Of a stretch of DNA of 64,000 bases, positions 1-64,000 are shown one piece after another; the stretch's first letter is position 1, and the number at the start of each line of letters is the position of its first letter. This stretch comes from Ferrimonas futtsuensis DSM 18154 (lineage in GTDB: Bacteria; Pseudomonadota; Gammaproteobacteria; Enterobacterales; Shewanellaceae). The position numbers were made by a program, and so were the translations under genes. Under the pieces are notes generated by a model that was given only the letters and a program-made list of their open reading frames with translations, had not been told where the DNA came from and searched no databases. The stretch is taken from positions 124,001-188,000 of the forward strand of contig NZ_AUGL01000006.1 in the NCBI RefSeq assembly GCF_000422645.1. Direction: 5' to 3'.

Positions 1-3000
1 GTCCTGCCCATGCTGGAGAACTTCGGTCTGCGGGTGATTGGCGAGCGACCCTACTGCATCAATACCGCCGACGGACAGGTTTACTGGGTGCTCGACTTCA
101 ACATGACCCTGTCGGGCAAGACAGAAGTGGACATCAATGCGGCTCAGGCACGTTTCCAGGAAGCGTTCGCCAAGGTGTGGGCCAGGGATCTTGAGGATGA
201 TGGCTTCAACCGGCTGATCCTCTCTGCGGGCATGACCGGTCGCGAGGCCAGTGTGCTGCGCTCCTACGCCAAATATATGCGTCAGATCGACGGCACTTTC
301 TCGCAGACCTACGTCGAGGAGACGCTGGCCGAGTACCCTCACATCGCCTCTCTGCTGGTGAAGATGTTCGATCGCAAGTTCAACCCAGGCTCCAAAGCCA
401 AGCGGGATCTGGAAAAGCAGATCGACCAGGCCAACACCTATCTGGATGACGTGTCCAATCTGGATGACGATCGCATTATCCGTCGTTACATCGCCCTGAT
501 TCAGGCGACCTTGCGGACCAACTTCTATCAGCACGATGACCAGGGCCAACCCAAGAGCTACGTCTCCTACAAGTTCTCCCCGGCGGAGATCCCGGAGATG
601 CCGCTGCCGCTGCCCAAGTTTGAGATCTTTGTCTACTCTCCCCGGGTCGAGGGTGTCCACCTGCGCGGTGCCAAGGTGGCCCGGGGCGGCCTGCGCTGGT
701 CCGATCGCCGCGAAGACTTCCGTACCGAGGTGCTTGGTCTGGTCAAGGCCCAGCAGGTGAAGAACACCGTGATTGTGCCTTCCGGCGCCAAAGGCGGCTT
801 CGTGTGCAAGAACCTGCCCACCGACCGCGACGGCATGCTGGCGGAAGGTCAGGCCTGCTATAAGATTTTCATCAGTGCTTTGCTGGACATTACCGACAAC
901 ATTGTGGCCGGCCAACTGACGCCGCCGGATCGGGTGATTCGCCACGATGAGGATGACCCCTACCTGGTGGTGGCGGCGGATAAGGGCACAGCGACCTTCT
1001 CCGACATCGCCAATGCCATCTCTGAAAGCTACGACTTCTGGCTGGGCGATGCCTTCGCCTCCGGTGGTCAGTATGGTTATGACCATAAGAAGATGGGCAT
1101 CACCGCCCGCGGCGCCTGGGAGTCGGTCAAACGCCACTTCCGCGAGCTGGGTGTCAACTGCCAGACCACAGATTTCACCGTGTTGGGCGTGGGTGACATG
1201 GGGGGCGATGTATTTGGTAACGGCATGCTGCTCTCCAGGCACATTCGTCTGCAGGCCGCCTTCAACCACATGCACATCTTCATCGACCCCAACCCGGATT
1301 CAGCCAGCTCCTACGCCGAGCGTGAGCGTCTGTTCAAGCTTCCCCGTTCCACCTGGGAGGACTACAACGGCGAGCTGATCTCCGAAGGGGGCGGTGTTTT
1401 CAACCGCAGCGCCAAGTCGATCAAGCTGACGCCTCAGATTAAGGCGATGATCGGCACCAACAAGAACCAGATGGCCCCCAATGAACTGATTCGGCAGCTG
1501 CTGATGATGGAGGTCGATCTGTTGTGGAACGGTGGCATCGGTACCTACGTCAAGGCCGTGACCGAGACCGACGTCGATGTGGGGGACCGTGCCAACGACG
1601 TGCTGCGGGTCAATGGCAGTGAACTGCGCGCCAAGGTGGTGGGCGAGGGTGGCAACCTGGGTCTGACTCAGCTGGGCCGCATCGAGTACGCCAAGCGTGG
1701 CGGTCGCATCAACACCGACTTCATCGACAATGTTGGAGGCGTGGACTGTTCCGATAACGAAGTGAACATCAAGATTCTGCTGAATCAGCTGGTGGCCCAA
1801 GGCGATCTCACCATCAAGCAGCGCAACCAGCTGCTGGAGAAGATGACCGATGAGGTGGCCGAGATTGTATTGCAGGATTGTCGCGACCAGGCTCAGTCCA
1901 TCTCCGTCACCGAGGTGCTCAACTCGGATCAGCTCAAGGAACAGATCCGCTTTATGCAGCACCTGGAGAAGGCGGGCAAGCTGGACCGTGCCCTGGAGTT
2001 TCTTCCCAATGAGGATGAGCTCAATGAGCGCCAACTCTCCGGCGTCGGTCTGACCCGCCCCGAGCTGTCGGTGCTGGTGGCCTACGCCAAGATGGTGCTG
2101 AAGGAGCAGCTGGTTTCCGCCGAGATCACCGACAACGAGTTCCTGGCTCGCCGCCTGGTGGAGTACTTCCCTGTTGAGCTGCAGGATCGATTCTCCGCAC
2201 AGATGGCCACCCACCCCTTGAGAGGTGAGATCATTGCCACCAGCCTGGCCAATGACATCATCAACGAGATGGGCCTTAACTTCATCCAGCGTATGCAAGA
2301 TGAGACAGGCGCCGCAGTTGAGGAGGTGGCGATATGTTACACTGTCGCTTGTCAGGTCTTTGATCTCGAAGATCTTAAGCGACAAATCAACGCTCTTGAA
2401 GACGTTGATGCCCACAGGCAGAGCGAACTGTTTAATCAGGTGCGGCGCACGTTGAGGCGGGTAACCCGTTGGTTCCTGCGTCATCGCAACCGCAGCCTCA
2501 GCATCGAAGCCGAAGCGGAGTTTTACCGCGGTGTGGTGGAGGAGCTGGATGCAGGCTTCGACGGATTCCTGGTGGAGGACGAAGTGGCGCAACTCTCAGA
2601 AGACGAAAGCGCCATGGTGGAGCAGGGCATTACGCCAGAACTGGCGTGCCGCATGTCCCACTTAAGTACCCTGTTCTCCGCACTGGATATCGCCGAAGTC
2701 GCGAAGTCTGAAGGCAAACCGGTGGCCCTGGTGGCCGAAACCTACTTTAAACTGGGTGCCGGTATCGAACTGCACTGGTTCCTGAATCAGATCAGCCAGC
2801 AGCCGGTGACCAACCACTGGCAGGCATTGGCGCGGGCAGCGTTCCGCGAAGATCTGGACTGGCAGCAGCGCATGCTTACCTCGGTGGTGCTCAAAAACTG
2901 CCAGGGCGAGTGCAGCGCCGACGCCATCATTAACCAGTGGGTAGAAGAGAATGAACAGACCCTGGATAGATGGTTACACATGATGGCTGAGTTCCACAGC

Positions 3001-3084
3001 TCCAAGACACACGAATTTGCAAAATTCTCTGTTGCCCTGCGGGAGTTGAACCTGCTTATCATGCGTTGTAATTCCCATGGTTAA
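1..3084 (+). CDS. gdhB: NAD-specific glutamate dehydrogenase, large type (5' truncated)
   Basis: C-terminal 1027 residues of a large (about 180-kDa class) NAD-glutamate dehydrogenase, which converts glutamate to 2-oxoglutarate and ammonia in the cytosol. The reading frame is open from base 1, so the N-terminal regulatory part lies outside the window. The glycine-rich segment GGLRWSDRREDFRTEV followed by PSGAKGGF (catalytic-lysine region) and the Rossmann-type stretch VLGVGDMGGDVFGNGM are visible. The long C-terminal helical domain typical of this class follows. The enzyme is usually used for catabolic glutamate breakdown. A strong terminator separates it from pyrD. Family assignment is secure; the symbol gdhB follows the usage for this large class and is not certain. 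Confidence 0.93.
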   Translation, partial: VLPMLENFGLRVIGERPYCINTADGQVYWVLDFNMTLSGKTEVDINAAQARFQEAFAKVWARDLEDDGFNRLILSAGMTGREASVLRSYAKYMRQIDGTFSQTYVEETLAEYPHIASLLVKMFDRKFNPGSKAKRDLEKQIDQANTYLDDVSNLDDDRIIRRYIALIQATLRTNFYQHDDQGQPKSYVSYKFSPAEIPEMPLPLPKFEIFVYSPRVEGVHLRGAKVARGGLRWSDRREDFRTEVLGLVKAQQVKNTVIVPSGAKGGFVCKNLPTDRDGMLAEGQACYKIFISALLDITDNIVAGQLTPPDRVIRHDEDDPYLVVAADKGTATFSDIANAISESYDFWLGDAFASGGQYGYDHKKMGITARGAWESVKRHFRELGVNCQTTDFTVLGVGDMGGDVFGNGMLLSRHIRLQAAFNHMHIFIDPNPDSASSYAERERLFKLPRSTWEDYNGELISEGGGVFNRSAKSIKLTPQIKAMIGTNKNQMAPNELIRQLLMMEVDLLWNGGIGTYVKAVTETDVDVGDRANDVLRVNGSELRAKVVGEGGNLGLTQLGRIEYAKRGGRINTDFIDNVGGVDCSDNEVNIKILLNQLVAQGDLTIKQRNQLLEKMTDEVAEIVLQDCRDQAQSISVTEVLNSDQLKEQIRFMQHLEKAGKLDRALEFLPNEDELNERQLSGVGLTRPELSVLVAYAKMVLKEQLVSAEITDNEFLARRLVEYFPVELQDRFSAQMATHPLRGEIIATSLANDIINEMGLNFIQRMQDETGAAVEEVAICYTVACQVFDLEDLKRQINALEDVDAHRQSELFNQVRRTLRRVTRWFLRHRNRSLSIEAEAEFYRGVVEELDAGFDGFLVEDEVAQLSEDESAMVEQGITPELACRMSHLSTLFSALDIAEVAKSEGKPVALVAETYFKLGAGIELHWFLNQISQQPVTNHWQALARAAFREDLDWQQRMLTSVVLKNCQGECSADAIINQWVEENEQTLDRWLHMMAEFHSSKTHEFAKFSVALRELNLLIMRCNSHG

Positions 3085-3097
3085 CCCATAACACCAG

Positions 3098-3127
3098 AAG
3101 CCTCGGCAATCAGCCGGGGCTTTTTTT
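3098..3127 (+). terminator. Rho-independent terminator after gdhB
   Basis: GC-rich inverted repeat (AAGCCTCGGC paired with GCCGGGGCTT) followed by a run of seven T. It ends only about 18 bases before the pyrD start. Confidence 0.85.
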
Positions 3128-3144
3128 CGGTAGGAGAAAACACA

Positions 3145-4170
3145 TTGTTCTATAAGATTGCACAAAAGTTCTTGTTCCAGACCAATCCGGAATTCGCCCA
3201 TAACTTTGCAATCACTTCCCTGCGATGCACCGCCGGCACGCCGCTGGCGATGTTCTACAGTCAGAAGCTGCCTGCAGCCCCGGTAGAGTGCATGGGCCTG
3301 ACCTTTCCCAATCCGGTGGGTCTGGCTGCCGGCATGGACAAAGATGGTGAAAGCATCGATGCCTTCGTTGCCATGGGCTTTGGCCACATCGAGGTGGGGA
3401 CGGTGACCCCACGTCCGCAACCTGGCAACGACAAGCCCCGCGCTTTCCGTCTGCGTCCGGCTAAGGCGATCATCAACCGTATGGGCTTTAATAACCTCGG
3501 CGTCGACAACCTGGTCAAAAACATTAAAAACAGCAACCGGGGCGACGCCATTATTGGTGTGAATATCGGAAAGAATAAGACCACGCCACTGGAAGAGGGG
3601 AAGAACGATTACCTCTTCTGTATGGATAAAGTCTATGAAGTCGCCGATTACATTGCGGTGAATATTTCGTCACCCAACACCCCTGGTCTGCGCTCATTAC
3701 AATATGGTGCCATGCTGGATGATTTGCTTGGCTCACTGAAAGAGAGGCAGGAAGCACTGGCTAAGCAATATGGTCGCTATGTGCCTATTGCGCTAAAAAT
3801 TGCTCCTGACCTCAGTGATGAAGAACTCAAGCAGATATGCGATGCGCTGATCAAATTTAAGTTTGATGGGGTTATCGCCACCAATACCACCTTGGACAGA
3901 GACGCGGTGAAACACCTGCCTGAACATGTCGAGACCGGTGGATTGTCCGGTGCACCTTTGACCCAACGTGCCACTGAAGTCATTGCCAAAACTGCGGAAT
4001 ACCTCGATGGTGCTATGCCAATCATTGGGGTAGGTGGCATCGGCAGCGGCCAGGATGCGATGGATAAGATCGACGCGGGTGCCAAAATTGTTCAAATTTA
4101 CACTGGATTTATATACGAAGGTCCAGAATTGATTAAGTCGATCACCGAAGATTTTCTTAAGAGAAAATAA
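3145..4170 (+). CDS. pyrD: Dihydroorotate dehydrogenase (quinone), class 2
   Basis: 341-residue membrane-associated FMN enzyme that oxidises dihydroorotate to orotate with quinone, the fourth step of pyrimidine synthesis. Visible motifs are [20 protein letters not shown], the [14 protein letters not shown] block, [20 protein letters not shown] (catalytic Ser region) and the phosphate-binding [13 protein letters not shown]. The length matches class 2 enzymes. The chosen start is TTG, nine bases after TAGGAG, and the N-terminus [20 protein letters not shown] aligns with the family's amphipathic membrane helix. Codon use becomes more AT-rich in the second half, continuing into the zapC upstream region. 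It lies upstream of zapC, as in Escherichia coli. Confidence 0.96.
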
Positions 4171-4190
4171 GGATCGAACAAATAATGATC

Positions 4191-4214
4191 AGGCCACCTA
4201 AGGTGGCCTTTTTT
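4191..4214 (+). terminator. Rho-independent terminator after pyrD
   Basis: Perfect stem AGGCCACCT / AGGTGGCCT with a one-base loop as written, followed by a T run. Confidence 0.85.
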
Positions 4215-4221
4215 ATTTATT

Positions 4222-4267
4222 AGATCAAAAAACGATCGGGGATCCATAAGATCCCACCTTTTGATCT
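4222..4267. repeat. Nested palindrome with a cluster of GATC sites upstream of zapC
   Basis: Outer arms AGATCAAAA (4222-4230) and TTTTGATCT (4259-4267) enclose inner arms GGGATC (4239-4244) and GATCCC (4250-4255). GATC occurs at 4223, 4234, 4241, 4250 and 4263, with another at 4284 and three more at 4140, 4172 and 4187. It lies between the pyrD terminator and the zapC start. A role in Dam-methylation-dependent control is inference. Confidence 0.6.
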
Positions 4268-4371
4268 TTTCTTTTAATAATAAGATCCGTAAAATAATTT
4301 GTTTTATTTCTTGCTCATTCCTGAATAGATGGATTAGTATAAAATTCATCCATAAAGAAAGGATGCCTCTC

Positions 4372-4911
4372 ATGTTGCTTATGCCCACATCAAATTGGCG
4401 TTGGTTCTTCGAACCGCAACACTCCAGGTTGGCTCTCGACCTCGGAGATGAAATGGTATTCCTTACTCCCTATGACGCGGGGCAGTTAATTCCCGACGCT
4501 CTCCATGGCATGCCATTCTGTGCCGAGCACGCTGAGTTCTACACCCGCTGCCTGCAGGAGCTGAGCAAACAGCTGAACCTGGCTGAACCTCAGTTGGTGC
4601 AGATTGCACTCAATGCCACCGCCCTGAGTTTCTTCGCCCTGCCAAGAATGCCCAAGAGCTGGTACTTCAACCACAGCCAGAGCATTGTCTACAGCAAGGC
4701 CGCCAAAGTGTGCCGCCTATACACCGAGCAGGGCCCAGGCCTGTTTGTGGTGGTCCAGGCGGAGGAGCGCAGCTCATTGCTGATGCTGATCTCCGAAACT
4801 CTGGAACTGGGTGGCAACAAGAAAATGGCGCCTTTCGATGCCATCAAGGTGATGAACGATCGCCTGGCACCCGCCCCCAAGGCTCTCAGTCAGGCCTTCA
4901 CCGCCGCCTGA
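4372..4911 (+). CDS. zapC: Cell division protein ZapC
   Basis: 179-residue cytosolic FtsZ-ring-associated protein; in E. coli ZapC binds FtsZ and promotes bundling. Recognisable by the N-terminal NWRWFFEPQHSRLALDL, the central PKSWYF block and the near-C-terminal DAIKVMNDRL, all in the order seen in E. coli ZapC. The frame stays open further upstream, but ATG 4372 has AAAGGA about eight bases before it, and the upstream extension is AT-rich and not conserved-looking. The position after pyrD matches E. coli. The upstream region is unusually dense in GATC sites. Confidence 0.88.
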   Translation: MLLMPTSNWRWFFEPQHSRLALDLGDEMVFLTPYDAGQLIPDALHGMPFCAEHAEFYTRCLQELSKQLNLAEPQLVQIALNATALSFFALPRMPKSWYFNHSQSIVYSKAAKVCRLYTEQGPGLFVVVQAEERSSLLMLISETLELGGNKKMAPFDAIKVMNDRLAPAPKALSQAFTAA

Positions 4912-5006
4912 TTGGTGGTATTTCCATCAGCTTTAGGCCATTTCGGTCAGCTCTCAACGGCACTTAAGGGTATACTACTCCCTTTAATATCAACTGCCGG
5001 AATAGC

Positions 5007-7130
5007 ATGAAGCGTTTTTACGCCGCCGTTCCCAAGGGGCTTGAGTACCTCTTGGTGGATGAGCTGAAAGAATTGGGGGCCCAGGAGGTCCGAGAAGGCC
5101 TGGCCGTAGTCCATTTCCAGGCGGATCTGACGACTGCTTACCGTATCTGCCTCTGGTCCCGCCTGGGCAGCCGGGTGGTCATGGTGATCAACGAACTGGA
5201 GTTCGAGGACGCCGACGATCTCTACTACCAGGTCAAGGACATTCACTGGCCGTCTCTGTTTAACAGCCTGCGCGGCTTTATGGTGGACTTCCACGGTACC
5301 AACCGGGAGATCCGCAACAGCCAGTTCGGTGCCCTCAAGGTGAAGGACGCCGTAGTGGACTGCTTCATGGAGGAGTGCGGTCAGCGTCCCGGGATCACCA
5401 AGAAGGATCCCGAGATTCGCATCGACGCCGTACTCAAAGGCAACAAACTCAGCCTGGGTCTGAACTTCGCCGGCGCGCCACTGCACCAGCGCGGCTATCG
5501 CACCGAACGCGGGCAGGCGCCCCTGCGGGAGAACCTGGCGGCCGCCATGCTGATTCGCTCCGGCTGGGCCAAAGACACCTCGCTTCCCCTGGTGGACCCC
5601 TTCTGTGGTTCCGGCACTCTGCTGATTGAAGCGGCGATGATGGCCGCCGATAAGGCGCCGGGCCTGCTGCGAGAGCACTGGGGTTTCCACGCCTGGCTGG
5701 GCCACGACGAGGCCCTGTGGCAGCAGATGCACGCCGAAGCGTCGCTGCGTGCCAACCGCGGCCTCAACGCGTGCACAACGCCGCTGGCTGGCCGCGATCT
5801 GGACGGTCAGGTGTTGACCCTGGCCAAGCACAACGCCAAGCGCGCCGGGGTGCGCCACCTCATCGAATTTGAACAGGGTGACGCCCTGGAGGCACGCCCC
5901 ATCGGCGATCAGCCCGGTTTTGTGGTCACCAACCCGCCCTATGGCGAGCGTCTGGGCAACCTGTCCGGGCTCATCGGCCTCTACAGCGAACTGGGTCAGA
6001 GCTTCAAGCGCCACTGGGGCGACTGGCGGCTGAGCCTGCTCTGCTCCGAGGAGATGCTGTTCAACGCCCTGCGTATGCGCGCGGACAAAGAGTACCGCCT
6101 GTTTAACTCCAACCTGGAGGTGAAACTGTGCAACTACGCCATCAAGGGGCGCTCGGAAGAGGAGCTGGCCAAGGCGGCACCGGCCCCGCTGGGTGGGGAG
6201 GAGTTTGCCAATCGCCTGCGTAAGAACCTCAAGCTGCGCAAACGCTGGCTGAAGAAACAGGATATCGACTGCTATCGTCTCTACGATGCGGACCTGCCCG
6301 ATTACAACGTCGCGGTGGACCGTTACCAGGATTGGATCGTGGTGCAGGAGTACGCGCCGCCCAAGAGTGTCGACGAAGCCAAAGCCAAGGCCCGCCTGGT
6401 GGACGTCATGGGGCAGATCCCCATGGTGCTGGAGGTGGACCCGGCGCGGATCATCCTCAAAACGCGCCAGCGTCAGAAGGGCAAGAACCAGTACGAGAAG
6501 CGCAATACCCGCTCCGTAGACCTGGTGGCCAACGAGTATGGCGCCAAGTTCAAGGTGAACCTCACCGAGTATCTGGATACCGGTCTGTTTCTGGATCATC
6601 GCCTGGCCAGGCAGATGATTCAGCAAAACAGCAAGGGCAAGTCCTTCCTCAATCTGTTTGCTTACACCGGCAGTGCGTCGGTGCATGCCGCCCTGGGCGG
6701 CGCCAAGTCCACCACCACGGTAGACATGTCCAATACCTACCTGGGCTGGGCCGAGGACAACTTCGAGCTGAACGGCCTCAAGGGGCGTCAGCACCAGTTT
6801 GTCCAGGCGGACTGCCTGCAGTGGCTGGAGCGCTGCAATCAGCAGTACGACTTCATCTTTATCGATCCGCCGACCTTCTCCAACTCCAAGAGGATGCAGG
6901 CCAGCTTCGATGTGCAGCGGGACCACCTGGTGCTGATGCGCAACCTAAAGCGTCTCCTGCGCCCGGGCGGCACCATCTTGTTCTCCAACAACAAGCGCAA
7001 CTTCAAGATGGACCTGGAGGGGATGGCGGAGTTGGGCCTGAGTGCCAAAAACATCAGCGACCAGACCCTGTCCGAGGATTTTGCCCGCAACAAGCAGATC
7101 CACAACGCCTGGCTGGTCAGCCATGTCTGA
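5007..7130 (+). CDS. rlmL: 23S rRNA m2G2445/m7G2069 bifunctional methyltransferase
   Basis: 707 residues, the length of fused RlmKL. It methylates G2445 (N2) and G2069 (N7) of 23S rRNA during 50S assembly. The order is: N-terminal ferredoxin-like/THUMP region (residues about 1-155), first SAM methyltransferase with DPFCGSGTLLIEAA and NPPYGERLG, then the second methyltransferase with FLNLFAYTGSASVHAALGGA and the IDPPTFSNSKRM motif. The stop overlaps the start of the small thioredoxin-fold gene by eight bases, indicating translational coupling. Same neighbourhood as in E. coli (upstream of uup). Confidence 0.96.
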   Translation: MKRFYAAVPKGLEYLLVDELKELGAQEVREGLAVVHFQADLTTAYRICLWSRLGSRVVMVINELEFEDADDLYYQVKDIHWPSLFNSLRGFMVDFHGTNREIRNSQFGALKVKDAVVDCFMEECGQRPGITKKDPEIRIDAVLKGNKLSLGLNFAGAPLHQRGYRTERGQAPLRENLAAAMLIRSGWAKDTSLPLVDPFCGSGTLLIEAAMMAADKAPGLLREHWGFHAWLGHDEALWQQMHAEASLRANRGLNACTTPLAGRDLDGQVLTLAKHNAKRAGVRHLIEFEQGDALEARPIGDQPGFVVTNPPYGERLGNLSGLIGLYSELGQSFKRHWGDWRLSLLCSEEMLFNALRMRADKEYRLFNSNLEVKLCNYAIKGRSEEELAKAAPAPLGGEEFANRLRKNLKLRKRWLKKQDIDCYRLYDADLPDYNVAVDRYQDWIVVQEYAPPKSVDEAKAKARLVDVMGQIPMVLEVDPARIILKTRQRQKGKNQYEKRNTRSVDLVANEYGAKFKVNLTEYLDTGLFLDHRLARQMIQQNSKGKSFLNLFAYTGSASVHAALGGAKSTTTVDMSNTYLGWAEDNFELNGLKGRQHQFVQADCLQWLERCNQQYDFIFIDPPTFSNSKRMQASFDVQRDHLVLMRNLKRLLRPGGTILFSNNKRNFKMDLEGMAELGLSAKNISDQTLSEDFARNKQIHNAWLVSHV

Positions 7131-7350
7131 ACCGGTTCTCTACCACACCGACGGCTGTCACCTGTGTGAACAGGCCGCCGCACTGCTGACCCGGCTGGGT
7201 CAGCGGTTTACCTGGGTGGACATCGTGGATTCGCCGGAACTGGTCGAGCGCTACGGCGTCCGCATTCCCGTGATTCGGCGCAGTGATGGCGCGGAACTGG
7301 GCTGGCCCTTTGAGCTGGCCGAACTCGAACGATTTTTGGAAGATTCATGA
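7123..7350 (+). CDS. Glutaredoxin-like (DUF836) small protein
   Basis: 75-residue thioredoxin-fold protein with the N-terminal YHTDGCHLCEQA motif (CxxC), a conserved cis-proline segment RIPVIRR and an acidic C-terminus. This matches the short DUF836/glutaredoxin-like family often found between rlmL and uup. Start ATG 7123 overlaps the rlmL stop, and the stop overlaps the uup start (ATGA), so all three are probably one operon. A disulfide or redox role is likely from the CxxC, but the substrate is not known. Confidence 0.82.
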   Translation: MSEPVLYHTDGCHLCEQAAALLTRLGQRFTWVDIVDSPELVERYGVRIPVIRRSDGAELGWPFELAELERFLEDS

Positions 7351-9260
7351 GCCTGATACGCATCAACGACGGCCAGCTCGCCTTTGGCCATATCCCCATG
7401 TTGGACCACGCCGAATTTGTGCTGGAAAACCGAGAGCGCGTGTGTCTGGTCGGTCGTAATGGCGCCGGCAAGTCCAGCCTGCTTAAGGTTCTGGCCGGTT
7501 TGCAGGAGCTGGACGATGGCACCATCACCAGCGACAGTGGAATCAAGATCGCCTATCTGCCACAGGACCCACCAAGAACTCAGCAGGGCAGCGTATACCA
7601 TTATGTGGCCCTCGGCCTGGCTGAGGTCGGGGAGTTGCTGGAACGGTATCAGAGCACGAGCCAGAAAGTGGCCGAGGACCCCAGCGAGGCGAACCTGGCC
7701 AGGCTGCACCGCATCCAGGAGGAGATGGAGCAGAAGGGCGCCTGGAGTGCCGAGCAGCAAATTGAGCAGACGCTGAGCCGGCTTAACCTCAATGGTGATG
7801 TGCCCATGTCGGATCTCAGTGGTGGCTGGCAGCGCCGCGCCGCCCTGGCCCGAGCCCTGGTGCGTCGTCCCGATGTGTTGCTGTTGGATGAGCCCACCAA
7901 CCACCTGGACATCGATGCCATCGAGTGGCTGGAGGAGTTGCTCAAGGGCTTCGATGGCAGCATCGTGTTTGTTTCCCACGACCGTGGATTCATTCGCCGG
8001 GTGGCGACCCGGATTGTGGACCTGGACCGAGGCCAGCTCAACAGCTTCCCTGGAGACTACGAGCGTTACCTGGTTTCCAAGGAGGAGCTGCTGCGGGTGG
8101 AAGAGGAGCAGGCGGCGGAGTTTGACCGCAAGCTGGCCCTGGAGGAGACCTGGATCCGTCAGGGGATCAAGGCCAGACGAACCCGTAACGAAGGCCGGGT
8201 TCGAGCCCTCAAGGCGATGCGCCAGGAACGTGCCGAGCGTATTGGCCGTCAGGGCAACGCCAACATGAAGATGGAGGAGGGCACGCTCTCCGGAAAACTG
8301 GTGTTTGACATCAAGGGTCTGGGGTTTGCCTGGGAGGAGAAGACCATCGTCTCTCCCATGGACCGCCTGGTGACCCGGGGCGATCGCATTGCGCTGATCG
8401 GTCCCAACGGCTGTGGCAAGTCCACCCTGATCAAGCTGCTCCTGGGCAAGCTCGCGCCACAACAGGGCGAGGTAAAGCAAGGCACCAAGCTGGAGGTGGC
8501 CTACTTCGACCAGCATCGTAGCGATCTGGACCTCGACAGATCCGTTCAGGATAACGTCGCCGATGGCAAGCAGACGGTCAGCATCAATGGCCGGGATCGT
8601 CATGTGCTGGGCTATCTGCAGGACTTCCTGTTTGCCCCCGCCCGGGCACGCAGCCCGGTGCGCTCCCTCTCGGGTGGCGAGAAGAATCGACTGCTTCTCG
8701 CCAAACTCTTCCTCAAGCCCGCAAATTTGCTGGTTATGGATGAACCCACTAACGATCTTGATGTCGAAACCCTTGAACTGCTCGAGGCCAAGCTGGCCGA
8801 GTACTCTGGCACACTGCTGCTGGTTTCTCACGATAGGGAATTCATCGACAATACGGTGACCAGCACCTGGTGGTTCGGGGGCAATGGCCAGTGGCACGAG
8901 TATGTCGGTGGCTACAGCGACGCTCAGAGATTGGGGGCGCGTTTCTTCAGCGAGCTGCCGGAGGACGTCGAGCCGAAACCTGCCGCCGAAAAGGTGGAGA
9001 AGGAGAAAAAGGCTGACGCCCCCAAGGCGAAGAAGCTCTCCTACAAATTACAACGTGAACTTGATGCGCTTCCTGCTAAGATGGAGGCCCTCGAAGAGGC
9101 CATCGAAGCGACGCAGCAACAGATTGCTGATCCTGGTTTTTTTGACCAGGACTCGAATGACACAAATAAGATTCTGGCCAAGCTGGCCGAGGATGAACAG
9201 GAATTGGAGTGGTGTTTCAGCCGATGGGAAGAGCTGGAAACCATGAAAAGTTCAGGCTAA
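7347..9260 (+). CDS. uup: ABC-F ATPase Uup
   Basis: 637-residue soluble ABC-F protein without membrane segments. It has two nucleotide-binding domains: GRNGAGKSSL, signature LSGGWQRRAALARAL and LLLDEPTNHLD in the first, GPNGCGKSTL, LSGGEKNRLLLAKL and VMDEPTNDLD in the second. A charged linker lies between them and a C-terminal coiled coil (about residues 560-637, rich in Lys/Glu) is the Uup-type DNA-binding tail. ABC-F proteins act on the ribosome; uup mutants in E. coli show increased precise transposon excision. Translationally coupled to the preceding gene. Confidence 0.95.
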   Translation: MSLIRINDGQLAFGHIPMLDHAEFVLENRERVCLVGRNGAGKSSLLKVLAGLQELDDGTITSDSGIKIAYLPQDPPRTQQGSVYHYVALGLAEVGELLERYQSTSQKVAEDPSEANLARLHRIQEEMEQKGAWSAEQQIEQTLSRLNLNGDVPMSDLSGGWQRRAALARALVRRPDVLLLDEPTNHLDIDAIEWLEELLKGFDGSIVFVSHDRGFIRRVATRIVDLDRGQLNSFPGDYERYLVSKEELLRVEEEQAAEFDRKLALEETWIRQGIKARRTRNEGRVRALKAMRQERAERIGRQGNANMKMEEGTLSGKLVFDIKGLGFAWEEKTIVSPMDRLVTRGDRIALIGPNGCGKSTLIKLLLGKLAPQQGEVKQGTKLEVAYFDQHRSDLDLDRSVQDNVADGKQTVSINGRDRHVLGYLQDFLFAPARARSPVRSLSGGEKNRLLLAKLFLKPANLLVMDEPTNDLDVETLELLEAKLAEYSGTLLLVSHDREFIDNTVTSTWWFGGNGQWHEYVGGYSDAQRLGARFFSELPEDVEPKPAAEKVEKEKKADAPKAKKLSYKLQRELDALPAKMEALEEAIEATQQQIADPGFFDQDSNDTNKILAKLAEDEQELEWCFSRWEELETMKSSG

Positions 9261-9269
9261 GGGGAAACA

Positions 9270-11201
9270 ATGAGCCTTAAGACGTTTAACTATAAGAAAA
9301 CCACCCTGGCCGTAGCGCTGGTGACCGCCTGGGGGACCCAGGCGGCAGAGCGACAGTGGCCCGCTTATGAGATCACCAACCTGAGTGATGCGTTCTCCCT
9401 GGCCAACAGCCAGCTTGCGGAGACCCGTAACGGCTATGCCGGTCAGATCAATGAACAGGGTGTGGTTGTGGGCATCGCCCAGGGCATTAACAATACCGCC
9501 ACCGATGACGACAACAGCAACGTGGTCGGCGAAGTGGAAGACGTGGTGTACGGGACCGTCGATGCCCTTACCCCCAACACCAGCCGCCCCTTCCAGGGGA
9601 ACAACTTCCCCTTCGATCTGGATGAAGCGGACGCCTGGAAAGCCAACCACGCCCCGCTGGACGGTCAGTTGGCTCCCAACCTGGATGCCGACGCCACCAC
9701 AGACGCCTGGTACTTTGGCATCAAGAGCAACGCCGACATTCGTGTGGGCGCTGTCACCGGTCCTCAGGAGAAGATCGACGATCCCAGCCCAGCAGAGGAC
9801 GACGACGATCCCTTTTTCTACGTGCGCAGCTTCGAATCTCGTGCCATTGTGCAGAACGGCGGAAACGAACTGCTGATTCTGCCTCCTTACACCACCTATG
9901 AGTCCGACAAGTCCAACGCGACTCCCCTGGACATCGGTGGTTTCTCTGCCGCTGCGGGCATCAACGACACCGATCAGATCGTGGGTTACGCCAGTACCGA
10001 CATCAGCAATGGTGGCAAGAGCGCTCTGGACACCTGCTGGGATCGCGAAGCGGACAGCGACATCGACACTCCTCTGTCTGTGTGTGTCCAGGCGGCCAAG
10101 AACAACGGCAGCATCTCCTACCAGCGCCGGGGCTCGGTGTGGCAGTATGACAGTGCGGCCAATTCCGCGACTTTGTTGCGTACCCTGGAGTTGCCGTTCA
10201 CGCCGAGTGACAGCGACAACAACACCTATACTGCCCAGGGCCTGGCCATCAATAACGACGGCGTGGCGGTGGGTGAGTCCAACCAGCGAAACAAAGACAA
10301 CAATCTGATGAGCTATGAGTGGGCCCAGATCTGGAAAGCAGACGGTACCATCATCAGCCCGACTGATTTGAAGAAAGACGGTCTGCGTGGCTCCACGGCC
10401 GTCGCCATCAACAACAACAACATCGTTACAGGTTCGGTGCAGCGCTACATCGGTGGCTACGTCCGTACCAAGTTCTGGGTGTATGACGTGAACTCCGGTG
10501 ATGAAACCTTCACCGAGCCAAGAGACTTCAACCCCAACTCCGAGACCGAGTTCTCCTCCCTGGCCCGTGACATCAACGATGCCGGCCTGGTGGTGGGTAA
10601 CATCGAGATCGACATTCAGACCGGCGTACTGCGTCGCCGCAACGGCTTTATCTACGATTACACCGCGGATCAGAATGGCGACACCAACAACTTCGTCAAC
10701 GTCAACAGCCTGCTGACCTGTGAGTCTCGCGGTTACGTGGCCGATGAGGATGGTTCCACCGTCGATGGCGAGGGCAACCGCTGGTCCAAATACACAGTGA
10801 CCGACGACACCACCTTTGCCCAGCCGATCACCTACGAGGTGGACTTCACCGTGGTTGAGGCCAACAGCATCAATGAGAATGGCGACATCGTCGGTACCGC
10901 TCTGGTGCGTCTGCCTCGGGTGAAAGTGGAGGACGGCAAGGTGGTGACCGAAGAGGTGACCGACCCCAATACCGGTGAAACCGTCACCAAGGTGGTGATT
11001 GAAACCGACGGTTTCGGTAAGCCGATCACCGACCAGTTGCCACGGCCCATTGTCCTCAGGGCTAACTCCGGTGTCTCCAGCTGTACGATTCCGCTGGACA
11101 CCTCCATCGACCCTGAGCCAAACGAACGCTCCGGCGCTTCCTGGTCACTGGCCGGACTGTTTGCGCTGCTGCCTCTTGCCTGGTGGCGACGACGCAAATA
11201 A
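9270..11201 (+). CDS. DUF3466 family exported protein with a C-terminal anchor resembling GlyGly-CTERM
   Basis: 643-residue secreted protein of the DUF3466 type, which is common in Shewanella and Vibrio; function unknown. A signal peptide spans about residues 1-27 (KKTTLAVALVTAWGTQA). The body repeats short units of the pattern A-I-N-(N/D)-x-x-x-(V/I)-V-G, for example GLAINNDGVAVGESN and DINDAGLVVGN, like the HAF-type beta repeats. The end, SGASWSLAGLFALLPLAWW followed by RRRK, resembles a GlyGly-CTERM tail recognised by rhombosortase (inference). It starts nine bases after uup, with AAGGGG before the ATG, so it may be co-transcribed, and it ends with its own terminator. Confidence 0.8.
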   Translation: MSLKTFNYKKTTLAVALVTAWGTQAAERQWPAYEITNLSDAFSLANSQLAETRNGYAGQINEQGVVVGIAQGINNTATDDDNSNVVGEVEDVVYGTVDALTPNTSRPFQGNNFPFDLDEADAWKANHAPLDGQLAPNLDADATTDAWYFGIKSNADIRVGAVTGPQEKIDDPSPAEDDDDPFFYVRSFESRAIVQNGGNELLILPPYTTYESDKSNATPLDIGGFSAAAGINDTDQIVGYASTDISNGGKSALDTCWDREADSDIDTPLSVCVQAAKNNGSISYQRRGSVWQYDSAANSATLLRTLELPFTPSDSDNNTYTAQGLAINNDGVAVGESNQRNKDNNLMSYEWAQIWKADGTIISPTDLKKDGLRGSTAVAINNNNIVTGSVQRYIGGYVRTKFWVYDVNSGDETFTEPRDFNPNSETEFSSLARDINDAGLVVGNIEIDIQTGVLRRRNGFIYDYTADQNGDTNNFVNVNSLLTCESRGYVADEDGSTVDGEGNRWSKYTVTDDTTFAQPITYEVDFTVVEANSINENGDIVGTALVRLPRVKVEDGKVVTEEVTDPNTGETVTKVVIETDGFGKPITDQLPRPIVLRANSGVSSCTIPLDTSIDPEPNERSGASWSLAGLFALLPLAWWRRRK

Positions 11202-11217
11202 CCATAAACTGAGAGAA

Positions 11218-11242
11218 GGGGAGCAGAGGCTCCCCTTTTTTT
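11218..11242 (+). terminator. Rho-independent terminator after the DUF3466 gene
   Basis: Stem GGGGAGC / GCTCCCC with a four-base loop, followed by seven T. Confidence 0.85.
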
Positions 11243-11397
11243 GTATAAAATAGTGCGTTTGTTCTCAGTAGCTTAATCTGACTGTCATGGTTTTGTCTTT
11301 TTTAGGGGTTGAACGAGGCGGCAAAATCGCCAATAGTGGAGATTGAAGCGCAAGCTTCCTCAACCTGTAAAGCCTAAGAAAGAAGGATGAGTGTTAA

Positions 11398-11574
11398 ATG
11401 AAGAGACAGAAGCGGGATCGTTTGGAACGAGCAGAATCAAGAGGATTTCAGGCCGGTTTGTCAGGGCGCTCTAAGGAACAGTGCCCCTATCAGTCCCTAG
11501 ATGCGAAGATGCGGTGGTTAGGCGGCTGGCGAGATGCCATCGATAATCGAGTGACGGGACTCTTTAACAAGTAA
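11398..11574 (+). CDS. rmf: Ribosome modulation factor
   Basis: 58-residue basic protein beginning MKRQKRDRLERAESRGFQAG and continuing with GRSKEQCPYQ and WLGGWRDA, nearly the E. coli RMF pattern. RMF dimerises 70S ribosomes into 100S particles in stationary phase. The preceding 196 bases after the DUF3466 terminator hold no other gene and presumably contain the promoter. AGAAGGA lies about ten bases before the ATG. Its place just upstream of the fabA region is conserved with E. coli. Confidence 0.95.
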   Translation: MKRQKRDRLERAESRGFQAGLSGRSKEQCPYQSLDAKMRWLGGWRDAIDNRVTGLFNK

Positions 11575-11582
11575 TCCATCTT

Positions 11583-11608
11583 AAGCCTCCAGAATCGGAG
11601 GCTTTTTT
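11583..11608 (+). terminator. Rho-independent terminator after rmf
   Basis: Stem AAGCCTCC / GGAGGCTT with a six-base loop and a T run. Confidence 0.85.
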
Positions 11609-11673
11609 CTTTATCACTTGTCAATTCCAGTGCTCCCGTGTGATGCTTGGCTCAGAGTTCACTCAGGGAGAGA

Positions 11674-12162
11674 ATGATGAACGATCAGCAATTCTACGAC
11701 TTTTCCGCCCAATCCAACCGCCACCAAAGCATCAGCATGGAAACCTACCGGGATACCGTGGTGCTGGTGGTGAATACCGCCAGCAACTGTGGCTTCACGC
11801 CCCAATACGAAGGGCTGGAAAAACTGCAGCAGCAGTACGGCGACCGCGGGTTCACCGTGTTGGCGTTCCCTTGCAACCAGTTTGGTAAGCAGGAGTCCGG
11901 CTCCGATGAGGAGATCCGCCAGTTCTGCGATCTCACCTTCAACATCAGCTTCCCGCTGTTTGCCAAGGTGGAGGTCAATGGCCGTGGCGCGCACCCCATC
12001 TACCAGTGGCTGAAGCGGGAGAAGGGAGGGCTGCTCGGGGACGGCATCAAGTGGAACTTCACCAAGTTCCTCATCGACAGGCAGGGCAGGGTGGTGAAGC
12101 GCTATGCGCCCACCTACAAACCGGAGCTGATCCGCAAGGACATTGAAGCGCTGCTGGGCTAG
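11674..12162 (+). CDS. Glutathione peroxidase family protein (BtuE-like)
   Basis: 162-residue thiol peroxidase that reduces hydroperoxides. The active-site block NTASNCGFTPQYEGLE carries Cys rather than selenocysteine. FPCNQFGKQESGSDEEI (the Gln) and KWNFTKFLID (the Trp/Asn) complete the catalytic set. No signal peptide, so cytosolic. Two adjacent ATG codons (11674 and 11677) follow GGGAGAG; the first is given. It is convergent with fabA, sharing a bidirectional terminator. Many bacterial members use thioredoxin rather than glutathione, so the reductant is uncertain. Confidence 0.9.
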   Translation: MMNDQQFYDFSAQSNRHQSISMETYRDTVVLVVNTASNCGFTPQYEGLEKLQQQYGDRGFTVLAFPCNQFGKQESGSDEEIRQFCDLTFNISFPLFAKVEVNGRGAHPIYQWLKREKGGLLGDGIKWNFTKFLIDRQGRVVKRYAPTYKPELIRKDIEALLG

Positions 12163-12176
12163 TGTCCGAGACAACG

Positions 12177-12203
12177 AAAAAGGGAGCCTGAAGGCTCCCT
12201 TTT
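12177..12203. terminator. Bidirectional terminator between the peroxidase gene and fabA
   Basis: Stem AAAAGGGAGCC / GGCTCCCTTTT with loop TGAA. A and T runs flank the stem, serving both convergent genes. Confidence 0.85.
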
Positions 12204-12219
12204 CTGTATGTCGGTGCGC

Positions 12220-12759
12220 TTAGAAAGTGCTGGTGTCCTGGAACACGCCCACTTTCAGATCGGTGGCCTGGTAGATCAGGCGGCCGTCGACCATCAGGTC
12301 GGCGTCGGCCATGCCCATGATCAGCTTGCGGTTGATGGTGCGCTTCAGGTGAATGTGGTAGGTCACCTTCTTGGAGGTCGGCAGGATCTGGCCGGTGAAT
12401 TTCACCTCACCCACACCCAGTGCACGACCCTTACCCTTGGCGCCTTGCCACGCCAGGAAGAAGCCCACCAGCTGCCACATGGCATCCAGGCCCAGACAGC
12501 CAGGCATTACTGGGTCGGACTCGAAGTGGCAGTCGAAGAACCACAGGTCTGGATTGATGTCCAGTTCAGCGATCAGCTCACCTTTGCCGTGCTTACCGCC
12601 GGTGTCGCTGATGCGCACAATGCGGTCGAGCATCAGTATGTTGTCTTTGGGCAGACGGGGAGAGTCGTTTCCAAAGAGTTGGCCGTGGCCACTGGCGACA
12701 AGTTGTTCTTTGCTAAATTGGTCTACCCGCTCTACGGGCAGCTCGGCGGTAGCTTGCAT
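12220..12759 (-). CDS. fabA: 3-hydroxydecanoyl-ACP dehydratase/isomerase
   Basis: 179-residue hot-dog-fold enzyme that makes trans-2- and cis-3-decenoyl-ACP, the branch point of anaerobic unsaturated fatty-acid synthesis. The motif [20 protein letters not shown] contains the catalytic His, and the catalytic Asp lies in [32 protein letters not shown] follows. The length is close to E. coli FabA (172). Divergence and position relative to rmf and the Lon-like gene match E. coli order. Confidence 0.97.
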
Positions 12760-12824
12760 AGCTGGACATCCTCTGATTAAGATGCCGACAGATTAGCGAA
12801 CACCTGTTCTCTGAACAACTCCGA

Positions 12825-14423
12825 TCAGCTGATTCCGAGCCGATTTTTTAATCTGTCCCACAGAGTTGGGTGGTCATCCTCTGAGCCGACCAGTTGTTCA
12901 AGCCGTTGTTGAACCTTGCCATACAGGCTGTTTTCAGGGTAGCGACCCTGGTCGTCAGCCTCTGCCAGCGGGATATCCGACACCAACTCCAGTGCCTGCT
13001 CCACCTTATCGACCTGATAGAGGTGGAAGCGACCCTGCTGCACCGCTTGAATCACTTCTTTAGAGAGATTCAGCTGACGCGCGTTAGCCGTAGGCAGGAT
13101 CACCCCCTGGTCTCCAGTAAGGCCACGGCTGTCACAGACTCGGAAAAAGCCCTCCACCTTCTGATTGATGCCGCCGATGGCCTGGACATTGCCAAATTGA
13201 TCCACTGCGCCGGTCAGCGCCAGGTTCTGAGCAATGGGCGCGTCGGTAATGGCAGAGATCAGCGCGCAGTATTCCGCCAGGGAGGCACTGTCACCGTCGA
13301 TGGTCTGGTAAGACTGCTCAAACACGATGTTGGCATTAAGGTGCAGCGGCGCATCCCGGCCAAAGAGTCGATAGAGACAAGCGGAGAGGATCATCATCCC
13401 CTTGGCGTGAATGTTGCCGCCAAGATCGGATTTGCGTTCAACGTCGGCCACCTCACCGTCACCATAATGCACCGTGGTGGTGATGCGCGCCGGTTCGCCG
13501 TAACTGTGGCCGCAGTAATCGACGACGGTCAATCCATTCACCTGACCGACCCTCTCGCCCTGGGTTTGCACCAGCACCATCTCTTCGAGAATGGACTCGT
13601 GAGAGCTTTCCTCTATGGCATTGTGCATCTGGGTTTGCACCACCAGGGCCTGCTCAATCTCCTGCGCGCTGACCTCGGCGTGACCGGAGGCATCCAGACG
13701 CTTCAGCAATCGGGTCATCTCGGCCCAGCTCAGGCTCAGTTTGCCCTGGTGCTCCACCAGACGACTGGCATGACTGGCCAGCCTCTGAGCGGCTTCCAGT
13801 GACAGGGGACGGCCGCACAGCTCGCCGCACAGGGTGGCCACGGCGCTGAGCCAACGGGGCAGGGCACCGTCAACACTGATGTCCAGTTCTGGCTGGCATT
13901 CGCCGTAGAGGCCAATCAGGTCGCCGAAGTCCTGGTCAAAGCCACACAGGTTGTCGTAATCCCCATTGGATCCGATGAGCACCAGTTGGCAGCGCACCTG
14001 GTGGCGCTGGTTCTGTTCATCCAGGAAATAGCCCCGGGCCAAAGCCTGCCGAAGTGGCCACCAGTTGACGGGACGTTCAAGCAGGAACTCCACCGGCAAC
14101 AGCAGTAAGCCGTCGAAGCCGAGCAGACCAGGTTTGGTGCGGTCGCCATAGAGTGCGGCGCGGCTGAGGATCCGATCCACCAGCTTGGTTGGCCGTTCAT
14201 CGCCGTGGTTAAGCTGATCAACCAGCGCCAGAGGATCCAGGCCGGGCAGGGTGGCCAGATACAGATGCTGGTCACTGCGCTGACACAACGCCTGCCAACT
14301 GCTGACGACCCGCTCCTGACCAAGCAGAAGGGGGGCATCGGGCTGCGGATGAAAGCCGGCGTCTGAGCCGAACTGAATGGCCAGTTGAACTGCACTGAGC
14401 CGATAATGTTGCCGATTGACCAA
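12825..14423 (-). CDS. Lon-like protease with degenerate ATPase (YcbZ/LonH type)
   Basis: 532-residue relative of Lon. The C-terminal S16 protease domain is intact: Ser379 in TIDGDSASLAEYCALISA and Lys422 in GGINQKVEGFF form the Ser-Lys dyad. The N-terminal 270 residues show no Walker A (no GxxGxGK[ST]), as known for E. coli YcbZ, so ATP-driven unfolding is doubtful. The start is TTG at 14423, preceded by AGGAG. The gene follows fabA on the same strand, 65 bases away. In E. coli matP follows ycbZ; here a divergent recombinase gene takes that place. Substrate unknown. Confidence 0.87.
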   Translation of the reverse strand: MVNRQHYRLSAVQLAIQFGSDAGFHPQPDAPLLLGQERVVSSWQALCQRSDQHLYLATLPGLDPLALVDQLNHGDERPTKLVDRILSRAALYGDRTKPGLLGFDGLLLLPVEFLLERPVNWWPLRQALARGYFLDEQNQRHQVRCQLVLIGSNGDYDNLCGFDQDFGDLIGLYGECQPELDISVDGALPRWLSAVATLCGELCGRPLSLEAAQRLASHASRLVEHQGKLSLSWAEMTRLLKRLDASGHAEVSAQEIEQALVVQTQMHNAIEESSHESILEEMVLVQTQGERVGQVNGLTVVDYCGHSYGEPARITTTVHYGDGEVADVERKSDLGGNIHAKGMMILSACLYRLFGRDAPLHLNANIVFEQSYQTIDGDSASLAEYCALISAITDAPIAQNLALTGAVDQFGNVQAIGGINQKVEGFFRVCDSRGLTGDQGVILPTANARQLNLSKEVIQAVQQGRFHLYQVDKVEQALELVSDIPLAEADDQGRYPENSLYGKVQQRLEQLVGSEDDHPTLWDRLKNRLGIS

Positions 14424-14511
14424 GTGGCCGATCTCCTAGGGTGAAAAGGGGCGACTATACCATAACTGTTAACCAAAACTGAGGACCTTGCAGTACCTTT
14501 GGAACGTGTTA

Positions 14512-14527
14512 CTGTATATATATACAG
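14512..14527. promoter_or_regulatory. LexA (SOS) box, consensus form
   Basis: CTGTATATATATACAG, an exact match to the E. coli consensus CTGT-(AT)4-ACAG. It lies 22 bases upstream of the recombinase ATG at 14550 and 88 bases upstream of the divergent Lon-like gene. It is well placed to block transcription of the recombinase and possibly of both genes. Confidence 0.85.
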
Positions 14528-14549
14528 TTTGTTGGCGAAGCGCGAAAAT

Positions 14550-15830
14550 ATGACACCCAAGGCGATGCCGCTGTTCGATACCCTGAGCCGGTTCGAGCAC
14601 CCCAATGACAGCGTGAATCAGTACCTGGCGCAGTTGATCCAGGGCGGCCTCGAAGACGCCGGACTCACCTATGAGCATTGTTATGACTGGCTGCTGGAGC
14701 AGCGCAGCATAGAGAACAACTTCAAGAGTCACCGCAGTGAACTGACCATCTTCCTGCATTGGTTGTGGCAGATAGAACAACGCTCCATCGGTCAGGTCGA
14801 CAGGCAGGTGTTGTCACGTTACCTGGAGTATTGTCGTCAGCCGCCTATGGAGCAGATTGGCTTCTGTAACTTGCCTCAGTTCAGGGAGTCCTGCGGCGCT
14901 CGGGTTCCCAACGAAAAGTGGAAACCATTCCTGGGTAAACTCAAGGATGGCGAGCCCTTGGGGTATCAACTGTCGCATTCGGCGATACGCACCAAGCTGG
15001 CATTGTTGTCGGCGTTTTTCAGCTATCTTATCGACGTGGATTTCCTGGATAGGAATCCGGCGGCCATCTTATTGCGGGCCGGCCGTTACAAACTGAGCCA
15101 GCAACATCATCGGGCCGGTGAAGACGATGAGCAGCTCAAAGCCTTCAGCGAACTGCAGTGGTCCTATGTGATGGAGTGTTGCGACCGAATGGCCGAAGCG
15201 GAGCCAGAGACGCACGAGCGCACGCGCTTTCTGATTCACCTGATGTACAGCTGCTATCTGCGCATCTCAGAGGTGGCGGCCAGGCCCGGATACACGCCGG
15301 TGATGGGTCAGTTTCGCCGGGACAGGAAGACCGGTGTCTGGGGATTTTTCGTGCCCATGAGCAAATCGGGCAAATCCGGTACCGTGGCGGTGTCGGATCA
15401 GTTGCTGGCATCGGTGAAGCGGTATCGCGGTTTTCTCGGCCTCAGCGAACTGCCTGGGCCGGATGAGCAGACGCCGCTGCTGATTCGGCACAAGGCCTCG
15501 GGCCGCGGCCGGGATGCCGGGGTTCGTCAGGCTAATCTGGGGATACGACAGCTGAGGGAGATCATCGACGCGGTGATTGCCGAGGCGGCTGAGTTGGCCG
15601 ACACCGACGGGCTGAGTCAGGATGCCGCCGAGATGCGGGCGCTCTCCAGTCACAGTCTGCGTCATACCGGCATCAGTCACGACATCAACCTGCACGGCAG
15701 GCCGTTGTCCCACGTGCAGGCGGACGCACGCCACGACAGCATCGACACCACCAGCCGTTATCTGCATACCAGCCGGGTTGAACGCCACGAAACCGCGGCG
15801 CGCAAACCCATGGACACCTTGGCCCGGTAA
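14550..15830 (+). CDS. Tyrosine recombinase/integrase under a LexA box
   Basis: 426-residue tyrosine recombinase. An N-terminal SAM-like DNA-binding domain spans roughly residues 20-180. The catalytic domain carries Arg238 (YLRISEVA), the HxxR pair His368/Arg371 (HSLRHTG), His395 (ADARHDS) and nucleophile Tyr404 (SRYLH); Lys275 in SGKSGT is a candidate for the catalytic Lys. It is longer than XerC/XerD (about 300) and lacks the extra integron-integrase motif as far as I can judge. ATG 14550 is chosen because an in-frame codon further upstream would put the LexA box inside the gene. It lies outside the dif-like boundary of the adjacent prophage, so it is not clearly the phage's own integrase. 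Target site unknown. Confidence 0.85.
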   Translation: MTPKAMPLFDTLSRFEHPNDSVNQYLAQLIQGGLEDAGLTYEHCYDWLLEQRSIENNFKSHRSELTIFLHWLWQIEQRSIGQVDRQVLSRYLEYCRQPPMEQIGFCNLPQFRESCGARVPNEKWKPFLGKLKDGEPLGYQLSHSAIRTKLALLSAFFSYLIDVDFLDRNPAAILLRAGRYKLSQQHHRAGEDDEQLKAFSELQWSYVMECCDRMAEAEPETHERTRFLIHLMYSCYLRISEVAARPGYTPVMGQFRRDRKTGVWGFFVPMSKSGKSGTVAVSDQLLASVKRYRGFLGLSELPGPDEQTPLLIRHKASGRGRDAGVRQANLGIRQLREIIDAVIAEAAELADTDGLSQDAAEMRALSSHSLRHTGISHDINLHGRPLSHVQADARHDSIDTTSRYLHTSRVERHETAARKPMDTLAR

Positions 15831-15831
15831 A

Positions 15832-15853
15832 GCCGATAACGCCATTTATCGGC
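15832..15853. repeat. Hairpin after the recombinase, with a near copy inside the prophage
   Basis: GCCGATAA / TTATCGGC with a six-base loop immediately after the recombinase stop. There is no T run, so it is a poor terminator. A closely related hairpin lies at 21760-21783; both share GCCGATAA, ATTT and TCGGCATTG in the same order. Confidence 0.6.
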
Positions 15854-15897
15854 ATTGGGGCGTGCCACAGCCCCGGTGCCTGAGCCATCCATACATA

Positions 15898-15925
15898 TAT
15901 GCGCACAATGTATAGATTGTTAAGT
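15898..15925 (+). other. Left dif-like XerC/XerD site (prophage attL)
   Basis: XerC arm TATGCGCACAA (8 of 11 match E. coli dif), centre TGTATA (exact), XerD arm GATTGTTAAGT (7 of 11). The following bases 15924-15934 read, on the other strand, GGTGCGCACAC. This is a second XerC-like arm in inverted orientation (9 of 11). Confidence 0.75.
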
Positions 15926-15992
15926 GTGCGCACCTAGGTTAACTGGTTGATTTAAAAGGGGGTATGACTATATTAGAAAGGCGCGATATGCT

Positions 15993-16358
15993 TTAAAGGT
16001 TGCGCAGTACTTCTGCACGTTTCATGGTGTCGCGGGTGATCTTGTCTATCTTGCTTTCGTGGGGCATCAAGTTGATCAGGCCGTAATATATGTTCCTGAT
16101 ATTGTGGTCTTTTGCCCTGAAAATGTGGCCCCACAGAATCAGCAATGTGGGGTCTACGCCGATAGTTTCGGCCATTTCTAAACATAGACTTTCTCTAGGG
16201 AATGTTTTGTTCTTTCTCCAATCGCTCACGGCTGGCTGTGTGACATTTAGAAGTTTGTGAACTTTATAGTCAGAATCCACGCCCGCACAGGCTTTATAGC
16301 GGTCTAGCAGGTCGCTGGGTTGCATTGGCTTCATCAACTTTTCTTCAAGTTTTTTCAT
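15993..16358 (-). CDS. Phage regulator, HTH protein of DUF3693 type
   Basis: 121-residue protein with a helix-turn-helix at about residues 25-50 (VHKLLNVTQPAVSDWRKNK) followed by MAETIGVDPTLLILWG. This resembles the DUF3693 phage-related proteins of Vibrio filamentous phages. ATG 16358 is preferred over an in-frame ATG 27 bases upstream, because GGGGTGATAGG precedes it. It is transcribed divergently from the replication genes across an 80-112 base gap with an inverted repeat. It is thus placed like a repressor of the phage early promoter (inference). Confidence 0.7.
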   Translation of the reverse strand: MKKLEEKLMKPMQPSDLLDRYKACAGVDSDYKVHKLLNVTQPAVSDWRKNKTFPRESLCLEMAETIGVDPTLLILWGHIFRAKDHNIRNIYYGLINLMPHESKIDKITRDTMKRAEVLRNL

Positions 16359-16388
16359 CCTATCACCCCGGTTTTTTTTGGTCATTGC

Positions 16389-16404
16389 ATAAGTGGCTTC
16401 TTAT
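16389..16404. promoter_or_regulatory. Candidate operator in the divergent phage control region
   Basis: Inverted repeat ATAAG / CTTAT with a six-base spacer, between the two divergent phage transcription units. A TTGTCT hexamer (16422-16427) and an AT-rich -10 candidate (about 16444-16450) lie downstream toward the replication genes. Confidence 0.4.
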
Positions 16405-16470
16405 TGCCATTAGGAGCTTGCTTGTCTATGGTGAATGTCAAGTTAATTATAGCTCACAGGATGACCGGGA

Positions 16471-16728
16471 ATGACACGGACACAACAGCGTCAACTTAAC
16501 GAAGGTCGCAGAGAGTCTGTAAAGGCGGCTCACGAGCGGTTTATCAAGGCTGTGTCTCTGGAAGTTAAGAGTCGTCGTATGGCGAAAGATGGGCAGTTCA
16601 CGCTTTGTGACTGCTTGGATGCCAGTGAGGCTGTTATGGCGGTCTGTACCGATGAGGTCACAGGGTTAGATGTGGCCCTGTTAGATCGTGTGGAGCTTTC
16701 CGCCGATTTGCAGGAACCCCGCCTGTGA
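16471..16728 (+). CDS. Small phage protein of unknown function
   Basis: 85 residues, charged, mostly helical in appearance (RQLNEGRRESVKAAHERFIK), with two Cys near the middle. It is the first gene of the rightward phage operon, and its stop overlaps the next ATG by four bases. I do not recognise the family. Its position between the repressor-like gene and Rep suggests an early function such as replication control or host take-over, but no motif proves this. Confidence 0.6.
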   Translation: MTRTQQRQLNEGRRESVKAAHERFIKAVSLEVKSRRMAKDGQFTLCDCLDASEAVMAVCTDEVTGLDVALLDRVELSADLQEPRL

Positions 16729-16916
16729 AAATCGTCTACTACACACTTGAGCCATTCGGAGTATCAACCATGATACTCGGTGACCTGTTTATCTTTGACT
16801 CCCTTCCTGAGTTGGAGATTGAGTGTGTGCAGATGTTTGGCGCTGACTTTGAGCTGAAGGAAGTCAACCAATCCAATTGGGATGAGCTGTATCAGGCGGG
16901 TGCGTTCAATGAGTAA
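16725..16916 (+). CDS. Small acidic phage protein of unknown function
   Basis: 63 residues, acidic, no signal peptide or membrane segment (MKIVYYTLEPFGVSTMILGD at the N-terminus). It starts inside the stop region of the previous gene (ATG overlapping TGA) and overlaps the start of Rep by eight bases, so the three are translationally coupled. Family not recognised. Confidence 0.55.
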   Translation: MKIVYYTLEPFGVSTMILGDLFIFDSLPELEIECVQMFGADFELKEVNQSNWDELYQAGAFNE

Positions 16917-18042
16917 GGTATTCGCGTTTCCTGACTATCTCACTTTTACCTTTACGCCTGAGCCGCTGATGCACTTGAAGGCGTTAGCCAAGATGGGTGT
17001 AAAGGTAAAGGATGAGCGCGGTATTTTGAGCCCGTTGGAGGCGTCTCGGCTGTTGGCTGACAGGTCAGGGCTTGAGTATTGCGAATCCGCAGGAATGGAT
17101 TACTTGGAGTCCTTGCAGTGCCTTTGTGAGCATGTGGGTTTCGACATGATTGATACCATTTGCCACGGCGAGATAGAGCGCTTTATCACTCGGGTGAATC
17201 ACCTTGTTACGGGTGACTTTGGTGGCTGTGAGTGGGAAATCAAGGATAACGGTTTCGGTCGCTTCCGATACGGCCACTCGGCCAACCTGTTGATTGAAGG
17301 GGTGCCGGTCGGTCTGGTGTGTTGGGGTGGCTCTAATCTGGGCTGCATGGTGTCTTTGACGGGTTCCGGGTGTCAGGCGGTTGATATGCAAGCGCTGTAT
17401 GCCCTGATTAAAGACATACCGGGCATCAAGATCACGCGATTGGATCTTGCTCACGACGATATCAAGGGCGCTCGGGGCTTCGATTGGGCCAAAGAAAAAG
17501 CTTTTGAAGGTGGTTTCCAGTTAGGGAACCGGGCGCCAAAGGTTCGCATTATTGAATCTGGTGAGCTTCGTAAAACGGGCGGTAAAAGGGCAGAGCAGCA
17601 AAAGTATTACTTTAAGGCTAATGGTGGGCGTACTTTGTATGTGGGCGCTCGTACCAGCGGCAAGATATACCGTTGCTACGAAAAGGGCTTGCAGATGGGT
17701 GAAACGAATTCCAAGTGGGTTCGTCACGAAGTCGAATTGCACGCTAAGGATCGTGATATCCCCTTAGAGGCGATTATCGAGCCAAGTAAATACTTTGCTG
17801 GTGCTTATCCTTGTATGGCTTTTCTGGCCACTGAGCAGAGCAAAATTAAGACGGGCCGTAAATTGGTCGGTGTCAGTTATCAAAAGGTGGTGCAACACGC
17901 TGCAAAACAGTTAGGGCGCACCATCAATATGATGAAACAAGTCGGACATTCAAGTGATGATATTATCGAGCGTTTAACTCGTCATTTGGATGAATTTGAA
18001 ATACCCAAGCGAATGAAGTTTGCTATTCAGGGTTCTGGTTAG
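16909..18042 (+). CDS. Phage replication initiation protein (Rep_trans/RstA-like)
   Basis: 377-residue rolling-circle replication initiator of the Rep_trans type, the functional counterpart of CTX phage RstA and coliphage gpII. Visible family landmarks are FAFPDYLTFTF at the N-terminus, IPGIKITRLDLAHDD in the middle, then GGRTLYVGARTSGKIYRCYEKG and WVRHEVELHAKDRDIPLEAI. ATG 16909 is chosen because it begins MSKVFAFPDYLTF; an upstream in-frame ATG would extend it by nine unlikely residues. It would nick the double-stranded form at an origin, probably in the intergenic region at 21.5-22.0 kb. Confidence 0.85.
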   Translation: MSKVFAFPDYLTFTFTPEPLMHLKALAKMGVKVKDERGILSPLEASRLLADRSGLEYCESAGMDYLESLQCLCEHVGFDMIDTICHGEIERFITRVNHLVTGDFGGCEWEIKDNGFGRFRYGHSANLLIEGVPVGLVCWGGSNLGCMVSLTGSGCQAVDMQALYALIKDIPGIKITRLDLAHDDIKGARGFDWAKEKAFEGGFQLGNRAPKVRIIESGELRKTGGKRAEQQKYYFKANGGRTLYVGARTSGKIYRCYEKGLQMGETNSKWVRHEVELHAKDRDIPLEAIIEPSKYFAGAYPCMAFLATEQSKIKTGRKLVGVSYQKVVQHAAKQLGRTINMMKQVGHSSDDIIERLTRHLDEFEIPKRMKFAIQGSG

Positions 18043-18062
18043 ATTTTAAGAGGGATATAACT

Positions 18063-18374
18063 ATGGGTTTAAAAGTTCTCGTTAGCTCTATTCGAGTTGG
18101 TGAAGGTGTTAGCTCTAAATCCGGCGTTGCCAAAGAATATAAGTTCGCCAATGTAAACTATTTGGTTCCGGCCAAAGATTACGTTAAGGGTGATCATAAT
18201 ATTCAGGCTCACGGTGTAGAGGAGAAGTCTGTTGCAATGGAACATGATTTGGCTTTGCTGAATCGCTTCCGTGCTGAGGTGCCTCGTATGCCAGCTATGG
18301 TTGATTTGGAGTTGTCCCCAGACCCTGAAAACCCAAGTCGCAATATCGTAACCGGGTTTCAGCTTGTCAAATAG
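18063..18374 (+). CDS. Phage single-stranded DNA-binding protein (gpV/RstB-like position)
   Basis: 103 residues, AGGG before the ATG, directly downstream of Rep. Size and position match the inovirus ssDNA-binding protein that coats progeny single strands before assembly. The sequence (KVLVSSIRVGEGVSSKSGVA, later VDLELSPDPENPSRNIVTGF) suggests an OB-fold-like beta protein. I recognise the role mainly from context; sequence identity to a named family is not certain. Confidence 0.65.
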   Translation: MGLKVLVSSIRVGEGVSSKSGVAKEYKFANVNYLVPAKDYVKGDHNIQAHGVEEKSVAMEHDLALLNRFRAEVPRMPAMVDLELSPDPENPSRNIVTGFQLVK

Positions 18375-18400
18375 TCTGGTTTCGGGCTGAGGGCTTGAAA

Positions 18401-18511
18401 ATGGAAGTAACTGCAATTCGCTTAGACGCTGACACATTCAATATGTTTCTTGCGTTTGCGTGTTCTCTCTTAATTATGGTTGGGTTTGGTTCAGGGCAGG
18501 GGTGGAAATAA
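18401..18511 (+). CDS. Tiny phage membrane protein (minor coat candidate)
   Basis: 36 residues with a hydrophobic segment NMFLAFACSLLIMVGFG, no signal peptide. It starts at ATG 18401 after GGGCTTGAAA, and its TAA overlaps the next ATG by one base. Size, single membrane span and position before the major coat gene fit a pVII/pIX-type minor coat protein (inference from context). Confidence 0.6.
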   Translation: MEVTAIRLDADTFNMFLAFACSLLIMVGFGSGQGWK

Positions 18512-18645
18512 TGCCAGCCGAATTTGACCTTGCAATATTCTCACAGTGGCTCGCGGTGTTTTTGGGCGGCTGTGGAATGACCGGATATGTATTCGGGTAC
18601 AAATTGGCGATTGCTCGCCGCTTTATTGAGTCAACAACATCATAA
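18511..18645 (+). CDS. Small phage membrane protein (minor coat candidate)
   Basis: 44 residues starting MPAEFDLAIFSQWLAVFLGG, with one membrane span (about residues 9-32) and a basic C-terminal end (LAIARRF). The start overlaps the preceding stop codon by one base, indicating coupling. Like its upstream neighbour it fits the pVII/pIX class by size and place only. Confidence 0.6.
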   Translation: MPAEFDLAIFSQWLAVFLGGCGMTGYVFGYKLAIARRFIESTTS

Positions 18646-18655
18646 GGATGATGCT

Positions 18656-18865
18656 ATGAAAAAGCGTAATATGGCCATTGTGGCCACTCTGGGTGCCTCT
18701 ACCGCTGTTCCAGCGTTTGCGGCTTTCGATTACACCTCTCTGACCACTGGTATCACTGAAGAAGTGGCCGCCGGTGCCGCCTTCGCCGGTCCCGCTGTTC
18801 TGGCGGTAATGGGTGCCATGCTGGGCATCAAGCTGGCTAAGCGCTTCTTCCGGGCTGCTACCTAA
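18656..18865 (+). CDS. Phage major coat protein (pVIII-like)
   Basis: 69-residue precursor. The signal peptide MKKRNMAIVATLGASTAVPAFA gives a mature protein of about 47 residues with an acidic N-terminal end (FDYTSLTTGITEEV), a hydrophobic centre and a basic C-terminus (KLAKRFFRAAT). This is the classic pVIII layout: the basic end faces the DNA and the acidic end the exterior. AAGGATG lies directly upstream. ATG 18656 is chosen over an upstream in-frame start because only it yields the signal peptide at the N-terminus. Confidence 0.9.
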   Translation: MKKRNMAIVATLGASTAVPAFAAFDYTSLTTGITEEVAAGAAFAGPAVLAVMGAMLGIKLAKRFFRAAT

Positions 18866-18888
18866 GCCAGTACAGGGAGGGCTGTATA

Positions 18889-20046
18889 ATGATTCGCTTT
18901 ATCGGGCTGCTTTGTGCAGCCCTTCCGCTTTTAGCGGTTTCATCTTCTGTGTCTGCTGCTGGTGGAGAATATTCACGATTTCATCTTAAAAATGGTTGGA
19001 TTTCATTTAAAGGTGCTTCTTCTGTCAGAAAAATGGCGGGAGATTTGCGGGGTTCTCCTTGTCAGCTTGATTTGTTGAGGGGAGAGGTTAGGGATGGTAG
19101 AAACAATAATGACGCTGAGCCAATGTCAGGCACCAAAAAAGATAATAGTACATGTCGAGTAACATTTAGTGTTAATGGAGGGGAGTATGTAGAAGAAGCT
19201 GATTTGTATATAGGTGAAGTTTGGGCCTGTCCTGATGGTGAGGATTACAATAATAACTCTGGCCAATGCGAAGCTCCTGTTTGCATACAAGGTGAGTTAG
19301 CTGCGGGTGCATTTGTTTATGATCCCAGCAATGGCTATATGTGTATTAGCAAGGCGGATAAGTTGTGTCGCGCTGAATGTGGCTCTGTATGCGTGAACCG
19401 CACAGGTGAAACAACTTGGGCACCTCTTGAGTTTACGGGCGCTGAATGCGCGCCAGGTGAACCGGGAGACCCTGGAACACCAGACCCCGGTGATGGTGGT
19501 GGTACAGACCCCGGTGGCGGTACAGACCCCGGTGATGGTGGTGGTACAGACCCCGGTGGCGGTACAGACCCCGGTGATGGATCAGGTGGCACTACAGACC
19601 CCGGTGATGGATCAGGTGGCACTACAGACCCCGGTGATGGTTCAGGTGGTACTACAGACCCCGGTGACGGCTCTGGTTCTGGCTCTGATAATTCCGATCT
19701 CATCGATGGTAGTGATATGCCCGGCAGTGGTCTGTATGAAACAGGCATGGAGGGCAGTAGGGAAGGGTATGAGGATGGATTGGGCAGCGTAGGGGATGAT
19801 CCTAATGTGTCAGGGATAGAGGATTTTGGTAATCAGGCGGGTTTTATGAATGCCATTAGTGGCGTGACCTCGATATTTGCCAATACTCAATGCGTTAATC
19901 CGAGGTATAACGGCTCGGCGGTCAGTGGCGAAATAGATTTGTGTGGTGCTGTAAATAAGGTCAGGCCGTTTTTATACATAGTCTTTGGGGTTATGGCGGC
20001 TTGGTTTTGCTACATGACCATTAATCAGACATTCAGAGAGGTGTAA
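18889..20046 (+). CDS. Phage adsorption protein (pIII-like) with Gly/Asp/Pro repeats
   Basis: 385 residues. Signal peptide at about 1-23 (FIGLLCAALPLLAVSSSVSA), a cysteine-rich N-terminal domain (C at CQLD, TCRV, ACPD, CEAPVC, LCRAECGSVC), then a flexible linker of TDPGDG-type repeats (about residues 195-265). The C-terminal domain ends in a membrane anchor FLYIVFGVMAAWFCYMTI. The plan N-domain, glycine-rich linker, C-domain, anchor is that of inovirus pIII, which binds the host pilus and TolA and caps the virion. The sequence is not close to coliphage pIII, so the receptor cannot be read off. Confidence 0.8.
   Translation: MIRFIGLLCAALPLLAVSSSVSAAGGEYSRFHLKNGWISFKGASSVRKMAGDLRGSPCQLDLLRGEVRDGRNNNDAEPMSGTKKDNSTCRVTFSVNGGEYVEEADLYIGEVWACPDGEDYNNNSGQCEAPVCIQGELAAGAFVYDPSNGYMCISKADKLCRAECGSVCVNRTGETTWAPLEFTGAECAPGEPGDPGTPDPGDGGGTDPGGGTDPGDGGGTDPGGGTDPGDGSGGTTDPGDGSGGTTDPGDGSGGTTDPGDGSGSGSDNSDLIDGSDMPGSGLYETGMEGSREGYEDGLGSVGDDPNVSGIEDFGNQAGFMNAISGVTSIFANTQCVNPRYNGSAVSGEIDLCGAVNKVRPFLYIVFGVMAAWFCYMTINQTFREV
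19485..19680 (+). repeat. Tandem repeats in the adsorption-protein linker
   Basis: Two identical 42-base units (19485-19568) are followed by two identical 30-base units (19569-19628), one 30-base variant (19629-19658) and a partial unit. Each starts CCCCGGTGA. All unit lengths are multiples of three, so copy-number change keeps the frame. Confidence 0.9.
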
Positions 20047-20048
20047 CC

Positions 20049-20387
20049 ATGCCAGCAATATTGGGTTTGCCAGCGTTAGCCGCTTTTATTGGCGCATTGC
20101 TGACGCGGATGGTGGCGGTGTTTTTCAGTGAAAAGCTGATTCGTATCGCCTATATACTTTCAGTGGCTGGGGTGTTGTATGCGGCGATGAAGGTGCTTGA
20201 TAATGCGGTAAGCGGTTATATAGGTGATTTACTGTCAGGTATGCCGCCCGAGGTCAGTTATTTGGGCATATTGATGCCGTCTAATACAGCCGCTTGTATA
20301 CAGGCTTGTATTGCCACTCAGTTTGCTTGCACTACTTATTCATTCGTAAACAAAGCAGTTCTGATTAAAATGAAGGCGGCCGGATAA
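20049..20387 (+). CDS. Phage pVI-like minor coat/assembly protein (DUF2523 type)
   Basis: 112 residues, three hydrophobic segments (LPALAAFIGALLTRMVAVFF, YILSVAGVLYAAMKVL and a C-terminal part with ACIQACIATQFACTTY). Size, hydrophobicity and position between the pIII-like gene and Zot match the DUF2523/pVI group of filamentous phages. It starts two bases after the preceding stop, and its TAA overlaps the zot ATG. Confidence 0.78.
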   Translation: MPAILGLPALAAFIGALLTRMVAVFFSEKLIRIAYILSVAGVLYAAMKVLDNAVSGYIGDLLSGMPPEVSYLGILMPSNTAACIQACIATQFACTTYSFVNKAVLIKMKAAG

Positions 20388-21532
20388 TGGCTCAGGTATT
20401 CATCGTTACGGGTAAACTGGGTTCTGGTAAATCGTTGGTGTGCGTCGGCAAGATACGGGATTATTTGAATCAGGGGCGCATGGTGGCGACGAATCTAGAC
20501 CTGTATTTGGAGAACTTAGTAAATCCGTTTGCTAAGAATACTCGTGTATATCGGGTGCCAGATAAGCCAGTGAGCGCGGATTTAATGGCATTGCCAACGC
20601 CTTATGAGGGTGAATACGACGAAAACAAAACGGGCCTGTTGGTTCTGGATGAGTGTGGTACATGGTTCAATTCGCGTAACTATAAGGATGCAGACAGGAA
20701 AGGGTTAAATGACTTGCTGTTGCATATCCGCAAGATGGGTTGGGATGTGATGCTCATCATTCAGCACTTTAAGATGCTGGACAGTCAGGCCCGTGAGGCG
20801 CTGGGGGAGCAGGTGGTGACGTGCCGGCGCTCTGATAGATTACCGATTCCGGGGCTAAGTTTTGTAGCCAGGGTGATTGGTTTTGAACTGAAGTTGCCCA
20901 AAATGCACCTTGCTGCGGTGACGTATGGTACGGGCATGGGGGCGATTAGGGTTGGTTCGTGGCTGTACCGGGGTGTGGAGCTTTATCGTGCTTATGACAC
21001 CCGGCAGATCTTCAGTGATGGGCGCTCGCCAGAGCGTGATGGGGTATGGGGGCTGGCATCGATGTTGCCGCCCAATTCAGTCTATGGGAGGTATACCAGT
21101 GAGAGCACTCACGCAAAACGATCTGCTCAACGAGCAGTCAATAGAATGGCTACCAGCGTTAAGGGCCGGGCTGCTTTTTTAGCGGGCCTGTTGTGTGCGT
21201 TCATTGCATGGCCGTTTTTAGGCTCGGCAGAGGAGCCAGCACAGCAGGCGCAGGTATTAACGGTGGGTGATGTATCAACTGATATAGAGCGGGAGGCTCC
21301 AAAGCATCCGCTTGATGGTGTTTGGATTACGGGCAGTGTTCGCACCAGTGACGGCTATGAGTATGTGTTTTATCGGGATTTGGATGCAGAGACAGTTAAA
21401 GTGTTTAATCCGCGCCATGAGGGATATATGGTCAGGGGTAATGACCCATTTAAAGCAACCTTGATAAAGGGGGGTAGGGCATATCGTATTTCTGATATTC
21501 CGTTTCATAATGCCGCCGCCGACCTGCCGTGA
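20387..21532 (+). CDS. zot: Zot-domain assembly ATPase (pI)
   Basis: 381 residues. N-terminal P-loop ATPase with Walker A TGKLGSGKS (residues 8-16), Walker B GLLVLDECGTWFNSR and a sensor-like LIIQHFKMLD. A single membrane span lies at about 261-277 (AAFLAGLLCAFIAWPFL), followed by a periplasmic domain of about 100 residues. This is the pI/Zot architecture: an inner-membrane motor that extrudes the filament. Zot of CTX phage was first described as a toxin, but the general role is assembly. No pIV gene follows, so the outer-membrane channel must come from the host. Confidence 0.92.
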   Translation: MAQVFIVTGKLGSGKSLVCVGKIRDYLNQGRMVATNLDLYLENLVNPFAKNTRVYRVPDKPVSADLMALPTPYEGEYDENKTGLLVLDECGTWFNSRNYKDADRKGLNDLLLHIRKMGWDVMLIIQHFKMLDSQAREALGEQVVTCRRSDRLPIPGLSFVARVIGFELKLPKMHLAAVTYGTGMGAIRVGSWLYRGVELYRAYDTRQIFSDGRSPERDGVWGLASMLPPNSVYGRYTSESTHAKRSAQRAVNRMATSVKGRAAFLAGLLCAFIAWPFLGSAEEPAQQAQVLTVGDVSTDIEREAPKHPLDGVWITGSVRTSDGYEYVFYRDLDAETVKVFNPRHEGYMVRGNDPFKATLIKGGRAYRISDIPFHNAAADLP

Positions 21533-22055
21533 GGTCAGTAGAAGGCGGCATAATTGGATTTATGCAGCATTGTGAAATATGATTTATTGAATTTATCGCG
21601 TTTAATTTAACCGAGATCACCAACCATAATTATTTCAATATGGCGCGGATATGTTTTAGAGTTTTTTATATTTTTTGAGAAACGGCGCTCACCGCTATTT
21701 GTCAGTAATAGTTGATGATGGCTCCGTTTATTCGCGCATTGATCAGTAATAGTCGTTAATGCCGATAATCCTATTTGTCGGCATTGTTCTTTCAGCCCTT
21801 TTTGTGTGTCCGGGCATCTTAAATGTGTGACCGGGTATCAAAGCGCGTTTGCTCACGGTCGCTGCTATTGGTGCGTTCAATAGCCTTGCCCAATGCTGAC
21901 CGGGCATCCTTATCCGGTCGGCTTGGCTGCGTCAGGGGCGTTGTTCGGTTGGCCGATTGCCCTCCTGCTAGGCCTTCGGGCTGGGTTGGCCCGCTGGGTT
22001 GATGAAGGGCGCAGCCCGCCCCCCGTTACTAATAGGGGGGGAATGAATCTTCCTC
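21533..22055. other. Phage intergenic region, probable replication origin
   Basis: 523 bases without a convincing gene. It holds an 11-base direct repeat TCAGTAATAGT (21702-21712 and 21743-21753), a hairpin TGCCGATAA / TTGTCGGCA (21760-21768, 21775-21783) and three copies of CCGGG(C/T)ATC (21810, 21831, 21900). A GC-rich stretch with further dyads lies at about 21970-22045. Position after the assembly gene and before the second regulator is where inoviruses keep their origin and packaging signals (inference). Confidence 0.55.
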
Positions 22056-22580
22056 CTAACTCTCCTTGTTGCTTTCGCGCTTAACGCTCCTGCTAAACCC
22101 TAGACGGTGAGAAACCAGAGGGCTTTTCTGAACCTTCTCTAAGGTCTGTATGCAGGTCTGTAGCTCTTCGATGATCGCTTGTCGCTCATCTTCATCCTGT
22201 AGGGCGTTAATCCGGTCGTTGGCTAGTTTGAGGTCGAGTTTCGCTGCGTCCTTTTCGTCACGCTCAAACCAGACCCATAACAGTTCGTCTGGGGTGAACT
22301 TGTGGCCAACGTAAGGTGTGATCAGTTTGCCGTCATGGTCAAAGCCAAAGCCTTTCCACGCTTTAGTGTTCGGTATGGCCCGGTTGCTCATTTCGATGAG
22401 CTTTTGAGCCATTAGCGGGAACTCTAGCCGCATCCAGCGCTTTACTGTGTGGGGCGAGACTCCAAACCAACGACCCGCAGCCTCTAAATCAATGCGTCCA
22501 GGTTGCTTAGGGTTCTGAAAATTTGAGATCACGAAGAAACGACAATCGGTATGATTCAGGGCGCTAACATTCTTTTTCAT
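22056..22580 (-). CDS. Phage HTH protein of DUF3653 type (second regulator)
   Basis: 174 residues. A helix-turn-helix at about residues 30-52 (DLEAAGRWFGVSPHTVKRWM) is followed by a conserved WKGFGFDHDGKLITP and a C-terminal coiled coil (KLANDRINALQDEDERQAII). This matches the DUF3653 phage proteins found in vibrio filamentous phages. It is encoded opposite to all structural genes and ends next to the putative origin. A role in repression or copy-number control is plausible but not shown. Confidence 0.7.
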   Translation of the reverse strand: MKKNVSALNHTDCRFFVISNFQNPKQPGRIDLEAAGRWFGVSPHTVKRWMRLEFPLMAQKLIEMSNRAIPNTKAWKGFGFDHDGKLITPYVGHKFTPDELLWVWFERDEKDAAKLDLKLANDRINALQDEDERQAIIEELQTCIQTLEKVQKSPLVSHRLGFSRSVKRESNKES

Positions 22581-22963
22581 GTGATACAGCTCTCACTTTT
22601 GGAGTTTCGTTAAGGTGTTTAGCGCGCCGGGGTGAAATGTACTCTTTCGACGGTTAGGTTGCATAGCCGACTTCAAACACTCAGAACGTAAGCTTTTGTA
22701 TTGCCTTTCTAAATGAGCAAATTGCTCTGTGCGTACAATGTATATTATGGTAAATGATATTTGAGAGTGACTGAACCACCTCGTTAGCCAGGTCTTCGCT
22801 GCTCAAACCATCACGGCCTCTATACGTCCGTCCCCCTTTTGGACTCTTCCTTTACATGAAACTTTGGCAGTCAACTTGATAATGCTCTGAAAACTAACGA
22901 TGTTAGAAAGACCTACCCAGGGAGTCGCGGTGTGGTCTCCGTCGTTAAAGGAATGAATAACAG
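22581..22963. other. Prophage right edge and upstream region of the AbgT gene
   Basis: The region holds the promoter side of the DUF3653 gene, a short hairpin GAGCAA / TTGCTC (22715-22727) abutting the right dif site, the dif site itself, and about 208 bases of host DNA before the transporter. No gene is seen; a short minus-strand frame here lacks a ribosome-binding site. Confidence 0.5.
22728..22755 (+). other. Right dif-like XerC/XerD site (prophage attR, host dif arm)
   Basis: XerC arm TGTGCGTACAA (8 of 11 match E. coli dif), centre TGTATA (exact), XerD arm TTATGGTAAAT (10 of 11). The XerD arm, expected to come from the host at this end, is the best-conserved arm of the two sites. Confidence 0.85.
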
Positions 22964-24502
22964 ATGAGCTCAAGCCCCAGTCGTGGCGGGTTAACCCGAG
23001 TCTTGGATGGCATCGAAACCGTCGGCAACAAACTGCCCGACCCGGCGATGCTGTTTCTAATTTTGATGGTGCTGGTGTGGGCGGTTTCCGCCGCACTGTC
23101 TAGCGTAAGCTTTACCGAAATCGATCCGCGCAGCGGCTCTGCGGTGGTGATCACCAACCTGCTTACCGCCGAAGCTTTGACCGCGTTCCTCACCAACCTG
23201 GTGGGCACCTTCACCGCATTCGCTCCTTTAGGCGTTGTGCTGGTGTCCATGCTGGGTGTAGGCGTGGCGGAGCACTCGGGTTTCATCAATACCGCCCTTA
23301 AAAAGATGCTCAAGGTGACGCCGGCAAAGCTGATCACCCCTGCCGTCGCCGTGGTGGGCATTGTCTCCCATACCGCCACCGACGCCGGTTATGTGGTGGT
23401 CATCCCGCTGGCCGGGGTTATCTTCTACGCCATGGGTCGCCACCCCATCGCCGGGATCATGGCGGCCTTCGCCGGAGTCTCAGGCGGCTTTTGCGCCAAC
23501 TTCATCCCCTCGGCCATCGATCCATTGCTGCAGTCCTTTACCGAAGCTGCGGCGCAGACCATTGACCCTGACATCAGCCTGAATCCGCTGAACAACTGGT
23601 TCTTTGCCGCTTCCTCGACCCTCCCTATCATTCTGATCATCTGGTACCTGACCGATAAGGTGATGGAACCTCGCCTGCTGAAGTCGACGCCGCTCAATGA
23701 CGACATCGAAGCGCCTGAGATGGACGGCATCACCGACCAGGAGAACCGCGCCTTTCGCTGGGCCAATGTATCCATGCTGATTGCCATGGCGCTGGTGGCT
23801 TTGGCCGCCTTTCCTGAAGACTCCACTCTGCGCGATGCCAACGGCTCCCTGGCCAGCTTCAGTGCTCCACTGATGAAGTCCATCGTCCCCCTCATCTTTA
23901 TCTTCTTCGTCATTCCCGGTGTGGTGTATGGCTATCTCAATGGCCAGTTTCACCGCTCTGCCGATGTCATCAAGGCGATGACCAAGTCCATGGAAGGCAT
24001 GGGCGCTTACATCGTCATGGCGTTTTTCTGTGCCCAGTTCATTGCCGCGTTCTCGGCGTCCAACCTCGGGGTGCTGATTGCGGTAAAAGGTGCGGCCTTC
24101 CTGGAAGCCTTGGGCATGCCTGCGACAGTCACCATTGTCGGACTGGTGATCCTGGTGGGCTTTGTGAACCTCTTTATGGGCAGCGCGTCCGCCAAATGGG
24201 CGCTCATCGGGCCGGTGCTGGTGCCCATGTTGATGCAGCTGAACATCTCGCCGGACCTGTCCCAGGCGGCCTATCGCATCGGGGATTCCTCCACCAATAT
24301 CATTACCCCGCTGATGCCCTACTTCCCTCTGGTGGTGGTCTACTGCCAAAAATATGTGAAGAGTACCGGCATTGGCACCCTGATTGCGGCCATGCTGCCC
24401 TACTCTATCGCTCTATTGGTTTGCTGGACGCTGTGGCTGTTGCTGTATTGGAGCTTCGGCCTGCCTTTGGGGCTGAACGCCAGCTACAGCTATGGGCTTT
24501 AA
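22964..24502 (+). CDS. AbgT family transporter
   Basis: 512-residue inner-membrane protein of the AbgT family (E. coli AbgT imports p-aminobenzoyl-glutamate; other members export sulfonamides). About 11-12 hydrophobic segments are visible, with family landmarks DGIETVGNKLPDPAMLF at the N-terminus, VSHTATDAGYVVVIPLAG, GRHPIAGIMAAFAGVSGGF and SASAKWALIGPVLVPMLM near the end. No abgA/abgB hydrolase genes are adjacent. It stands alone between dif and a terminator, so substrate and direction are not predictable. Confidence 0.9.
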   Translation: MSSSPSRGGLTRVLDGIETVGNKLPDPAMLFLILMVLVWAVSAALSSVSFTEIDPRSGSAVVITNLLTAEALTAFLTNLVGTFTAFAPLGVVLVSMLGVGVAEHSGFINTALKKMLKVTPAKLITPAVAVVGIVSHTATDAGYVVVIPLAGVIFYAMGRHPIAGIMAAFAGVSGGFCANFIPSAIDPLLQSFTEAAAQTIDPDISLNPLNNWFFAASSTLPIILIIWYLTDKVMEPRLLKSTPLNDDIEAPEMDGITDQENRAFRWANVSMLIAMALVALAAFPEDSTLRDANGSLASFSAPLMKSIVPLIFIFFVIPGVVYGYLNGQFHRSADVIKAMTKSMEGMGAYIVMAFFCAQFIAAFSASNLGVLIAVKGAAFLEALGMPATVTIVGLVILVGFVNLFMGSASAKWALIGPVLVPMLMQLNISPDLSQAAYRIGDSSTNIITPLMPYFPLVVVYCQKYVKSTGIGTLIAAMLPYSIALLVCWTLWLLLYWSFGLPLGLNASYSYGL

Positions 24503-24520
24503 ACTCAGTATCTGAAAGCG

Positions 24521-24558
24521 ACAGCCCGGTGGTGGATATCACCGGGCTGTTTTCTTTG
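24521..24558 (+). terminator. Rho-independent terminator after the AbgT gene
   Basis: Perfect ten-base stem ACAGCCCGGT / ACCGGGCTGT followed by TTTCTTT. Confidence 0.85.
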
Positions 24559-24604
24559 GAAAGCCTGTCTTTGCAAAGATGCCGGTGTCCCGTCGGTAGG
24601 TGGT

Positions 24605-24650
24605 GGACAGCTAAAAGTGTCCGCCGCGGACACTTCGGACACAACGGACA
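24605..24650. promoter_or_regulatory. Palindrome array, probable upstream activator sites
   Basis: GGACA half-sites at 24605, 24628, 24637 and 24646 and TGTCC at 24618. The core 24617-24633 is the dyad GTGTCCG / CGGACAC with a three-base centre. It lies about 70-115 bases upstream of a sigma54 promoter, the normal range for NtrC-type activators. Confidence 0.6.
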
Positions 24651-24717
24651 TCACCGCCCTGCCCTGCAATATCCAAATAATATATACATTTCATAGACAT
24701 AGTGCTGGATTGGTGTG

Positions 24718-24734
24718 TTGGCACAGCTCCTGCA
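24718..24734 (+). promoter_or_regulatory. Sigma54 (RpoN) promoter of the efflux operon
   Basis: TTGGCACAGCTCCTGCA: GG at 24720-24721 and GC at 24732-24733 are exactly ten bases apart, in good match to TGGCAC-N5-TTGC. Transcription would start near 24745, 33 bases before the first gene. Confidence 0.7.
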
Positions 24735-24777
24735 AACATCACAATCATTCATACATCGGTTACAAACGGACACTGTG

Positions 24778-26031
24778 ATGATTCAGGATACCTCAGGACA
24801 AGATGTTTCCCGCCAGAGCAAGCCTAAGCGCCGCTGGCTGGCGCCAGCCATTGGGTTGTGCCTGGTGCTGGCCAGCAGCGGCTATCTCTGGGCCAGTTAT
24901 GGCCAGGGGCAGCAGAGTGTGCGCGGCAGCCGGCTTCAGATGGCGACGGTTGAGCGGGGCGACATGGTGCGGGAGGTAGCGGCTCGAGGTCGCATCGTGG
25001 CCGCCAACGCTCCAGTGATCTACAGCCCCTCTGCGGGGCGCATCTCCCTCAAGGTTCAGCCGGGGCAGTTGGTGGAGAGCGGCCAACTGTTGGCTGTGGT
25101 CGACAGCCCGGAACTGGAATCGGAGCTGTCCCAGGAGCAGGCGGTGGCAGCCAGTCTGGCCCTGGATCTGCAACGCCGACAGCTGGACGCGCGCCGCAAG
25201 GAACTGGAGCTTAAGCGTCGCCTGGACCAGGCCAAGGTCAAACTGGTGGCCGCCGAGCGGGAGAAGCGCCGGGCCGACAAAGCGGCGAAGACCTCCCTCA
25301 TCAGCGACATCGACCATCAGCAAGCCCAGGATGAGTTTGCCAGCGCCAAGATCGCCTTTTACCACGCCGAACAGGAGATCGCCCTGGCCCGCGACACCCT
25401 GAAGTTTGAGCAACAAGCCGCCGAGGTCGTACTAAAGAGGCAAAACCTCAAGGTCGCCGAGCTCAGCCGTCAGGTGGACGCCCTCGCCCTAATCTCTCCC
25501 CTCTCCGGCCTGGTGGGCAATACCCTGGTGGAAGAGCGCGAACAGGTGGCGGATAACCAGGCGCTGCTGTCCGTGGTCAGTCTGACCGACTACCAGGCGG
25601 AGCTCGAGGTGCCGGAGAGTTACGCCGACGAATTGGGGCTGACCATGCCGGTGGCCCTGTCCGTGGGTGGCCAGGCCCTCAAGGGGGAGATCGCCGGGAT
25701 CTCACCGGAGATCGTGGCCAATCAGGTCAGGGTGCGCGTCAGCTTCGACGGCGCCGGCCTGAGGCTGCGTCAGAATCAGCGACTGACGGCGCAAATACTG
25801 CTGGAGTCCCTTGAGAACGTGCTGATGGTGCGCCGCGGCGCCTTCGTCCAGTCCGGCCATGGTCGCATCGCCTATCGAGTCGACGGGCAACTGGCCCACA
25901 AAACCCCCCTTTCACTGGGCGCCACCAGCCTGACCCACGTCGAAGTGATCGACGGGCTCAGCGTTGGCGACCAGATCATCATTTCCGATCTCTCAGGGCT
26001 GCTGCAAAGCAGCGAGATCATCATCAAGTAA
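24778..26031 (+). CDS. Periplasmic adaptor (HlyD/MacA type) of an ABC efflux system
   Basis: 417 residues. One N-terminal membrane span (about 22-42, PAIGLCLVLASSGYLWASY), biotinyl-lipoyl-like half-motifs (ARGRIVAANAPVIYSPSAGR and ALISPLSGLVGN) around a long alpha-hairpin coiled coil (about residues 95-235), then a beta-barrel and membrane-proximal domain. Such adaptors link an inner-membrane MacB-type pump to a TolC-like channel. ATG 24778 is used because the longer frame would place the sigma54 promoter inside the gene. First gene of six; no outer-membrane channel gene is in the operon. Confidence 0.87.
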   Translation: MIQDTSGQDVSRQSKPKRRWLAPAIGLCLVLASSGYLWASYGQGQQSVRGSRLQMATVERGDMVREVAARGRIVAANAPVIYSPSAGRISLKVQPGQLVESGQLLAVVDSPELESELSQEQAVAASLALDLQRRQLDARRKELELKRRLDQAKVKLVAAEREKRRADKAAKTSLISDIDHQQAQDEFASAKIAFYHAEQEIALARDTLKFEQQAAEVVLKRQNLKVAELSRQVDALALISPLSGLVGNTLVEEREQVADNQALLSVVSLTDYQAELEVPESYADELGLTMPVALSVGGQALKGEIAGISPEIVANQVRVRVSFDGAGLRLRQNQRLTAQILLESLENVLMVRRGAFVQSGHGRIAYRVDGQLAHKTPLSLGATSLTHVEVIDGLSVGDQIIISDLSGLLQSSEIIIK

Positions 26032-26042
26032 AGGAGTGCCTC

Positions 26043-26756
26043 ATGCTGCACATGGATAACATTGGCAAGGTGTTTCGCACCGATCTTATCGAGACCCACG
26101 CCCTGAGAGGTTTTCACCTGGAGGTGAAAGAGGGAGAGTTTGTGGCGGTGACCGGTCCCTCCGGCTCAGGCAAAACCACCTTCCTGAACATCGCCGGCCT
26201 GCTGGAGAGCGCCAGCAGCGGCCGCTACTACCTGGACGGCGAGGAGATCAGCATGCTGACCGACCGTGAGCGCTCTCAGCTTCGCAACGAGAAAATTGGC
26301 TTCATCTTCCAGGGCTACAACCTGCTGCCGGATTTGAATCTGTTCGACAACGTCGACGTGCCTTTGCGCTATCGCGGCTTTAACGCCGCCGAGCGCAAGC
26401 GCCGCATCGAGCAGGCCCTGGAGCAGGTCGGCCTGGCCGCCCGGATGAAGCACCTACCCTCTCAACTGTCCGGCGGTCAGCAGCAGCGGGTGGCCATCGC
26501 CCGCGCCCTGGCCGGTGAGCCGCGCATCCTGCTGGCCGATGAACCGACGGGCAACCTGGACTCCTTGATGGCCCGCCAGGTGATGGAGCTGCTGCGCGAC
26601 ATCAACCGCAGTGGTACCACCATCATCATGGTGACCCACGACGCCGAACAGGCCGCCCAGTCGCAGCGTAACATCCACATCGTCGACGGCCAGGTGTGCG
26701 ATCTGGCGATGCTCAACCGCCGCCGTGCCCCCGAGGCGGCCGTGGCCCAGGCCTGA
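26043..26756 (+). CDS. ABC transporter ATPase (MacB/LolD type)
   Basis: 237 residues, one nucleotide-binding domain: Walker A GPSGSGKTT, Q-loop FIFQGYNLLPDLN, signature LSGGQQQRVAIARAL, Walker B ILLADEPTGNLDS, H-loop VTHD. This is the stand-alone ATPase subgroup that pairs with FtsX/MacB-type permeases. AAGGAG precedes the start, and the gene is 11 bases after the adaptor. Confidence 0.94.
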   Translation: MLHMDNIGKVFRTDLIETHALRGFHLEVKEGEFVAVTGPSGSGKTTFLNIAGLLESASSGRYYLDGEEISMLTDRERSQLRNEKIGFIFQGYNLLPDLNLFDNVDVPLRYRGFNAAERKRRIEQALEQVGLAARMKHLPSQLSGGQQQRVAIARALAGEPRILLADEPTGNLDSLMARQVMELLRDINRSGTTIIMVTHDAEQAAQSQRNIHIVDGQVCDLAMLNRRRAPEAAVAQA

Positions 26757-26766
26757 GGAGAACACC

Positions 26767-28080
26767 ATGCTCGCGTATCATCTGAAGCTGGCCTGGCTCA
26801 GCCTGAAACAGAGCCCGGTGATCAGCGCCTTGATGGTGCTGGCCATCGCCATCGGCATCGGCACGGCGGGCACCAGCCTGACGGTGCACTACACCATGAG
26901 CCACAACCCCATGGCCCATAAGGATGACAGACTCTATGCCCTGCAGTTGAAGAGTCATGAAGACGGCCATGACACCGACAATGAAGATGGCCTCTACTAT
27001 CAGATCACCTATCAGGATGCGGTGAATCTGAGCCAGCAGGCGGGGCCGCTGCGCCAGTCGCCGATGATTCGCACCGGTTTTACCGTCAAGCCTGGCAAGC
27101 CCGACGCCTATCCCTTTATCGCCGATGGCCGTGCGGCCACCCGAGATTTTTTCCCCATGTTTGAGGTGAGCTTTCTCCATGGCGCCCCCTGGAGTGCCGA
27201 GCAGGACCAGCTTGCTTCTCCGGTTACCGTCATCAGCCAGAGCCTCAACGACAAGCTGTTTGGTGGCGGCAACAACGTCGGTAAAACCATAGACGCCAAC
27301 GGCAAAAGCTACACAGTCGTAGGCATTATTGAGGATTATCGGCCTCAGCCTCTGTTTTACGACGTCAACAACGGCGCCTTCCACATGCATGAGGAGATGT
27401 TCATCCCCTTCAGCCTGCTGCCGGTGCACGAAGTGGAAGCCTGGGGCAACACCAATGGCTGGAAGCAGGAGGAGATCAACAGCTACGGGGACAGGCTGAC
27501 CTCAGAGCAGTACTGGGTTCAGTACTGGGTTGAGCTCGACGGCAGCGAGCACAAATCGGCCTACCTGCAGCAGCTGTCAGCCTACATCGAACAGCAGCAA
27601 TCCCTGGGGCGATTTCCTTCAGAGACCGCCGTTGCCAGCCTACGCAGCGTCAGCCAGTGGCTGGCGTACAACGAGGTGGTCAGCGAGGATAACCGCATCT
27701 TGCTGGCACTCTCTTTCCTGTTCCTGCTGGTGTGTCTGGTGAACATGGTGGGTTTGTTGCTGGCCAAATTTCTGCGCCGGGCCAACCATGCGGGCATTCG
27801 CCGGGCATTGGGGGCCAGCCAGAGTCAGATTCTGGCTCAGCATATGATGGAGGTGATGGTGATTGGCCTGTTGGGGGGGCTGTTGGGCAGCCTGTTCTCC
27901 CTACTGGGGCTCGCGGGTTTGAGGCAACTCTATCCAGGTTATGACCAACTGGCGCGCATGGACTTCACCATATTGGTGGCGTTGATCACTCTGTCCACCA
28001 TCGCGGCGCTGCTGGCCGGACTGTTTCCCGCCTGGCGAATCGGCCGCACCAACCCAGCCACTTATCTGAAGAGCCAGTAG
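26767..28080 (+). CDS. ABC permease (MacB_PCD/FtsX type), first subunit
   Basis: 437 residues with an N-terminal membrane span (about 19-40), a periplasmic MacB_PCD-like domain of about 250 residues, and three C-terminal spans (LALSFLFLLVCLVNMVGLLL, VIGLLGGLLGSLFSLLGLAG and a last one before PAWRIGRTNPATYLKSQ). The RRALGASQSQILAQHMMEV segment is the coupling-helix region typical of FtsX domains. Start ATG 26767 follows GAGGAG. It probably forms a heterodimer with the next gene product. Confidence 0.9.
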   Translation: MLAYHLKLAWLSLKQSPVISALMVLAIAIGIGTAGTSLTVHYTMSHNPMAHKDDRLYALQLKSHEDGHDTDNEDGLYYQITYQDAVNLSQQAGPLRQSPMIRTGFTVKPGKPDAYPFIADGRAATRDFFPMFEVSFLHGAPWSAEQDQLASPVTVISQSLNDKLFGGGNNVGKTIDANGKSYTVVGIIEDYRPQPLFYDVNNGAFHMHEEMFIPFSLLPVHEVEAWGNTNGWKQEEINSYGDRLTSEQYWVQYWVELDGSEHKSAYLQQLSAYIEQQQSLGRFPSETAVASLRSVSQWLAYNEVVSEDNRILLALSFLFLLVCLVNMVGLLLAKFLRRANHAGIRRALGASQSQILAQHMMEVMVIGLLGGLLGSLFSLLGLAGLRQLYPGYDQLARMDFTILVALITLSTIAALLAGLFPAWRIGRTNPATYLKSQ

Positions 28081-28089
28081 GAGACCACC

Positions 28090-29292
28090 ATGTTTGAGAT
28101 AAAACCCATCTTCTCTGCCCTGCTGCGTAGCAAGAGCGGCCCCCTGCTCATCATCCTGCAACTGGCCCTGACCCTGGCGGTGGTGGCCAACGCAAGCCAC
28201 ATCATCCAGGAGCGCCTGGAGCTGATGGCCCGGGATACGGGCATTGCCGAGTCCGAGCTTATCGGCTTTACCGTATCAGAGATGCTCATGGACAAGGACT
28301 TCATCAGCCAGCGCCGCCAGGATGAACAGGCCCTTCGTGCCATTCCCGGTGTCATCGACGCCTCGGCCAGCAACCAGATACCCCTGACCAACAGCGGCAG
28401 CTCCACCACCATCAGCTCCAGCCTGGAGGACAACGGGGTAGACCTGAATATCGGTTACTTCCAGGGTAACGAGCACCTGTTTACCACCCTGGGTCTGACC
28501 CTGGTCGAGGGCCGGACCTTTACCGCCAACGACATCATGACCGATTTCAAACTGGGGGCGCTGCCCACCCAGGTGATGCTGAGTCGATACGCCGCCGAAC
28601 TCTACTTTCCTGGCGAAAGTGCCGTGGGCAAGCAGGTGTATCTGCGGGACACCCCCATCGAGGTGATTGGGGTGTATGACCGATTGCAGACTCCCTGGGC
28701 TCAGCGCAGCCACACCTACGCCAGTGCCCTTATCCCGATGGAGAACGCCTCCTTCTTCGCCCGTTACCTGGTGCGCGCCGAGGCGGGACAGCGGGACGCG
28801 GTACTCAAGCAGATTGAGGAGACCTTACTGAAGGTGGATCCGGACCGGGTGATCAGTGGCCTGCGCACCTTTGACCAGATTCGGCAACGGGCCTATCGCA
28901 ATGACAACGCCATGGCCAAAATGCTGGGGGTAGTGATTGTGCTGCTGCTGGTGGTCACCGCCCTGGGCGTGGTGGGGCTGGCCAGCTACAGTGTGGGTCA
29001 ACGGCGTAAGCAGATCGGGACCCGCCGTGCCCTGGGGGCCACCCGCACCGCCATTGTCCGTCATTTTCTGACCGAGAACCTGATGGTCTGCCTGGCCGGT
29101 GTCTTGCTCGGCAGCCTGGGGGCCGTCGCCCTCAGTCAATATCTGATGACCCATTATGAACTGACCCGGTTGCCACTGTTCTACCTGTGGACCACCCTGG
29201 CAGGTTTGGTGCTACTCAGCCAGTTGGCCGCAGCAGCACCGGCCCTGCGGGCCGCCAGGATCTCACCGGCCCTGGCCACCCGTTCAGTCTAG
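28090..29292 (+). CDS. ABC permease (MacB_PCD/FtsX type), second subunit
   Basis: 400 residues with the same plan as its upstream neighbour: N-terminal span LLIILQLALTLAVVANA, periplasmic domain, three C-terminal spans, the RRALGATRTAIVRHFLTENL coupling segment and the ending PALRAARISPALATRSV. The sequence is distinct from the first permease, so the pump is likely heteromeric. It is nine bases downstream of it. The operon continues into the regulator after 68 bases. Confidence 0.9.
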   Translation: MFEIKPIFSALLRSKSGPLLIILQLALTLAVVANASHIIQERLELMARDTGIAESELIGFTVSEMLMDKDFISQRRQDEQALRAIPGVIDASASNQIPLTNSGSSTTISSSLEDNGVDLNIGYFQGNEHLFTTLGLTLVEGRTFTANDIMTDFKLGALPTQVMLSRYAAELYFPGESAVGKQVYLRDTPIEVIGVYDRLQTPWAQRSHTYASALIPMENASFFARYLVRAEAGQRDAVLKQIEETLLKVDPDRVISGLRTFDQIRQRAYRNDNAMAKMLGVVIVLLLVVTALGVVGLASYSVGQRRKQIGTRRALGATRTAIVRHFLTENLMVCLAGVLLGSLGAVALSQYLMTHYELTRLPLFYLWTTLAGLVLLSQLAAAAPALRAARISPALATRSV

Positions 29293-29360
29293 GACGGAGT
29301 ACTGGATACTATGTTAAAAATCCGTAACCTATGGGGAACCCATCAAGGAGAAGTGTGGCC

Positions 29361-30692
29361 ATGGATAGGATCTTAATCATCGACGATAACCCGGCAATCG
29401 GCGAGGCGCTGTCGTTGCTGCTGGAACTCGATGGCCACAGTCCGCTGTGCTGCAGCTCACCCGACGCGGCGCTGGAGGTGCTGGAACAGGAGGAGATCGC
29501 CCTGGTGATTCAGGACATGAACTTCAGCGCCGACACCACCTCGGGGGAGGAGGGTCGCACCCTCTTCCACCAGATCCAGGCAAAGCAACCCGGATTGCCG
29601 ATCATTCTGCTCACTGCCTGGACCGATCTGGCCATGGCAGTCGAGCTGGTAAAAGCCGGCGCGGCGGATTATCTGGGCAAACCCTGGGAAGACCAAAAAC
29701 TGCGCCTGACCGTGACTAACCTGCTGGAGCTGTCCCGTCTGCGCAGACAGGAACGTGCCCGCCAGTATCAGCAGGCCAACCAACTCAACCAGCTGTCGAG
29801 CTTTAACCTGTGCGGCATGCAGGTACACAGCCCGGCCATGGTGTCCCTGCTGGAAACCGCCACCCGGGTGGCCCCGTCGGATCTGCCGGTGTTGATCACC
29901 GGCCCCAATGGCGCGGGCAAAGAGCGGATCGCCGACATTCTCCACGCTAACTCGCCATTACGTGACCAACCTTTTATCAAGGTGAATGTGGGTGCCCTAC
30001 CCTCAGAATTGATGGAAGCCGAGCTGTTCGGGGCAGAAGCCGGCGCCTACACCGGCGCCAGCAAGACACGGGTTGGCCGCTTTGAAGCCGCCGACGGCGG
30101 TACCCTGTTCCTGGATGAGTTGGGCAACCTGCCGCTTTCCGGCCAGGTCAAACTGCTGCGGGTACTGCAAACCGGCGAGTTTGAGCGATTGGGCAGTCAT
30201 CAGACCCGTAAAGTCAGGGTACGGGTGATCAGTGCCACCAACGCCGATCTGCCTGCGGCCATTGCCGCCGGAACGTTTCGCGAGGACCTCTACTACCGGC
30301 TGAACGTGGTGCAGCTGGCCCTGCCGCCCCTGGCGGAGCGTCCCGAAGAGATCCTGCCGCTGGCCGGCCATTTTCTGGGCGAGAAGGCTCAGCTGCTGGA
30401 GGACGCCAAACGCGCCCTGCTGGCTCACCCCTGGCCGGGCAACGTTCGCGAGTTGGAAAACGCCATCTCCCGGGCCAGTCTGCTAAGCCAAGATGGCCAG
30501 ATCAGCGCAGCCGATTTGGCCCTGCAGGCGCCGCCACCCAGGGTGGCCACCTCACCGACCGAACTGGACGGCAACGCCATCACCCAGGCGCTGGCTCGTC
30601 ATGGTGGTGTCATCGCCCGGGCTGCACGGGCGCTGGGTGTATCACGCCAACAACTCTACCGCCGCATGGAGAAGCTGGGGATGGAACGTTGA
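29361..30692 (+). CDS. NtrC-family sigma54-dependent response regulator
   Basis: 443 residues. Receiver domain with Asp52 (VIQDMNF) as the likely phosphorylation site and the LLTAW switch Thr. AAA+ domain with Walker A GPNGAGKE (181-188), sigma54-contact loop GAYTGA (228-233, Tyr instead of Phe) and Walker B GTLFLDE. A Fis-type HTH ends the protein ([17 protein letters not shown]). ATG 29361 is chosen after AAGGAG. Because the operon starts with a sigma54 promoter and upstream dyads, this protein probably activates its own operon. Confidence 0.93.
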
Positions 30693-32008
30693 GCCTGAGA
30701 GTGCTGCTGGTGCTGATGTCGCTGCTGGCGTCGCTGTTGGCAGCCGCCGGCGCCATGGCAATACAGCAGGTATTGCCAACCTTCGGCCCCATGCCTGTCT
30801 GGGTGCAGCTGCTGGTGCTGGTCAGTCTGCTTTTCGTCCCTCTGGTGACTCTGCTTTTTTACCTGACCCGGCCACTGCGCCAGGGGCTGGCGTCTCTGGA
30901 AGCCGGCGTGCTTAACTTTTCCGATTCCGACTTCAGCGCCTCACTGCCGGTGCGAGGCTCACCGGAGATCAAGGCGCTGTCGGTGCATTACAACCAGATG
31001 GCGGTCAAACTGCGACAGGAGCGCTACACCCTGCATCAACGGGAGCTGATTCTCGATAAGGTGATACAAAATTCGCCGGTGATGGTGCTGCTCACGGATC
31101 AGGAGCGACGGGTGATTCTGGCGAACAGAGACACAGAACGCTTCTTTGGCCAGAGCCAGCTGGAGGGCTTGAGTCTCGATAGCCTGCTGCAGAACCAGCC
31201 AGACGCCGTAAGCACCTTGTTTACGGCTCAACAGGATGGCCTGTATCAACTGAAGTTGACCGAAGGCAGCAGTGACACCTATCATCTGGTACAGGGACGA
31301 TTCCAGCTGCACAACCGGCCTCACAGGCTGATACTTATCCGTTGCCTGACCCGGGAACTGGCACGGCAGGAGGCGGCAGCCTGGAAGAAAGTGATCCGGG
31401 TGATCAGCCACGAGCTCAACAACAGCCTGGCCCCCATCAGCTCCATGAGCCACAGTGGCCGATCCCTGCTGGATGCGCACAGCGACCGCAGGTTGCAGAG
31501 GGTGTTCAATACCATCGAGGAGCGCTGTGACAGCCTTAATCGCTTCATTCAGGGCTACGCCACCTTTGCCAAGCTCCCGGCCCCGCGCCCCGAGGCGGTG
31601 TCCTGGACTGAGTTTATTCAAGGGCTTTCTGCCCAGTATGGGTTCAAGTTGGATGGGACGTTGCCTGGACAGCCCGGCTGGTTTGATCCCAGCCAGTTGG
31701 AGCGCGTTCTGGTGAACCTTTTGAAGAATGCCGCAGAGAGCGGCAGTGAGCCGGCTGAGATCACCCTGTCAGTGTGCACCAATGACAGTGGAGTACAGAT
31801 GGTCGTCAGGGACAGAGGCAGCGGCATGAACGCGGCGGTACTGGACCAGGCACTGTTGCCCTTCTATTCCACCAAACACCAGGGCACTGGCCTGGGGTTG
31901 GCTCTGTGCAGGGAGATTGTCGAGGCCCATGGCGGCCAGATTCAGCTGCAAAACCGTCAGGGCGGTGGGTTAAAGGCCGCAATCTGGCTGCCTGGTCAAC
32001 AAGGTTAA
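30689..32008 (+). CDS. Sensor histidine kinase (NtrY-like) partner of the upstream regulator
   Basis: 439 residues. Two membrane spans (about 4-25 and 37-59) are separated by only about a dozen periplasmic residues. HAMP-like linker, PAS region (about 125-225), HisKA with phospho-acceptor His241 (VISHELNNSLAPI), ATPase domain with NLLKNAAESG (N box), VRDRGSGM and GTGLGLALC. TTG 30689 overlaps the regulator stop (coupling). The tiny external loop suggests it senses membrane stress or an internal signal rather than a soluble ligand (inference). Confidence 0.9.
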   Translation: MSLRVLLVLMSLLASLLAAAGAMAIQQVLPTFGPMPVWVQLLVLVSLLFVPLVTLLFYLTRPLRQGLASLEAGVLNFSDSDFSASLPVRGSPEIKALSVHYNQMAVKLRQERYTLHQRELILDKVIQNSPVMVLLTDQERRVILANRDTERFFGQSQLEGLSLDSLLQNQPDAVSTLFTAQQDGLYQLKLTEGSSDTYHLVQGRFQLHNRPHRLILIRCLTRELARQEAAAWKKVIRVISHELNNSLAPISSMSHSGRSLLDAHSDRRLQRVFNTIEERCDSLNRFIQGYATFAKLPAPRPEAVSWTEFIQGLSAQYGFKLDGTLPGQPGWFDPSQLERVLVNLLKNAAESGSEPAEITLSVCTNDSGVQMVVRDRGSGMNAAVLDQALLPFYSTKHQGTGLGLALCREIVEAHGGQIQLQNRQGGGLKAAIWLPGQQG

Positions 32009-32060
32009 CCGCCCAAGGGGATTCACCCCCGCCTTCCGAAGGCGCTACATTGGGAGTTGA

Positions 32061-32615
32061 TCAGCTCGCCCGGCTTTCCACAAACATCTGCTTGTAAGAC
32101 TTGGTCTGCAGCGCAGCGTCTGTCAGCCCAAACTGTTTTGCCAGGGCTTGAAGCTGAGTACGGTAGATGGCCAGCTTAGAGGCGTCATCAGTCATAATGG
32201 CAAACTCAGCAAAATCACCTATGCCCTCCAGAGAATCGACGGTGATGTGGAACTGTTCGACAAAATAGATGCTGCGGGTCTTCTGGGCCTTCAGTACCAC
32301 GTCGAAGCCCATGGTGTCCAACATGCTCAAAGCGGCAGAAAAGTCTGCAATATTAGTGGCTTCGCACCTGTCCGGTTCGGGCCCCTTGACTATCCACAAT
32401 TGAATGTTGGACGGCTCGACGGTGCGGATGCACAGACTCTTGTTTTCCGCGTGCAGAGACCCGTCAGGACGATCGAAATACCAGTCTGTTTCGATGTTAT
32501 CTTGATGCATGACTTCATGAGGGATGTGGCGCAGCGTGTTCAGGAACTCTGACTTCGAGTGGAGGCGGTACTTTAACTCGACTTCGTATTTTCCCTGAAA
32601 ATGGGTATCGGTCAT
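32061..32615 (-). CDS. CYTH-domain protein (class IV adenylate cyclase / CyaB type)
   Basis: 184 residues. The N-terminal signature YEVELKYRL gives the ExExK motif of CYTH enzymes, and alternating charged strands follow (KSLCIRTVEPSNIQLWIVKGP, VVLKAQKTRSIYF, HITVDSLEGIGDFAEF). The length fits the CyaB/class IV cyclase group rather than the larger triphosphatases. CYTH proteins act on triphosphorylated substrates (cyclic AMP synthesis, thiamine triphosphate or polyphosphate hydrolysis). The sequence alone does not decide which. Confidence 0.85.
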   Translation of the reverse strand: MTDTHFQGKYEVELKYRLHSKSEFLNTLRHIPHEVMHQDNIETDWYFDRPDGSLHAENKSLCIRTVEPSNIQLWIVKGPEPDRCEATNIADFSAALSMLDTMGFDVVLKAQKTRSIYFVEQFHITVDSLEGIGDFAEFAIMTDDASKLAIYRTQLQALAKQFGLTDAALQTKSYKQMFVESRAS

Positions 32616-32718
32616 GCAGGAGGCCCAATCGAAATGGCAATGCTACCACGGGTCAGACAGTCAAACTGTGAAACATGACCTCAAACCGATCCAGTTAGCC
32701 TGCCCTGATAGATGAGCG

Positions 32719-34521
32719 TCAACCCTGCAACGGCCAGATAAGAAGCAGCATCGGCAAGGATACCACCAGCACCAACAGTTCCATAGGCAGACCCAGACGC
32801 CAGTAGTCTCCAAAACGAAACCCCCCAGGCCCAAGAATCAGCGTATTGTTTTGATGACCTATCGGGGTAAGGAAGGAGCAGGAGGCACCAACGGCGACCG
32901 CCATCAGGAAAGTGTCGGTGTTGACGCCCAGCTGTGCGGCCAGGCTCACGGCTATCGGGCACATCAGCGCAGCCGTCGCGGCATTGTTCATAAAGTCCGA
33001 CAGGGTCATGGTCAGCACAATCAGGACAGCCAAAACCACCTCGGGCTGTTGGATGTCAAACAGGCCGAGACTGGATTGGGCAATCCAACTGGCGGTTCCG
33101 GTGCTCGACATCGCACCCGCCACCGGCATCATTGCCCCCAGCAGGACGATGACCGGCCAGTCAATGGCGTTGTACAGCTGGCTCAAGGGGGTGATGCCGA
33201 GCAGCAGAAACAACACAACGCCAAGAACGAAAGCGCTGGCCGAGGTCATCAGGCCGGTACCGCTGATCAGTAGCACACCGATAAGTATTATCAGCGCCAG
33301 CAAGGCTTTGCCGGTGTCGTTCAGGGCCAGGTCTCTCTGCGCCAACGGTAAACAGCCATACCCACCCGCAAAGGCTGCCTGAGCATCCGTGTCCCCCTGC
33401 AACAACAGCAGATCACCGGCTCTGAACGGGGTGGTCTTCAGTCGATGAATGGTGTGTTGGCCATGCCTTGAAATGGCCATCAGGGTCAGCCCGAATCGGT
33501 TGCCCAGACCAATATCCATTGCGGAGCGACCGAGCAGGATGGAGTTGGGCATAACGACATATTCCTGAAAGGTGGTTTCTCTGGGCCTGTCGTCCTCCTC
33601 GGTTGCGGGCGGGCGTTTACTCTCCTCAATGGCCGAAGAAGGCAGTTCCATCTTCAGCAATGACAAGGCAGTGCTGAGATCTTGTGGCTCCAGCTCAAGC
33701 AAAAGGGTGTCGTTCTGTGCCACCTTACGCCAGGGTAATGCCGGGCTCAGCTTTATGTCTCCCCTGTGCAAAGCCACGACTTGACCATCAATACCCTCCT
33801 GCTCAAGAACGCTTTCCAGTTCCGTCAGAGACATTCCTATAGAGGGACTCTCCTTGCTGACAACAGCCTCAGTCAGATAACTGCCGCTCTCAAAGTCGCT
33901 GCCCAGCTTGGCCGTACGCCGAGGCACCAAACGCCACCCCAGCAACACCACAAAGGCGACACCCGCTAAGGCAACGACGATCCCAACGGGTGCAAAATCG
34001 AACAGCTGGAAATGCCCGCGACCAATTTCGTCCCGGAATCCTGAAACGATCAAGTTCGGCGGCGTACCAATCAAGGTGATCATGCCGCCGAGTATGGTGC
34101 AAAACGACAACGGCATTAATAACTTTCCAGGAGCCATGTCAGACTTTCCGGCGACGGAGATGGCCAGGGGCATCAACAGGGCCATGGCTCCGACGTTGTT
34201 CATGAACGCTGAGAGAAAGGCGCCGATGAGGCAAAGCACGGCAAGGGAGATCAGGGGCCCGGCCTTGCGGGGCATGAGCCGATTCGCCAGGAGGTTCAAA
34301 ACGCCGCTGGACTGCAACCCTGCGCTGACGATGAGTACCCCGGCGACCGTGATAACCGCCGGATGGGAAAAGCCCTGAAAAGCCTGTGCATCAGGTACCA
34401 GACCCAGGAGGACACAGGTTAACAAGGCGATAATGGCAATCACATCGTGACGCCAGCTGCTAAAGAAGAACAACAAAATGGTGCTGGCAAGAACCGTGAT
34501 GACCAACAGGTGTTCGGACAT
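32719..34521 (-). CDS. SLC13-type anion/Na+ symporter with two RCK_C domains
   Basis: 600 residues. Two blocks of membrane segments (about 1-190 and 405-600) flank a soluble middle with two TrkA-C/RCK_C-like domains (about 210-290 and 315-390). Conserved membrane motifs include LSAFMNNVGAMALLMPLAIS, IGTPPNLIVSGFRDE and LSDFMNNAATAALMCPIAVS. The family moves sulfate, dicarboxylates or related anions. The RCK_C domains suggest gating by an internal nucleotide or ion. No substrate genes adjoin it. Confidence 0.88.
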   Translation of the reverse strand: MSEHLLVITVLASTILLFFFSSWRHDVIAIIALLTCVLLGLVPDAQAFQGFSHPAVITVAGVLIVSAGLQSSGVLNLLANRLMPRKAGPLISLAVLCLIGAFLSAFMNNVGAMALLMPLAISVAGKSDMAPGKLLMPLSFCTILGGMITLIGTPPNLIVSGFRDEIGRGHFQLFDFAPVGIVVALAGVAFVVLLGWRLVPRRTAKLGSDFESGSYLTEAVVSKESPSIGMSLTELESVLEQEGIDGQVVALHRGDIKLSPALPWRKVAQNDTLLLELEPQDLSTALSLLKMELPSSAIEESKRPPATEEDDRPRETTFQEYVVMPNSILLGRSAMDIGLGNRFGLTLMAISRHGQHTIHRLKTTPFRAGDLLLLQGDTDAQAAFAGGYGCLPLAQRDLALNDTGKALLALIILIGVLLISGTGLMTSASAFVLGVVLFLLLGITPLSQLYNAIDWPVIVLLGAMMPVAGAMSSTGTASWIAQSSLGLFDIQQPEVVLAVLIVLTMTLSDFMNNAATAALMCPIAVSLAAQLGVNTDTFLMAVAVGASCSFLTPIGHQNNTLILGPGGFRFGDYWRLGLPMELLVLVVSLPMLLLIWPLQG

Positions 34522-34782
34522 ATGTCCCCGGTACTTTTTCAGAACATGGCTTCAGTATGACGCTTGCCTGGATAAGGGCAAACTGGACTACAGATTGATT
34601 TCTCCCAATGGATCAATGCCCCTGGCGATGTCACCGATCTGCCTTTGCAAGCGAATAACGCCTGGGCCTGTAAGGTTGCAGGAGATCCATTTCCTTTGAT
34701 CCACATCCTTTGGTGACGCATGCTCAGGTGCTAGGTTGAAGGTGTTGCGCACAGGAGTGCGCCTGGAATTCAAGGACTGATT
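34522..34782. other. Intergenic region between the SLC13 gene and the zinc-ribbon microprotein
   Basis: 261 bases. A minus-strand stretch reads like protein over about 35 codons (VIRLQRQIGDIARGIDPLG) but has no good start. It could be a decayed gene remnant. AAGGA and a dyad GCGCAC / GTGCGC lie just before 34783. Confidence 0.3.
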
Positions 34783-34956
34783 ATGAGGCAATGCTCAAAA
34801 TGCCAGAGGGTCATCCCCTCTCACCATGGCAGGTGCATCCGCTGCCACCCCCCGACCCTAGCCGATCGGCTGCTGATGCCGCGACGCCTTCGTTACTCCA
34901 GCCTGTTGGTGTTTGGCGGTTTGGGACTCCTGCTGCTCTATTGGTTGCCTGGCTAA
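34783..34956 (+). CDS. 57-residue zinc-ribbon membrane microprotein
   Basis: Starts MRQCSKCQRVIPSHHGRCIR: Cys4, Cys7, Cys18 and Cys21 form a CxxC-x10-CxxC zinc ribbon with adjacent His residues. A basic stretch (LMPRRLRY) and one membrane span (SLLVFGGLGLLLLYWLP) end the protein. AAGGA lies six bases before the ATG. The stop overlaps the 3' end of the convergent OPT gene by four bases. Family not recognised. The ribbon-plus-anchor plan suggests a cytoplasmic-face adaptor at the inner membrane (inference). Confidence 0.65.
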   Translation: MRQCSKCQRVIPSHHGRCIRCHPPTLADRLLMPRRLRYSSLLVFGGLGLLLLYWLPG

Positions 34957-37001
34957 TTCTGCTGTTCATGCGTGCGAGTGGTCTGTTTAAGCAGATAGAG
35001 ACAGATCAGCATGATGGCGGAAAATCCCAGCACCCCACCCAGGCGCCAGGTAGGTAAAGGTGAGCCAATAAAGGCGATATAGAGCGCTATGCCGACACCC
35101 ATCAGTGCTTCTCCGGTGATCAGACCGGAGGCCAGCAATACGCCACGGTTGTTGTTGGTCTGGTCGTTGCCCCGGTTCTGTCGAGCTCTTTGCTTTGCGA
35201 CCATGGCAGCCAACACGCCGCCGATGAAGATCGGCACCGACAGGCCCAGTGGCAGGTAGATCCCCACGGCAACCGCCAGGACCGGGAAACGAAACGACGC
35301 GTTGCGCCTCTCCTGAACGGTATCCAGGGCTATCAGCGCGACGGCCAGAGCGAAACCGATGTAAATGAAATTCCACTCTATCCCCTGGCCGAAGATCCCC
35401 TGGGCCAGCGCCATCATCAGTCCGGCCTGGGGGGCGGCGAGTACCCGGTCTGGATCGCCCCCCTCTAAGGGGCGGCCAATGCCGTACCCCGCATCCAGCA
35501 CGCTGAGGATCAGCGGGATCACCAGCGCCGCAGAGACAACCCCAACCACTTGAAACAGTTGCTGTCGCCAGGGGGTGGCGCCAACCAGATGACCGCATTT
35601 CAGATCCTGCATATTATCGCCGGCGATGGCGGCGGCAGAGCAGATCAGGGCCGCCAGATAGATCACCGCTATGGGACCCAGCATGGCGCCGGGCCCCTCC
35701 TTACCCATGATATTGACCAGAATCAGCGCAGACGTGATCACTGTGGCTATGGTCACCCCGGAAATGGGATTGTTGGAACTGCCCACCAGCCCCGCCATAT
35801 ACCCCGCCACCGAGGCGAACAGGAATCCCAGGACTAGCATCAACACCGTCATCAGAGCCGCCACCATCAACTTGTGCTCATAATCGGTCATGGCGATGTA
35901 GAAGATGGAGTAAAGCGGGATGATGGAGACGGCCACCACCAATAGAACGATGGAGAACGGCGTGTCTGCCTCGGTTCTGGGAAACGCACCATCTATGCTG
36001 GTGCGGTGATGGCGATAGGCCTTAAGCGACGCGCGAATGCCCTTGGTAAGCGGCTTAGCCAGAGCCACCAGCGACCAAAGGCCACCAACCATCATCGCCC
36101 CGACACCGATGTAGCGACACTTCTGCCAGGCCGCGCCAGCGATGCTGCCCCACTGTTGCTGGCTGATCTGTTCGAAAGAGAGTCCCGGGCTTAGGCCTGC
36201 CGCCACGAGAACCGCATCCTTGTTGAACAGCCAATTCAGTGGCACCCCGATGATGGTGCCGATGACCCCGCCAAGAAACACCAGCACGGCGATGTTGATG
36301 CCGACAATGTAACCTACACCAATCAGGGCGGGACTCAGGGTTATGCCTCCGCTGAACAGGTAATTGCCGCCAAACCAACTGCGAACGGTGCCAATGCCTC
36401 CGGCAAACAGCCCCAATCCGGACTCCATCAGTTTGTAGACGGCCCCCAGGGCACCCGCTTGGGCCAGAAGTTTGATTCCCGGGGTGGGCTGTTCGACCGG
36501 GTGTTGAGCCGGTTTGTCTCTGTCGGTCTCAATCCCCCCGGTTTTCAGTACCTCGGCGGTGGCCAGGCCTTCCGGGTAGGTGAGCCTGGCTTCAACAATC
36601 AGGGCTCGTCTTAAGGGAATGGTGAACGCCACCCCCAGAATGCCGCCGACGATGGCGATGGACACCATGGGCCAGTAGAGGTAGCCATGCCAGGCCTGCA
36701 TCATCACCAGTGCCGGAATGGTGAAGATGATTCCGGCAACCAGAGACTCCCCGGCGGATGCCGAGGTTTGTACCATGTTGTTTTCCAGGATGTTGGAGCG
36801 ACGAAACAGACGCAGAATTCCCAGCGATGCGGCGGCGGCGGGAATGGAAGCTGAGACCGTCATCCCCACCAGCAGGCCGATGTAGGCGTTGGCCGCAGCC
36901 AGCAGCACGGACAACAGCATCCCCAGTAACAGGGCCTTAACCGTGATCTCATCCAGCAGCCGCTGGGGGCCGACAACCGGAGGCGGAAGCGGTTGATTCA
37001 T
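34953..37001 (-). CDS. OPT family oligopeptide/metal-chelate transporter
   Basis: 682 residues with about 15-16 hydrophobic segments. OPT-type landmarks are GMTVSASIPAAAASLGILRLF at the N-terminus, NNMVQTSASAGESLVAGIIF, RRALIVEARLTYPEGLATAEVLKTG, SNNPISGVTI and GDNMQDLKCGHLVGATP. Bacterial OPT proteins import small peptides or metal chelates. The substrate cannot be inferred here because neighbours are other transporters. ATG 37001 begins MNQPLPPPVVGPQRLLDE, a typical soluble N-terminal tail. Confidence 0.9.
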   Translation of the reverse strand: MNQPLPPPVVGPQRLLDEITVKALLLGMLLSVLLAAANAYIGLLVGMTVSASIPAAAASLGILRLFRRSNILENNMVQTSASAGESLVAGIIFTIPALVMMQAWHGYLYWPMVSIAIVGGILGVAFTIPLRRALIVEARLTYPEGLATAEVLKTGGIETDRDKPAQHPVEQPTPGIKLLAQAGALGAVYKLMESGLGLFAGGIGTVRSWFGGNYLFSGGITLSPALIGVGYIVGINIAVLVFLGGVIGTIIGVPLNWLFNKDAVLVAAGLSPGLSFEQISQQQWGSIAGAAWQKCRYIGVGAMMVGGLWSLVALAKPLTKGIRASLKAYRHHRTSIDGAFPRTEADTPFSIVLLVVAVSIIPLYSIFYIAMTDYEHKLMVAALMTVLMLVLGFLFASVAGYMAGLVGSSNNPISGVTIATVITSALILVNIMGKEGPGAMLGPIAVIYLAALICSAAAIAGDNMQDLKCGHLVGATPWRQQLFQVVGVVSAALVIPLILSVLDAGYGIGRPLEGGDPDRVLAAPQAGLMMALAQGIFGQGIEWNFIYIGFALAVALIALDTVQERRNASFRFPVLAVAVGIYLPLGLSVPIFIGGVLAAMVAKQRARQNRGNDQTNNNRGVLLASGLITGEALMGVGIALYIAFIGSPLPTWRLGGVLGFSAIMLICLYLLKQTTRTHEQQN

Positions 37002-37064
37002 GGGTGCTCATCCAAACTCTACCCTTATTCCAAGCTAGCAGACTGTGGTCAAAACGCACCAAGG

Positions 37065-38261
37065 CTACTTGAGTTTGCGCAGTAGCAGGCCATTGGTGGT
37101 GCCTTGAACCAACAGGCTGAACAACACCACTCCAAACACCATGGACTGTATGGTCCACCAATAGGGCAACTCGGTCGGCAGTGACAGCACCAGGGCGATG
37201 GCGATGGCTCCTCTGAGCCCGCCCCACACCAGCAGCCCTTGCCAGGCCAAACTCAGGGGCTGTACCGGTTTCAGTAACAGGGCGCAGCCGGTAACCGCCA
37301 CCAGACGTCCGGCCAGGGCGGCGAGGATGGCTATGGCCATCGCCAGCCAGCGCTCAGTGAACATCTCTAGAGTGATCACCAACCCCATGATGACAAACAG
37401 CAGCGAGGTAAAGGTCAGCCCCAACCAGTTCCAGCCGAGAGTGATGGCGTCGAGGTTGACGTCTGCTGGCCGCTCGAGCCGCCACCTGACCACCAGAGCA
37501 CCGGCCATTACCGCCAAAATGCCGGACAGGTGCAGCCAGTGCTCGGCCAGATAGAAGCTGGAAAAGGCCAGGGTCACCATGGTCATCATGGTGGCGTCGG
37601 AACGATTGAGGAAGCGGCAGAGTAGCGCTGCCAGCCCGCCAAGCAAGGCCCCCAGCAGCAACCCTCCGAAAAACACCTTTAGAAAGGTGCCAAGATCAGA
37701 GGTGGCCACACTGCCCCCTTCCCGCAGGGCAAACCCCAGCAACAGGCTAAAGAGCACAACGGCACTGGCATCATTAAACAGGCTTTCTCCCTCGAACAGG
37801 GTGGTCAGTGCTTGCGGTGCTCGCTGACTTTTCAGCTGGCTGATCACCGAAACCGGATCGGTGGCAGCCAAAATGGCGCCGGTGAGCAGCGCAGCCAGCC
37901 AAGGGAAGCCCTGAGGATGGCCTAACCCCCAGTAGGTCAGTGCCCCGATGACCACCATGTTGATGACCACGCCCAGGGTCGCCAACGTCAGGACGGGCGC
38001 CAGCCATTGCTTCAGTTGCTCAGGCCTCAGGTGCCAGGCGGCCTCGAAAATCAAAATCGGCAACACCACAAAAAACACCAGGTCCTTGAGGTAGTGCGCC
38101 CTTATGCCGGTATCCAGTGACAAGACGCCTAAGGCCTGTCCGGCCACAAAGCCCACCAACAGGCAGGCCAGGGTGGTGTCCAGCCGGCATGCCTTGGCGA
38201 TGACCAGCCCGGCCAGGGCCAGGGTGATCAGGGACAGCACCTGTCCTAAGGTGGTCAGCAT
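37065..38261 (-). CDS. Cation/proton antiporter (CPA1/NhaP type), short form
   Basis: 398 residues, about 12 membrane segments, little more than the transport core. The CPA signature ILAATDPVSVISQLK followed by LTTLFEGESLFNDASAVVLF is clear, including the Asp of TDP and the FNDA block. VWGGLRGAIAIALVLSLP matches the last conserved helix. It exchanges Na+ or K+ for protons. No cytosolic regulatory tail, unlike the larger antiporter at 40.5 kb. It is 63 bases upstream of the OPT gene on the same strand. Confidence 0.92.
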   Translation of the reverse strand: MLTTLGQVLSLITLALAGLVIAKACRLDTTLACLLVGFVAGQALGVLSLDTGIRAHYLKDLVFFVVLPILIFEAAWHLRPEQLKQWLAPVLTLATLGVVINMVVIGALTYWGLGHPQGFPWLAALLTGAILAATDPVSVISQLKSQRAPQALTTLFEGESLFNDASAVVLFSLLLGFALREGGSVATSDLGTFLKVFFGGLLLGALLGGLAALLCRFLNRSDATMMTMVTLAFSSFYLAEHWLHLSGILAVMAGALVVRWRLERPADVNLDAITLGWNWLGLTFTSLLFVIMGLVITLEMFTERWLAMAIAILAALAGRLVAVTGCALLLKPVQPLSLAWQGLLVWGGLRGAIAIALVLSLPTELPYWWTIQSMVFGVVLFSLLVQGTTNGLLLRKLK

Positions 38262-38466
38262 GGGCGTCTCTTGTTTAGTTGGGTGTCATCCCCTTAAGTT
38301 AGTCGACTTACCCCTTTTGCCTAAGGCCGCAACCAATGCAACGGCTCGGTAACATGGGATAAATCGCGCTAATCCGATCCCTCTTTTGTTTCATTTCCAA
38401 GGGCTTTTGTCCTTTGACACAATCCCTCGCCCTACCCTGATTCTTTTAAAGCCGGGAGCGTGTTGG

Positions 38467-39099
38467 GTGACTGAAATGCAATTGATTCTGGTGCTGTGGT
38501 TGGTTGGCGTGCTGACCGAAGCGATCACTGGCGCCCTGGCGGCTGGCCGCAACCGCATGGATCTCTTTGGTGTGGTGATGGTGGCCTGCGTCACCGCCAT
38601 CGGTGGCGGCACAGTGCGGGATGTCCTGCTTGGAGGCTACCCTCTCATCTGGGTGGCCCACCCTGAGTATCTGGTGGCGATCGCCATTACGGCGCTGCTG
38701 ACCGTGGCCTGTGCGCCGGTCATGCGCTATCTCACCCGGTTGTTCCTGACCCTGGATGCCCTGGGTCTGGCGGTGTTCTCCATCATCGGCGTTCAGAAAG
38801 CGCTCTCTTTGGGTCACACTCCGGTAATAGCCATCGCTTCTGGCCTGATCACCGGCATCTTTGGTGGCATTTTGCGCGATCTGTTCTGTCAAAGGGTGCC
38901 CCTGGTGTTCCAGAAGGAGCTGTACGCCCTGGTGTCCCTGGTTACCGCGGCGCTCTACATGGGACTGACCCTGGCCGAACTGTCTGAATGGGTAAAACTG
39001 GCCGTCTGCCTGCCCCTGGGCTTTGGTTTACGATTATTGGCGATCCGTTTGCACTGGTCAGTGCCCACCTTCGACTATCAGGAGCAGACCGCTCACTAG
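38467..39099 (+). CDS. TRIC-type cation channel family protein (UPF0126/YadS-like)
   Basis: 210 residues with two repeats of three membrane segments: GALAAGRNRMDLFGVVMVACVT-type block first, then LDALGLAVFSIIGVQKAL. The glycine-rich signatures GGGTVRDVLLGGYPL and TGIFGGILRDLFCQRVPLVF are the family hallmark. Bacterial members form trimeric K+/cation channels. Two starts are possible: GTG 38467 (after GGGAG) or ATG 38476; the longer is given. Divergent from the antiporter gene. Confidence 0.88.
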   Translation: MTEMQLILVLWLVGVLTEAITGALAAGRNRMDLFGVVMVACVTAIGGGTVRDVLLGGYPLIWVAHPEYLVAIAITALLTVACAPVMRYLTRLFLTLDALGLAVFSIIGVQKALSLGHTPVIAIASGLITGIFGGILRDLFCQRVPLVFQKELYALVSLVTAALYMGLTLAELSEWVKLAVCLPLGFGLRLLAIRLHWSVPTFDYQEQTAH

Positions 39100-39334
39100 A
39101 GCGTTGCTGATTATTTTTGCTTAGGCATCCAGCCACTCAGGCCCCGATGTGTGGACATTGTGCCCAAGATGAAAGAGTACCCAGACGGAGCAAAGCGCCC
39201 TTCGGGGCCGGACTGACAACCACTACTCTTCGTCGTTCGATTTTGACGTAGAGCAACCATGCCTACAATCGAACTTCCTGATTAGTCGTCGTCATCCTCG
39301 GCCAAATTCTAAACGCCAAAGATCAACACGCCCT
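39100..39334. other. Non-coding stretch with a long imperfect palindrome
   Basis: No gene found. It contains the 98-base imperfect palindrome listed separately. The first bases (GAGCGTTGCTGATTA) look like an insertion-sequence end, but I could not confirm a pair. Confidence 0.4.
39206..39303. repeat. 98-base imperfect palindrome (REP/MITE-like)
   Basis: Outer arms begin and end with GGCCG / CGGCC-type bases (39206-39210, 39299-39303). Inner arms GTTCGATT (39235-39242) and AATCGAAC (39267-39274) are perfect, around a 24-base loop. Between them TGACAACCACTACTC pairs imperfectly with the opposite arm. A folded RNA or an immobile mini-element are both possible. Confidence 0.5.
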
Positions 39335-39357
39335 AAGAAAGGCGCCAATTGGCGCCT
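39335..39357 (-). terminator. Terminator of the unknown zinc-finger-like gene
   Basis: Self-complementary AGGCGCCAATTGGCGCCT (39340-39357), followed on the minus strand by TTTCTTAG. Confidence 0.65.
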
Positions 39358-39364
39358 ATTTGCT

Positions 39365-40174
39365 TTAATCCACCACCAAAGAGAGGTGGATACGCTCCTT
39401 GTTCCACAGTTCGATGATCTTCCTGGTTTTCGCCTGATTCCAGTAGCACTTGCCAAACAGGATGATGCCAGCCCCCTCGAGTTGCTCCCGCTCCTCTATG
39501 CCAAAGCGCTTCAGCAGATGGTCGCGGTAGCGGCGAATGGGGATGCCGGTGTCCTGACAACCGGCGGGGTTGAGCCACAGCATCTCCTTGTCCGAATGAG
39601 ACAGGGTACCCCAGAACATCTTGGGTCTTGCCTCCTTGGCGTTGTCGGCCGCCTCCGCTTCGGCGAAGGGAACAAACAGGTTCTTCGCCTTAAATTGATA
39701 GCCTTTGTCCAGCTCAATCAGGGCGTCGCTGGCACCAAGGTCGCTGTCTCTCAGCAAGCTGTGCAATGCCTTGGTCAGGGTTAATGGCTTAGGCTTGCCC
39801 GCTTTGGCTGGGGCTGTTGAGGCCCTGATGTTGCCGGTGCTCGCCGGGGTATCAGGTTTGCCCTCAGGCGGCTCCTCAAAGCTGAACGGGGTGACCGCCT
39901 GGTTCAGCAGTCGGTCCACCTCTTTGGCATCCTTCTCCTCTTTCTCACGCTGGGCGGTGCGCCGTTCGAGGGTGCACGCCTGAGTGTGATAGCGCGAGCC
40001 AAAACAGGCGGAGCGACCGTGGCTGCTGGCCTTGCGATAAAACGCTGGTTGGAGACACTCGGGACAAAACAGCTTCTGGCGCTTGCTCTCTCGCTCCTCA
40101 AGACTGAGCGCTTCAAAGCCGATGATGGAGTACAGGTGCTGCTGATCGCCTTCTATCCAGATTGCATCAAACAT
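39365..40174 (-). CDS. Unknown protein with an N-terminal Cys/His cluster
   Basis: 269 residues, cytosolic, not recognised. Residues 37-67 carry Cys37-x2-Cys40, His52, Cys57, His63 and Cys67 (LFCPECLQPAFYRKASSHGR and following), a probable zinc-binding module. A low-complexity linker (about 95-125, rich in Pro/Ala/Thr) joins a C-terminal domain of about 140 residues with aromatic-rich motifs (MFWGTLSHSDKEMLWLNPAG, IILFGKCYWNQAKTRKIIEL). The CPxC start of the module recalls nucleic-acid-handling proteins such as CoiA, but the match is weak. It stands alone with its own terminator. Confidence 0.6.
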   Translation of the reverse strand: MFDAIWIEGDQQHLYSIIGFEALSLEERESKRQKLFCPECLQPAFYRKASSHGRSACFGSRYHTQACTLERRTAQREKEEKDAKEVDRLLNQAVTPFSFEEPPEGKPDTPASTGNIRASTAPAKAGKPKPLTLTKALHSLLRDSDLGASDALIELDKGYQFKAKNLFVPFAEAEAADNAKEARPKMFWGTLSHSDKEMLWLNPAGCQDTGIPIRRYRDHLLKRFGIEEREQLEGAGIILFGKCYWNQAKTRKIIELWNKERIHLSLVVD

Positions 40175-40478
40175 TACTTAGGCCGGTAACTCACTGAACA
40201 ATGGTTCTTTATACCATAGCCTCGGCCGCTTGGTGCGCTTGAGTGCACACAGGGTTGATTGAGGCCACGGCGCTGCACCACCAGGCAGGAAACCAGTTTC
40301 CAAGGGGAAGACCCACCCCTCTTTGCCCGGGTGGCCCGGCTTGAACCTCGCTCCAGAAATGTGCGTCCTTAAGCGACACATTGCCGGGAAAACTCAGTGA
40401 TTTGAGCTGTGGTAATGGCTCCCCCTTTCCTGAAAATCGCTTCTATAGTTAGATAAGGCTTGTCGTCGGTAGCTGTCG
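40175..40478. other. Intergenic region with nothing identified
   Basis: 304 bases between divergent genes; presumably holds both promoters. A minus-strand frame of 67 codons lacks a ribosome-binding site and plausible composition, and I see no clear operator. Confidence 0.4.
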
Positions 40479-42950
40479 ATGCAGTTTGAGTTGGCCTTGC
40501 TGGCCCTGCTGTTCCTGATTCTCTCCCTGCTGGTGGGGGCCCTGGTGCGCCACAGCCTTAAGGGCCTGCCTGTGCCCTACACTGTGGTGCTGCTGATCAT
40601 CGGCTTGCTGCTGGGACTGGTGCAAAGAGCCGGGGTGTTCACTGGCACGACCCCAATGCTTGCCCAGACTCTGGAGCTGGTCAGTCAGATCTCGCCCCAG
40701 GTGATCCTCTATCTGTTCCTGCCAACCCTGATCTTTGAAAGCGCCTTCTCCCTGGAGGTCCACCTGTTCCGACGCATGGCACCGCAAATTGCCCTGCTGG
40801 CCATACCCGGACTGGTGATGGCGACATTGCTCACCGCACTGCTGGCCCGAGAGTGGTTTCCCTGGGAGTGGAGCTGGGCACTGTGCCTGCTGTTCGGCGC
40901 ACTCATCAGCGCGACCGATCCGGTTGCCGTGGTGGCCTTGTTGAAAGAGGTCAGCTCCCGAAAGCGTCTTGAGACCCTGATTGAGGGGGAGTCTCTGCTC
41001 AATGACGGTACCGCCATTGTGCTGTTTGGGCTGTTCTATGCCATGGCTGTCAGCGGCGCGGTCAGTGCCACTCCCCTGAACGTGGTGCTGGAATTTGTCT
41101 GGGTGGTTGCCGGGGGGCTGATGGTGGGCGCAATCACCGGGGTCATCGTCATCGCTTGGATTGGCAAGGTATTCAATGACCCCATCATAGAGATCACCCT
41201 GTCTGTGGTGGCGGCTTATCTGGTGTTCTTCATTGCCGAACGACTGCACCTCTCCGGGGTGGTCGCCCTGGTTACCCTGGCCTTTGTCTTTGCCGGAGCC
41301 GGCAGGACGCGTATCTCACCGGAAGTGGCGGGTTTTCTTCACCACTTCTGGGAGATGATGGCCCATATGGCCAACACGGTGATCTTCCTGCTGGTGGGCA
41401 TCCTGATAGCCGCAAGGGTTCCTCTGGACCAGCCGGACCTCTGGTGGTCTCTGGCACTGCTCTATCCGGCTCTGCTGGTTATCCGGGGAGCCACCATAGG
41501 CGCGCTGTTGCCCCTGCTCAAACGCATGGGAATCGGATTAACCCGAGAAAAGGCGCTGGTGCTGCTTTGGGGCGGACTGCGAGGTGCGGTCTCACTGGCA
41601 CTGGCGCTGACCATCGCTGTGGATGGACTGCTGCCCAGAGAAGTGGCAGATCAAATCCTGTTTTTGTGCGCTGGCACCGTGGTGCTGACCATAGTGGTCA
41701 ACGGCAGCTCCATGGGTCGACTGCTCGGGCTGCTGGGGTTGAACCGGCTGCCCGAGCCCAAACAGGCCACCGTCGATCGGGTAAAAGGCATCGTCGCCGA
41801 GGAGCTGAATCAGATGCTGCCCAAAATGATGGCCCACCCTTTCCTGAATCGGGCGGATTGGGCTCAGGTAAAGCGCAACATCAAGCTGCAGGAACGCACC
41901 CTGGACAGTGGTGGCAGGCTGCCGCCCTCCTCCGCCCAAGGGCTGGCGTGTCGCAGACGGCTGCTGGAGACTGAGCGGCAAAGTTACTGGTCTCAATTTG
42001 AAAGCGGCACTCTGGGACGTCACTCCACCCAGCTACTGGTGCAACTGGTAGAGCGAGCCCTGGACGGAGACGCTGAGATTGGCCCAAGAGGCGCGCTTCA
42101 GCCCTTGTGGGCCACCCCCTTGTGGCTAAGCTGGGGCCGGCGCTTTCCTATTTTTCAGGCGCCGGCCAACAGTGTGTTCTACAACCATCTTGCCCTGGGT
42201 TACGACCTGGCCAGGGGCTTCATGGAGGCCCAGCTGGAGCTCAAGTCCCACATCCAGGAACTGGCCCCGGATAACAGTCTGGCTCAACGTCTGGAAGGTG
42301 AAGTGGAGCAGAACCTGTCCATGGCAGAACGTCACATCAGTCAGATCCGAGGTTGCCACCCTGAGCTGGTGCAGGCTCTGGAAACTCAGGCGGCCAGTCG
42401 GTTGCTGCTTAACCGGGAGCGGACAGTGATTCGGCGGCAGATGGGGATGGCGGTACTGGCCCAGCCAGAAGCCCAACGGCTGCTTGAGGGGGTGGAAGGA
42501 CGAATGCACAACCTGCAGAGAAGCTCGATAGTGGCCAGGCCGGATCTCGGTGGACAGCCTCACAGCCTGTTTGCCTGGGCGAAGGAGTGCACAGAAGCCA
42601 CTCAGGCAGCATTGATGGAGCGGCTGGTGATCACCACCTACGGCGAGGGCGAGGTGATCATCGACGTGGACAGTGAACTGACCCGAATCGGGATGGTGGT
42701 CGAGGGCAGTGTCGAGTCCAGCTGGCCCACGTCCGGCGGCACAACAGCGGAGATATTGCTCCCGGGTGAGATGTTGGCCCTGTCAGCCCTGAAAAAGGGC
42801 CGGTCTAAAGCGCAATATCGGGGCAAGAGTCTGTGCCAAATCGGCTGGCTGGAGCGTGATCTGGTCAACACGCTGATGATCCGGGATCCAGTCTTGATGG
42901 GAAGGCTGTCTGAGCAGCTGACATTGGAGACGCGTGCCTTTGACGAGTGA
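40479..42950 (+). CDS. Long cation/proton antiporter with C-terminal cNMP-binding-like domain
   Basis: 823 residues. The CPA1 membrane core (about 1-425) shows SATDPVAVVALLKEVSSRKR, IEGESLLNDGTAIVLFGLF and LLWGGLRGAVSLALALTI. A long helical cytosolic region (about 430-690) is followed by a cyclic-nucleotide-binding-like barrel (about 705-810, YGEGEVIIDVDSELTRIGMV, LLPGEMLALSAL). The barrel lacks a clear RxA phosphate-binding signature, so ligand binding is doubtful. This core-plus-long-tail plan resembles eukaryotic SOS1-type Na+/H+ exchangers. ATG 40479 has only a weak ribosome-binding site. Confidence 0.88.
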   Translation: MQFELALLALLFLILSLLVGALVRHSLKGLPVPYTVVLLIIGLLLGLVQRAGVFTGTTPMLAQTLELVSQISPQVILYLFLPTLIFESAFSLEVHLFRRMAPQIALLAIPGLVMATLLTALLAREWFPWEWSWALCLLFGALISATDPVAVVALLKEVSSRKRLETLIEGESLLNDGTAIVLFGLFYAMAVSGAVSATPLNVVLEFVWVVAGGLMVGAITGVIVIAWIGKVFNDPIIEITLSVVAAYLVFFIAERLHLSGVVALVTLAFVFAGAGRTRISPEVAGFLHHFWEMMAHMANTVIFLLVGILIAARVPLDQPDLWWSLALLYPALLVIRGATIGALLPLLKRMGIGLTREKALVLLWGGLRGAVSLALALTIAVDGLLPREVADQILFLCAGTVVLTIVVNGSSMGRLLGLLGLNRLPEPKQATVDRVKGIVAEELNQMLPKMMAHPFLNRADWAQVKRNIKLQERTLDSGGRLPPSSAQGLACRRRLLETERQSYWSQFESGTLGRHSTQLLVQLVERALDGDAEIGPRGALQPLWATPLWLSWGRRFPIFQAPANSVFYNHLALGYDLARGFMEAQLELKSHIQELAPDNSLAQRLEGEVEQNLSMAERHISQIRGCHPELVQALETQAASRLLLNRERTVIRRQMGMAVLAQPEAQRLLEGVEGRMHNLQRSSIVARPDLGGQPHSLFAWAKECTEATQAALMERLVITTYGEGEVIIDVDSELTRIGMVVEGSVESSWPTSGGTTAEILLPGEMLALSALKKGRSKAQYRGKSLCQIGWLERDLVNTLMIRDPVLMGRLSEQLTLETRAFDE

Positions 42951-42958
42951 ACATAGGA

Positions 42959-42976
42959 CGGCCTGGAGACAGGCCG
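42959..42976. terminator. Bidirectional hairpin between the antiporter gene and trpB
   Basis: Stem CGGCCTG / CAGGCCG with loop GAGA in the 56-base convergent gap. There is no T run, so strength is uncertain. Confidence 0.5.
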
Positions 42977-43006
42977 CCCGAGTTCAGCTATTCCTCCCCG
43001 TTGGGA

Positions 43007-44209
43007 TTACAGCCCGAGTTTCTCCGCCACATAGTCGGCGTCTTTGTCGCCGCGACCGGAGAGGTTCACCAGAATCTTCTGGTGCTTGGGCAAGCGCTGG
43101 GCTTCACGCATGGCCCAGGCTACGGCGTGGGCACTCTCCAGGGCAGGGATGATCCCTTCCACACGGGACAGGGTCATGAAGGCGTCCAGGCACTCCTTAT
43201 CGGTGACCGTATCGTACTCAACCCGCTCCAGATCCTTCAGATAACAGTGCTGGGGGCCCACGCCCGGGTAATCCAGACCGGACGCGATGGAGTGCACCGG
43301 CAGCGGATCGCCGGCCTCATCCTGCAAAACATAGCACTTGAATCCGTGAAGCTCTCCGGGGCTGCCCAGGGTCAACGTGGCAGAGTGTTCCGCAGTATCC
43401 AGCCCCTTACCCGCAGGCTCGACCCCGACGATGCGAACATCATCGTCTTCCAGGAAGGCGGTAAACAGACCAATGGCGTTAGAACCACCGCCAACGCACG
43501 CGGTGATCACCTCGGGCAGTTGCTGATGGCGCGCCTGAAACTGTTGCCGCGCTTCGCGACCGATGATGCTCTGGAAGTCCCGTACCATTTTCGGAAATGG
43601 GTGGGGGCCGACCACGGAGCCGATGGCGTAGATGTAGTCTTTGGGGTTTTCCATGTACGCGACGAAAGCGCTGTCCACGGCGTCTTTCAGGGTCGCGGTC
43701 CCCTGAGTCACCGGAACCAGTTCGCACCCCAGGATCTTCATCTTGGTGACGTTGGGGTGTTCCTTCTCGATATCCACCTGGCCCATGTGGATCTCGCAGG
43801 GTATCCCCACCAGGGCACAGGCGGTTGCCAGAGCCACACCATGCTGACCGGCGCCGGTTTCAGCGATAACCTTTTTCTTACCCATGTACTTAGCCAGCAA
43901 GGCTTCACCCAGGCAATGGTTGATCTTATGGGCGCCGGTGTGATTAAGGTCTTCCCGCTTGAGGTAGATCTGGGCACCACCGAGTTGGTCACTGAGGCGC
44001 TTGGCGTGGTAGATGGGGCTGGGACGGCCCACGTAGTCCTGAAACAGTTGCATCAGCTCCTGCTGAAAGGCGTCGGTCTGGCGGATCTCCTCGTAAGCGA
44101 GGTTGATCTCATCCATCACCTGTTTCAGCTCGGGTGGAATGATCTGTCCGCCGAAGGGACCAAAGAAGCCCTGCTCATCGGGCATGGGGGCAAATTCAAA
44201 GCGACTCAT
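43007..44209 (-). CDS. trpB: Tryptophan synthase beta chain, stand-alone
   Basis: 400 residues, PLP enzyme that joins indole and serine to tryptophan. [37 protein letters not shown] (PLP lysine), [20 protein letters not shown], and [14 protein letters not shown] (phosphate loop) are present, followed by SGRGDKD at the end. The length is that of TrpB1. No trpA or other trp gene is adjacent, so it may be a second TrpB acting alone on free indole, or part of a dispersed pathway. ATG 44209 has AGGAGCAGTAA upstream on the minus strand. Confidence 0.93.
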
Positions 44210-44556
44210 TTACTGCTCCTGCACTACATCTGTTCTCTGGGCTAACCCCAAACGTATTGCCGAACCTTAACAGTGTAAGCTTTTCATTCCAAGCGTAATT
44301 ACAGCAATACATGAGCTTGATAAAACTAAAGTATAAAGCCTGACTCCGGGTGTAACGACATCAATACACCCACCCGCCACACGTCGGCGCGCAATGAGGA
44401 CGGTTCGGCGAGCCGTGCGGTGAAAATCTGGGCTTTCAGGCGGACTCCGTCACCCCAATGCCACAAAAAGCCCCCATGGCGTTTGAGGCTGGGACTCAAG
44501 CTGGTATTATCGGCGGTCACCAATTTTGTTTGACTGACTAGACAGAGCCGATCCTT
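44210..44556. other. Divergent upstream region of trpB and the YebC-family gene
   Basis: 347 bases. No gene. I see no TrpR operator or leader peptide rich in Trp codons. A GC-rich dyad with GGTTCGGCGAGCC lies near 44401. Confidence 0.4.
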
Positions 44557-45279
44557 ATGGGAAGAAGTTTCGAAGTCCGCAAGCTGTCCATGGCAAAGAC
44601 CGCAGCGGCAAAGACCAAGGTGTACTCCAAGTACGGAAAAGAGATCTACGTAAGCGCCAAGAATGGCGGCCCCGATCCCGATGCCAACCTTTCCCTGCGC
44701 CGACTGATTGATAAGGCCAAGAAGGACCAGGTTCCTGCTCACGTTATCGATAAGGCCATCGATAAGGCCACTGGCGGTGCCGGCGAAGACTATGCACCGG
44801 CCCGTTACGAAGGCTTTGGTCCGGGTAACTGTATGGTGATCGTCGATTGTCTGACCGACAACGGCAACCGCACCTTTACCGAAGTGCGCCAGTGTTTCGT
44901 GAAAACCGATTCCAAAATTGGTGCCCCTGGTGCCGTGGCCCACATGTTCGATCACCAGGCGGTGCTGGCGTTTGAAGGCGATGATGAAGATGCGGTGCTG
45001 GAAGCGCTGATGATGGCCGACGTTGACGTCACCGACGTTGAAGTTGAGGATGGCACTGTCACCGTGTTCGCCCCGCACACCGAGTTCTTCAAGACCAAAA
45101 CCGCTCTGGTTGAGGCCTTTGGCGACATCAAGTTCTCCGTTGAAGAGATCACCTTTATCCCCCAGACCTACACTACGGTGGAGGGTGATGACGTAGCGCG
45201 CCTTGAAAAATTCCTGGCGATGCTGGAAGACTGCGACGATGTTCAGCAGGTCTACCACAACGTAGAGAGCCAGGACTAA
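44557..45279 (+). CDS. YebC/PmpR family protein (YeeN-like)
   Basis: 240 residues, cytosolic. It starts [20 protein letters not shown], continues [20 protein letters not shown] and [16 protein letters not shown], and has the middle block [19 protein letters not shown], all diagnostic of the YebC/PmpR family (YeeN branch by its N-terminus). Members were described as transcription regulators. More recent work on YebC-type proteins links them to translation of proline stretches. Which applies to this branch is unknown. Confidence 0.92.
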
Positions 45280-45296
45280 AGGTTCTCCTTGCACTA

Positions 45297-45322
45297 AACC
45301 CGGCCCGGTGCCGGGTTTTTTA
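45297..45322 (+). terminator. Rho-independent terminator after the YebC-family gene
   Basis: Stem AACCCGGC / GCCGGGTT followed by six T, ending 11 bases before the next ATG. Confidence 0.85.
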
Positions 45323-45333
45323 ATGGAGTTTTC

Positions 45334-46275
45334 ATGAGCTTTCCCGTTCAGCCACTGCTTGCCACTACCCAGGCGAAGAGTCTTGTTGAGCTGCAGCTGA
45401 TTCAGCCCCTTTGGAACCAGTATGGAGGGCTGTACCGGGCACACCTTGATGACGGTCGCAGCGTCATTGCCAAATGGGTTGTCCCCCCGGCTGATCAGGG
45501 TGGATTGGGTCATCGGCGCAAACTGCGTTCCTATCAGGTGGAGCTAAACTGGTATCGCCACCATGCAGGGCACTGCGGCGAGGTGTCCAGAGTTCCGGCT
45601 TACCTGGGTGAACACCCCCTGGATAATGGCACCTTGATGGTACTGGAAGATCTGGCCACTGCCGGTTTGTCTCCTTTACGTCAGGATCAGGGGCACACCC
45701 ACCTGAAGGCGATGATCCGCTGGCTGGCAGCCTTTCATGCCCGGTTTATGGGCACTGCGCCAGATGGTTTGTGGGAACAGGGCTGCTACTGGCACCTGGC
45801 TACCCGCCCAGACGAATGGACAGCCATGGATTCGGGACCGCTCAAGGACGCGGCGGTGGCCATCGACAACCAGTTACAAGGCGCCCGCTACCAAAGCCTG
45901 GTGCATGGTGACGCCAAGGTGGCCAACTTCCTGGGCAGCGATTGCGGTCAGGTGGCAGCGGTCGATTTTCAATACGTCGGTGGCGGGGCCGGCATCCGCG
46001 ATCTGGTCTATCTGCTGGGCAGCGTACTGAACGATGACGCCCTGGAGGCCCACGCCTTCGAGCTGCTGGACCTCTATTGCCAGGCTCTGATTGGTCACCT
46101 TAAAGGACGGGGTTGGAGCGACATTCAGCGCAAGCAGGTGCAGGAGGAGCAGTTGGGCCTGTTTGCCTTTGCATGGGCAGACTTCGAGCGTTTCCTTCAG
46201 GGCTGGAAGCCCGGACACTGGAAGCTGGGACGGTTCTCCAAGTCGATGACCAACAGGGCACTGAGCCAGTTGTGA
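45334..46275 (+). CDS. Kinase-like phosphotransferase (APH/choline-kinase fold)
   Basis: 313 residues. The catalytic loop LVHGDAKVANFLGS and the following metal-binding segment AVDFQYVGGGAGIRDLVYLLGS identify the aminoglycoside/choline-kinase fold, close to the ecdysteroid-kinase-like (CHK) group of bacterial proteins. The N-lobe lysine is in GRSVIAKWV. Substrate unknown; a small hydroxylated metabolite is likely. GGAG precedes the start. It ends at a bidirectional terminator shared with the convergent chemoreceptor. Confidence 0.78.
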   Translation: MSFPVQPLLATTQAKSLVELQLIQPLWNQYGGLYRAHLDDGRSVIAKWVVPPADQGGLGHRRKLRSYQVELNWYRHHAGHCGEVSRVPAYLGEHPLDNGTLMVLEDLATAGLSPLRQDQGHTHLKAMIRWLAAFHARFMGTAPDGLWEQGCYWHLATRPDEWTAMDSGPLKDAAVAIDNQLQGARYQSLVHGDAKVANFLGSDCGQVAAVDFQYVGGGAGIRDLVYLLGSVLNDDALEAHAFELLDLYCQALIGHLKGRGWSDIQRKQVQEEQLGLFAFAWADFERFLQGWKPGHWKLGRFSKSMTNRALSQL

Positions 46276-46280
46276 CCACC

Positions 46281-46306
46281 AAAAAAGGGGCCATTCGGCC
46301 CCTTTT
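46281..46306. terminator. Bidirectional terminator
   Basis: AAAAGGGGCC / GGCCCCTTTT with loop ATTC, between the kinase-like gene and the first chemoreceptor. Confidence 0.85.
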
Positions 46307-46320
46307 CCGTGTCGCTGAAT

Positions 46321-48192
46321 CTAGACTTTGAACTGGTTCAGCAACCCATCCTGCTTGTCCACCAACTGCAGCTGCTCTCCCATTGCTTGACTGGCGTCGT
46401 CAGCGGCTTCCGCCACCTGCTGCGAGAGCTCCTTGATGTTCAGGGTGCTCTTGTTGATGTCTTCGGCCACCAGGCTTTGCTCCTCGGCGGCGGAGGCGAT
46501 CTGCATGTTCATGTCGGTGATCTGCTTGATGGCGGCACGGATCTGAGTCAGCGCGGCACTGGAGCTGGCGGAGGTTTCCACCGTCTGACCGGCAACCGCC
46601 TTGCTCTCACCCATGACCGCCACCGCATTGCGCGAGCCTGCCGCCAATTGATCGATCATGGCGCGGATCTCCGAGGTGGACTGCTGAGTGCGGCTGGCCA
46701 GGGTGCGCACTTCGTCGGCCACCACCGCAAACCCCCTGCCCTGTTCGCCGGCCCGGGCCGCCTCAATGGCGGCGTTCAGCGCCAGCAGATTGGTCTGATC
46801 GGCGATGTCATTGATCACCGCCAGAATCGACTCGATGTTGCGGGTGGACTCGGACACCTCTTCAACCACCGCCACAGCCTGGTCAATCTGAGCGGACAGC
46901 TGCTCAATGGCGTCGGCGGTATTAGCCACTGTCTGTACGCCGGCTTCGACGGAGTTGTCCGCTTCCTGCACCGCGGCGGCCGCCCCCTGGGCGTTGCGGG
47001 CCACCTCCATTGAGGTGGAGGCCATCTCGTTCATGGCGGTGGCCAGAGCCTCAAGCTCCTCAAGTTGCTTGCTCATCGCTTCGCCACTTCGGCGGGAGCC
47101 GTCGGCGGTCATCCGGGTGCCGTCGGAGATGCTTTCGGCAATGAGTTTCACCTGAGAAATCATCTCCCTCAGTTTGGAGGAGAAACCATTGAAACTGCCG
47201 GCCAGGGAAGCAAACTCGGCGTCGGTATTGGTGTCCATGGTTCGGGTCAGATCACCCTCACCGGAGGCGATGTCCTCCATCGCCTCGTTCAGGGTCCCCA
47301 GTGGTGCCATCAGCTTACTCAGCAGCAGGGTCAGAGCCCCGATTGCCAGGGCCAAGGCCAGCAGGGAGTAGAGAACGGCGTCATTGCGCAGTGCCGTCTC
47401 CGTGGCGTGCATCTTGTCTGAGTCCAGAGCCACGCCCAGCAACCAACCGGTTTCAGGCAGTGGAAAGAAACGAATGTACTGATCGGCGCCCTGGACCGAA
47501 ACCTCCTGTGCCGCGCCACCAAAATGGAGGGCGTTGCCGAACAACTCACTGACGGGCTTACCGTGCAGGGACACATCCGGGTGGGTAATAAACTTGTGAT
47601 CCTTGGTCAACAGAAAGGCGTAACCGGCATCAAACAGATTGACGCTGTTGACCGCCTGATCCAGCTCTTTAAGGCTGACATCCAGAAACATTGCGCCTTT
47701 CCAGAGGCCATTTTCCTTCATGGGGACGCCCAGAGAGACCAGGATCTCCCCGGTGACGGAGTCCGGATAGGGTGGCGTCAGTATCACCCTGTCCTGGCGC
47801 TTGGCATCGATGTACCAGGGCCGTTGCCGACTGTCGTAATCTGCGGAGGGGTGCCAGTTTACGTCGTTGTCGACCAGGCGGCCGTCACTCTCAAAGCCGA
47901 CACCGGCCAGGACAAACTGACTCTTGACCACTGGCTTGGTGAACACCGAGTTGATGTTCTGCTCGGAGGGGTCCTCTTCAATAAGGCTCATCATGTAACG
48001 GCCCACATCCATCTTGAAGGCCATGTTGTTCTGTACGGACTGGGCAATACCGTTGGCAATTTCAGTGACACTGCTTTCCGTCAATGCGACGATGCTGCGT
48101 TTGGTGGTGAGGTATTGGTTTACGGAAAGAGCAGACAAAGCGACCAGCAATATAATGCAGGAGGCAAAGACGATCTTTGTCTTGAATTTCAT
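46321..48192 (-). CDS. Methyl-accepting chemotaxis protein, dCache amino-acid type (copy 1)
   Basis: 623 residues. Membrane span 1 (about 7-27), periplasmic double-Cache domain (about 35-275), span 2 ([17 protein letters not shown]), HAMP, and a long signalling hairpin with tip [17 protein letters not shown]. The Cache domain carries Tyr119, Arg124, Trp126, Tyr127, Tyr142 and Asp171, the residue set known for amino-acid-binding dCache_1 sensors such as PctA. Amino-acid sensing is therefore inferred. ATG 48192 gives [12 protein letters not shown], shared with the second copy. It has an upstream FliA-type promoter. Confidence 0.92.
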
Positions 48193-48391
48193 GACAGTTA
48201 GCACCCTTTTTCTTTTCCGAATCTTCTGCGGATTCAGATTAAACAGCATAGTTCCTTTCAGTGCGGCAGTTTTAACATTGGGAATTGTTTGACAGCCAAA
48301 CGAACTTCCCTTTGATTCTTAGAGGTTTATTTTGCCGTACTCCAGAATATTCACACACTCTTTAAAGCTGGATCAACGATGGCTATCTAAG

Positions 48392-48418
48392 TTATCGGCC
48401 CGATTGTTTAACACTTAA
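48392..48418 (-). promoter_or_regulatory. FliA (sigma28) promoter of the first chemoreceptor gene
   Basis: Read on the minus strand: TTAA, 15 bases, then GCCGATAA. The -10 element is exact, and the -35 differs from TAAA by one base. It lies about 200 bases upstream of ATG 48192. Confidence 0.65.
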
Positions 48419-48606
48419 CCGACGTGAGAAAGTTGCAGCGGAGGGAATGAAACTAATAGCCTGATTTAGAAAGTGAAAGCACTTACATAACAGGCATTTT
48501 TAGATTGGCTTTTTTCTTACTGAAGCAAAACGAAATTAAGATGAACTTCGAACAAAACAGTCAGTCGTTTATATCCCCCTATCGCCATATTTACCTGGAT
48601 GAATAA

Positions 48607-48624
48607 GGGGCGATTTCTCGCCCC
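48607..48624. terminator. Terminator of the second chemoreceptor gene
   Basis: Stem GGGGCGA / TCGCCCC with loop TTTC, followed on the minus strand by TTATT. Confidence 0.65.
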
Positions 48625-48634
48625 ATCAATTAAG

Positions 48635-50506
48635 TTAGATCTTGAATTGATTCAAAATTTCTTCCTGCTGACGAACCTCTGCCAATTGTCGCTCCGTTGC
48701 CCGTGCGGCTCCGTCCGACGCTTCGGAAATCTGCTGGGACAACTCTTTGATGTTGAGCGTACTTTTGTTGATGTCCTCCGCCACCAGACTTTGTTCCTCC
48801 GCGGCCGAGGCGATCTGCAGATTCATGTCGGTGATCCGCTTAATCGCTTCGCGAATGCTGGTCAGCGCCAGATTGGAGCGGTTGGCGGTCTGGACCGTGG
48901 CACCCGCCACTTCCCGGCTCTGTTCCATGACGCTCACCGCGGCTGATGCACCGTGCTGCAGTTGATCTATCATGGTTCGAATCTCCGAGGTGGACTGCTG
49001 GGTACGGCTGGCCAGGGTGCGTACCTCATCGGCCACCACCGCAAAGCCCCTGCCCTGCTCTCCCGCCCGGGCCGCCTCGATGGCAGCATTCAGTGCCAGC
49101 AGGTTGGTCTGATCAGCAATCTCGTTGATCACCGCCAGAATCGATTCGATGTCGCGGCTGGCCTGGGACACCTGTTCCACCACCTCGACCGCCTGTTCGA
49201 TTTTCCCGGACAACTCCTCAATGGCACAGGTGGTGGCACTGACGGTTTCGGCGCCCAGAGACACGGAATGATCAGCTTCCTGAACCGCGGTGGAGGCTTG
49301 CTGTGCATGGTTGGCCACCTCCATGGCGGTGGAGGCCATCTCGTTCATGGCGGTCGCCAGTTGTTCCAACTCCCGCAATTGCGTGGCCAGGGCCACCTGA
49401 CTCTGGTTGGCGCCGGCGGAAGTGGTGGCGGCGTTGTCACTGATGTTCTCGGCCAGCTCTTTAACCTGGGCGATCAACTGGGTCAACTTGGAACTGAAGC
49501 CGTTGAAGTGGCCAGCCAGGGAGGCGAACTCCTCATCGGTATTGGTCTCCAGACGCCGGGTCAGATCGCCATCCCCGGTGGCCACCTCCTCCATGGCTAA
49601 GTTAAGGATCGCCAGTGGCTTCATCAGCATCGCCATCAACAGGGTCAGTGCAATCACCGCCAGAACCAGGGCCAACAGGGAATAGGTGATGGCGTCCCGT
49701 TTCAACTGTGTTTCTGCCTGATGAAGTATGTCGGCGTCGAGATCGACCCCCAAGGTCCAGCCCAGTGTGGGAAGTGGCACAAAGCGAAGTTCATGGGTTT
49801 TACCGTCGATCTCGACCTGTTGAATCCCCTGATGGAGTGCCAGTGACTGACCAAACAGCTCAGACGCAGGCTTGCCATGGTATTGACCCTCAGGGTGAGT
49901 AATGAACAACTCATCCCGGTTAAGCAGAAACAGGTAGCCCGCATCCAGTAGATTGATGGCATTGATGCGGTTGCTGAGCTTATCCAGGCTCATATCCAGG
50001 AACATGACGCCACCAAACTGGCCGTGGCGCTGCATGGGCACGGTGATGGAGACCAGGGTCTCTCCGGTCATGGTGTCCTGATAGGGCTGGGTAAAGGTCA
50101 GCCGGTTCGCAGCCTTGGTTTCCCGATACCAGGGACGTTGCCGGGCGTCGTAGCCGGCAGGGGTTTTCCAGTCAGGGTCGTTGTCCAGCAGGCTGCCATC
50201 GGTGTCAAAACCGATTCCGGCCAGCAGAAAGCCCTCCTTGATGGCGGGTTTCGAAAAGATGCGACGAATGTTCTCTTCGCTGACCTCGTCCTCAATCAGG
50301 CTCATCATGTAACGGGCGGTTTGACCTTTTAGGGCCATCTCCTGCTCAATGCTGGCTGCCAGGTTGTTGGTGATCTCCTCCACACTGGTGCCGGTCAGAG
50401 CGGCGATGCTCTGTCTGACGGTGAGGTATTGATTAAAGGAGAGCGCCGATAACGCCAGCATCAAGATAGTGCATGAAGCAAAGACTATCTTAGTCTTAAA
50501 TTTCAC
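48635..50506 (-). CDS. Methyl-accepting chemotaxis protein, dCache amino-acid type (copy 2)
   Basis: 623 residues, the same length and plan as the adjacent copy and clearly its paralogue (identical [12 protein letters not shown] start and near-identical signalling tip). The same sensor residues are kept: Tyr119, Arg124, Trp126, Tyr127, Tyr142, Asp171. The flanking residues differ ([19 protein letters not shown] against [20 protein letters not shown]), so ligand preference may differ. No NWETF-type CheR tether at the end (LLNQFKI-like tail). I found no FliA promoter in the 300 bases upstream. Confidence 0.92.
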
Positions 50507-50815
50507 GTGAATTTTCCTGTGTAGTTTATTTATTGTTTGAGATTCTCTGAGTGTTCAGACATCAACATTGTCTGCGGTGACAAAGGGTCGCATTCATAAA
50601 CGTAAACGACAGTGATAATAGTCACAGGATATACAACTGATAAGGCCATTGTAGTGATGGCGAATTGTGGCAAGCGATATTGGCAAATCTCGCAAAACGT
50701 AAAACAGGCTTTAGATCAGGATTTCTGTTTATGCAGGAAAAATAAGTTTGCCTTGTATTACTCCGGCGTCAAATTACAGGCGCCAAAAACATTTCTGACG
50801 CCTAATATCCGCATA
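50507..50815. other. Intergenic region upstream of chemoreceptor copy 2
   Basis: 309 AT-rich bases. A plus-strand frame (50612-50821) has no ribosome-binding site and odd composition, and I do not call it. The bases CAGGCGCC...GACGCC near 50778-50800 form a weak hairpin that may end the minus-strand gene to the right. Confidence 0.4.
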
Positions 50816-51499
50816 TTATAATCTAAGTGACTCCTCGATGGGTTTGCCGACATAGGCACTTTTGGCCAATGGCGCCTGTATCCCGCTGATGGGGAGCCAG
50901 CCATCGGGGTCGGCGCACACCGACGCCACGAGGGGCAACTCCCCCCGGCTGAGGATGCGGTTTCCGTAGTCTATCTGGAATGCCCACTGCACCAGAAAGC
51001 GGAAAATTTTGTGGTCCCGGCGATACAGCTTCAAATGAAGGGCTACGTCTTTGCCAGGCTCAAGCCGATTGCGCTCATAGGCAGCGATGGCGCCCTGGCA
51101 CCTGGGGTGTTTGGCTTGAGGCATCGCTGCCAGTTGCTGAAGGAACACGGTTTCCAGGGTGATACGCTGTTCAAGCCAGTTGATCACCCGCGAGGCGCTG
51201 CCCACCTCAAATCCCTGGATCTTACTGTCCAACAGGGCCAGCCGCTCCGGATCGCTGGCACGAGACAAAGACATCAGTTCCATGACGGTCCAGGGCTGCT
51301 CATCAAACTGCTGTGGCAGCTGAGGGTAGGCCTGAAAGTGGGCCTCAAGGGGAGCCATCAGGGCAAACGCACGCTGCTGATTGGCCTCCACCTCCACATA
51401 AGGCGTTTCCTCAATGACGATGGCCAAGGCCGGTTGACAGTACACAGAAGCCAATAATATAAAGCCAATTTTGCGTCCTAGCGTTAATAACATTGTCAT
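50816..51499 (-). CDS. Unknown exported protein
   Basis: 227 residues from ATG 51499. The signal peptide is MTMLLTLGRKIGFILLASVY with cleavage near QPALA. The mature part is helical, rich in Gln and Arg (VEANQQRAFALMAPLEAHFQ, ITLETVFLQQLAAMPQAKHP), with two Cys (PRCQG and SVCADPDGW) that could pair. No known domain recognised. Two close ATG codons (51499, 51493) are possible starts. Divergent from another unknown exported gene 150 bases away, which suggests a shared control region. Confidence 0.6.
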   Translation of the reverse strand: MTMLLTLGRKIGFILLASVYCQPALAIVIEETPYVEVEANQQRAFALMAPLEAHFQAYPQLPQQFDEQPWTVMELMSLSRASDPERLALLDSKIQGFEVGSASRVINWLEQRITLETVFLQQLAAMPQAKHPRCQGAIAAYERNRLEPGKDVALHLKLYRRDHKIFRFLVQWAFQIDYGNRILSRGELPLVASVCADPDGWLPISGIQAPLAKSAYVGKPIEESLRL

Positions 51500-51649
51500 A
51501 ATTCTATGAAAGGCAAATTCCAATCGTTCCTTTAAGACAAAAAGCTGTCTCTCTGAAACCAAAAGAATAATTAATGGAAACTTCTTGGATTCCAGCGAGC
51601 ATTACAGATAGCATTGGTAATAATTCGACGCAACGTCAAGGATAAATAC

Positions 51650-52378
51650 GTGAAAAGTACTTACTTGATTCTGTCGCTTATATTTTCTATTAATGCCTCT
51701 TATGCTCAGTATTTTGATCAGGTGTATATGAACAGTGACCTGGGTCAGCTCGAGTATGACGAAGAGTGCACCCTGATGAGCGAGGATGCCTTTTATGACC
51801 TGCTGGATCAGTGTTATGACCAGGTGGATGATGGCTCAGACCTCAATCAGGCTCAGGCCGAGCAGCGCCTCGAGGCCTACCGCAGCTGCCTGTCGGCATC
51901 CGGCCTGCCCCGTGCGACTCAGCAGGCCTGCATTGACCTGAGTAAACGCAGTCGTCAGCAAGCCTTTGCCGCCATGGACAGTTTCTTTGGCCAGTTGGCC
52001 CAGACCCGGGGCACTGAGGGGATCACCTTGCCGCTGCCCCCGGACGCCAGGCTGGTGAATCATGTGTTTCCCGAGGATTTTGGCGGCAAAATGGGCAACA
52101 TCACCCTGACGCTGGCTTCGGCGGTATTCGATACAGACTTGGAGATCAACCAGGTGGCGGAATACTACCGGATTCAGGTGGGGGAGTTTCTCGAGTACCG
52201 CCACGGTGACGGCACCATCTCCTTTATTGAGGGCGCGGGAATGGAGGTAAAAGAGCCGGCGGAGCTGCTCAAAGCCCAGATGACCAAGCCCAACATCCAG
52301 ATCCTGCATAACGTGGATCCCATGACCGGCGATCGCCAGGCCGGTGCCCAGGTGACTCTTTTCTATAACAGGTTATAA
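51650..52378 (+). CDS. Unknown exported protein
   Basis: 242 residues from GTG 51650 (AAGGA nine bases upstream). The signal peptide is KSTYLILSLIFSINASYA. The N-terminal half of the mature protein is acidic with four Cys (ECTLMSEDAF, DQCYDQVDDG, SCLSASGLP, ACIDLSKRS). The C-terminal half has mixed alpha/beta character (EINQVAEYYRIQVGEFLEYR) reminiscent of small periplasmic lipid- or pilus-associated folds, without a firm match. No function assigned. Confidence 0.6.
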   Translation: MKSTYLILSLIFSINASYAQYFDQVYMNSDLGQLEYDEECTLMSEDAFYDLLDQCYDQVDDGSDLNQAQAEQRLEAYRSCLSASGLPRATQQACIDLSKRSRQQAFAAMDSFFGQLAQTRGTEGITLPLPPDARLVNHVFPEDFGGKMGNITLTLASAVFDTDLEINQVAEYYRIQVGEFLEYRHGDGTISFIEGAGMEVKEPAELLKAQMTKPNIQILHNVDPMTGDRQAGAQVTLFYNRL

Positions 52379-52385
52379 CGGCCAC

Positions 52386-52409
52386 AGGCAGCCGGTTCGC
52401 TGGCTGCCT
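52386..52409. terminator. Bidirectional hairpin between two unknown exported-protein genes
   Basis: Stem AGGCAGCC / GGCTGCCT with an eight-base loop in the convergent gap. Confidence 0.6.
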
Positions 52410-52432
52410 CAATCTCTTGGATGAAGTTTAAA

Positions 52433-52846
52433 CTAATGATCGGCCAGCCAGTCGAAACTGGCATGGTGTTCCACCCCGGCGTCATCGGTCATCACCAGAT
52501 TCAACCGCCACACCATATAACCCGACGCACAGCTGCCGTACATCAGAGTGCCCTGCCCCTGTTCATCAAAATTGACGGGCAGGCGCCCCATAAACATATC
52601 CCGACCCTCAACCATGGCCGACGTGAGCTGCCAGCTCTCTGGCTTCTCCAGCTTAAGGGCCAATGGCTGCTCGCTGGGAGCGCTGGCCGGAGTCATGGAC
52701 AACGACAGCGTCTCACCGGCTTGCAACTGGACGCAGGCCCCCTGCTGAAACTGGCATAAGCCAGGTTCCGCTTCCCTGACTTCTTCTGTACAACCGGCCA
52801 ACACAAGGGCAAAAAGTGTGAAGCCCGTCATCCTTTTAAACTTCAT
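52433..52846 (-). CDS. Small lipoprotein of unknown function
   Basis: 137 residues. Lipobox LVLAGC with the lipidated Cys at residue 19 (MTGFTLFALVLAGCTEEVRE). No Asp at +2, so outer-membrane sorting is expected. The mature part is a beta-rich domain of about 115 residues with internal Cys pairs (LCQFQQGACVQL and YGSCASGYMVW). It is divergent from the cbb3 operon, so its promoter shares the FNR-box region and it may be co-regulated. Confidence 0.7.
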   Translation of the reverse strand: MKFKRMTGFTLFALVLAGCTEEVREAEPGLCQFQQGACVQLQAGETLSLSMTPASAPSEQPLALKLEKPESWQLTSAMVEGRDMFMGRLPVNFDEQGQGTLMYGSCASGYMVWRLNLVMTDDAGVEHHASFDWLADH

Positions 52847-52900
52847 TCAATACCACCTTGAATTTGCAGGATTTTATCTGCAACATTTCCCCAACAAAAC

Positions 52901-52914
52901 TTGATCGCGATCAA
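52901..52914. promoter_or_regulatory. FNR box 1 upstream of ccoN
   Basis: TTGATCGCGATCAA, a perfect match to TTGAT-N4-ATCAA. A -10 candidate TAGGTT (52936-52941) puts the site near -41.5, the class II activator position. Confidence 0.8.
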
Positions 52915-52973
52915 AGTCGATCTAGGGGTTTGTGCTAGGTTTTTTGACCGACCTCAAGTATCATGGTCGTGCC

Positions 52974-52987
52974 TTGATGCATATCAC
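52974..52987. promoter_or_regulatory. FNR box 2 upstream of ccoN
   Basis: TTGATGCATATCAC, nine of ten conserved bases. It lies about 30 bases downstream of the start site predicted from box 1, so it could serve a second promoter or modulate the first. Confidence 0.55.
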
Positions 52988-53092
52988 GTTAGAGGCGCTG
53001 AAACATCGACCGTTCGCGTTAATTTGCATCGGTTTTTGGTTAGCGACATCTGTCGTGGAAGTTAACATGCAATTGCAGTGGAAGCTAAAAAT

Positions 53093-54550
<1,458 letters not shown>

Positions 54551-54561
54551 GGAGAAGCGCA

Positions 54562-55173
54562 ATGAAATTCAAGCACGAAATTATTGAAAAGAACGTAGGT
54601 CTGCTGGCGATCTTCACCATCATTGCCATCAGCTTCGGCGGCCTGGTGCAGATCACTCCCCTGCTGTTTCAAAACGAAACCACCACTCCGGTAACTGGCC
54701 TCACGCCCTACACTGCCCTGCAGATGGAAGGCCGCGACGTCTACATCCGTGAAGGGTGCAACTCCTGTCACAGCCAGATGATTCGTCCTTTCCGCTCCGA
54801 AACCGAGCGTTACGGTCACTACTCCGTCGCCGGCGAGCACGTCTGGGAGCATCCCTTCCTGTGGGGCTCCAAGCGTACCGGTCCGGATCTGGCCCGTGTC
54901 GGCGGCCGTTACTCCGATGACTGGCATCGCGTTCACCTGCGCGATCCCCGTATCGTGGTACCCGAGTCCAACATGCCCGGTTTCCCCTGGCTGGAGGACA
55001 ACACCCTGGACGGCAAGAGCACCCTGAAGAAACTGCAGATCTTCCGTGACCAGTTCGGCGTACCCTATGGTAACGACGAAGAGCTGAAGAAGGATGTGGA
55101 ATCCATGAAGGGTAAAACCGAGATGGATGCGCTGATTGCCTACCTGCAGTCTCTGGGAACCGCTCTGAAATAA
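54562..55173 (+). CDS. ccoO: cbb3 cytochrome oxidase subunit II, monoheme cytochrome c
   Basis: 203 residues. N-terminal membrane anchor (about 11-31), then a periplasmic domain with one c-type heme site [15 protein letters not shown] and the distal Met ligand in [10 protein letters not shown]. It passes electrons from CcoP to CcoN. GGAGAAG precedes the ATG. Eleven bases after ccoN. Confidence 0.97.
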
Positions 55174-55184
55174 GGAGGCCTTTG

Positions 55185-55346
55185 ATGGACTATGGAACGT
55201 TTCAAGGCATTGTAACCCTTGTTTTATTGCTGATTTTTCTGGCCATCGTGGGCTGGGCCTACAGCGCCCGTCGCAAGCCCGCCTTCGAGGAAGCGGCCAA
55301 CCTCGTCTTTGACGACGAGCAGAAGCACCAGGGATCTAAGGAGTAA
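55185..55346 (+). CDS. ccoQ: cbb3 oxidase small subunit IV
   Basis: 53 residues, MDYGTFQGIVTLVLLLIFLA as the single span followed by the acidic tail FEEAANLVFDDEQKHQG, the standard CcoQ form; it stabilises the complex. A strong AAGGAGG lies upstream. The tail motif LFDDEQKH is repeated in the CcoS protein of the same cluster. Confidence 0.93.
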   Translation: MDYGTFQGIVTLVLLLIFLAIVGWAYSARRKPAFEEAANLVFDDEQKHQGSKE

Positions 55347-55352
55347 TCTCAG

Positions 55353-56312
55353 ATGACCAGCTTTTGGAGTATTTTTATCACCGTGATTACCCTTGGGGTG
55401 ATTTTCGGTTGTCTTGCACTGCTTATCTGGTGCATGAAGGACAAAATGGGCGTCGAAGAGGGTGAAGGCATGGGCCACACCTTTGACGGCATCGAGGAGG
55501 TCAACAATCCTCTGCCCAAGTGGTGGTCCTACATGTTTGTGTTCACCATCGTGTTCGGCCTGGGCTACCTGGCTGCCTACCCCGGTCTGGGTAACTGGAA
55601 AGGCTTTCTGGGCTGGACCTCGTCCAACCAGAGCGTGCTCAACATGGACGAGTCCAAAGCCGCTGCCGCCGAGGCCCGTTCCGGTGAGTCCGGCTGGGTT
55701 CAGTATGACCAGGAAGTGGTTCTGGCCGACGCCCATTACGGTCCTATCTTTAAGAGCTTTGCCGAGAAGCCCATCGAAGCACTGGTGGCCGACGCCGAAG
55801 CCCTGAAGATTGGCCAGCGCCTGTTCTTGCAGAACTGCGCTCAGTGTCACGGCTCCGACGCCAAGGGCGGCCCCGGCTTCCCCAACCTGACCGACGATGC
55901 CTGGCTCTACGGCGGCGACCCCGCCACCATCAAGGCCACGCTGCTCAACGGGCGTCGCGGCATGATGCCACCGAAAGGCGGTCTTCCCATCACTGATGAG
56001 GAGATTCCTGCGATTGCCGAGTACATCTATGGCCTCAATGGCCGTAAGCACGACGCAGAACTGGCGGCCAAGGGACAAGCGGGCTTCATGAAGGGCTGCT
56101 TCGCCTGTCACGGCATGGACGGCAGCGGTAATAAGCTGATGGGTGCCCCCAACCTGACCGACAACTCCTGGGTTTACGGCGGTAGCCGTAAGGTGATCGA
56201 GGAGAGCATTCGGGGTGGTCGTGCCGGCGTGATGCCTGCCTGGAAAGACGTATTGGGTGAGGACAAGGTCCACTTGATCACCGCCTACGTCTACAGCCTG
56301 AACAAGAAGTAA
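55353..56312 (+). CDS. ccoP: cbb3 cytochrome oxidase subunit III, diheme cytochrome c
   Basis: 319 residues. N-terminal region with two membrane spans (IFITVITLGVIFGCLALLIW and the FVFTIVFGLGYLAAYPGLG segment). The periplasmic part has two heme-binding sites, NCAQCHGSDAKGG and GCFACHGMDGSGN, with repeated NLTDDAWLYGG / NLTDNSWVYGG segments carrying family ligands. It receives electrons from soluble cytochromes or the bc1 complex. Last gene before the terminator. Confidence 0.97.
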   Translation: MTSFWSIFITVITLGVIFGCLALLIWCMKDKMGVEEGEGMGHTFDGIEEVNNPLPKWWSYMFVFTIVFGLGYLAAYPGLGNWKGFLGWTSSNQSVLNMDESKAAAAEARSGESGWVQYDQEVVLADAHYGPIFKSFAEKPIEALVADAEALKIGQRLFLQNCAQCHGSDAKGGPGFPNLTDDAWLYGGDPATIKATLLNGRRGMMPPKGGLPITDEEIPAIAEYIYGLNGRKHDAELAAKGQAGFMKGCFACHGMDGSGNKLMGAPNLTDNSWVYGGSRKVIEESIRGGRAGVMPAWKDVLGEDKVHLITAYVYSLNKK

Positions 56313-56323
56313 GTTCCTGCCTG

Positions 56324-56354
56324 AAAGCCCCGTCGTTCGGCGGGGCTTTTTTTT
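56324..56354 (+). terminator. Rho-independent terminator after ccoP
   Basis: Stem AAAGCCCCG / CGGGGCTTT with a T run of eight or more. It separates structural genes from the assembly genes. Confidence 0.88.
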
Positions 56355-56431
56355 ACTCCCCGATTCACCGGGAATGGTCTCCCGAGAGGGAAACCAGTAT
56401 CATGGACCCAGTCCATTGGAAGGTACGATAG

Positions 56432-56908
56432 ATGAATAACACCCCCTGGTATAAGCAGTTCTGGCCGTGGTTTCTGATCCTTCTTCCGGGATCCGTTGTC
56501 ATCGCGGCTCTGATTACCATCAAGATCGCCACCGACAACCCCGTCGCCCTGGTGGCCGAGGATTACTACAAGAAAGGTAAGGCGATCAATCAGGACCTCT
56601 CCCGCATCACTCAGGCACGCAACCTGGGTATGGTGTTTGAGCTGAAACAGGATGGCGAACAGCTGGTTCTGGTACAGCACGGCGGTCCCGCATCCGGCGC
56701 GGCCCTGGAGATTGAGTTCCACCACACCACCCTGCCCCAGCATGACCTGACCCAGATGGTGACCCAGGATGCCCTGGGCCGTTACCTGCTGCCTGCAGAC
56801 CGGTTGGTCGACGGCAAATGGCAGGTGATGATCGACGCCCACGACCAGAGCTGGCGTCTGCAGAAGCGTCTGCAGCTGCCCCTGAGCAACTCCGTCTGGT
56901 TCCAGTAA
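56432..56908 (+). CDS. ccoH: cbb3 oxidase assembly protein FixH/CcoH
   Basis: 158 residues. N-terminal span PWFLILLPGSVVIAALITIK, then the FixH hallmark DNPVALVAEDYYKKGKAIN and a periplasmic beta-sandwich domain. CcoH is needed for assembly of the oxidase. It starts after GGAAGG, 12 bases before ccoI. No ccoG gene lies next to it, unlike in many ccoGHIS clusters. Confidence 0.9.
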   Translation: MNNTPWYKQFWPWFLILLPGSVVIAALITIKIATDNPVALVAEDYYKKGKAINQDLSRITQARNLGMVFELKQDGEQLVLVQHGGPASGAALEIEFHHTTLPQHDLTQMVTQDALGRYLLPADRLVDGKWQVMIDAHDQSWRLQKRLQLPLSNSVWFQ

Positions 56909-56920
56909 CAGGGGGCGAAT

Positions 56921-59287
56921 TTGAGCAGTAACGCCTGTTTCCACTGCGGACAACCTGTGCCGTTGTCCGCAGATTTTTCCGTCACCATAGATGCTCAACT
57001 GCGCCAGATGTGCTGCCCCGGCTGTGCCGCCGTGGCCCAGACCATCTGCGACGCCGGCCTCGGCGACTACTACCACTACCGAACCGAATCCGGCAGCAAG
57101 CAGAGCCTGGATGCCCTCATGGCGCAGCTGGACGCCTATGATCTGGAGGCGGTGCAACAGGAGTTTGTTGCCCACGAAGGGGACACCCACTCTGTGGTTC
57201 TCTCGGTACAGGGGATCAGTTGTGCGGCCTGTGCCTGGCTGATTGAGCGCCACTTCCGCAAACTGGCCGGCATCCACCGCATCAATGTCAATACCACCAC
57301 CATGCGCGCCACCGTCAGCTGGTATCCGGACAAGATCAAGCTGTCCGAGATCCTCAATCAGCTGGCCAGCATAGGCTACCCCTCTACCCCATTCCAGCCC
57401 GATGCCAAAGAGCAGACCTACGCCCACAGCGCCAGGCAGTTCCTGTTCCGCCTGGGGCTGGCGGGTATGGCCACCATGCAGGTGATGATGCTGGCTGTTG
57501 CCCTCTACATGGGCTACTTCACCGAACTCGACCCCATCTACCGCGACTATTTCCGCTGGGTCTCTCTGCTGTTTGCCACCCCGGTGGCCCTCTATTCGGC
57601 CCAGCCCTTCTACTTCAGCGCCCTGAGGGCCCTGATGTCGATGCGGGTGAATATGGACGTGCCGGTCTCCATCGCCATCCTCGGTGCTTTCAGCGCCAGC
57701 TGTGTGGCCACCTTCAAGGGGACCGGAGAGGTCTACTTCGAATCCGTCTCCATGTTCACCTTCTTCCTGCTGCTGGGACGGTTCCTGGAGCAGCGAGCCA
57801 GGCGAAAAGCCGCGGAGTCCGCATCGAACCTGCATCGGCTGGTCCCTTTGACGGCAGAGCTGATCACCGATGAGGGACATGACCAGGTGGCCGCCAAGAC
57901 CCTCAAGGTGGGCGACCGCTGCCTGGTGCGTCCTGGCGAAGCGATCCCCGCCGATGCGGAGCTGCTCTCCACCCTGGCGGCCGTGGACGAATCCATGCTC
58001 ACCGGAGAGCAGGAGCCTGTGACCAAGCGCGTCGGTGACCCGCTCTATGGCGGCAGCGTCAACTTTGATCAGAGCATCGAGATCCGGGTCAGCCAGGTCG
58101 GCACCGAGCAGCTGATTCACACCATAGTGCGAATGCAGGAGCAGGCGGCCCAGGAGAAGCCGGATATCGCCCGCCTGGCAGACAAGGTGGCCCGTTATTT
58201 CGTTCCCGGCGTACTGACCCTCTCTGCCCTTACCTACCTGGTCTGGCACTTTATCGACCCCAGCCAGGCGTTCTGGGTCACCTTGTCGGTGCTGGTGGCG
58301 ACCTGCCCCTGTGCCTTGTCTCTGGCGACCCCTGCGGCCCTGACCTGTGGCAGCAATGCTCTGCGCAATCACGGTCTGCTCTCCCGAAGCTCCCGGGTGC
58401 TTGAAGCCCTGCCCAAGGTGGATACCCTGCTGTTCGATAAGACCGGTACCCTGACCCAGGGCAACTGGTCGCTGACTGCCAAACAGAGTCTGGATGGCCA
58501 ACCGGTTGAACAACACCTGGCGCTGGTGGCTGCCCTGGAGCGGACCAGCAGCCACCCTCTGGCACAGGCGTTTCATGACTTTGACGATCCCTGTTTGAAG
58601 GTGGCCAACCTGGAGCATGTCCCCGGGGGCGGCCTCCAGGGAGAGGTAGATGGCGTCCGCTATCGGGTGGGCCACAGTCGTTTTGTGGGGCTGGAACAGC
58701 GTGACGACCGTCTTTGGCTTGGCAGTGACCAGGGTCCTCTGGCCTGGTTTCAGCTGCAGGACACCCTGCGAGAAGACGCTGCCGTAACCCTGGCTCAGCT
58801 TCAGGATCAGGGGCTGCGCTGTGAGATGCTCAGCGGTGACCCCAGTCCGGCGGCAAAAGAGCTGGCCAGGACCTTGAAGATGGACGACTGCCACCATGGC
58901 GTCACGCCATCCGAGAAGCACGATTACCTCAAGCAGCTTCAGGAAAAAGGGCACAAAGTAGCCATGTTTGGCGATGGCGTCAATGACGCGCCCGTGCTGG
59001 CCGGAGCCGATCTGTCCATCGCCATGGGCGCCGGCACCGAACTGGCCAAGAGCAGCGCCGATCTGGTGCTGTTGGGTGACCGGCTCGGGCCTGTGGTGGA
59101 TGGGATAGCCATTGCCAGAAAGACGGTTCGGGTGATTCGTCAGAACCTGGTTTGGGCTCTGGGGTATAATCTGGCCATTCTGCCCCTGGCGGTGTGCGGT
59201 CTGGTGCCCCCCTATATCGCCGCCATTGGCATGTCGGCCAGTTCCCTGATCGTGGTCGGTAACAGCGTGAGACTACTAAAACTATGA
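56921..59287 (+). CDS. ccoI: Copper-exporting P1-type ATPase for cbb3 assembly (CcoI/FixI)
   Basis: 788 residues. N-terminal Cys cluster ([21 protein letters not shown]), a metal-binding domain with [12 protein letters not shown], eight membrane spans, the ion-site CPC in [13 protein letters not shown], phosphorylation motif DKTGTLTQ and hinge [14 protein letters not shown]. This domain set with the extra N-terminal CxxC region is typical of FixI/CcoI, which delivers copper across the membrane for the CuB centre. TTG start after GGGGGCG. Its stop overlaps the ccoS start (ATGA). Confidence 0.96.
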
Positions 59288-59442
59288 GCATTATCTTTAC
59301 CCTTATCCCCGTCGCCATCCTGTTTGTCATTATCGCGGTGATGGTGTTCTTCTGGGCGGTGAAGTCTGATCAGTTTGAGGATCTGGACCGACAGGGATCC
59401 AGCATCCTGTTTGACGACGAACAGAAACATCGCGATGAATGA
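59284..59442 (+). CDS. ccoS: cbb3 oxidase maturation protein CcoS
   Basis: 52 residues: one membrane span ([20 protein letters not shown]), then [20 protein letters not shown] and DDEQKH, the family pattern. It overlaps ccoI by four bases and the next gene by eight, so it is translationally coupled. CcoS is required for cofactor insertion in the oxidase. Confidence 0.92.
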
Positions 59443-60124
59443 CCTCAGCGTGTGGGCGGCCCTCTCCATTGGGCTGCTTGGCTCGGCCCACTGCGTCGGC
59501 ATGTGCGGCGGCATCATGGCCGCACTCAGCCACGGTCTCCCCGCCAGGGATCAGATGAACCTGGGTAAGCGTATGACGCTGCTCGGCGCCTACAATCTGG
59601 GCAGGGTGGTCAGTTACGCCGCCGCCGGCGCCCTACTGGCCTCCTTGGCCGGCGGGATTGGGGTGCTGTTCGGGGTGGATCACTGGTTGACCGGATTGCG
59701 GTTTATTGCCGGCATCATGCTGATTCTGATGGGGCTCTATCTGGCCAACTTCTCTTCGGCTCTGGTGACGGTGGAACGATTGGGCAAGCCGCTTTGGCGT
59801 CGCCTGGCCCCCATGGCGCGCAACCAGTTGCCGGTTACCTCCCCGGCCAAGGCGTTGGCGGCGGGCATGCTCTGGGGCTGGCTTCCCTGCGGCCTGGTCT
59901 ACTCCACGCTCATCTGGGCGCTTTCCCTCGGCAGCCTCGCCGACACGGTACTGGCGATGACCCTCTTCGGGCTGGGCACGCTTCCCAGCATGTTCCTGGT
60001 CGGCGCTGCCGCAGACGCGTTTAAAAAAGTTTTGGTTAACAAAGGGTTCAAAATAGTAAGCGCCCTTCTGTTGATCGGTTACGGTGTGCACACCCTGGTC
60101 ATTGCGCTAGGTCAATTTTTCTAG
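59435..60124 (+). CDS. SafE/TauE-like membrane protein of cbb3 clusters
   Basis: 229 residues, six membrane segments. The signature GLLGSAHCVGMCGGIMAAL near the N-terminus and GMLWGWLPCGLVYSTLIWAL in the second half form two related Cys-containing repeats. This places it with the HupE/UreJ-like 'sulfite exporter TauE/SafE' annotation group that commonly sits after ccoS. A role in copper or thiol handling for oxidase assembly is inferred from context and the Cys residues, not proven. ATG 59435 overlaps ccoS. Confidence 0.82.
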   Translation: MNDLSVWAALSIGLLGSAHCVGMCGGIMAALSHGLPARDQMNLGKRMTLLGAYNLGRVVSYAAAGALLASLAGGIGVLFGVDHWLTGLRFIAGIMLILMGLYLANFSSALVTVERLGKPLWRRLAPMARNQLPVTSPAKALAAGMLWGWLPCGLVYSTLIWALSLGSLADTVLAMTLFGLGTLPSMFLVGAAADAFKKVLVNKGFKIVSALLLIGYGVHTLVIALGQFF

Positions 60125-60183
60125 CGTCGAGAGAATGTTTTGGTTTAACATGTGTAGTGAGTTGACCCAATCGGGAAAGAGCC

Positions 60184-60930
60184 TTGGATAACAATCGCGC
60201 TAAAAGGACGGCGTTCGGTGGCTGTGCCATTCACTGCCATGATTGCAGCATGTCGGAACTCTGCATCCCGTTCACGCTCAATGCCAATGAGCTGGACAAG
60301 CTAGACGCCATCATCGAACGAAAGAAGCCCATTCAGAAGGGTGAGATCCTGATTCAGTCGGGAGAGCCCCTAAAGAGTCTGTTTGCCATCCGATCGGGCA
60401 CCATTAAATCCTATACCATCACGGAAAACGGCGACGAACAGATCACCGGCTTCCACCTCGCCGGAGACGTCATCGGCTTCGACGGCATCCACTCCGAACA
60501 GCACCAGAGCTTCGCCCAGGCTCTGGAAACCGCCATGGTGTGTGAAATTCCCTATGAGACTCTGGATCAGCTCAGTGGCGCCATGCCCAGACTGCGCCAG
60601 CAGATCATGAGGCTGATGAGCAATGAGATCATGGGCGACCAGGAGATGATTTTGCTGCTGTCCAAGAAGAACGCCGAGGAGCGCCTCGCCGCCTTCATCA
60701 GCAACCTGGCCAAGCGGTTTGGAAATCGCGGCTTCTCCAGCCGTGAGTTCCGCCTGACCATGACCCGGGGCGACATCGGCAACTACCTGGGTCTCACCGT
60801 TGAGACCATCAGTCGCCTGCTCGGCCGCTTCCAAAAGTCCGGTCTTATTGAGGTGAAAGGCAAATACATCACCATTCTCGATTTAGAGAGATTGTCGGAT
60901 CTGGCGGGCAACGCCCGCATCGCACGATAA
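60184..60930 (+). CDS. fnr: Oxygen-sensing transcription factor FNR
   Basis: 248 residues, CRP/FNR family. Fe-S ligands Cys18, Cys21 and Cys27 in [14 protein letters not shown] and Cys120 in [11 protein letters not shown] match E. coli Cys20, 23, 29 and 122. The recognition helix region [19 protein letters not shown] contains the E-xxS-R pattern that reads TTGAT. The TTG start at 60184 follows GGGAAAGAG. Located at the end of the cco assembly genes, it can activate the ccoN promoter through the FNR boxes upstream, forming a local circuit. Confidence 0.95.
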
Positions 60931-60936
60931 AAACAG

Positions 60937-60963
60937 GGGCACCGCGAGGTGCCCTTTCTGTTT
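60937..60963 (+). terminator. Rho-independent terminator after fnr
   Basis: Stem GGGCACC / GGTGCCC with loop GCGA followed by TTTCTGTTT. Confidence 0.82.
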
Positions 60964-60986
60964 CTAAGATTCGCGAACTGGCCCAT

Positions 60987-61002
60987 TTTGTTCTAGAACA
61001 AA
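60987..61002. promoter_or_regulatory. Perfect 16-base palindrome upstream of the first uspE
   Basis: TTTGTTCTAGAACAAA, self-complementary without a spacer, 32 bases before the uspE ATG. A protein-binding operator is likely, but the regulator is unknown. It is not an FNR or LexA box. Confidence 0.5.
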
Positions 61003-61034
61003 CAGTGCAGTGTCCGAAATCTGACGAGGCAGTT

Positions 61035-61961
61035 ATGAGCAGCAAACGACTCCTAGTGGTTGTCGACCCGGACAGGGTTGAACAACCTGCGCTGGATCGG
61101 GCTCTTCACATGGCCCGCGCAACTGGCGCCCCCATCACTCTGTTTTCCGTGATCTTTAACCTCTCCTACGAGAAAACCGCCCTACTTTCCAAGACCGAAC
61201 GTGAAGCCCTTCGTGAAGGATTGATTGAAAAGCACCATCGCCAGGTCGAAGAATTGGTGGCCCCGTTACAACAACAGGGAATCAATGTCGAAGCCAAGGT
61301 GGAGTGGCACGACCGCCCCTTTGAAGCGATCATCCGTTATGTCCTCGATAACGATATCTCCTATATCGTCAAAAGTACCCAGGAGGGCAGCGGCCGACTG
61401 ACCGCCACCTTCTTTACCCCCACCGACTGGCACCTGATCCGTAAGGCACCGGTGCCGGTATTGATGGTCAAAGACCATGACTGGCCGAAAAATGGCAAGA
61501 TTCTGGCGGCCATCGACATCGATGCCGAAGACAAGGTGCACCAGGAACTCAATGAACGCATCATCCAGAACTGCAACAACCTGGCTGAGCTCATCGATGC
61601 CAAGGTGCACCTGGTCAACGGTTATCCCGGTTTGCCGGACAACCTGTTTATCGAGCAACCGGAGTTCAATAACCTCGGCTTCAATATCTCGGTGAGCAAA
61701 CAGCATCAGGAGCATCTGGAGGAGCTTGGCAGCAAGTACGGCATCCCTGCGGACCAGTGTCATGCCCGCCAGGGCGACCCCGAAGAGGTGATTGTGGCTG
61801 TGTCCCAGGACATCGACGCCGAGCTGGTGGTGCTGGGCACCATAGGCGAGCAGGGGATCACCGCCACTTTGCTGGGCAGCACTGCAGAACATGTCATCTA
61901 CAACATAGGCTGCGACCTTCTCGCCCTGAAACCGGGGTCCTTCAATTCTCCACTTGCCTGA
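61035..61961 (+). CDS. uspE: Universal stress protein UspE, copy 1
   Basis: 308 residues, two tandem Usp domains (about 4-150 and 155-305). The first has LLVVVDPDR and the FFTPTDWHLIRKAPVPVLMV block; the second ends LVVLGTIGEQGITATLLGST, the G2xG9-like nucleotide-loop region, followed by AEHVIYNIGCDLLALKP. This is the UspE/YdaA plan. In E. coli uspE lies next to fnr and ttcA, as here. ATG 61035 follows GAGG. Confidence 0.93.
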   Translation: MSSKRLLVVVDPDRVEQPALDRALHMARATGAPITLFSVIFNLSYEKTALLSKTEREALREGLIEKHHRQVEELVAPLQQQGINVEAKVEWHDRPFEAIIRYVLDNDISYIVKSTQEGSGRLTATFFTPTDWHLIRKAPVPVLMVKDHDWPKNGKILAAIDIDAEDKVHQELNERIIQNCNNLAELIDAKVHLVNGYPGLPDNLFIEQPEFNNLGFNISVSKQHQEHLEELGSKYGIPADQCHARQGDPEEVIVAVSQDIDAELVVLGTIGEQGITATLLGSTAEHVIYNIGCDLLALKPGSFNSPLA

Positions 61962-61967
61962 AACTGA

Positions 61968-61988
61968 GGGGGCGACTGCCCCCTTTTC
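61968..61988 (+). terminator. Rho-independent terminator after uspE copy 1
   Basis: Stem GGGGGC / GCCCCC with loop GACT and a TTTTCT tail, in the gap before copy 2. Confidence 0.75.
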
Positions 61989-62135
61989 TATCTGAATAAA
62001 CCTTTGAAATTTAGTTGGAAGTGATACTCTAGATTTAGGAGTGAGCCACAAAGGGCTCCGTTGATCTGAAACAAAGGAATGACCCACCCTTCCATGCAAC
62101 GATGTTGGTGAGGGACACAAAGTTAGGAGAGCTTT

Positions 62136-63062
62136 ATGAGCAGCGAACGATTTCTTGTTGTCATCGATCCCAGCCGGGATGATCAACCTGCGCTGGAAAG
62201 GGCGGCCCACCTGGCCCGCTGTGCCGGAGCCCGATTAACCCTCTTCCTCAGCATCTTCGATTTTTCCTATGAGATGACCTCCATGTTGTCCCAGGAGGAG
62301 AGAGATGCCATGAGAAATGGTGTGGTGACACAGCGGCGTAAATGGCTGGAACAGCTGGCCGAGCCTCTGGTTGCCGACGGACTGGACGTGAACTTTGACG
62401 TGGTGTGGCACAACCGTCCTTTCGAGAGCATCATCAACCATGTTCTCAACAACGACATTGCCTACATCATTAAGAGCACCCATGCCCACGACAAGCTCAA
62501 GTCGGTGATCTTTACTCCCACCGACTGGCACCTGTTGCGCAAGGCGCCGGTGCCTGTCCTGCTGGTGAAAGAGCACGATTGGCCGGCAGATGGCAATATC
62601 CTGGCTGCCGTAAACGTCGCCGCCGACGATGAAGAGCATCAGGAGCTCAACGATCGTATCGTCTCCAACGCCGTGAAGCTGGCCACGGTGATCGACGCCC
62701 GAGTGCACCTGGTCAATGGCTACCCCGGTACCCCGGTGAATATTGCCATCGAATTGCCGGATTTCGATGCGCACGCCTACAACCAGTCCATCAAGCAGCA
62801 TCATACCCAACGCATCGAAGCACTGGCGGAGCGGCATGGCATTGACCACAAACGCTGCCATGTGTTGGAAGGACTGCCCGAAGACGTGATTCCCGAGTTG
62901 GCCAGAGAGCTGGACGCGGAGCTGGTGATGCTGGGCACCGTTGGACGCAGCGGTCTGTCCGCGGCCCTGATTGGCAACACCGCCGAGCACGTCATCGACA
63001 GCTTGAATTGCGATCTGGTGGCCTTTAAACCCAAGAGCTTTGTATGCCCATTGGCGGACTGA
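62136..63062 (+). CDS. uspE: Universal stress protein UspE, copy 2
   Basis: 308 residues, same domain plan as its neighbour: MSSERFLVVIDPSRDDQPAL start, FTPTDWHLLRKAPVPVLLVK, then LVMLGTVGRSGLSAALIGNT and AEHVIDSLNCDLVAFKP. Clear tandem duplicate of identical length, but diverged along the whole sequence, with its own upstream region of 174 bases. GGAGAG precedes the ATG. Two uspE copies side by side are not the usual E. coli arrangement. Confidence 0.92.
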   Translation: MSSERFLVVIDPSRDDQPALERAAHLARCAGARLTLFLSIFDFSYEMTSMLSQEERDAMRNGVVTQRRKWLEQLAEPLVADGLDVNFDVVWHNRPFESIINHVLNNDIAYIIKSTHAHDKLKSVIFTPTDWHLLRKAPVPVLLVKEHDWPADGNILAAVNVAADDEEHQELNDRIVSNAVKLATVIDARVHLVNGYPGTPVNIAIELPDFDAHAYNQSIKQHHTQRIEALAERHGIDHKRCHVLEGLPEDVIPELARELDAELVMLGTVGRSGLSAALIGNTAEHVIDSLNCDLVAFKPKSFVCPLAD

Positions 63063-63157
63063 TTCGCCGTTTCTGCACGCGCAGCGCTTAGTGAGATGGC
63101 GTGTGCGCAGACAAAGTGAGCACCACCTGGCGCATTCCAGCTCCAGAGCCTGAAAAG

Positions 63158-63182
63158 ACGCGGCACGAGCCGCGTTTTTTTA
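63158..63182 (+). terminator. Rho-independent terminator after uspE copy 2
   Basis: Stem ACGCGGC / GCCGCGT with loop ACGA and a run of seven T. Confidence 0.87.
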
Positions 63183-63256
63183 TGGCAGAGCCTTTACCCG
63201 CCCTCCCCTAACGGGGATAATGCCAGCCCCAAATTGACAGCATATTGAGGTATGGA

Positions 63257-64000
63257 GTGGAACTTACCCAGAAGCAGAAAACCCGCCTGAACAAACTGCA
63301 GAAACGCCTTCGTCGTGAGGTGGGCAGTGCCATTGAAGATTACCGTATGATTGAAGATGGCGATGTGGTGATGGTGTGCCTCTCCGGTGGTAAGGACAGC
63401 TACACCATGCTGGACATTCTGCTGAATCTGCAGCACCGTGCCCCCGTTGATTTCACGCTGGTGGCGGTCAACCTGGATCAGAAGCAGCCAGGCTTTCCGG
63501 AAGATGTGCTGCCGGCCTATCTGGACAGCCTGGGTGTGGCCTACCACATCCTGGAGAAAGACACCTACTCCATCGTCAAGGACAAGATCCCCGAGGGCAA
63601 GACCACCTGTTCTCTGTGTTCCAGGCTGCGCCGGGGTACCCTCTATGGGTTTGCCCAAAGAATTGGCGCCACCAAGATCGCCCTGGGCCACCACAGGGAT
63701 GACATGATTGAGACGCTGTTCCTCAACATGTTCTTCGGCGGCAAGCTGAAATCGATGCCACCAAAACTGCTGTCTGACGATGGCGCCAACGTGGTGATTC
63801 GCCCCCTGGCTTATGCCCGGGAAAAAGACATCAGCGAATACGCCGAGCTGAAATCCTTCCCTATCATCCCCTGCAATCTGTGTGGCTCTCAGGAAAATCT
63901 GAAGCGCAAGCAGGTGAAAGAGATGCTCAAAGGCTGGGACAAGCAGTTCCCCGGGCGAATCGAAACCATCTTTACCGCCATGCAGAATGTCGCGCCCTCC
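63257..64000 (+). CDS. ttcA: tRNA 2-thiocytidine synthetase TtcA (3' truncated by window)
   Basis: First 248 residues. TtcA makes 2-thiocytidine at position 32 of tRNA using ATP and an Fe-S cluster. PP-loop [11 protein letters not shown] (SGGKDS at 43-48) and the cluster ligands Cys118 and Cys121 ([12 protein letters not shown]) and Cys206/Cys209 (IPCNLCGSQ) are present. GTG 63257 is chosen because GAGG lies just upstream and it gives [17 protein letters not shown], the normal N-terminus. The gene runs off the right edge. Confidence 0.94.

What the first reader, a model, noticed from the sequence alone, without database searches (positions are those of the whole stretch)
14512..15830. Tyrosine recombinase driven by a consensus SOS box, next to dif but outside the prophage
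An exact CTGT-(AT)4-ACAG LexA box lies 22 bases before a 426-residue tyrosine recombinase with all catalytic residues. The gene ends 67 bases before the left dif-like site. It is too long for XerC/XerD. A DNA-damage-induced recombinase beside the terminus could be a relic of an older element, a cargo gene, or a host factor that mobilises elements at dif after damage.
Basis: partly seen in the sequence, partly recalled or inferred. Interest (0 to 1): 0.65.

Follow-up and report, generated by a model that had tools for sequence, protein, structure and literature searches.

The report
Second Xer-like system beside dif
Next to dif, the site where this bacterium separates its finished chromosomes, sits a second conserved cut-and-rejoin enzyme with its own dif-like DNA site and a DNA-damage switch; it is probably a back-up for separating fused chromosomes, and plasmids and filamentous phages carry copies of its site.

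Summary
In detail: ATG 14550-15830 (+), 426 aa, all catalytic residues, perfect LexA box 14512-14527, dif-L 67 bp downstream. It is not a relic: all 14 genomes of its (Ferrimonas) genus keep one copy with a LexA box, and dN/dS is 0.02-0.08. Orthologues in Shewanella-, Aeromonas- and other genera also sit beside dif, mostly without a LexA box. Gene and site co-occur across 395 genomes (62/3/11/319, p=7e-57); this genome has two copies, here and in the dif prophage. Inoviruses and plasmids carry site A, and one genome shows an exact junction at it. Distant homologues occur in 35 genomes, none with XerD over cut-off, which fits XerL, the proven single-recombinase dimer-resolution system of Legionellales (PMC9765430). 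Best reading: a XerL-like system coexisting with XerCD/dif that resolves multimers of chromosome, plasmids and phages, under SOS control in Ferrimonas. Recombination, phenotype and induction are untested.

The parts
14512..14527 (.). LexA (SOS) box CTGTATATATATACAG, perfect consensus palindrome
   Evidence: conserved as CTGT-N8-ACAG in all 14 genomes of the genus; same motif before recA, lexA and dinB in this genome
14550..15830 (+). XerL-like tyrosine recombinase ('gene A'), 426 aa, catalytic R238 K275 H368 R371 H395 Y404
15829..15856 (+). site A1, AAAGCCGATAA-CGCCAT-TTATCGGCATT: 28-bp dif-like palindrome, inferred core site of the recombinase; overlaps the stop codon
   Evidence: gene-site co-occurrence p=7e-57
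15898..15925 (+). dif-L: XerC arm and centre of the host dif, phage XerD arm (left junction of the prophage), 41 bp after site A1
21758..21785 (+). site A2, AATGCCGATAA-TCCTAT-TTGTCGGCATT: copy carried by the inovirus-type prophage
   Evidence: prophage genes Rep and Zot by Pfam
22728..22755 (+). dif-R: right junction of the prophage, host XerD arm

Best explanation
This is a chromosomal single-recombinase Xer-type system, made of a XerL-like tyrosine recombinase and its own 28-bp dif-like palindrome (site A), placed beside dif in a host that also has XerC, XerD and dif. Recombinase subunits would synapse two site A copies and exchange strands across the 6-bp spacer. The chromosome normally has one site A, inside the region where sister termini meet, so its natural substrates would be the two copies on a dimeric chromosome (resolved as XerCD does at dif) and multimers of plasmids and phage replicative forms that carry the site. 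In Ferrimonas and a few other lineages LexA would repress the gene, so that it rises when DNA damage and RecA recombination make dimers more frequent. Shown by sequence: gene, catalytic residues, LexA box, site A, linkage to dif, gene-site co-occurrence, purifying selection, a module junction exactly at site A, and homologues standing alone in XerD-less genomes. Inferred: that the enzyme recombines site A, that this resolves dimers, and that SOS induces it.
For: Site A tracks the gene in 395 genomes (62/3/11/319, p=7e-57) and within Shewanella (15/1/3/10, p=2.6e-4). Single chromosomal copy next to dif; the only other copy in this genome is in the prophage. Site A stays near dif where the gene is elsewhere (f16 genomes G110, G179). 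Gene beside dif in several families although the other neighbours differ. dN/dS 0.02-0.08. Cre/Xer-type fold. Plasmids without a nearby recombinase gene carry site A, inoviruses carry it. Exact junction at site A in G310. Distant homologues in 35 genomes, none with XerD over cut-off, against 13 of 14 genomes without homologue; the same inside the order. XerL resolves chromosome dimers at a palindromic dif (PMC9765430). Cre-loxP can replace XerCD-dif in ter of E. coli (PMC2680272).
Against: The hosts have XerC, XerD and dif, so a second system is not needed for viability, and some Shewanella (10 genomes) and one Aeromonas-type genome have neither gene nor site. The LexA box is missing in Shewanella, Aeromonas and others. 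Group A homologues also sit on plasmids, so a plasmid origin and function is possible. No direct evidence of recombination or of a dimer phenotype.
Confidence: 0.62

Rival explanations
1. A captured multimer-resolution module of a plasmid or dif-integrated element: recombinase and site persist at dif as a selfish or lightly domesticated remnant with no role for the chromosome.
For: Homologues of about 50% identity on large Vibrio, Photobacterium and Shewanella plasmids; the pSbal01 copy branches inside the Shewanella clade; relations between families do not follow the taxonomy.
Against: One copy in 14/14 genomes of the genus, strong purifying selection, position beside dif kept across families, site kept at dif without the gene, homologues alone in XerD-less genomes.
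Confidence: 0.18
2. A device that manages dif-integrated elements: recombination between the host site A and the copy in a prophage, induced by SOS, removes or rearranges the prophage, to the benefit of phage or host.
For: Inoviruses at dif carry site A at a near-constant 740 bp from dif; the window prophage carries one; G310 has a remnant that starts exactly at site A; L073 with an element-borne site has a degraded promoter site.
Against: Most loci have site A without any prophage; in Aeromonas-type genomes recombination of the promoter site with a phage site would delete the recombinase gene itself; spacers of A1 (CGCCAT) and A2 (TCCTAT) differ in this window; the family occurs where dif and XerCD are absent.
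Confidence: 0.13
3. The protein acts mainly as a DNA-binding regulator, with site A as an operator.
For: Site A lies at -44 to -98 of the gene in Shewanella-, Aeromonas-, f9- and f25g29-type genomes, a natural place for autorepression.
Against: All catalytic residues are invariant; in Ferrimonas the site is at the 3' end of the gene; strict arms with a variable 6-bp centre are typical of a recombination core site; a junction lies at site A.
Confidence: 0.05

Closest known systems
XerL/dif of Legionellales (L. pneumophila Lpg1867, C. burnetii plasmid XerL; PMC9765430)
   Same: Single tyrosine recombinase of about 410-426 aa outside the XerC/D/S/H families; perfectly palindromic dif-like site with long arms and short centre near the terminus; site copied by mobile DNA; recombinase sometimes plasmid-borne; homologues of this gene are found in genomes without XerD.
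   Different: Here XerC, XerD and dif are also present, site A is beside dif and usually beside the gene, and in Ferrimonas there is a LexA box. The XerL sequence itself was not compared.
XerS/difSL and XerH/difH
   Same: Single recombinase encoded next to its own dif-like site at the terminus, a module (PMC5357621, PMC2731167).
   Different: Different sequence family and site; those systems replace XerCD, this one coexists with it.
XerC/XerD-dif
   Same: 28-bp 11-6-11 site at the terminus, hijacked by inoviruses and plasmids.
   Different: Two recombinases and asymmetric arms; this protein scores 31 bits against cut-offs of about 330; both XerC and XerD are present elsewhere in this genome.
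Cre-loxP of phage P1 and tyrosine resolvases such as Tn4401 'TnpR'
   Same: Core-only recombinase on a simple site; Cre can replace XerCD when loxP is put at dif (PMC2680272); Cre and XerH/XerA are among the best structural matches.
   Different: Plasmid or transposon functions; only 26% identity to the Tn4401 protein.
SOS-regulated integron integrase
   Same: LexA-controlled tyrosine recombinase; this genome has one too (PMC3108266, seen as a search result).
   Different: Scores 12.8 bits against a cut-off of 265 for the integron integrase model; its site is a palindromic core next to dif, and no attC array was seen at this locus.

Membership tests
XerL/dif (Legionellales type) | Catalytically complete tyrosine recombinase, catalytic Tyr near 387-389, distinct from XerC/D/S/H | tested here: met
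   Invariant RKHRHY; class-level homologues have the Tyr at 379-397, three of them at 387; XerC/XerD/XerS models far below cut-off; XerH not scanned separately.
XerL/dif (Legionellales type) | Sequence orthology to L. pneumophila Lpg1867 | tested here: inconclusive
   Sequence not in reach. Indirect: Legionella plasmid homologues 32-33%; 35 class-level genomes with homologue and no XerD over cut-off, as described for Legionellales.
XerL/dif (Legionellales type) | Palindromic dif-like site with long symmetric arms near the terminus | tested here: met
   Site A, 11-bp arms, 6-bp centre; beside dif; gene at 0.45-0.53 of the record in 20 of 26 finished chromosomes.
XerL/dif (Legionellales type) | Sole dimer-resolution system of the host (no XerC/XerD) | tested here: not met
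   All 15 tested genomes with close orthologues have XerC and XerD. I therefore call it XerL-like, not XerL.
XerL/dif (Legionellales type) | Recombines its site and resolves chromosome dimers | not testable with these tools
   Bench assay needed; the G310 junction is indirect evidence of recombination at site A.
XerC/XerD | Score above the equivalog cut-off | tested here: not met
   31.3 and 30.8 bits against 329.6 and 335.2.
Integron integrase | Score above the family cut-off | tested here: not met
   12.8 bits against 265.
LexA (SOS) regulon | LexA box of the host's own type in the promoter, conserved in orthologues | tested here: met
   14/14 genomes of the genus, same motif before recA, lexA and dinB. 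Not conserved in most other genera.
LexA (SOS) regulon | LexA binding and induction by DNA damage | not testable with these tools
   No expression data for this organism were found.
Integrase of the prophage at dif | Lies inside the element and occurs with it | tested here: not met
   Outside dif-L; present in relatives with an empty dif 66-89 bp downstream (L050-L053); the only hit in the phage collection is a remote one (26%) on a 120-kb Klebsiella record.

The most novel reading that the evidence does not exclude
Bacteria with intact XerCD/dif keep a second, damage-inducible dimer-resolution system beside dif. Being Cre/XerL-like it would not need activation of XerD by FtsK, and so would rescue chromosome dimers when SOS recombination is high and division is blocked. 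The same enzyme family has repeatedly taken over where XerCD/dif was lost (Legionellales-like lineages, and G162, G186, G050 and others in the window's own order), so Ferrimonas, Shewanella and Aeromonas would show the intermediate two-system state.
Probability: 0.38. Interest if true: 0.88.

Novelty: new variant of a known kind. Interest (0 to 1): 0.76.

Why it matters
Chromosome dimer resolution is usually taken to be one system per cell. Here two site-specific recombination systems sit side by side at the terminus, one apparently under SOS control. The distribution of the family (alone in XerD-less genomes, together with XerCD in others) makes the evolutionary replacement of XerCD/dif testable. 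It also explains a recurring palindrome in Aeromonas-type inoviruses and plasmids, and gives a second host recombination site that mobile DNA exploits beside dif.

Tried and rejected
Relic: rejected by purifying selection and 14/14 retention. XerC/XerD paralogue or integron integrase: model scores far below cut-off. Recombinase acting on dif itself: not excluded, but several distant clades have their own palindrome and site A tracks the gene. Prophage integrase: the gene lies outside dif-L and occurs without prophage. LexA box as a general feature of the family: rejected, absent in most genera. Solved structures by sequence with the single protein: no meaningful hit; the profile finds XerD, XerA and IntI4 over the C-terminal part. 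Searching papers for the site A sequence gave only chance matches. SOS/LexA papers mentioning dif did not turn up this gene. Promoter palindrome as a rule for the wider family: rejected for most class-level homologues. Breakpoint statistic at site A: 36% one-arm pairs at the site, 0-2% at +/-1.2-2 kb, but 49-65% at +/-2.5 kb, so site A is one of several module boundaries; I rely on the exact junction in G310 more than on this fraction. L073 at first looked like a second junction but still carries phage sequence left of the site.

Full report
1. The observation. The ORF starts with ATG at 14550 and ends at 15830 (426 aa). A perfect LexA consensus lies at 14512-14527, 22 nt before the start; it is the only match with up to 3 mismatches in 64 kb (0.01 expected). 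In the whole genome (4.3 Mb) the motif occurs at 13 places with up to 3 mismatches, among them sites before recA, lexA (two), dinB, a yebG-like gene, topB and an integron integrase (names given by me from the sequences). So the motif is the working LexA box of this organism. Pfam gives Phage_integrase and a SAM-like N-terminal domain; XerC and XerD equivalog models give 31 bits where about 330 are required. R238, K272/K275, H368, R371, H395 and Y404 are invariant in 60 homologues.

2. Names. f25g38 is called Aeromonas because an A. caviae record has the gene at 58.7% with the same site and spacer. g2 is called Shewanella because the S. baltica plasmid pSbal01 copy branches inside it. These names are inferences.

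3. Not a relic. All 14 genomes of the genus have one copy and all 14 keep CTGT-N8-ACAG upstream, at -28 to -45 in 13 and at -81 in G006. dN/dS is 0.02-0.08 in the nine pairs where it could be computed, in several genera. In the order, 100 of 395 genomes have a homologue at E<=1e-20; 65 of these are close orthologues, 'group A'. The tree gives mostly genus-level clades (Ferrimonas except G006, Aeromonas, f9g13, Shewanella with g4 and f16), but relations between families do not follow the taxonomy, so old transfers are likely.

4. Next to dif. In 41 of 54 group A loci dif was found within about 9 kb, always downstream of the gene, in 23 within 200 bp of the stop codon; contig ends and inserted prophages account for some of the rest. 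Genes around the pair differ between genera: the Lon-type neighbour is upstream in Ferrimonas and beyond dif in Aeromonas. So gene plus dif is the conserved unit.

5. Site A. Scanning for dif-like 11-6-11 palindromes showed AATGCCGATAA-N6-TTATCGGCATT at the 3' end of the gene (Ferrimonas clade 1), at -44 to -98 in the promoter (Shewanella, Aeromonas, f9g13, f25g29), or between gene and dif. In the own genome only two places match with up to 1 mismatch, both here: 15829-15856 next to dif-L, and 21758-21785 inside the prophage. Across 395 genomes gene A and site A (up to 1 mismatch) co-occur 62/3/11/319 (p=7e-57), and within Shewanella 15/1/3/10 (p=2.6e-4). A palindrome with a 6-bp spacer occurs upstream of 35 of 100 loci against none in shuffles. 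Some distant homologues have other palindromes at a similar place, for example with arms ATGTCCGATAT or GATCCGTATAA. I infer that the palindrome is the recombinase's core site.

6. Site A follows dif, not only the gene. In two f16 genomes the gene is on another contig, yet site A lies about 0.8 kb from dif in a region without ORFs of 60 aa or more. In G351 the gene is absent but site A is about 22 bp from dif.

7. Mobile DNA uses site A. Sixty-five IMG/VR contigs carry it, many 5-12 kb with inovirus Rep or Zot genes; in Rep inoviruses it lies about 740 bp from the distal dif. Prophages in tandem in G158 and G384 each carry one. Plasmids of Aeromonas carry it, including the 6.7-kb pB without an annotated recombinase gene; pSbal01 of S. 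baltica carries gene and site. In Aeromonas-type G310 the stretch from site A to dif is 72-86% identical to the same stretch of inoviruses, while nothing left of site A resembles any of 15 phages, although those phages resemble the remnant in L073 on both sides. This is the junction expected from recombination at site A. Modules that switch partner at site A are frequent among elements, but another boundary at +/-2.5 kb behaves similarly, so this statistic alone is weak.

8. Precedent and wider family. AlphaFold (pLDDT 87) and Foldseek give XerA, XerH, Tn1549 integrase and Cre as nearest folds. In the class, 35 genomes with strong homologues (32-40%) contain no XerD over cut-off and 32 no XerC/D match at all, while 13 of 14 genomes without a homologue have XerD over cut-off (lineages are not independent). 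This is the pattern of XerL, shown experimentally to resolve chromosome dimers at a palindromic dif in Legionella and plasmid-borne in Coxiella (PMC9765430). In the window's own order G162, G186, G050, G197, G217, G174 and G247 have a homologue and no XerC/D match, and G121 has only a XerC/D fragment with a stop; G162, G186 and G050 also gave no dif match. Two genomes lacking XerD have no homologue either (G256, G343). All 15 tested genomes with group A orthologues have XerC and XerD. Cre-loxP can replace XerCD-dif within ter of E. coli, and the zone where dif works is about 10 kb to either side (PMC2680272), so site A is in the right place to resolve dimers.

9. Conclusion. The most likely function is a XerL-like single-recombinase system that resolves multimers of the chromosome, and of plasmids and phages that carry its site, beside an intact XerCD/dif. 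In Ferrimonas, in the clade of G006 and in most f15 genomes it has a LexA box. Why two systems coexist is open: back-up under damage (favoured), a captured plasmid system, or control of dif elements. Recombination at site A, the dimer phenotype and induction all need the bench.

Noticed in passing
L054-L060 (Ferrimonas clade 2), between gene A and dif; e.g. L055, gene end +7 to +1054, minus strand: A second tyrosine-recombinase-like ORF (about 347 aa) and a 134-aa ORF, with their own 11-6-11 palindrome AGATCAACTAA-CGGCAA-TTAGTTGATCT just upstream (L055, L056, L057; also L061).
   Followed up: partly
G162, G186, G050, G197, G217, G174, G247, G121 (order-level genomes): Genomes of the window's order with no XerC/XerD match (G121: only a fragment with a stop) that have a distant homologue of this gene, several with a promoter palindrome in the same genera: apparent replacement of XerCD/dif.
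   Followed up: partly
G256, G343: Genomes of the same order without a XerD over cut-off, with no dif-type search done and no homologue of this gene either; their dimer-resolution system is unknown.
   Followed up: no
G000:C25:42863-43812 (loci L203, L213): Integron-integrase-like gene (335 aa) with a LexA box 16 nt upstream: a second SOS-type tyrosine recombinase in this genome.
   Followed up: partly
L073, upstream of gene A: The promoter copy of site A looks degraded (spacer CCCCAT still visible) where an element-borne site A lies downstream; two direct repeats would delete the gene, so one copy may be lost by selection.
   Followed up: no
   Followed up: no
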